A stretch of DNA of 21,214 nucleotides from Deltaproteobacteria bacterium RBG_13_61_14 (GCA_001797815.1 MGQK01000118.1:494-21707); one strand, 5' to 3'; numbered from the stretch's first letter, positions 1 to 21,214 are shown. Numbers and translations: made by a program. Notes: generated by a model not told the origin, from the sequence alone.

Positions 1-342
1 GCCGGCCCCGGTCTCGGCGATCAGGCGGGGCTTGTGCATGCGCCGGGCCAACAACGCCTGGCCGAGGGTGTTGTTGACCTTGTGGGCGCCGGTGTGGCAG
101 AGGTCTTCGCGCTTGAGATAAATTTTCGCGCCGCCCAGCTCCTGGGTCAGCCGCTCGCAGAAATAGAGCGGGGTGGGCCGGCCCACGTATTCCTTGAGGT
201 AATAGTTAAGCTCGGCCTGGTATTCGGGGTCCGGGAGATAGCGGCGATAGGCCGCTTCCAACTCCTGGAGCGCCGGCATCAGGGTCTCGGCCACGAACTG
301 GCCGCCGAATTCGCCGAACTTGCCAATGCGGGCGTCGGTCAC
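1..342 (-). CDS. trpB: Tryptophan synthase beta chain, N-terminal part (runs off window)
   Basis: TrpB makes L-tryptophan from indole and serine using pyridoxal phosphate, in a complex with TrpA in the cytoplasm. The visible 114 residues start [16 protein letters not shown] after the initiator and contain [27 protein letters not shown] and AETGAG. This is the canonical N-terminal third of TrpB, and the lysine in HKVNN (residue 88) is the Schiff-base lysine. The start is GTG (342-340). It overlaps the stop of a short upstream ORF as GTGA, so translation is probably coupled. The rest of the gene, and any trpA, lies beyond the left edge. The identification is secure. The GTG start is chosen because the family's conserved N-terminus begins exactly there. 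Confidence 0.97.
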
Positions 343-464
343 AACCGAACCCCTTCCCGCAGCACTTCCCGATCGCAGAAAAAAATCTCGCGAATCTGGT
401 CCGGCGCTTTCCGGCGCACCTTCTCCGCGAATTCCCGCGCGATCTGTTCGCTTGAGCCGCCCAT
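339..464 (-). CDS. 41-aa ORF translationally coupled to trpB
   Basis: This short ORF begins [16 protein letters not shown] and ends [10 protein letters not shown]. Its TGA overlaps the GTG of trpB by four bases (GTGA). It starts at ATG 464-462, with AAGGT about 8 bases upstream as a weak ribosome site. The peptide is charged, looks helical and has no tryptophan, so it is not a classic trp attenuator leader peptide. I do not recognise a family. It could be a small protein, a coupling ORF that delivers ribosomes to trpB, or the remnant of a larger upstream trp gene. The overlap and the good base usage at third positions make translation plausible. Confidence 0.5.
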
Positions 465-483
465 GCCCGCTTACCTTGATCTC

Positions 484-512
484 ACTATAACTTTTTTCAC
501 TCGGGGGATCAA
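484..512 (-). promoter_or_regulatory. Candidate sigma70-like promoter for the short ORF and trpB
   Basis: On the minus strand TTGATC (512-507) is followed by a 17-base spacer and TATAGT (489-484). The predicted start of transcription is near 477, only about 13 bases before the ATG at 464. The -35 box overlaps the stop codon of the upstream lipoprotein gene. The match is good but comes from inspection only. Confidence 0.45.
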
Positions 513-2545
513 TCCGTCGAGGCATAAACCTCGCGCGCGAACCGGTGCCGGCCGGCGCGAATGCTGGCCCGGCCGGCCAGCGAGGTCCATTGCTCTTCAT
601 CCAGCTCCACCACCACCGAGAGAGTCCTCGACTCACCCTGCTTCAGCCGAAAAAGGCCGCGAGGCTGGCCATCCAGAAGCGCGGCGCCGGGCGGGAGCAG
701 GAGCTCAAGCTTCACCTCATCTGCGGAGAGCGGCGCCGTGGCCTGGAGGGTGACCCGGGCGATGCCCGGCTGCAAGGACGCCACCTCCAGCAGGAGCGGG
801 ATCGGCGCCTGCTTCTTGGCGGGGGCGAATCCCGCGGTCAGGCTGTAGCTGGCGACCTGGCCCTGGTAGGGGTTGTCAATCGGAAACGAGGCGATGCGGA
901 AATCACCGGCCACCTCGATCATGTATTCTCCGGGAGGCAGGTTGGCGGAAATAGTTTCCACTGCGGAGGTGTAGGATTCGGAGGCGGCGATGATACTGCC
1001 GGCGCTGTTGTAGAGACGAAGGTCCAGGTCGTGCGGCTGCGCGCCCAGGGGCAGGCCGTCCACCGGGCCGGTGATGTTGAGGGTGGCGCTGAGCCGGCCG
1101 GAACTCGACACCACCAAACCATAGAAACGGCTGGAATGCGAGCCGTTGCCCAGGTTGGTCCCGCCGTTGGCATAGACAAAGGTCGAGTCCACCGCGCCGG
1201 TGCGGATCACGGCGCCGGAGAGGTCGAGCCGCTCCGGGAAAAAGTCAGGGTCGTCCGTCGGGGTGGGCGGGAAACTGGCCAAGGTGCCTATGTTCTCCTC
1301 GGCCAGGATATCCCTGATCCCCGCAGTCCAGGCCGGGTTCACCGGATCCTGGTCTGCCAGAACGTCCGCCAAGTCCAGGATATAGGTAAAACTCTGGCCG
1401 ATCATGTCTTGCAGCGCTTCCCAGATGCCATCCGCCCCGGCGCTCAGCGTGTCAAAGGCCTCGCCAAGGCTGGTATCATCGTAGAAATCCCAAAGCACGA
1501 TCTCGACCGATTCTTCGCTTCCGATCCCGGTGTAGAACTGAAACGCGGCCGGGCTCGCGGAAAAGTCCTCCAGGTTTTCCGAAATAAAGAGGCCGGTGGT
1601 ATCGTCGGCACTGCCGTAGGTATCAATGTAATCGGGCAAGTTCCGGAGCATGGCGCTGAGGAAGGTGGCCAGACCCTCGCCGTAAGCCAATCGGGGATCG
1701 AGGTCTTCTCCGCCGTGATAACCGCCGGGGTTGTCATCGCGGGAGTAATGCCGGATCAGGAAATGAGCATACTCGTGCAGGATCACCGCGTCGTCGAACT
1801 CGTCCGTGTCGGTCGAGTCCTGGAGCCCGGCGCGGCCGCCGATCAGTTGGATCACGTCATTGGCCGGGTTAAAATAGGTGGATGAGGAATTATTGCCGCT
1901 GAACCAATACACGGTAATCAGCGGGGGCGTCAGGCCGCCGTTTAAGGTTTTCACTTCATCAATCGCGTCGAGGATCACCTGGAAAATATTGAAAGCCCCG
2001 GCCGGCCGGTCCGGGTCATCGAGCCCGGCCACCAGGTCGGGCAGGCTCATGCCGTCGTTCATGGTGAGGGTCGCCGAGGACACGTTTAGTCCGGCAAGGT
2101 CCGTCCTGTTCTTCTGCACCTGGACCTTGTAATCCGAAGATTGGCGGCGGGCATAGGCGCGGATCAAGGCCCGCTGCCCGTCCGGGATGGTGAGGCTGAA
2201 ACTGCCGTCCGGCCCGGTCACCGCGGTGCCGGTCACCAGGCAATCCGACTCGCGGATGGCTTCCACCTCCGCCTCCCGCACCGGCAGCCGCAAAGCCGCG
2301 GCCTTGGAACCCAGGCCAATGTCGGGATCCACCTGCCGCTTCAGGTAATAAAGATGACCCGTGGCCGTGCCCGCAACCGGCGATCCCTCGTCCACCCCGG
2401 TCCCGCAGACCGGCGGCGGTGGTGGCGGCGGCGGGTTCGTGCCTCCCCCTCCCCCGCCTCCTCCATCTCCGGTATCGCAGGCCACCAGCGCGAGCGCCCA
2501 GGCCAGGCCCAGGCCAAACCGAAACTGCCGGAAGAGTTTGGTCAT
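509..2545 (-). CDS. Lipoprotein with HExxH zinc-metallopeptidase signature
   Basis: A 678-residue protein. Residues 1-23 form a lipoprotein signal peptide ending in lipobox LVAC (Cys23, followed by Asp). Next come a run of eight glycines and a run of eight prolines, a linker typical of surface lipoproteins. Residues 100-160 look like a carboxypeptidase-regulatory-like beta sandwich ([15 protein letters not shown]). The catalytic-type motif is HEYAH (257-261) with AYGEGLATF about 30 residues later, where Glu290 is a plausible third zinc ligand as in gluzincins. Residues ~440-560 resemble a PPC-type beta domain ([14 protein letters not shown]), probably a substrate or surface-binding module. 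The start is supported by GGAAGGG ten bases upstream. It follows the HEAT-like gene by 20-odd bases, so it is probably in the same operon. Peptidase activity is inferred; substrate unknown. Confidence 0.8.
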
Positions 2546-2565
2546 GGACGAATCGCCCTTCCGTG

Positions 2566-3279
2566 TTACCGGGGAGAAAAAGCTTCAGGAGGATTGGCGG
2601 AATAATGCACCGGCACGGGCAAGGGCTGGACCTTGTCTTTCTGGCTCTCCCACCAGGCTTGCCATTTTGCAGGGTCGTCGCCCAGCTTCTGCCCGGATAA
2701 TGTTTCCAAAGCGGCGATGGCCGCCTGCTTTTTGGCATTCCCTTTCTTCTCGGCGTCCGCGGCCAGGGCCGGATCCAGGCTGGCCGCGGCTTGAGCCACC
2801 TTGAGCTGGTTCCGGCCGTCCTCGTAATACTTGAGCAGGGCCGGCGCCGCCCGCAGGTCGCCGATCTCGCCTAAAACCCGGGCATAGAGCGGCCGGAACT
2901 CATAGCCCTCGTTGGTCAAAGCCCGGCAAAGCGCCGGGACCGCGGACTTGCCGATCCGGACCAATTCCTGGACATAGCGCTCGCGGTTCTCTTCCTCATG
3001 CACGATCCCGGCCAGGGCCGGGTGCTCGGTATCCGGCCGCACCGTGAAATCCTGGTTCCGGGTCCCGTCAGGATGAAAGGCCGGCCGATCCGGCTCCTGG
3101 ATCACCTTGACCTGCTCGTTGACCACGACCCCATTCGGCTTTTCCTCGATCAAGCGGATCAATTCCAGGACCCGAAGCTGCACCTGGGCCTCTGACGGGG
3201 CCGGGGCCGGGGACTGGGCCGCCGCGGCCGCGGCCAGCAAGGAAAGCCCGAGGAGCCATGCCAGGATCTTTTTGGGCAT
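2566..3279 (-). CDS. Secreted HEAT-repeat-like protein
   Basis: A 237-residue protein starting MPKKILAWLLGLSLLAAAAAAQ, a clear Sec signal peptide with likely cleavage near residue 22. Residues ~100-165 (SAVPALCRALTNEGYEFRPL, then ARVLGEIGDLRAAPALLKYY) read as one or two HEAT-type helical repeats. These usually serve as protein-interaction scaffolds. The ATG at 3279 is preferred over a TTG one codon upstream because AGGAG lies eight bases before it. It sits between a 67-aa gene (gap about 14 bases) and the lipoprotein gene, consistent with one operon exported to the envelope. No enzymatic motif is visible, and the role is unknown beyond a probable periplasmic scaffold. Confidence 0.75.
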   Translation of the reverse strand: MPKKILAWLLGLSLLAAAAAAQSPAPAPSEAQVQLRVLELIRLIEEKPNGVVVNEQVKVIQEPDRPAFHPDGTRNQDFTVRPDTEHPALAGIVHEEENRERYVQELVRIGKSAVPALCRALTNEGYEFRPLYARVLGEIGDLRAAPALLKYYEDGRNQLKVAQAAASLDPALAADAEKKGNAKKQAAIAALETLSGQKLGDDPAKWQAWWESQKDKVQPLPVPVHYSANPPEAFSPR

Positions 3280-3293
3280 CAACCCCGCTCCTG

Positions 3294-3497
3294 CTATTTT
3301 AGTTTCTCCACGTTCAACTCGCCGGTCTGGGGCGAATAAACGATCTTATAAGTGGTTTTATTATCCTGGCCTTTGAAGGTGGCGGTGTTGTCGAAATTGG
3401 TCTGGGCTTCCTTGAGCAGATACTTGAGCCAGTCCAGGCGCGTTTCCTTCATGGTCTTGAGCTCGGCAATCCCGTCCGCATCTCCCATAAATTTCAT
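3294..3497 (-). CDS. Hypothetical 67-aa protein, first gene of a three-gene operon
   Basis: The protein starts MKFMGDADGIAELKTMKETR and ends TGELNVEKLK. It has a helical charged N-terminal half and a short beta-like C-terminal half (KTTYKIVYSPQTGELNV), with no signal peptide or membrane segment. A strong purine-rich ribosome site (GGGGGGAGG) lies about seven bases upstream of the ATG. The HEAT-like gene follows closely, so co-transcription is likely. I do not recognise the family. The good ribosome site and operon position argue that it is real. Confidence 0.65.
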   Translation of the reverse strand: MKFMGDADGIAELKTMKETRLDWLKYLLKEAQTNFDNTATFKGQDNKTTYKIVYSPQTGELNVEKLK

Positions 3498-3569
3498 GGC
3501 CCGGCCTCCCCCCTGTGGAGATGACCTACCCTAACACACTTGCCCATTCCTGGCAAGTCCAATGAAAAA

Positions 3570-3652
3570 GGCATGAGGCAAGAGGCAACCCTTTGGGATT
3601 TTAGATTTTGGATTTTGGATTTTGGATTGGGGATTTCGGATTGGGGATTGGC
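3570..3652. repeat. Two adjoining heptamer arrays (GGCATGA-type and GATTTTG-type)
   Basis: Three degenerate heptamers (GGCATGA, GGCAAGA, GGCAACC; 3570-3590) are followed six bases later by eight heptamers of the GATTTTG/GATTGGG family (3597-3652). The second family is the same as the array inside batC at 18141-18182. The first family recurs at 10684-10718. Confidence 0.85.
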
Positions 3653-3710
3653 TGGCTACTCGCCGGCCTGACCAACGGGAAGGCCATATTTCAACCGGCG
3701 GCAGCCGGAA

Positions 3711-3820
3711 AACTGCACCATTTTTACATATATAGAGAGGGGTGAAGGGTGAAAGATGAAGTCTGAAATCGGAAAAACGATCATGTTGCTAACTTGGCGT
3801 TTTGTAATGGCTTTTTTGAT
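3711..3820 (+). repeat. Dispersed element copy 1 (upstream box, heptamers, ORF start)
   Basis: It begins AACTGCACCATTTTTACA (3711-3728), continues through GAAGGGT-type heptamers (3744-3771) and ends in TTGCTAACTTGGCGTTTT and nearby bases. A second copy lies at 10170-10293 with AACTGCAACATTTTTACA and GATGCTAACCTGGCGATTT. The distance from the box to the shared ATG differs by exactly 14 bases, which is two heptamers. Confidence 0.75.
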
Positions 3821-4157
3821 TGATTGGGCCGGGAGCGCGGATAGGGGTGCGGGTGGGGGCACCCGCAACACAACTTTCGGAAAGTATTGCAAAATTCTCG
3901 AAGAAATTTTCTCTCAAGCTCGTTTTGAGTGCGATCTCGAAATGGGTGCCAAATTCCGCCCTCATAACGACCCGTCAACTGTCCGGATCTTCCTTACCAG
4001 GACCACATTCTTCCTTATCCAGACGCCTTCCGCCCTTACCCTGACACGATTCGCACTTACCAGGACACGATTCTTCCTTACTACGACATGGACGGTTTCG
4101 CCGCTTCTCGGCGAAAAGTGCACAGTGCACAGTCCACAGTGGACAGTCATTCCGTGA
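3756..4157 (+). CDS. Possible 133-aa protein with heptapeptide-repeat tail (copy 1)
   Basis: The ORF starts MKSEIGKTIMLLTWRFVMAF, close to the start of a second ORF at 10229 (MRSEIKRLFEMLTWRFLKLF). The two align without gaps for 21 codons, and several differences are synonymous or conservative. The C-terminal part contains five 7-residue units (RIFLTRT, TFFLIQT, PSALTLT, RFALTRT, RFFLTTT) encoded by 21-bp tandem repeats. GAAGGGTGAAAG just before the ATG can act as a ribosome site. I do not recognise a family. The ORF lies in repeat DNA and may be non-coding. The evidence for coding is the conserved frame in two copies and the in-frame repeat, which is suggestive only. Confidence 0.35.
   Translation: MKSEIGKTIMLLTWRFVMAFLIDWAGSADRGAGGGTRNTTFGKYCKILEEIFSQARFECDLEMGAKFRPHNDPSTVRIFLTRTTFFLIQTPSALTLTRFALTRTRFFLTTTWTVSPLLGEKCTVHSPQWTVIP
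3989..4093. repeat. 21-bp tandem repeat, five units
   Basis: Five degenerate 21-bp units run head to tail without spacers. They begin CTTCCTTACC, CTTCCTTATC, CGCCCTTACC, CGCACTTACC and CTTCCTTACT at 3989, 4010, 4031, 4052 and 4073. The units are contiguous, so this is a minisatellite and not a CRISPR. An 8-bp hairpin (TTTCGCCG/CGGCGAAA, 4096-4116) follows directly. Confidence 0.85.
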
Positions 4158-4205
4158 ACGTGGAAGAAATCGGTTGACGGTTGGCGGTTCGCAGTTGGCG
4201 GAAGG
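4117..4205. repeat. Two heptamer arrays (AGTGCAC-type and CGGTTGG-type)
   Basis: The first five heptamers are AGTGCAC, AGTGCAC, AGTCCAC, AGTGGAC and AGTCATT (4117-4151). After a 19-base gap come CGGTTGA, CGGTTGG, CGGTTCG, CAGTTGG and CGGAAGG (4171-4205). The two families are unrelated in sequence, but both are strictly 7-bp periodic. Confidence 0.8.
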
Positions 4206-4208
4206 CAG

Positions 4209-4291
4209 GGGCGCGATTCATCGCGCCCAGGATGCGCAGGCGGGGTCGCCCCCGCATAACCAAAATGTAGCCGCGACCGCCCCGGTCGCGG
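4209..4291. repeat. Cluster of three GC-rich hairpins
   Basis: Perfect inverted repeats follow one another: GGGCGCGA/TCGCGCCC with loop TTCA (4209-4228), GCGGGG/CCCCGC (4240-4255) and CCGCGACC/GGTCGCGG (4271-4291). This resembles REP-like palindrome clusters found between genes in many environmental bacteria. It lies 70-150 bases before the winged-helix gene. No U-run follows, so terminator function is doubtful. Confidence 0.7.
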
Positions 4292-4357
4292 ATTCTTCTT
4301 TCCTTGTCCGCGTTCATCCGCGGTGAAAAGTATTTTCCGACCAGGAGGTCCTTTGAA

Positions 4358-5092
4358 ATGACGCCCGAACAAATTCTCAACCGAATGGTCCGGCTGATGG
4401 AAAAATCGGCCGGCCGCAAAACCTCTCAGCTCGATCTCAGCCCCGATCCGGCCGAGCTGGTGGAGGAATATTTCGCCGATCTCTGGCGGCCCCGGCTCTC
4501 CGGCAACGCCTTTTTGGTCTGGTCCTATTTGTGCCACCGGGCCGAGCCGGAAAGCCGCATCGCTTCCGTCCCCTACCGCGACCTCCGGCTCGGCACCGGC
4601 ATCCGCGGCAACCGCAGCCTTTGCCAGGCCATCGCCGAACTCGCCCGCCTCGGCTATTGCATCCCGGCCAAAACTCCCACCGGCCCGGGCCAGCCCAGGA
4701 ACTACAAAATCCCCGAGCACATCGGCAGCTCCCGGTTTCCTCATGCGGAGGCCATGCGCCTCTGCGCCGAGGCCGATCGGCCCAGGAAACGCGGCAAAAA
4801 AGCGGCGCGGGTCCTCCGCGAGGCCGCCCGCGAAATGGCCCGCCAGATGCAAGAGCGCGACCCGGACCAGGCTTCCGGGCAAAGCCGTCCGGAATTGCCG
4901 CGAAAACCAACCCGAGCGTCCCTGGCCGCGCTCCTGAATTCTTCCGCCAATTCAAAGCCGGTTTCCGAGGGCTTGCCGGAGCTGCCCGAGCTTGATCTGA
5001 AAAATCTGGGGAACATGGATCTTGATAAAGAAATCGAAAGGCTGGAAAAAGAGGTGGAGGAGATCGGAAAGGCGCTTGGCAAGGAAAAGTAG
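4358..5092 (+). CDS. Winged-helix DNA-binding protein, function unknown
   Basis: A 244-residue protein. The ATG at 4358 is chosen because AGGAGG lies nine bases upstream. A longer frame from 4304 would begin in repeat DNA. Residues ~47-119 have the pattern of a winged helix: SGNAFLVWSYLCHRA, a helix pair around PYRDLRLGTGIRGNRSLCQA, then IAELARLGYC and a wing ending PRNYKIP. This resembles helix-turn-helix domains of plasmid and phage replication proteins and some regulators. Residues ~130-170 are rich in Arg/Lys/Ala. The C-terminus (DLDKEIERLEKEVEEIGKAL) is a short coiled coil that could mediate dimerisation. It is transcribed opposite to the flanking chromosomal genes and is bordered by repeats on both sides. 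A regulator or accessory DNA-binding protein is likely; its target is unknown. Confidence 0.75.
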   Translation: MTPEQILNRMVRLMEKSAGRKTSQLDLSPDPAELVEEYFADLWRPRLSGNAFLVWSYLCHRAEPESRIASVPYRDLRLGTGIRGNRSLCQAIAELARLGYCIPAKTPTGPGQPRNYKIPEHIGSSRFPHAEAMRLCAEADRPRKRGKKAARVLREAAREMARQMQERDPDQASGQSRPELPRKPTRASLAALLNSSANSKPVSEGLPELPELDLKNLGNMDLDKEIERLEKEVEEIGKALGKEK

Positions 5093-5580
5093 GCAAAAGG
5101 CTTCTTGCTGCAGGCATTAAATATTAGACTTTAGGCATTAGACATTAGTTCCTGACGGCTGAAATCCTTGCCAAAGTGGGCAAGATTCTATGCAGTGCTG
5201 AAAGAAGAGGTTCACGCCAAGGCGCAAAGCCGCCAAGGGGATGAGAAAAAGACAAGAAGCCGACGCAAAGAACCATCGGCCGCCAAGGGTTGTTCCTTTG
5301 CGACTTGGCTTCTTTGCCGTTCGGCCCGAGCTCACGGCCGAGGGCGGCGCAGCCGTGGGAGGGAAAAAAGACCTGAAATCCGAGCTGCTCTCTCTTCTCC
5401 GAAAGCTTGAACCTTTGGCGTCTTGGCGGCTTTGCGTGAAACTCCGGTTCTTGTTTTTGGTTCCGGCTCGGCCGGGTTAGGCTTTAGACTAAAGCCCAAA
5501 GCCTAACGCCGAAAGCCTCTTGAACCCCTGTCCACTGTTCCCCGTCAGGCAAAACATCTCCCAACTATCTGATTTTCCAT
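5093..5580. repeat. Intergenic repeats: heptamers and a large inverted element
   Basis: Four heptamers (ATTAGAC, TTTAGGC, ATTAGAC, ATTAGTT; 5123-5150) are followed by an imperfect inverted element. Its outer arms at 5211-5239 and 5412-5440 share GCAAAGCCGCCAAG-type octamers. Inside is a hairpin: AAGAAGCC and CGCAAAG (5254-5270) against CTTTGCG and GGCTTCTT (5296-5314). At 5475-5516 six heptamers (GGTTAGG, CTTTAGA, CTAAAGC, CCAAAGC, CTAACGC, CGAAAGC) form a GTTAGGCTTT/AAAGCCTAAC hairpin. CCCCTGT-type heptamers occupy 5525-5545. I see no convincing gene here. Confidence 0.75.
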
Positions 5581-5615
5581 AGCAATTCCCCTGTCAAATC
5601 TTGTGAAGAAAATGC

Positions 5616-5644
5616 TTGACTTGGAAATGCCCGGAGCGTAGAAT
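5616..5644 (+). promoter_or_regulatory. Sigma70-like promoter upstream of the membrane-protein gene
   Basis: TTGACT (5616-5621), a 17-base spacer and TAGAAT (5639-5644) form a good consensus match. Transcription would start near 5651, about 95 bases before the small membrane-protein gene. Confidence 0.55.
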
Positions 5645-5746
5645 TCCATATTGATCGAGGCGCTTTTCGGTAATGACAGCGCAATGGACAAATGTCCTAA
5701 TAATGGGAATTAAGTATGGTGTCCCCAGAATTCATGGGAGATGGTA

Positions 5747-6064
5747 ATGATGAGGTCCCCCATTCCTCCAAAAGATCTAATAGACATAGCATCAATTTTA
5801 ATTGCTATTTCTCAAATAGTGCTATTGAAATACATAAATCTGATAAAATTAATAAGACTTATGATTGTTATTGATTTTGTACTTTTATTGTTTATGCATG
5901 CGACAAGATTACTTCTTGCATTAGAAAATATCGATATAGGCTATCCCCAAAGTCCTATTTATATTAGCCTTATACTATTAATATTAGCATATTATTTAAA
6001 AACGAGATATGATAACAAAAAGGAGGAGCCGGATCGCCAAAGCGGGATAGGGGGCAGACCCTGA
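5747..6064 (+). CDS. AT-rich small membrane protein, three transmembrane helices
   Basis: A 105-residue protein starting MMRSPIPPKDLIDIASILIA. Three hydrophobic segments are visible at about residues 11-31, 36-58 and 70-86, followed by a charged tail (KTRYDNKKEEPDRQSGIGGRP). GGGAG lies seven bases before the ATG at 5747. An ATG six bases upstream is less well placed. Base composition is strongly AT-rich up to about 6025 and then turns GC-rich within the last dozen codons, so the C-terminal tail probably derives from neighbouring DNA. It lies beside the broken 5' end of a Big_5 protein remnant. No family recognised. Acquired, possibly orphan, membrane protein. Confidence 0.55.
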   Translation: MMRSPIPPKDLIDIASILIAISQIVLLKYINLIKLIRLMIVIDFVLLLFMHATRLLLALENIDIGYPQSPIYISLILLILAYYLKTRYDNKKEEPDRQSGIGGRP

Positions 6065-7299
6065 CAATTTCGGCCGCCCCCGCCGGCTCCACTCTCTCCT
6101 ACCTCAAAGCCCGGCCAGTCTGCCCGACCTGCGGCCCGACCGAGCCGCCGGGCATTGACCTGATCACTTATATGCTCGATCCCACCACCGCGCCCGGCAT
6201 TACCATCTCTTATCCGCCAGAAAACACGACTTTTAACCTGGCCCGGGTGGCCGGTTCGGTCACTCCTTCGCCGGACAAAGTCACCCTCTACGTCAATGAC
6301 ATTTTGATTGAAGAGAAAGCCATCCTTCCCGGCGACACCCTCTTCGAGTTCAATCGCGTCCCCTTTGAGCAAGGCCCCAACGAGATCATGGTCATGGCCA
6401 TCTGGGGAACCTCGGACATTGCGGTGGAAAAAATCACGGCGAAGTTTGACAGCATACCTCCTTCTATTGTGGATACCGAACCGCAAAACTTTGTCATTCT
6501 TCGCTATTTATATCATTGCCTTCCCAGTCCTCCGGGTCCACCGGTTGGAACCTGCCCGGTGCCGCTGAGCGGGGATGATTCCATGCCGGCCAACCAGAGC
6601 CTTAGCATCACTTTTTCTGAACCTCTTAACCCTTCTACTATCCCCGCTCTGTCCGACTCATCCACAGATCCGGTTTTCTTGCAAGGATTGGTTTATGCTT
6701 CAACCTGTGAGATCGGAAGTATTATCCCAAGCTCTCTTACCCTCAGCGCCGATGAACAAAATCTCATTGTCAATCCAACTGATGTTTTAACCAGTGGCAC
6801 TTATGAACTGGTCTTTATGCCCCAAAGCAGTCCGCCACTCGGGAATCGAATCACTGATCATGCTGGTAATGTATTGGATTATTGGCCCTGGCGTATAAGA
6901 GGCGGATGCTATAAGCTGAATTTCAGAGTATCTGCCGCAAGCGATACCTCTCCTCCTTCGGTAAGCTGGACTCTTCCTGACAATGGCGCCTCGAATGTTT
7001 CTGAAGATCGGGGTCAGAACTTTACTTTAAACTTAAGGGGAAAGGGGACAGGATTCAGTTCAAAGTTCACAGAGGAATGTCTGTGCCCCTCCTGCCTCAA
7101 GCCTCGCTTCGTGCTCTTCGTGTGCTTCGTGGAGAAATCTTCCCGTTTACGTTCACGGCAACGTTCACGTTTTGATGGAATTGAATCTGCGCAATCTGAC
7201 TTCGGCGAGCTCTCCTCGGCAGGCTCGGAGCCTGAGCCAATCGAAGGCCCCTCGACCAACTCGGGGCATGAGCTTGCCGAATGCAGTCGAGCCGCGTAA
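6061..7299 (+). pseudogene. Remnant of a secreted Ig-like (Big_5) repeat protein
   Basis: The frame is open from 6016, after a TAA, to the stop at 7297-7299. It has no credible start or signal peptide, and the ATG at 6172 falls inside a domain. The protein-like part runs from about 6061 (TLTISAAPAGSTLSYLKARP) through an Ig-like module (SYPPENTTFNLARVAGSVTP to FEQGPNEIMVMAI) and a Big_5-type module (LSITFSEPLNPS, then NRITDHAGNVLDYWP). It ends in the opening strand of another (SPPSVSWTLPDNGASNVSED). Such modules occur in large surface or secreted proteins, often with RHS or similar repeats. From about 7036 the frame runs into intergenic repeats, so the last ~85 codons are not original. Both ends are lost, and I infer a decayed fragment. 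Confidence 0.7.
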
Positions 7300-7341
7300 T
7301 CTGTGGATGATCTTTTCTTTCCCCTACGACCTACTTTTCAA
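7036..7341. repeat. Intergenic repeat mosaic between the Big_5 remnant and the Omp85-like gene
   Basis: Three 9-bp units GCTTCGTGC, TCTTCGTGT and GCTTCGTGG lie at 7106-7132. A direct repeat ACGTTCACG sits at 7149-7157 and 7161-7169. GC-rich text at 7210-7295 contains TCGAAGG, GAGCCTGAGCC and GCATGAGCTTGCCGAATG, a motif class I know from intergenic repeats of many environmental bacteria. No gene is recognised. Confidence 0.6.
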
Positions 7342-9912
7342 TCAGAACGCCCAGTTGGGTTGGTGCAGGTAGTTCTGCTCCTCGATGGAGTAGCCGATAT
7401 CAAAGGTGGCCATCACCGCCGGGGGCACGTGGATGCGGATGACGAAGCCGTAGCCCCAGTGCCAGGACTGCTGCCAACTCCTAAGCTCGAAGATATCATG
7501 CATCACCACCCCGGTGTCCACGAACAGCGCCCAGTCCACGAACTTCCAGTAGGCCCAGCGGTATTCGAGGTTGATCCAGGCGGCGTCGTAGTCGCGGAAG
7601 CGGTCGCCGAAAAAGCCGCGGAGATTGGAGCCTCCGCCCAGGGGGGTGAGGTCGTAAAAGGGGACGTCGAGGATCTGCCGGCCGCGGAAATCAATTTCCG
7701 GGGAGATCAGGTGGGTGAAGACGACCCGGCCGGCCAGGGAGCGGCGCTTGTTGGGACCGAAGAACTTGGTCAGGAAGGTCCTGCGGTCGCTGAACCAGTG
7801 GTCCATGGGCAGGTTATTGAGCCAGCGGGGCTCCAGGTATCCGCGCAGGTCCAATACGAGGCGGGTGAAGTTGTAGTTGGCGCCGATCATGGGATGGACG
7901 AACTCGACGGTGAACTTCTGGTAATTGCCCCGGTGGGGGACCTGGTAATCGTCGCGGAAATCCCGGTAAAATTCGAGCTGGATCCGGTTGTCATAACCGC
8001 CCTCCCGGCCATAGGTAGGCGGGCCCCAGCGCTCTTCCATGATCTCTTCGCTTAAGCCGAAATGGTCTTCCAATCGGTCGTAAATGATGCCCCCGGAACG
8101 GGCCTGTTGTCCGGGCTTGAGGGTCATGAATCGGCAGCTAAGCTCGGTGTCCACCCCGTAATGGTCCAGGAAGTGCTTGCGGAAGGTCACCGAGCCTTCG
8201 TATTTCACCCACCAATACAGGGAGCGGTGGTCCTTGGGCGCAGCGTTGCCCTGGCCGAAGAAACTTTCGGAAGGGAACTCCTGCAGCTCCAGGAAAAAAC
8301 GGAGGTCTTCCAGGTATCCGGTGCCCGGGATCTTGGAGATGTCGAACAGGTACCACTGGAAGTTGCGGTCGGTCCGGATGAACATGAGGTTGAGCATGGT
8401 CCCGGTGCCCAACAGGTCGGCGTCCACGTAACTGGGGCCCCCGCCGTAGCCGATGTTGTAGGGGTCCAGCCAGAAATTGGGCAGCACCGCCCGGGTCACC
8501 TTCTGTTCCTCCGGCTTCTCCTCGGCCGTGGGGACGGGCTGGTCCTTTTCCTTGCGCTGGTCCGGCGCCGGCGGAGCCCCGGGAAGCTCGGCCAAGAGTT
8601 CCCGGTTGTCGGTGAACACTGTCAGGGGGCGCCGAAAGGAATCCATGTAGGGCTTTTCCATTCCCGGCTGATACGGCTCCGGCCGGAACCAGAAGACCAG
8701 CCGCAAAGGCTTGGGCTTGTGCCCGATCTTTTCCAGGTGCCGGACCGCGAACCCGAACTTGCCCATCATCCCTGATTCCTCTTCCGGCGGATCGGGCTTG
8801 TTGCTTTGATCGTTGAAGTAGAGGTCTTTGTGCAGCGGGAGGTCGCCCGGCAGGGCCAGGTAAGAAAAAATGGTCCCGGCTTTGCCGGTCACCGCGACCC
8901 ACTCGGTGGGACCGTAATTCATCCCCAGCTCCTGCGGCTCCAGGGTGCCGTCCACCGGGACCCCTTTCGGGTTCTTCTCGCTGAGGAAGGTCATCCGGTC
9001 CGCCTCCGAGCTCAGGTCCAGGGCCAGGGTGTAAGTGGATAGGTTGACCGGTCCGAGATAGATCGGCGGCCGGGTATTCAGCAGGTATTCCACGTGGTCC
9101 GAGTAAAAGGTGATGGTGTTGATCACCCGGATCTGCGCGTTAAACCAGCTCTCCAGGACCGACTCGGTCTCCACGATGATCCGGATCGGCCCGACCTTGA
9201 TCCCCCGGCCGTAATAATGGAAGTCCTCTTCGCTGAGGCTGTAGGCGGAAAGTCCCCGGGCCACGGCCACGTCCAGCCGCGTCTTGAAGCGGTCCACCAG
9301 GTCCGGGCCGGGTCCGCCGGGCCCCAGGATCTGGAGCTGGTCGAAATTCACCGGGTTTCCTTCCGGGAAGCCCAGGAGGTAACTCTTGCCGGTGTAAAAC
9401 CGGAAGCTATCATCGGCGCGCACGTAGCTTTCCGGCGCATTAGCCGGCGGCCGATCGAACGCGCAAAGGTAGGCGAAACCCTGGTTTCCCGTTTCGGGTT
9501 CTTGCACCCGCAGCTCGGCACAGACCCGGGCCTCGGCCGGCATCTGACCCGGCGCTGCCGGCGGACCCAGGTCCCGGCTCATGAACGCGAGCTGGTCATT
9601 GTAATCAAAGGCAGGGTCGTAGTCCGTCCGCACCCGCTTGCCGGCGTTGGTCGCATAGGCCAGATGCTCCCGACGCCGGGTCCAGCTCTGATAGACCGAC
9701 ACTTCCATCCGCTCGTCAATTTGAAAAGGGATCACGCCGAGCCGGCCCTCGGTCACAGCCAGGAGCCGGAGAGCCTCGACCGGCTGGGTCAAGACCGCGG
9801 GCAGGTTCTGCGCCTCGACCACGATCGGACTGTTGACTGAGAAGGTTCCTTGCGCCCCGGCCGGCCCGGCCGCCAGCCAGGTCGCGACCAGGAGCCACCA
9901 CCATTTCTGCAT
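7342..9912 (-). CDS. Outer-membrane protein with Omp85/BamA-like C-terminal barrel
   Basis: An 856-residue protein. Residues 1-20 are a Sec signal peptide (WWWLLVATWLAAGPAGA). Residues ~21-435 form a beta-rich domain that I do not recognise and that shows no obvious POTRA repeats. A charged Pro/Glu linker (PAPDQRKEKDQPVPTAEEKP) follows near residue 450. The C-terminal ~375 residues have amphipathic strands, GGGSNLRGFFGDRF with the LRGF motif (764-767) equivalent to VRGF/Y of Omp85 loop 6, and NLEYRW. The protein ends in Phe, as most barrel proteins recognised by BAM do. GGAAGGGG lies upstream of the ATG. It probably sits in the outer membrane. Export, assembly or lipid handling are all possible, and the N-terminal domain decides which. 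Confidence 0.8.
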   Translation of the reverse strand: MQKWWWLLVATWLAAGPAGAQGTFSVNSPIVVEAQNLPAVLTQPVEALRLLAVTEGRLGVIPFQIDERMEVSVYQSWTRRREHLAYATNAGKRVRTDYDPAFDYNDQLAFMSRDLGPPAAPGQMPAEARVCAELRVQEPETGNQGFAYLCAFDRPPANAPESYVRADDSFRFYTGKSYLLGFPEGNPVNFDQLQILGPGGPGPDLVDRFKTRLDVAVARGLSAYSLSEEDFHYYGRGIKVGPIRIIVETESVLESWFNAQIRVINTITFYSDHVEYLLNTRPPIYLGPVNLSTYTLALDLSSEADRMTFLSEKNPKGVPVDGTLEPQELGMNYGPTEWVAVTGKAGTIFSYLALPGDLPLHKDLYFNDQSNKPDPPEEESGMMGKFGFAVRHLEKIGHKPKPLRLVFWFRPEPYQPGMEKPYMDSFRRPLTVFTDNRELLAELPGAPPAPDQRKEKDQPVPTAEEKPEEQKVTRAVLPNFWLDPYNIGYGGGPSYVDADLLGTGTMLNLMFIRTDRNFQWYLFDISKIPGTGYLEDLRFFLELQEFPSESFFGQGNAAPKDHRSLYWWVKYEGSVTFRKHFLDHYGVDTELSCRFMTLKPGQQARSGGIIYDRLEDHFGLSEEIMEERWGPPTYGREGGYDNRIQLEFYRDFRDDYQVPHRGNYQKFTVEFVHPMIGANYNFTRLVLDLRGYLEPRWLNNLPMDHWFSDRRTFLTKFFGPNKRRSLAGRVVFTHLISPEIDFRGRQILDVPFYDLTPLGGGSNLRGFFGDRFRDYDAAWINLEYRWAYWKFVDWALFVDTGVVMHDIFELRSWQQSWHWGYGFVIRIHVPPAVMATFDIGYSIEEQNYLHQPNWAF

Positions 9913-10169
9913 TTTGCCCCTTCCCGCGCGCGCTCGCCTGTGGCGCTGAAGGCCCGACTATTTTACGCAGGTTACTTGGCGCTTGGCAAGAAAAATTTGT
10001 GGTTCTTCAACCTTTTACGTGGATTTCGCACTTGGCCGCTAACCCTGAAAATCTTCAAGGGGGACAGGCATTCCTGTTTTGCGTTTCGCCCCACGCTTCG
10101 CGGGGTCATCCTCTTTCTTCTTTTTTTTCCCCAATATACGACATACGATATACGACATACCTCTTCAAT
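9913..10169. repeat. Intergenic region with CATACGA heptamers and dispersed repeat
   Basis: It lies upstream of the Omp85-like gene. Four heptamers TATACGA, CATACGA, TATACGA and CATACCT occupy 10135-10162. The segment 10114-10168 (pyrimidine run, CATACGA heptamers, CTCTTCAA) is repeated at 10403-10460. No gene is seen. Confidence 0.75.
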
Positions 10170-10293
10170 AACTGCAACATTTTTACACTAATAGGGGACA
10201 GTGAAGTTTGAAGGGTGAAGGGTGAAGGATGAGGTCTGAAATCAAACGATTGTTCGAGATGCTAACCTGGCGATTTCTCAAGCTCTTTTTGCC
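10170..10293 (+). repeat. Dispersed element copy 2 (upstream box, heptamers, ORF start)
   Basis: It begins AACTGCAACATTTTTACA (10170-10187), then six GAAGGGT-type heptamers (10203-10244) that run through the start codon at 10229, then GATGCTAACCTGGCGATTT. It matches 3711-3820 in order and content, with two extra heptamers. Confidence 0.75.
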
Positions 10294-10600
10294 CCAATGC
10301 CCCCAAGATGCACCCCCATTTCCGGCCCCGGCCCTTCCAAATCCCCAGATACTCCTCTCCGACTACCCGGGAACCAACTTAACCTGGCAAAATTTCTATT
10401 GGTTTCTTCTTCTTCTCTTTCCCGACATACTACATACGACATACGATATACCCTCTTCAAACGTCCCCCCATCCTGCACGCCAACCACCCCATACTGCGC
10501 AGCAGCCACCCCATCCTGCCAGCGAACCACCCCATCCTGCGCGGCAACCACCCCAGGTTTTCCGGGTGGGGACCATCTCTCCCGGTCTATCAACCGCTAA
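10229..10600 (+). CDS. Possible 123-aa protein with heptapeptide-repeat tail (copy 2)
   Basis: The ORF starts MRSEIKRLFEMLTWRFLKLF, matching the first 21 residues of the ORF at 3756 in a gap-free alignment. A hydrophobic stretch (NFYWFLLLLFPDIL) lies mid-protein. The tail has four 7-residue units: PPSCTPT, TPYCAAA, TPSCQRT and TPSCAAT, with a conserved cysteine at position 4. The ORF at 3756 has leucine in that position in its own units. AAGG abuts the ATG, so a ribosome site is present but very close. The middle of the ORF includes a dispersed repeat (10403-10460), which weakens the coding case. No family is recognised. Confidence 0.35.
   Translation: MRSEIKRLFEMLTWRFLKLFLPQCPQDAPPFPAPALPNPQILLSDYPGTNLTWQNFYWFLLLLFPDILHTTYDIPSSNVPPSCTPTTPYCAAATPSCQRTTPSCAATTPGFPGGDHLSRSINR
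10403..10460. repeat. Second copy of the CATACGA dispersed repeat
   Basis: A pyrimidine-rich run is followed by heptamers CATACTA, CATACGA, CATACGA and TATACCC (10426-10453) and CTCTTCAA. It parallels 10114-10168. Confidence 0.75.
10468..10551. repeat. 21-bp tandem repeat, four units
   Basis: Four contiguous 21-bp units start at 10468, 10489, 10510 and 10531. Each begins CCCATCCTGC or CCCATACTGC and ends CAC. The array continues into CCCAGG. There are no spacers, so it is not a CRISPR. Like the array at 3989, it lies downstream of a copy of the shared leader element. Confidence 0.9.
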
Positions 10601-10683
10601 CACACCTGGTTGCCCGGCTCTTAAACTTTGTTTGAAGACCTGACCCCATCCTTTCAGAGAGGAGGAGCAATAGCTTCAAAACA

Positions 10684-10718
10684 GGCATGAGGCGTGAGGC
10701 TGAAGGCAGGAGGCTCCG
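10684..10718. repeat. Heptamer array (GGCATGA-type), five units
   Basis: GGCATGA, GGCGTGA, GGCTGAA, GGCAGGA and GGCTCCG run in tandem. They end a few bases before the stop codon of the DndE-ATPase gene and are related to 3570-3590. The array marks the GC-rich side of the island boundary. Confidence 0.75.
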
Positions 10719-10721
10719 GAC

Positions 10722-12257
10722 TCAAACGCCGGATCCTAGTCCTCTAATTCTTTGAAAATATTGACTTGCTTCAATCTCAGAGTAAGGTACATTTGTGCTT
10801 TGTGAGTGGTTAACAATACAGTGGCCGGTAGGAAGATTCTGAATTTGCTCAGATATTTGAGACCTACTTGAACCCTTACAAGATGTAAGTATTTGAGCTT
10901 CTACCCAGGACACACGACAATGAAAAACAAAAAAGGTACCAATAAGTTCTCTTATATCTTGGCTAGCACAAAGAGATTTGGGCGTTTGCGTGGCAAGCAT
11001 TACAATAAAGCCAGAATCTGCAGACTCACGCAAAAGTTTTTCTAGAAAATAATTCTTTACATGTAGATAGTTATGAGCTTCATCAATTACAATGCATGAT
11101 CTAATTGCCCGTGTGCCAGAATCGGCGTCGATTTCAGCACGTGGCAAGGTAGAACATTCACTAGCAAAGCTTGCCAGAATAAGCGATGCCACAATAGCTC
11201 TATGTTTCTCAGGGACTCCCTCAAGTTTTACGATTGCGCTAGAACTACTCAAAAAGCGTCTTGAAGTTGAAGTCGGGTCTGCTCTTTCAAATAATGAAAG
11301 GTTCACAAAAGAATCAAGCATTTCTGTAAGAGTATCTCGTGCATCGCCATATTCGCTTAAAACATTTTCGCGAACTTCATCAAAGTCTGGATAGGGAACT
11401 GATTTTCCTCGACGCGCTTCATAAGATTGAATGATAGCGTTGCGAAGATAACTTTTTTGTTTATTTCGTATACTTCTATCGAATGCTGCCATGAGGTCAC
11501 ATTTTTCCTGAGCAGATTTTCTGATTTCGCGTTCACTATAATCAGATAAGATGAATGGATTTATCGGCAAAGGCGCCTTATCTGGGTTAAGAATCTCAAT
11601 ACCAAGATTTTCTGCAAATTCATCTAAGGAATCATCTTTACGATAAGCTAAAAATATGAAGTTAGAACGACCGCTTGTTTTTTCTCTAAGTTGTGCAAGA
11701 ATGTCAAGAAGAAGTTGAGTCTTGCCTGAGCGCGTCTCTCCTAAAATAGCAGTATGAGGATTTGCTCTCGAATCATTTAATTTCCAATAAAAAGGCTGCT
11801 CCTTTCGACCTTCCAAATGGCCGACCAGAATCTCCATGCTCTCACTCGCATTAACTGAAGCAATAAAGGGAGATGATAAAAATGAAGTCAATCTAGATTC
11901 AAGTTCTACAAAAGCCATATTTATATCTCCATTATTTTTATAAAGTTTGTGTATAGTCTGAGCACCTTCATTAATATGATTGCATATTAATTCTAGGCAT
12001 TTATCTGTATTGTAATCTATTTGATATAATGATGCGACAAAAGCTGAAAGAATACCTTCTGGGTCAATAAGAGACATATGTAGTCGAAAGCCCCCTGCTT
12101 TATCATGAATAACGTCAGAAAAGTCACGTCTGCCAGATTCCTTTAATGAAACTACAGCAGCAATTCTTGCCAAATCCTTTTTTGTAATGCCTGATAGTTC
12201 AGAAAGTTCACGAAGTATTGAGTTGGTCTCTCCGCTAGTAAGCATTTCTCTAGGCAT
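10722..12257 (-). CDS. DndE fused to a HerA/FtsK-like ATPase
   Basis: A 511-residue protein. Residues ~5-115 match DndE, the small DNA-binding partner of phosphorothioation systems: TNSILRELSELSGITKKDLA, RIAAVVSLKESG and HINEG (94-98, HINRG in the family). Residues ~140-505 form a P-loop ATPase: Walker A GETRSGKT (173-180), Walker B IVIDEAH (Asp392, Glu393) and LATQTPKSL (421-429), the latter typical of HerA/FtsK/VirB4 motors. AGGAGG lies seven bases before the ATG, overlapping the end of the dndD-like gene 11 bases upstream. From memory, DndE-ATPase fusions exist in some Dnd islands, but here no DndB or DndC is nearby. The last residues (GLGSGV) and the TGA appear to come from the GC-rich flank, so the native C-terminus may be lost. 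Confidence 0.85.
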   Translation of the reverse strand: MPREMLTSGETNSILRELSELSGITKKDLARIAAVVSLKESGRRDFSDVIHDKAGGFRLHMSLIDPEGILSAFVASLYQIDYNTDKCLELICNHINEGAQTIHKLYKNNGDINMAFVELESRLTSFLSSPFIASVNASESMEILVGHLEGRKEQPFYWKLNDSRANPHTAILGETRSGKTQLLLDILAQLREKTSGRSNFIFLAYRKDDSLDEFAENLGIEILNPDKAPLPINPFILSDYSEREIRKSAQEKCDLMAAFDRSIRNKQKSYLRNAIIQSYEARRGKSVPYPDFDEVRENVLSEYGDARDTLTEMLDSFVNLSLFERADPTSTSRRFLSSSSAIVKLEGVPEKHRAIVASLILASFASECSTLPRAEIDADSGTRAIRSCIVIDEAHNYLHVKNYFLEKLLRESADSGFIVMLATQTPKSLCASQDIRELIGTFFVFHCRVSWVEAQILTSCKGSSRSQISEQIQNLPTGHCIVNHSQSTNVPYSEIEASQYFQRIRGLGSGV

Positions 12258-12268
12258 AACTTGTCCTC

Positions 12269-14371
12269 CTAAAAATATTGGTTCTCACGTACATATGTAG
12301 AATGAAGGCTAGCATCAAATTCAAGTAAACATTTTTGAATGATGTGTTTTTCCAGAGTATCAATATTTTGTGAACCTATTTCATCGGGTTGAGAAAGAAG
12401 TATTACTTGCCTTGCGGCCCTAGGAAAAAACTTAGTCAAGACACATTGTCTGTTTTTATCATCTAGACCAGAAAGAGGAGTATCAATCACTAGAGGAATA
12501 CTACTTGGAGCAGATTTACATAAACCACCAAGCAGCGCAAGAGCGTAAAGCTGTTTTATACCTCTGGAAAGCCTTTGAGCTACTATTGGTGATCCCTGTA
12601 AATAAATTGTTGGAAAATAGGTTTCGGGGTCGAAAGCAATCTTGCCTTCACGATCATCATAAACTGCACTACTAAGAAGCAATTTGAATATTTTTGTAGT
12701 TTCATCTTCCAAAGATTTCAATCTCTCTTTTCTAAGCATATCAACATATGAATTAAGAACTTTAATTGATGTTCTTGCTAGAGACAATATCTTTTGTTCC
12801 ACTGATTTCTGACCTTTGATATCTTCTAACCTATCTAATTCTTCATGTAGCTTATTTATATCCTCAATTTTCTTCTCCTTTTCTCTTGTTAGATGATCCA
12901 ATTTATCACTATTTGCCTGAAATTCCGCACCATTATTTCTTATTTTAACGATAAGAATATCCTGGTTCCTCTTTGCTTCAGGAGATAGCTTTAATTCTTC
13001 GATTTCATTATCAATAAGCTCAATTTCTTGATCCAGAGCTATTTTTTGATTAAAAAGACCGGCATAACTAAGAGAATTTGCTTCGATCTTTTGGATAGTA
13101 TTTGATATAGATCTAGCTGTAGAAATAGATAAAGGAGAGCTGAGACCATCTTCAATTTCAGGAAATTCCTCGCTGATAATCTCATTCAAATAATTTGAAA
13201 TTCTTTGAGAGATCACTTTAGGTTCAGGGAATTGAGATTTCACATTACAAAGATAGCAGGTTCCAGATTGTTTATGATATTCTTCAAGCCGACTGCTCAA
13301 TTTCTCAAAATATTTACGGGCTAAAATTGCTGCATCCTTCTGAGAAAGATTATCACTCTGAGTAAGAACTCTTTTGAGTTCCTTATATAGAAGTTGATAT
13401 GGATAAGTATCTGTCAAATGAGATTTTAATTCTTTCTCAATTTGGTTGCGTTTAGCCTGAAGCTGTTCTCTTCTCTTTATTCTTTCAATTTCGAGCCGTT
13501 GCGATTTCGGACCTCCATATCTAAGGAAAAGCTCATTATATTGATTTTCGAGATCATTTTTCTCTTTTTGTATCCTATCAAGTTCAGATTTAGTATTTTC
13601 GATATCTATAGCCAATTCTTCCTTTTCACCTTCTGTTTTCTTAAGTTGACCACGGGCGCTCATTATTTCTCCGTCAAGCTTTTCAATTGATTCTGAGCGA
13701 ATTTCCGTTACAATATATTTCTGCAAATGATCCTTCAGATTAACATAAAGTTGTATTCCAAGTAAACGCTCAATGGCTTGTGGAATGTCTTTGCTTGATC
13801 TCTCTGGTGCTGCAAAATGTTCCACTTTTTCACCATCAAAAAAGAAAAATTGAGCAGTTTCCCAAGGGATTATTGAGAGCTCAACCCATTGCTTTATCTC
13901 TTCACTATTCCAATCCATTAATTTTGTTCCATTCTCGTAGATTGACAGTGTTTCTTCTAGATTTGGCAAAATTGAATTATCTGATCGTCTAATACGTCTT
14001 GGTTTCCAAATACGTTCAATGGTTATCTCGTCATTTTCATCCTCATAAGTAACAGCAAGTCTTATATCATTATTGTCGCGCTCTCTAATATGACGTGCCA
14101 GCCCATCTCTATCATCTTTATATTTGTATGCTCCGTTTACATAGTCTATCATATCAGCGGGTTGTTGTACCTTGATTGATCCATCACGACTTTCAAATCG
14201 GCCATAAAGGCATAGATGAATAGCACCAAGAAACGAGGTTTTTCCAGCGCCATTCCTCCCTCCAATTAAGTAAATGTTACGATAAGCATTTTCGTCTGGA
14301 GGTGCGAAATTGAATTCCGTTTTCTTAGAATAGCATCGAAAGTTTTCGATCTCCAGCTTTCGAAGAATCAT
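12269..14371 (-). CDS. dndD: DndD-like SMC/RecN-type ATPase
   Basis: A 700-residue protein with an ABC-type ATPase head split by coiled coils. It starts MILRKLEIENFRCYSKKTEF, with Walker A GRNGAGKT (38-45) and FFFFDGEKVEHFA (175-187), a stretch typical of DndD. Coiled coil occupies about 225-315 and 445-525, separated by a CYLC zinc-hook (Cys372, Cys375). The signature LSRGIKQLYALAL begins at 601, and Walker B with D-loop is IPLVIDTPLSGLD (625-637). DndD supplies ATPase activity to the DndCDE complex that places sulfur in the DNA backbone. The start overlaps the upstream stop as TAATG, so translation is coupled. Base use is strongly AT-rich compared with flanking genes, indicating transfer. 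Another SMC-like defence ATPase is possible, but the DndE partner supports DndD. Confidence 0.88.
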   Translation of the reverse strand: MILRKLEIENFRCYSKKTEFNFAPPDENAYRNIYLIGGRNGAGKTSFLGAIHLCLYGRFESRDGSIKVQQPADMIDYVNGAYKYKDDRDGLARHIRERDNNDIRLAVTYEDENDEITIERIWKPRRIRRSDNSILPNLEETLSIYENGTKLMDWNSEEIKQWVELSIIPWETAQFFFFDGEKVEHFAAPERSSKDIPQAIERLLGIQLYVNLKDHLQKYIVTEIRSESIEKLDGEIMSARGQLKKTEGEKEELAIDIENTKSELDRIQKEKNDLENQYNELFLRYGGPKSQRLEIERIKRREQLQAKRNQIEKELKSHLTDTYPYQLLYKELKRVLTQSDNLSQKDAAILARKYFEKLSSRLEEYHKQSGTCYLCNVKSQFPEPKVISQRISNYLNEIISEEFPEIEDGLSSPLSISTARSISNTIQKIEANSLSYAGLFNQKIALDQEIELIDNEIEELKLSPEAKRNQDILIVKIRNNGAEFQANSDKLDHLTREKEKKIEDINKLHEELDRLEDIKGQKSVEQKILSLARTSIKVLNSYVDMLRKERLKSLEDETTKIFKLLLSSAVYDDREGKIAFDPETYFPTIYLQGSPIVAQRLSRGIKQLYALALLGGLCKSAPSSIPLVIDTPLSGLDDKNRQCVLTKFFPRAARQVILLSQPDEIGSQNIDTLEKHIIQKCLLEFDASLHSTYVRENQYF

Positions 14372-14550
14372 TAACTTTCCTTTCTAAGGGTAATTTCTTC
14401 TTCGAGGATGAGTTTGAGGTCCCTCTTAAGGCCACGTTTACGGATCATTTCCTTTTTGTTATTTTCGCATTGAAGAAGCTTTTCAAGACAATCTGGAGTG
14501 AGATTATTTTCTATGCAAATCTTTCTCAGGCGATCATTAATGAATTGCAT
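14371..14550 (-). CDS. 59-aa protein at the head of the dnd-like cassette
   Basis: The protein reads MQFINDRLRKICIENNLTPD at its start and ends LILEEEITLRKES. It is highly charged, predicted helical and lacks a signal peptide. The start is ATG 14550 with AGGAGG eight bases upstream; a TTG one codon earlier is less likely. Its TAA shares one base with the dndD ATG (TAATG), so the two are translationally coupled. Small proteins in this position next to DndD are known in DNA-modification islands, from memory. The role is unproven; an adaptor for DndD or the DndE-ATPase is an inference. Confidence 0.7.
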   Translation of the reverse strand: MQFINDRLRKICIENNLTPDCLEKLLQCENNKKEMIRKRGLKRDLKLILEEEITLRKES

Positions 14551-14859
14551 CAACTAAACCTCCTAGTCGGGGACTCCTTGCCAAACTTAATCTTATTGAG
14601 ATCAAAGTTCAAACGGGGCAGGGAAAGATGGGGAGCCTTGCCTTGGGAGCGGCCGGCCTGGCCTGCCTGGGGGACTGGGCCTTGCATGGTGGCAGTATGG
14701 CATAGGCCGAAAAATTTGTCAAGAAAAAATTGAGCTTGATGACAGACACGGATTCTCTGTTCCTCTGCGCCTCTGACTCTGCGCAATCTGCGAAATCTGC
14801 GGATCGCTCTTTTTTTAGCGGTTGACAGACCAGAATGTCTGTCCCACCGGAGGAAGGAA
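14551..14859. other. Leader of the dnd-like cassette and repeat-rich spacer
   Basis: Bases up to about 14610 are AT-rich like the cassette. The rest is GC-rich intergenic text. A minus-strand ORF from ATG 14687 (MQGPVPQAGQAGRSQGKAPH at its start) ends in a TGA that overlaps the ATG of the 59-aa gene (TGATG). Coding is doubtful. At 14755-14810 CTCTGCG/AATCTGCG short repeats occur. At 14824-14843 GACAGAC/GTCTGTC forms a 7-bp hairpin just downstream of batE, without a U-run. No other gene is seen. Confidence 0.6.
14694..14722 (-). promoter_or_regulatory. Candidate promoter of the dnd-like cassette
   Basis: On the minus strand a perfect TTGACA (14722-14717), a 17-base spacer and CATACT (14699-14694) point towards the 59-aa gene. 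The predicted transcription start (near 14687) coincides with an ATG that opens a 45-codon leader ORF. Confidence 0.55.
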
Positions 14860-15624
14860 TCAGATGATCTCGAAGGTCCCGGCCTGGATCCAGCCCATCA
14901 GCCCGCCCGGCACCCGCACCTCGCAATAGCCGGACTCGCACTGCTTGACGGCGATTTCCATGCCCTCGAACAGCTCGAACAGCTCCGCGTTCTGCAGGCC
15001 GGGGCCGGAGCGGGCCGGGGTGCGCTCGGCCTGGACCACCGCCCGCGAGTTCCAGACCTCCTGCTTGAGCTTGGCCAGGGTGAGCGGGGCGAAGAGGACC
15101 AGGAGCAGAAGCCCGGCACCCAGGGTCGCGCTCGCGGCGATGCGAAGCGGGGCCGGGCGAAAAAAGATCCGGCCGGCGAGACCGAGGCCGAGGAGGAACC
15201 ATCCGGCGGAAAGGAGGGTGAGGAGTTCGTTCAGGCTGAAGCTGTCCCGCGCCTGGTCCCAGGTCTGGAGCCAGAAGCCCCGCTCGACCTGGGGAAGCTT
15301 GCCCTTGATCTGCACCCGGGCGAAGCGAAGGTTGTGGGCCAGGTCCGGGTCGCGCGGGGCCAGCCGCAGCGCGCGCTCGTAAGCCGCGACCGCCGGCCCG
15401 AGCCGGCCGGCCTTGAGGCAAGCGTTGCCCAGGTTGTAATAGAGGTCCGCCGAAGCTGCCCCCTGGCCCAGCGCGGCGCGGTAGTCCTCGACGGCTCCGG
15501 CAAAATCTCCTTTGCCATAGGCGGCATTGCCCGCATTGTAAAGCGCGGCCGGTGATTCGGCGCCGGCCTCGGGGAACGCGCAAAACAGCGCCGCGGCCCC
15601 AAGCAATAGTGCAACCCTTCTCAT
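14860..15624 (-). CDS. batE: BatE-like TPR and SH3-domain membrane protein
   Basis: A 254-residue protein. The ATG at 15624 is chosen because its bases overlap the batD stop as ATGA and it opens a signal peptide (MRRVALLLGAAALFCAFPEA). Two TPR units occupy ~26-95 (ALYNAGNAAYGKGDFAGAVE; LYYNLGNACLKAGRLGPAVA). Two membrane segments follow at ~133-155 and ~162-185, and a bacterial SH3-type domain at ~193-251 ends GYCEVRVPGGLMGWIQAG. This domain order is typical of BatE, the last gene of Bat operons. The TPRs probably sit in the periplasm and bind Bat partners, and the SH3 domain may bind peptides or peptidoglycan. Confidence 0.85.
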   Translation of the reverse strand: MRRVALLLGAAALFCAFPEAGAESPAALYNAGNAAYGKGDFAGAVEDYRAALGQGAASADLYYNLGNACLKAGRLGPAVAAYERALRLAPRDPDLAHNLRFARVQIKGKLPQVERGFWLQTWDQARDSFSLNELLTLLSAGWFLLGLGLAGRIFFRPAPLRIAASATLGAGLLLLVLFAPLTLAKLKQEVWNSRAVVQAERTPARSGPGLQNAELFELFEGMEIAVKQCESGYCEVRVPGGLMGWIQAGTFEII

Positions 15625-17408
15625 GGCCGGCTCTTCTCCAGCGCGGCGATCACCTCTCCGGCCCGGCGCAAGGCTTGGGCGGAAGCGCTGGCTTCGGTCG
15701 GGGCCGCGCCGAAGCGGGCGCGGTCGCAAACCCCGAGCAGATCCAGGAACTTTAGCCGGATCGAGTCCTCCACGCTTTTCTCGCGGAACACTTCCTCGAT
15801 CCGCTCGGAGGTGAGCCCGGCCGCGGCCAGGTTGAAGCGATCGGCGAAATACCGGGTGAGGGCGCGGGAGAGCTCGGCGTAAAACGGCGTCGCCTCGCCC
15901 GCCTTTTGCAGGCGCTGGGCTTGCTTCAGGCGCTTCTTGGACTGGGAAAAGGCCCGGCGCATGCGGGCGTAGCTTAGGTCCGTGCTCAGGCGCTCCTGCC
16001 GGATGCGCCAGACCAAAGCCAGCGCCGGGAGCAGCGCCGGCAGGATTTGCAGGAGCAGGAACGCCGGCGAGCGGTGGAGCCGGCGCTCGCGGGGAAGCGC
16101 GGTCCGGTCCGGCTTGAGGTAGCGGATATCCTCGCTCAAGAGTTTCACCTCTTCCCGGGTCAGGTCGCCGCGCAGCGACGGGCCGGCCGCAGCCGGGGCC
16201 GGCCGCGCCGGGGTGACGGTCAAGGTGTAGCTCGGGCTCTCAGCCGAGCGGTAAGTCCTGCTCGTCGGATCAAAGTAATCGAAGCGCGCGGGCGGGATCA
16301 CGAAGCTGCCGGCTTCCCGCGGGACCATCAGGCAGGAAAACTCCTTGCGGGTCTGGAAGCGGCCGGCCACGTTGCCGGCGGTGCGGTCCACCTCCGGCGG
16401 ATAGACCTCGAACGTGGCCGGCAGCGGCAACACCGGCTCGGTGACAAAGTCCGCGTAGCCGTCGCCGGTAACCGTGAAGATCAGCCGCGCCGAATCGTGC
16501 GCCGGAACCTCGGTCTTTTCCAGCCGGCCGGCGATGGTGAACTGGCCCACGGCGCCGCTGAAGCCCCCCGGCTTGCCTTCCTCGGGCAGGGGCAGCACCT
16601 TGAGCGCGATCGGCCGGGAGCTGACCGTGCGGCCTTCGGTCAGGAGCTGGCCCCAGAAGTCGCGCCGGCCGCCCGCGGATTCGTATCGGATCTCCAGGGG
16701 CGGGATGGTCATGTCCCCGCTCTGCAAGGGAAAGAAAGCGGTGCTTTTCAAGAACGAGACGTGATAAAGCGCGCCGCCGTAATTCTCCATCTTCTGGTCC
16801 AGGCGCCGGGCCTGGTCCAGGTCTTGCGCGGCAAAACCCCGATAGGAGGGCGGATTGCCCCAGCTCAGGTTATAGATATCGCGGCGATAATAAATGGTCC
16901 AGGTCACCACCACCTGCTCGCCCACAAAGACCTCGGCCCGGTCCACCTTCGCCTCCAGGTAAGGGTCTTCGGCCGGCACCCAGCCTTCCCGCTCCTCCCC
17001 GGCCGCAGCCGGCGCCGGCTCCTGGATCTCCACCGCGATCGGGTCGGTCTGGTAAAAGTTGGCCCCCGCATAGATCACCAGCGCCGGGATCTCGGCGCGG
17101 CCGGCTTTCAGCGCCTCGAGCTGGATGACCAGGGTCAGGGATTCGGAAGATTGCATGCGGCCGTTGACGATGGTGATCTGCGAGGAGTGCTGGGGGGTGG
17201 ATTGCCGCAGCACCTGGAAATAGGGGGCGAGGTCCGGGAGGCGAAGGGAAGAGGCGTCAATCCCGCTGCCCTGGACGCGCACGGTGAGGACGGTCCGCTC
17301 GCCCACGTAAAGCCGGGTCCGATCCAACTCGGCGCTGAACTGGACCTGGGCCCCGGCGGCCCCGGCCCCGATCAGCCAGAAGAGAAAAATGGCCGCGGCC
17401 CGCTTCAC
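15621..17408 (-). CDS. batD: BatD, membrane-anchored periplasmic beta protein
   Basis: A 595-residue protein starting at GTG 17408, which overlaps the batC stop as GTGA. Residues 1-20 are a signal peptide ending AGA. Three immunoglobulin-like beta domains follow. The first (~22-130) has QFSAELDRTRLYVGERTVLT. The second (~150-275) opens with YLEAKVDRAEVFVGEQVVVT, the repeated pattern that typifies BatD. A third, around 285-400, opens with FTIAGRLEKTEVPAHDSARL. One membrane helix lies at ~447-468, followed by a cytoplasmic helical tail (~470-595) with RRAFSQSKKRLKQAQRLQK. BatD is thought to work with the vWA proteins BatA and BatB; a chaperone- or envelope stress-related role is known only in outline. 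Confidence 0.9.
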   Translation of the reverse strand: MKRAAAIFLFWLIGAGAAGAQVQFSAELDRTRLYVGERTVLTVRVQGSGIDASSLRLPDLAPYFQVLRQSTPQHSSQITIVNGRMQSSESLTLVIQLEALKAGRAEIPALVIYAGANFYQTDPIAVEIQEPAPAAAGEEREGWVPAEDPYLEAKVDRAEVFVGEQVVVTWTIYYRRDIYNLSWGNPPSYRGFAAQDLDQARRLDQKMENYGGALYHVSFLKSTAFFPLQSGDMTIPPLEIRYESAGGRRDFWGQLLTEGRTVSSRPIALKVLPLPEEGKPGGFSGAVGQFTIAGRLEKTEVPAHDSARLIFTVTGDGYADFVTEPVLPLPATFEVYPPEVDRTAGNVAGRFQTRKEFSCLMVPREAGSFVIPPARFDYFDPTSRTYRSAESPSYTLTVTPARPAPAAAGPSLRGDLTREEVKLLSEDIRYLKPDRTALPRERRLHRSPAFLLLQILPALLPALALVWRIRQERLSTDLSYARMRRAFSQSKKRLKQAQRLQKAGEATPFYAELSRALTRYFADRFNLAAAGLTSERIEEVFREKSVEDSIRLKFLDLLGVCDRARFGAAPTEASASAQALRRAGEVIAALEKSRP

Positions 17409-18190
17409 CAGTCCCTGCCTCCCGGCCGGCCTTCGGCGTTGATCTGAAAGCGCTCCTTCTGCTGCTCCTCTTCCTGCGCCTGCATCGCGTCCAGCAGCCG
17501 CTCCGCTTCTTCCTGGCTCAACTCCTCCGGCTTCTTCTGCTCGCCCGCGGCCGGCTTCGGCTCCTCCCCGGCCGTGCCGCCCGCTTGCGGCTGCGGCTGC
17601 GCCTGGGCCTGCTCTTGCTCCTGCTTCTCCGCCGTGTTCCCGGCTTGCGGCTGGGGCTGAGGCTGCGGTTGCTGCTGCTGCTGTTTCACGTCCAAGTGCC
17701 GGCGCACCACCTCCAGATTGTATTTCGCGTCCTCATCATCCGGGGTCAGCTCCAGCGTCTTCCGGTAACTCGCCACCGCCTGCTTCAAAAGCTCCAGCGC
17801 CTGGTTCTGGTCCCGGGTCTGCATCGCTTCCTTGAAATAAGTGTTCCCGATATTGTAGGCCGCCTGCGCCTGCAACTCCATCGTCTCGCTCGCCTGCGCC
17901 TGCTCGAACTCCTTGCGCGCCTCCCCGTATTTCTTCTGCTGATAGAGCGCGTCGCCCAGGTTAAGGTGCAGCCGAAAAGCGTCCTCGCTCTTCGCCTCCA
18001 CCCCGGAACGCGCCTCCACGTAAAGGCTCTGCGCCTGATCGAACTGGCCCGCCTGGTAAGCCCGGTTGCCTTCCCGGGTCTTCTCCACCACCGGGCCGCC
18101 CAACCCTAAGAGAGAGAGCCCTCCCAGCACCAGGATACAATTTTGGATTTTAGATTTTGGATTTTGGATTTTGGATTTTAGATTAAGCAT
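17405..18190 (-). CDS. batC: BatC-like TPR protein with repeat-encoded N-terminus
   Basis: A 261-residue protein. Its ATG (18190) lies three bases after the batB stop. Residues 4-17 (LKSKIQNPKSKIQN) are encoded by six 7-bp repeats. A hydrophobic segment (18-32, CILVLGGLSLLGLGG) acts as signal or anchor. TPR units span ~38-165 (EGNRAYQAGQFDQAQSLYVE; LHLNLGDALYQQKKYGEARK; AAYNIGNTYFKEAM; AVASYRKTLELTPDDEDAKY). The C-terminal third is a low-complexity Gln/Pro/Glu region (QQQQPQPQPQPQ) ending with the acidic helix EELSQEEAERLLDAMQAQEE. This is the usual BatC layout. The TPRs probably bind BatA, BatB or BatD on the periplasmic side. Adding or losing one heptamer would shift the frame, so this start is unusual. 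Confidence 0.85.
   Translation of the reverse strand: MLNLKSKIQNPKSKIQNCILVLGGLSLLGLGGPVVEKTREGNRAYQAGQFDQAQSLYVEARSGVEAKSEDAFRLHLNLGDALYQQKKYGEARKEFEQAQASETMELQAQAAYNIGNTYFKEAMQTRDQNQALELLKQAVASYRKTLELTPDDEDAKYNLEVVRRHLDVKQQQQQPQPQPQPQAGNTAEKQEQEQAQAQPQPQAGGTAGEEPKPAAGEQKKPEELSQEEAERLLDAMQAQEEEQQKERFQINAEGRPGGRDW
18141..18182. repeat. Six TTTTGGA/TTTTAGA heptamers inside the 5' end of batC
   Basis: TTTTGGA, TTTTAGA, TTTTGGA, TTTTGGA, TTTTGGA and TTTTAGA run without interruption for 42 bp. The total keeps the frame because it is divisible by three. This is the same family as 3597-3652. Confidence 0.95.
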
Positions 18191-18193
18191 GGC

Positions 18194-19204
18194 TTATCGC
18201 TTTTTCCTCTCCGGCATCGCGGCTTCGGCAAAAAGCAAGAGCACCGCGACCAGGAGCGGCCACTGGAACCGGTCTTGGTATTGCACGTGATACTGTTCCT
18301 CAAACGTCTTCTTTTCCATCCCGGAAATCGCTTCGTAAATCTTGGTCAACTCCATCTCCTCGGGCGTGGCATGGTAATACTTGCCGCCGGCCGCCAGCGC
18401 GATCTTCCGCAAACTCTCCTCATCCAGCTTGCTCATCACCGGCTGGCCGCTCGGATCGCGCTTGTAGGCCACCTCCCCTTGCTCGTTCGTGAGCGGGATC
18501 GGCTCGCCCCGGCCGGACCCGATGCCCACCGTGTAAATCACCACCCCCTGCTCCGCGGCCTTTTCCGCGGCGGCCACCGGGTCCTGCTCCTTGCCTTCCC
18601 GCAGGTTCTCGCCGTCGGTGAGCAGGACCAGAGCTTTGAACTTCTTGCTCTTGGGGTCAAAATTCGCGGCTCCGGTGCGGATGGCGTCGGCAATGGCGGT
18701 GCCCGGCTCCGGGATCACGCCGGGGTTGAGGGTCTGCAGGAACATCTTGGCCGCCTGGTAGTCGAGGGTGAGCGGGCAAAGGGTAAAGCTGGTTCCGGCA
18801 AAAGCGACGATGGCCACCCGGTCGCCTTTGAGCAGGTCCAGGAGCTTAGAGAGCTCGTGCTTGGCTTTCTCCAGCCGGCTGGGCTTGATGTCCTGGGCGA
18901 GCATGGACAGCGACACGTCCAGCACCACCACCAGGTCCACGCCCTCGCGTTTGATCGGGGTCAGGCTCGCGCCCCACTGCGGCCGGGCCAGCGCCAGCGC
19001 CAGGAAGAAGACGGCCAGGACGAAAAAGACTTGCTTGAGCCGCCGGCGGGGAGGATGCACCGCGGAGCCGATGCGCTCGAGCAGGTCCGGGTTCCCGAAC
19101 GATCGGATCAGGCCGGCCCGGCGCCGGCCGGACCAGACGAATCCTCCGATCAGCGCCGGAAGCAGGAGCCAGAGATAGAGAAAGTTGGGATTCGCAAACT
19201 TCAT
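18194..19204 (-). CDS. batB: BatB, von Willebrand factor A membrane protein
   Basis: A 336-residue protein. Membrane helices lie at ~7-25, ~57-73 and ~312-328 flanking a vWA domain (~88-300). The MIDAS metal site is complete: DVSLS (Asp96, Ser98, Ser100), Thr169 in GTAIADAI and Asp197 in LLTDGEN. ALARPQWG before the domain is typical of the BatA/BatB family. vWA domains bind partner proteins through a divalent metal; here the partners are probably BatC, BatD and BatE. The ATG at 19204 has only a weak purine-rich site upstream (ACGGAA), because the spacer from batA is filled by a repeat element. The stop is three bases before the batC start. Confidence 0.9.
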   Translation of the reverse strand: MKFANPNFLYLWLLLPALIGGFVWSGRRRAGLIRSFGNPDLLERIGSAVHPPRRRLKQVFFVLAVFFLALALARPQWGASLTPIKREGVDLVVVLDVSLSMLAQDIKPSRLEKAKHELSKLLDLLKGDRVAIVAFAGTSFTLCPLTLDYQAAKMFLQTLNPGVIPEPGTAIADAIRTGAANFDPKSKKFKALVLLTDGENLREGKEQDPVAAAEKAAEQGVVIYTVGIGSGRGEPIPLTNEQGEVAYKRDPSGQPVMSKLDEESLRKIALAAGGKYYHATPEEMELTKIYEAISGMEKKTFEEQYHVQYQDRFQWPLLVAVLLLFAEAAMPERKKR

Positions 19205-19210
19205 TTCCGT

Positions 19211-19377
19211 ATGTAGCCCACCCTTCGGCTCGGCGAAGGGTGGGTTCGCCGAAACTCCCTTAGTGCTTCGATTCGCAAATACGATGACATATCATTTCTG
19301 CTTGCTCGATGAGTTTGCTCACTCAGCACTAAGTCCTGAGTAAATAAGTTCGTAATCGAACTTATGAATCGAAGGAC
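19211..19377. repeat. Structured repeat element between batA and batB
   Basis: Several inverted repeats are packed here. They are CCCACCCTTCG/CGAAGGGTGGG with a 6-base loop (19217-19244), CTTAGTGCT/AGCACTAAG (19259-19267 and 19325-19333), and ATAAGTTCG/CGAACTTAT with loop TAAT (19344-19365), enclosed by AAGTCCT/AGGACTT. The element reaches into the stop codon of batA and nearly to the start of batB, so it would be transcribed in the operon mRNA. It looks like a mobile palindromic repeat. Confidence 0.75.
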
Positions 19378-20370
19378 TTATGGAATCCTCCGAAAGCGCG
19401 TGTGGGCCAAAACCATTTCCACCAGGAGCAGGCCCATCGCCGCCAGCAGCCAGGGAGAAAAATTCTCCGAATACCGATAATACTGGGTCACGTCCACCTG
19501 GGACTTTTCCAACTGGTCAATCTCCGAGAAGGTCTTTTCCAGGCCTTTGCGGTCGGTGGCCCGGAAGTAGCGGCCGGCGGTGGTCTTGGCGATCTCCTGG
19601 AGCTGGCTCTCGTCCACCCGGCCCGCGGCCGGCACCAGGATCCGGCCGAAGAAGAAGTCATCCACCGCCTGCATCATGCCGCCGGGGTTGACCACGCCCA
19701 CCGTGTAAACCTTGATCCCCATGGCCTTGGCCAGCTCCGCGCCCTGGAGCGGGTCAATGCCCCGGTTGTTCTCGCCGTCGGTCACCAGGATGATCACCTT
19801 GCTCTTGGCCTGGCTCTCGCGCAGCCGGTTGACCGCGGTAGCCAGGGCGTTCCCGATGGCGGTGCCGTCGTGCTCCGGCCGGGTAAAGCTGACCTTGTCC
19901 GCCAGGTCGAGCAGGATGGTGTAGTCCACCGTCAGCGGGCACTGGGTGAAGGCCAGGGCCGAAAACACCACCAGCCCGATCCGGTCGCTCTTGCGGCCCA
20001 GGATGAACTGCCGGGTCACCAGCTTGGCCACGTTCAGCCGGTTCTCCGGCTCGAAGTCCTGCTGCTGCATGGAAGTGGAGACATCGAGCGCGATCATGAT
20101 GTCAATGCCTTCGCTCGAGACCTCTTCCTCACGGGTGCCGCTCTGGGGCCGGGCCAGGGCCGCGACCAGGAGCAGGAGCGCCAGCGCCCGCAGCCCGATC
20201 AGCGAATGCCGCAGGGGCAGGCTGGGCGAGGGCCGGAGCGACCGGAGCAGCCCCAGGTCCGAGAATTTAAGCCGCGGCCGGCCCCGGGCTTCCAGCCGGC
20301 GGTAGATCCAGATCAGGAGCGGGAGCAGCGAGAGCCCGAGCAAAAACCAGATATCGTGGAAGCGGAACAT
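19378..20370 (-). CDS. batA: BatA, von Willebrand factor A membrane protein
   Basis: A 330-residue protein with the same plan as the downstream vWA gene: membrane helices at ~6-24, ~56-74 and ~306-324 and a vWA domain between ~88 and ~285. The MIDAS site is intact: DVSTS (Asp96, Ser98, Ser100), Thr170 in DGTAIGNAL and Asp198 in LVTDGEN. The domain also contains FFFGRILVPAAGRVDESQLQ, a region found in BatA-type proteins. It starts three bases after the upstream BatD-like gene stops, so the genes are co-transcribed. The TAA lies inside the repeat element that separates it from batB. The assignment of A versus B rests on order and similarity of layout. Confidence 0.9.
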   Translation of the reverse strand: MFRFHDIWFLLGLSLLPLLIWIYRRLEARGRPRLKFSDLGLLRSLRPSPSLPLRHSLIGLRALALLLLVAALARPQSGTREEEVSSEGIDIMIALDVSTSMQQQDFEPENRLNVAKLVTRQFILGRKSDRIGLVVFSALAFTQCPLTVDYTILLDLADKVSFTRPEHDGTAIGNALATAVNRLRESQAKSKVIILVTDGENNRGIDPLQGAELAKAMGIKVYTVGVVNPGGMMQAVDDFFFGRILVPAAGRVDESQLQEIAKTTAGRYFRATDRKGLEKTFSEIDQLEKSQVDVTQYYRYSENFSPWLLAAMGLLLVEMVLAHTRFRRIP

Positions 20371-20373
20371 GGC

Positions 20374-21214
20374 TCAGGCGCTCGCTCTCATTTCCGGGGC
20401 CGGCGGCGGAGCATCCGCGACGCCCATGGGCAAGAGGTCCGCCTCGCGCGTCCAGTCCACCAGCTCTTTCGCTTTGCCCGCGATCTCCTTGCGTTCTCCC
20501 TCGGCCGGCAGGTGCTGCGCGAACTTGACCAGGTCGGTCTCTTCCAGCAGCCACTGGATCCGCGAGAAGGCCCGCATCTCCAGGCTCTTGTCCCGCAGGC
20601 GGTCGAGGATCTCGGTGGTGGTGCATTCCAGGGCGTAGATGCGGTAGCGGAGCGCGAGGTAGCGGCGCGCGATCTCGCTGAGCTTGGTGTAAAAGGCCTC
20701 GAACTCGCCGGCCTCAATGAGCTTCAGGGCCAGGAGCGCTTGCAGCTCTTCATAGAAAAGCTCGTGCGCGGGCTTGACCGGCGCCGGCAGCTCTTCCGGC
20801 CGGGGCCGCCAGCGGTAGAGATACAGGAGCACGCCCGCGGCCAGGATCACGAGCCCGAGCGCGATGCCGCCGAAAAGGTAATAAGGCCGCCAGTTGATCG
20901 GGATCAGGACCGGCGGCTTGACGTCGCGGATCTCCAGGTCGTCCGGGTTCGAGATCGGCACCACCCGGACCTGCACGCCTTCGGCCCAAAGCCCGGTCAC
21001 CAGGCCGCCCGGCGCTTGGACGATCACCGGCAGCGGCGGGATCTCGAGGGTGCCGGTCGCATAGGCGGTGATTTTGTAGGTCATTTTCACAACCACGGCG
21101 CGGTCGAGCTTCTTCTTCTCCGGCGGCGTGTAATCCCGGATGATGAATCCGCCCAACTCGGCCCCGGGCTGGGGCATGGCCACTTGCGAGTCTTCCGGCG
21201 CTTCCACTTCCAAG
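20374..21214 (-). CDS. BatD-like membrane protein, C-terminal part (runs off window)
   Basis: 280 codons are visible with no start; the protein continues beyond the right edge. The visible N-terminal part is the end of a beta domain (VVVKMTYKITAYATGTLEIP, then PLPVIVQAPGG). One membrane helix (YYLFGGIALGLVILAAGVLLY) follows near residue 125. The C-terminal cytoplasmic region is helical (ELFYEELQALLALKLIEAGE; ARRYLALRYRIYALECTTTE; KAKELVDWTREADLLPMGVA). This beta-TM-helical layout resembles BatD and the DUF4381-type proteins that precede batA in many operons of the type moxR, DUF58, this gene, batA. It would be a second BatD-like subunit. The exact family cannot be settled from this fragment. 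Confidence 0.75.
   Translation of the reverse strand, partial: LEVEAPEDSQVAMPQPGAELGGFIIRDYTPPEKKKLDRAVVVKMTYKITAYATGTLEIPPLPVIVQAPGGLVTGLWAEGVQVRVVPISNPDDLEIRDVKPPVLIPINWRPYYLFGGIALGLVILAAGVLLYLYRWRPRPEELPAPVKPAHELFYEELQALLALKLIEAGEFEAFYTKLSEIARRYLALRYRIYALECTTTEILDRLRDKSLEMRAFSRIQWLLEETDLVKFAQHLPAEGERKEIAGKAKELVDWTREADLLPMGVADAPPPAPEMRASA

What the first reader, a model, noticed from the sequence alone, without database searches (positions are those of the whole stretch)
10722..14550. AT-rich cassette: 59-aa protein, DndD-like ATPase and a DndE-HerA fusion, with no dndB or dndC
Seen: a DndD-type SMC ATPase with CYLC zinc hook, and a DndE domain fused to a P-loop motor with intact Walker A and B, coupled by TAATG and an 11-base gap. 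Known: phosphorothioation needs DndC (PAPS-reductase-like) and a cysteine desulfurase, and DndE is normally a separate small protein. Inference: this is either the stranded half of an island or a system in which DndD plus a DndE-guided DNA motor acts as a restriction or defence effector without modification. Its base composition differs sharply from both flanks, so it was acquired.
Basis: partly seen in the sequence, partly recalled or inferred. Interest (0 to 1): 0.75.

Follow-up and report, generated by a model that had tools for sequence, protein, structure and literature searches.

The report
Modification-free Dnd motor cassette
A small, recently acquired three-gene cassette pairs a DNA-clamping ATPase with a DNA-pumping motor and a free-standing copy of the docking tail of a DNA-sulfur enzyme that is itself absent, so it is probably an anti-invader machine that works without marking its own DNA.

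Summary
Window 10722-14550 (minus strand) is an AT-rich three-gene operon: a 59-aa protein (SP), DndD, and DndE fused to a HerA/DndH-type motor. Neither dndC nor DndH is found elsewhere in this 95%-complete genome; the single DndB-family hit is unlinked. The fusion beside DndD is already known (Rakesh 2024). Three points are new here. (1) SP is a stand-alone version of DndC's C-terminal segment 433-482, the part that docks DndC onto DndD. SP, or a DndC still carrying it, was found in 50 of 52 related loci. (2) Most relatives are not phosphorothioation systems: of 45 loci with enough upstream sequence, 30 sit beside an HsdM-like N6-adenine methylase (most with an HsdS-like gene), 2 beside DndC and 13 beside neither. 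(3) Methylase-less and DndC-less cores recur. One is a discrete AT-rich insertion bounded by a 666-bp direct repeat; another is a two-gene form in a 99%-complete genome. On the DndD tree the window groups with the methylase-linked branch. A 'stranded half of a Dnd island' is therefore unlikely. Best reading: a complete DNA-scanning and translocating defence core that plugs into different modification modules, or none. Its action without a modifier or nuclease is untested.

The parts
14371..14550 (-). SP, 59 aa: stand-alone homologue of the DndC C-terminal segment that docks on DndD (Pfam Sp-DndD-like)
   Evidence: PF20306 E 3.1e-5, 24.5 bits against cut-off 27.2; NCBIfam PRK06850 (DndC) residues 411-461 E 1.1e-4; PADLOC DndC 411-458 E 2e-4; alignment with E. 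coli DndC 433-482; SD AGGAGG, 8 nt, ATG
12269..14371 (-). DndD-clade coiled-coil ABC ATPase, 700 aa
   Evidence: TIGR03185 279 bits over cut-off 245.9; PADLOC DndD E 6.8e-93; AF2 model pLDDT 79, matches Rad50/SMC heads
13247..13258 (-). CYLC hook of DndD, residues 372-375
   Evidence: only 1 of the 39 relatives aligned there has a CxxC (L059)
10722..12257 (-). DndE-HerA/DndH-type motor fusion, 511 aa
11946..12254 (-). DndE domain of the fusion (residues 2-104)
   Evidence: hhalign 98.5%, E 2.7e-15 against canonical DndE
10743..11843 (-). HerA/FtsK-type motor domain (residues 139-505), closest fold the DndH C-domain
   Evidence: 7es4 Z 41.3, 2.1 A over 353 residues; phmmer E 4.2e-13
11718..11741 (-). 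Walker A of the motor, GETRSGKT (173-180)
   Evidence: G173, G178, K179 invariant in the 48-row alignment
11079..11096 (-). Walker B of the motor, CIVIDE (388-393)
   Evidence: D392, E393 invariant in the 48-row alignment
10584..10600 (+). left copy of a dispersed 17-nt repeat flanking the cassette (inverted relative to the right copy)
   Evidence: 11 genome copies with up to 2 mismatches, control 1
14815..14831 (+). right copy of the same repeat
14694..14722 (-). best promoter-like site ahead of the operon, TTGACA-17-CATACT
   Evidence: 10 of 12; the total number of sites in the region is at chance level

Best explanation
This is a complete, horizontally acquired three-gene DNA-scanning and translocation core of the Dnd superfamily, most likely an anti-invader defence cassette that works without phosphorothioation. 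Proposed mechanism: two DndD subunits form an ATP-driven, Rad50-like clamp on DNA. SP occupies the site on the DndD head that DndC's tail occupies in phosphorothioation systems, and acts as the clamp's adaptor or regulator. The DndE domain binds the DndD coiled coil and carries the HerA-type motor, which assembles into a ring and pumps or strips invading DNA held by the clamp. Shown: gene content, homologies, intact ATPase motifs, recent acquisition, recurrence of methylase-less and DndC-less cores, and conservation of SP with DndD. Inferred by transfer from E. coli DndCDE: the SP-DndD and DndE-DndD contacts. Inferred only: motor assembly, the defence role, and how invader DNA is stopped without an encoded nuclease.
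For: An SP-only profile finds the C-terminal tail of every full-length DndC tested (E 8e-12 to 2e-5; best decoy 0.047) and does not find the short DndCs of L115 and L098, which have a separate SP gene instead. In E. coli, DndC 433-482 binds the DndD head and L458D/E462A/R471A breaks the contact (PMC12193691); the window SP has L, E and K there. SP or a DndC carrying it is present in 50 of 52 loci with the region available. Modules vary around the constant core: N6-methylase in 30 of 45, DndC in 2, neither in 13; L033 has a TdeIII restriction-modification pair. L059: reader-SP-DndD-fusion, GC 32% against 48-50%, bounded by a 666-bp direct repeat. G130 (4 contigs, 99% complete): DndD-fusion alone between housekeeping genes, no DndC, no DndH. 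DndD tree: window beside the methylase-linked branch with methylase-less L059, L015, L008 next to it, away from phosphorothioation clades (98/95; 86/92 with more rows).
Against: No experiment. No close relative (at most 30% identity), so selection on the genes could not be measured. No nuclease and no reader protein in this cassette, whereas most relatives carry a reader. Long branches make the tree position unsure. The window genome is 95% complete in 132 contigs, so a missing partner cannot be fully excluded.
Confidence: 0.5

Rival explanations
1. The cassette works in trans with modification or restriction enzymes encoded elsewhere in this genome, for example the type I restriction-modification operon on contig 63 or another adenine methylase, so it is modification-dependent although not linked.
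For: Most relatives are linked to N6-adenine methylases; this genome has a type I operon on C63 and other methylases; most relatives carry RAMA- or Mrr_N-type readers.
Against: No orthologue of the linked methylase (best E 1.8e-10 against 0 with 62-74% identity where it is present); no reader in the cassette; seven of eight methylase-less genomes checked lack both that methylase orthologue and a DndC over cut-off.
Confidence: 0.22
2. The cassette is a remnant that has lost its modification module (methylase/HsdS and reader, or DndC) and is decaying or inactive.
For: Most relatives have an upstream module that is missing here; B. glumae has a short DndC directly upstream of the same SP-DndD-fusion order.
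Against: All three frames and motifs are intact, with good ribosome sites and tight coupling; no methylase or DndC fragments beside it; the same reduced form occurs in unrelated lineages and as a discrete insertion.
Confidence: 0.18
3. The core is part of DNA transfer or maintenance of a mobile element rather than defence.
For: The motor fold is shared with VirB4, TrwB and FtsK; clear signs of horizontal transfer.
Against: No integrase, relaxase or transfer genes in the cassette; the closest motor relative is DndH of a restriction system; relatives sit with restriction-modification genes.
Confidence: 0.07

Closest known systems
DndE-HerA/FtsK fusions next to a DndD-related ATPase (clade 3 of Rakesh, Aravind and Krishnan 2024, PMC10853773)
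   Same: Same two-gene core and same fusion architecture; motor nearest to the DndH C-domain.
   Different: [quoted passage not shown] here no DndC exists, and the relatives examined are mostly tied to N6-adenine methylases. The tail-like SP is not discussed in that paper's text as far as I could search it; its reference 24 (the 2020 ABC-ATPase classification) was not available.
Split-DndC version on Burkholderia glumae plasmid psl2395s1p (dndC, small protein, dndD, 'DNA translocase FtsK') and on the Methylorubrum extorquens AM1 megaplasmid
   Same: SP-DndD-fusion in the same order.
   Different: A tail-less DndC is present directly upstream; the window has none.
Canonical DndCDE phosphorothioation complex
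   Same: DndD, DndE and the DndD-docking segment of DndC are all represented.
   Different: No sulfurtransferase domain, no dndB in the locus, DndE fused to a motor.
DndFGH restriction module (DndH)
   Same: HerA/FtsK motor of the DndH C-domain type.
   Different: No nuclease, target-recognition or methylase-like domains; no DndF or DndG in the cassette.
Methylase-linked cores found here (HSDR_N/N6-methylase, HsdS-like, RAMA or Mrr_N reader, SP, DndD, DndE-HerA)
   Same: Same core and same side of the DndD tree.
   Different: Window lacks methylase, HsdS and reader.

Membership tests
DndD | NCBIfam equivalog score | tested here: met
   279.1 bits against cut-off 245.85
DndD | no zinc hook at the coiled-coil apex (stated for DndD as against CxC ATPases, PMC10853773) | tested here: not met
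   CYLC at 372-375; 7 canonical DndDs have none. So it is of the DndD clade by score and tree, with an unusual hook
DndE-HerA fusion, clade 3 | DndE and HerA/FtsK domain in one polypeptide next to a DndD-like ATPase gene | tested here: met
Sp-DndD (PF20306) | Pfam gathering score | tested here: inconclusive
   24.5 bits, cut-off 27.2; position before DndD and the conserved pattern agree
DndABCDE phosphorothioation system | DndC sulfurtransferase | tested here: not met
   no significant match in the genome
DndABCDE phosphorothioation system | phosphorothioate in DNA | not testable with these tools
   needs iodine cleavage or mass spectrometry
DndABCDE phosphorothioation system | cysteine desulfurase DndA or IscS | not tested
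   IscS is general and would not discriminate
DndFGH restriction system | DndH with nuclease and motor | tested here: not met
   only the C-terminal motor part matches, and only in this protein
Methylase-linked DndD/DndE-HerA cassette | adjacent HSDR_N/N6-methylase | tested here: not met
   none beside the cassette; no orthologue in the genome
PbeABCD (CxC ATPase system) | HKD nuclease fused to SF2 helicase next to the ATPase-DndE pair | tested here: not met
   no such gene beside the cassette; neighbours are an Omp85-family protein and bat-type genes

The most novel reading that the evidence does not exclude
A minimal Dnd-derived defence that needs no DNA modification at all: the DndC docking tail has been freed to serve as a stand-alone regulator of the DndD clamp, and a DndE-tethered HerA motor removes or immobilises invader DNA mechanically, with no nuclease. 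The same core acts as an interchangeable engine for adenine methylation, phosphorothioation or type II restriction modules in other genomes.
Probability: 0.35. Interest if true: 0.75.

Novelty: new variant of a known kind. Interest (0 to 1): 0.52.

Why it matters
It separates the scanning/motor part of Dnd systems from the modification chemistry and points to the piece that couples them, the DndC tail. If SP binds DndD as the tail does, the open question of what DndD and DndE do apart from sulfur chemistry becomes testable in a three-gene system. It also suggests that many loci that look like Dnd by DndD and DndE are really adenine-methylation or modification-free systems.

Tried and rejected
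Split Dnd island with dndB/dndC elsewhere: no DndC in the genome; the DndB-family hit on C125 has native GC and ordinary neighbours, so it is not taken as part. Flanking inverted repeat as transposon ends: the 17-mer has about 11 scattered genome copies, so it is a dispersed intergenic repeat. L129's extra 87 N-terminal residues of DndD as a fused SP: not significant (E 0.97), so not claimed. The viral scan gave one weak partial match; phage and plasmid tblastn with the fusion gave only partial matches. No tRNA or Rfam family in the window. Structure search rows cover only residues 138-507 of the fusion, so they say nothing on the DndE part; that rests on the profile comparison. The 2020 ABC-ATPase paper cited for these fusions was not held. 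No paper with the term Sp-DndD was found.

Full report
WHAT IS THERE. On the minus strand of 10722-14550 lie three tightly coupled genes: SP (59 aa, 14371-14550), DndD (700 aa, 12269-14371) and a DndE-motor fusion (511 aa, 10722-12257). SP has a perfect AGGAGG eight bases before its ATG, SP and DndD overlap as TAATG, and the fusion has AGGAGG seven bases before its ATG after an 11-base gap. The three genes have 35-38% GC, and DndD and the fusion have 25% GC at third positions. The bat-type operon (14860-20370; named from its TPR and von Willebrand-type genes, not tested by profile) and the Omp85-family gene (7342-9912) on either side have 62-70% GC, 84-90% at third positions. Codon-usage distance is 0.55 between cassette and flanks against 0.10 among the flanking genes. 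The cassette is a recent arrival.

DndD scores above the NCBIfam cut-off (279 against 246 bits) and has intact Walker A, signature and Walker B motifs plus a CYLC hook. The fusion's N-terminus is DndE: weak alone, but the 48-member family profile aligns to canonical DndE with 98.5% probability and E 2.7e-15. A relative's fusion passes the Pfam DndE cut-off. The C-terminal 370 residues are a HerA/FtsK motor; the predicted model (pLDDT 87) matches the DndH C-domain 7es4 at Z 41.3, rmsd 2.1 over 353 residues.

THE SMALL PROTEIN. SP matches Pfam Sp-DndD just under its cut-off and, in NCBIfam and PADLOC, the last 50 or so residues of DndC. A profile built from 52 stand-alone SPs finds the C-terminal tail of all full-length DndCs tested (E 8e-12 to 2e-5; best decoy 0.047). 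In E. coli DndC this segment (433-482) is reported to bind the DndD head, and L458D/E462A/R471A breaks the complex (PMC12193691). I aligned the E. coli H240 DndC, whose residues at these numbers are L, E and R, with the SPs: the window SP has L, E and K, and L458 is kept in 55 of 56 rows. On plasmids of Burkholderia glumae and Methylorubrum extorquens, DndC is short, lacks the tail, and is followed by a separate SP gene, then DndD and the fusion. So SP is the DndD-docking segment of DndC, encoded apart. SP, or a DndC that still carries it, is present in 50 of 52 loci where the region upstream of DndD is available.

RELATIVES AND NEIGHBOURS. In a sample of 386 genomes, 5 carry the fusion, the window's own included. 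Of 45 loci with at least 5.5 kb upstream, 30 have an HSDR_N/N6-adenine methylase, most with an HsdS-like gene, 2 have DndC, 13 have neither. Many also carry one to three 'reader' proteins whose C-terminus is RAMA or Mrr_N. One locus without the common methylase has a TdeIII restriction-modification pair instead. The constant part is SP-DndD-fusion; the modification module varies or is absent.

Forms without methylase and DndC are not rare accidents. L059 has reader-SP-DndD-fusion as a 32% GC block between 48-50% GC flanks, bounded by a 666-bp direct repeat with one mismatch, so that unit moved as a whole, unless the assembly duplicated that stretch. G130, a 4-contig, 99%-complete genome, has only DndD and the fusion between ordinary genes, no DndC and no DndH. 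Of eight genomes with methylase-less cores (L008, L015, L031, L041, L049, L051, L054, L059), only that of L049 has a DndC over the cut-off elsewhere, and the other seven lack an orthologue of the linked methylase. On the DndD tree the window branches next to the methylase-linked group, with methylase-less L059, L015 and L008 as its neighbours, and apart from phosphorothioation clades (98/95; 86/92 after adding rows). Branches are long and this placement is not certain.

THIS GENOME. G000 is 4.74 Mb in 132 contigs, 95% complete. It has no DndC, no DndH, no orthologue of the linked methylase, and no second SP. It does have what reads as a type I restriction-modification operon on C63 and one DndB-family gene on C125 in a native-GC context. 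The two genomes of the same order that are held lack the fusion.

MECHANISM. By transfer from E. coli DndCDE, SP should sit on the DndD head where DndC's tail sits, and the DndE domain should bind the DndD coiled coil, thereby tethering the HerA motor to the clamp. The most likely action is ATP-driven clamping and pumping of invader DNA. No nuclease is encoded, so either mechanical eviction or silencing, or a host nuclease, must finish the job; this step is conjecture. Rivals are dependence on unlinked modification enzymes, and a remnant state.

KNOWN AND NEW. The fusion beside DndD is known as clade 3 of Rakesh et al. 2024, which assigns it to phosphorothioation systems, and Pfam and NCBI already name the small protein. 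I found no paper in the held library that identifies the small protein as DndC's docking tail, and the original 2020 description could not be read, so that point may already be known. The dominance of adenine-methylase neighbours and the modification-free cores are what the data here add. Verdict: new variant of a known kind.

Noticed in passing
window 13247-13258: CxxC hook in a DndD-clade ATPase; the literature says DndD lacks one, and of the relatives aligned only L059 shares it.
   Followed up: partly
window 14860-20370; L077:11189-19692: The window cassette and the L077 cassette (different phylum) both lie next to the 3' end of a bat-type operon; this could be a shared insertion point or coincidence.
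   Followed up: no
window 10584-10600 and 14815-14831: 17-nt motif TTAGCGGTTGAYAGACC in inverted copies around the cassette, about 11 copies across the genome (control 1).
   Followed up: partly
L059:1137-1802 and 6238-6903: 666-bp direct repeat, one mismatch, exactly bounding a 4.4-kb AT-rich reader-SP-DndD-fusion cassette; the second copy begins right after the stop codon of the fusion gene.
   Followed up: partly
L129:6624-10375: Two-gene form: DndD with an 87-residue N-terminal extension (not detectably SP) and the fusion, alone among ordinary genes in a near-complete genome.
   Followed up: partly
L051:3824-5750; L021; L024: Three tandem copies of the ~210-aa reader gene before DndD; the C-terminal domain is RAMA in some family members and Mrr_N in others, as if readers are swapped.
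   Followed up: partly
L058:1047-2555: The N-terminal half of the fusion ORF is replaced in frame by what looks by eye like a serine recombinase; could be an insertion or a misassembly.
   Followed up: no
L066, L067, L070, L073, L077 (upstream of SP or DndC): A ~660-770-aa protein with RNA-polymerase alpha-CTD-like and sigma-4-like stretches precedes SP or DndC in one clade.
   Followed up: partly
window 10467-10555, 10134-10160, 3988-4088: Short tandem repeats of 14 and 21 bases in the intergenic regions beside the cassette and further along the window.
   Followed up: no
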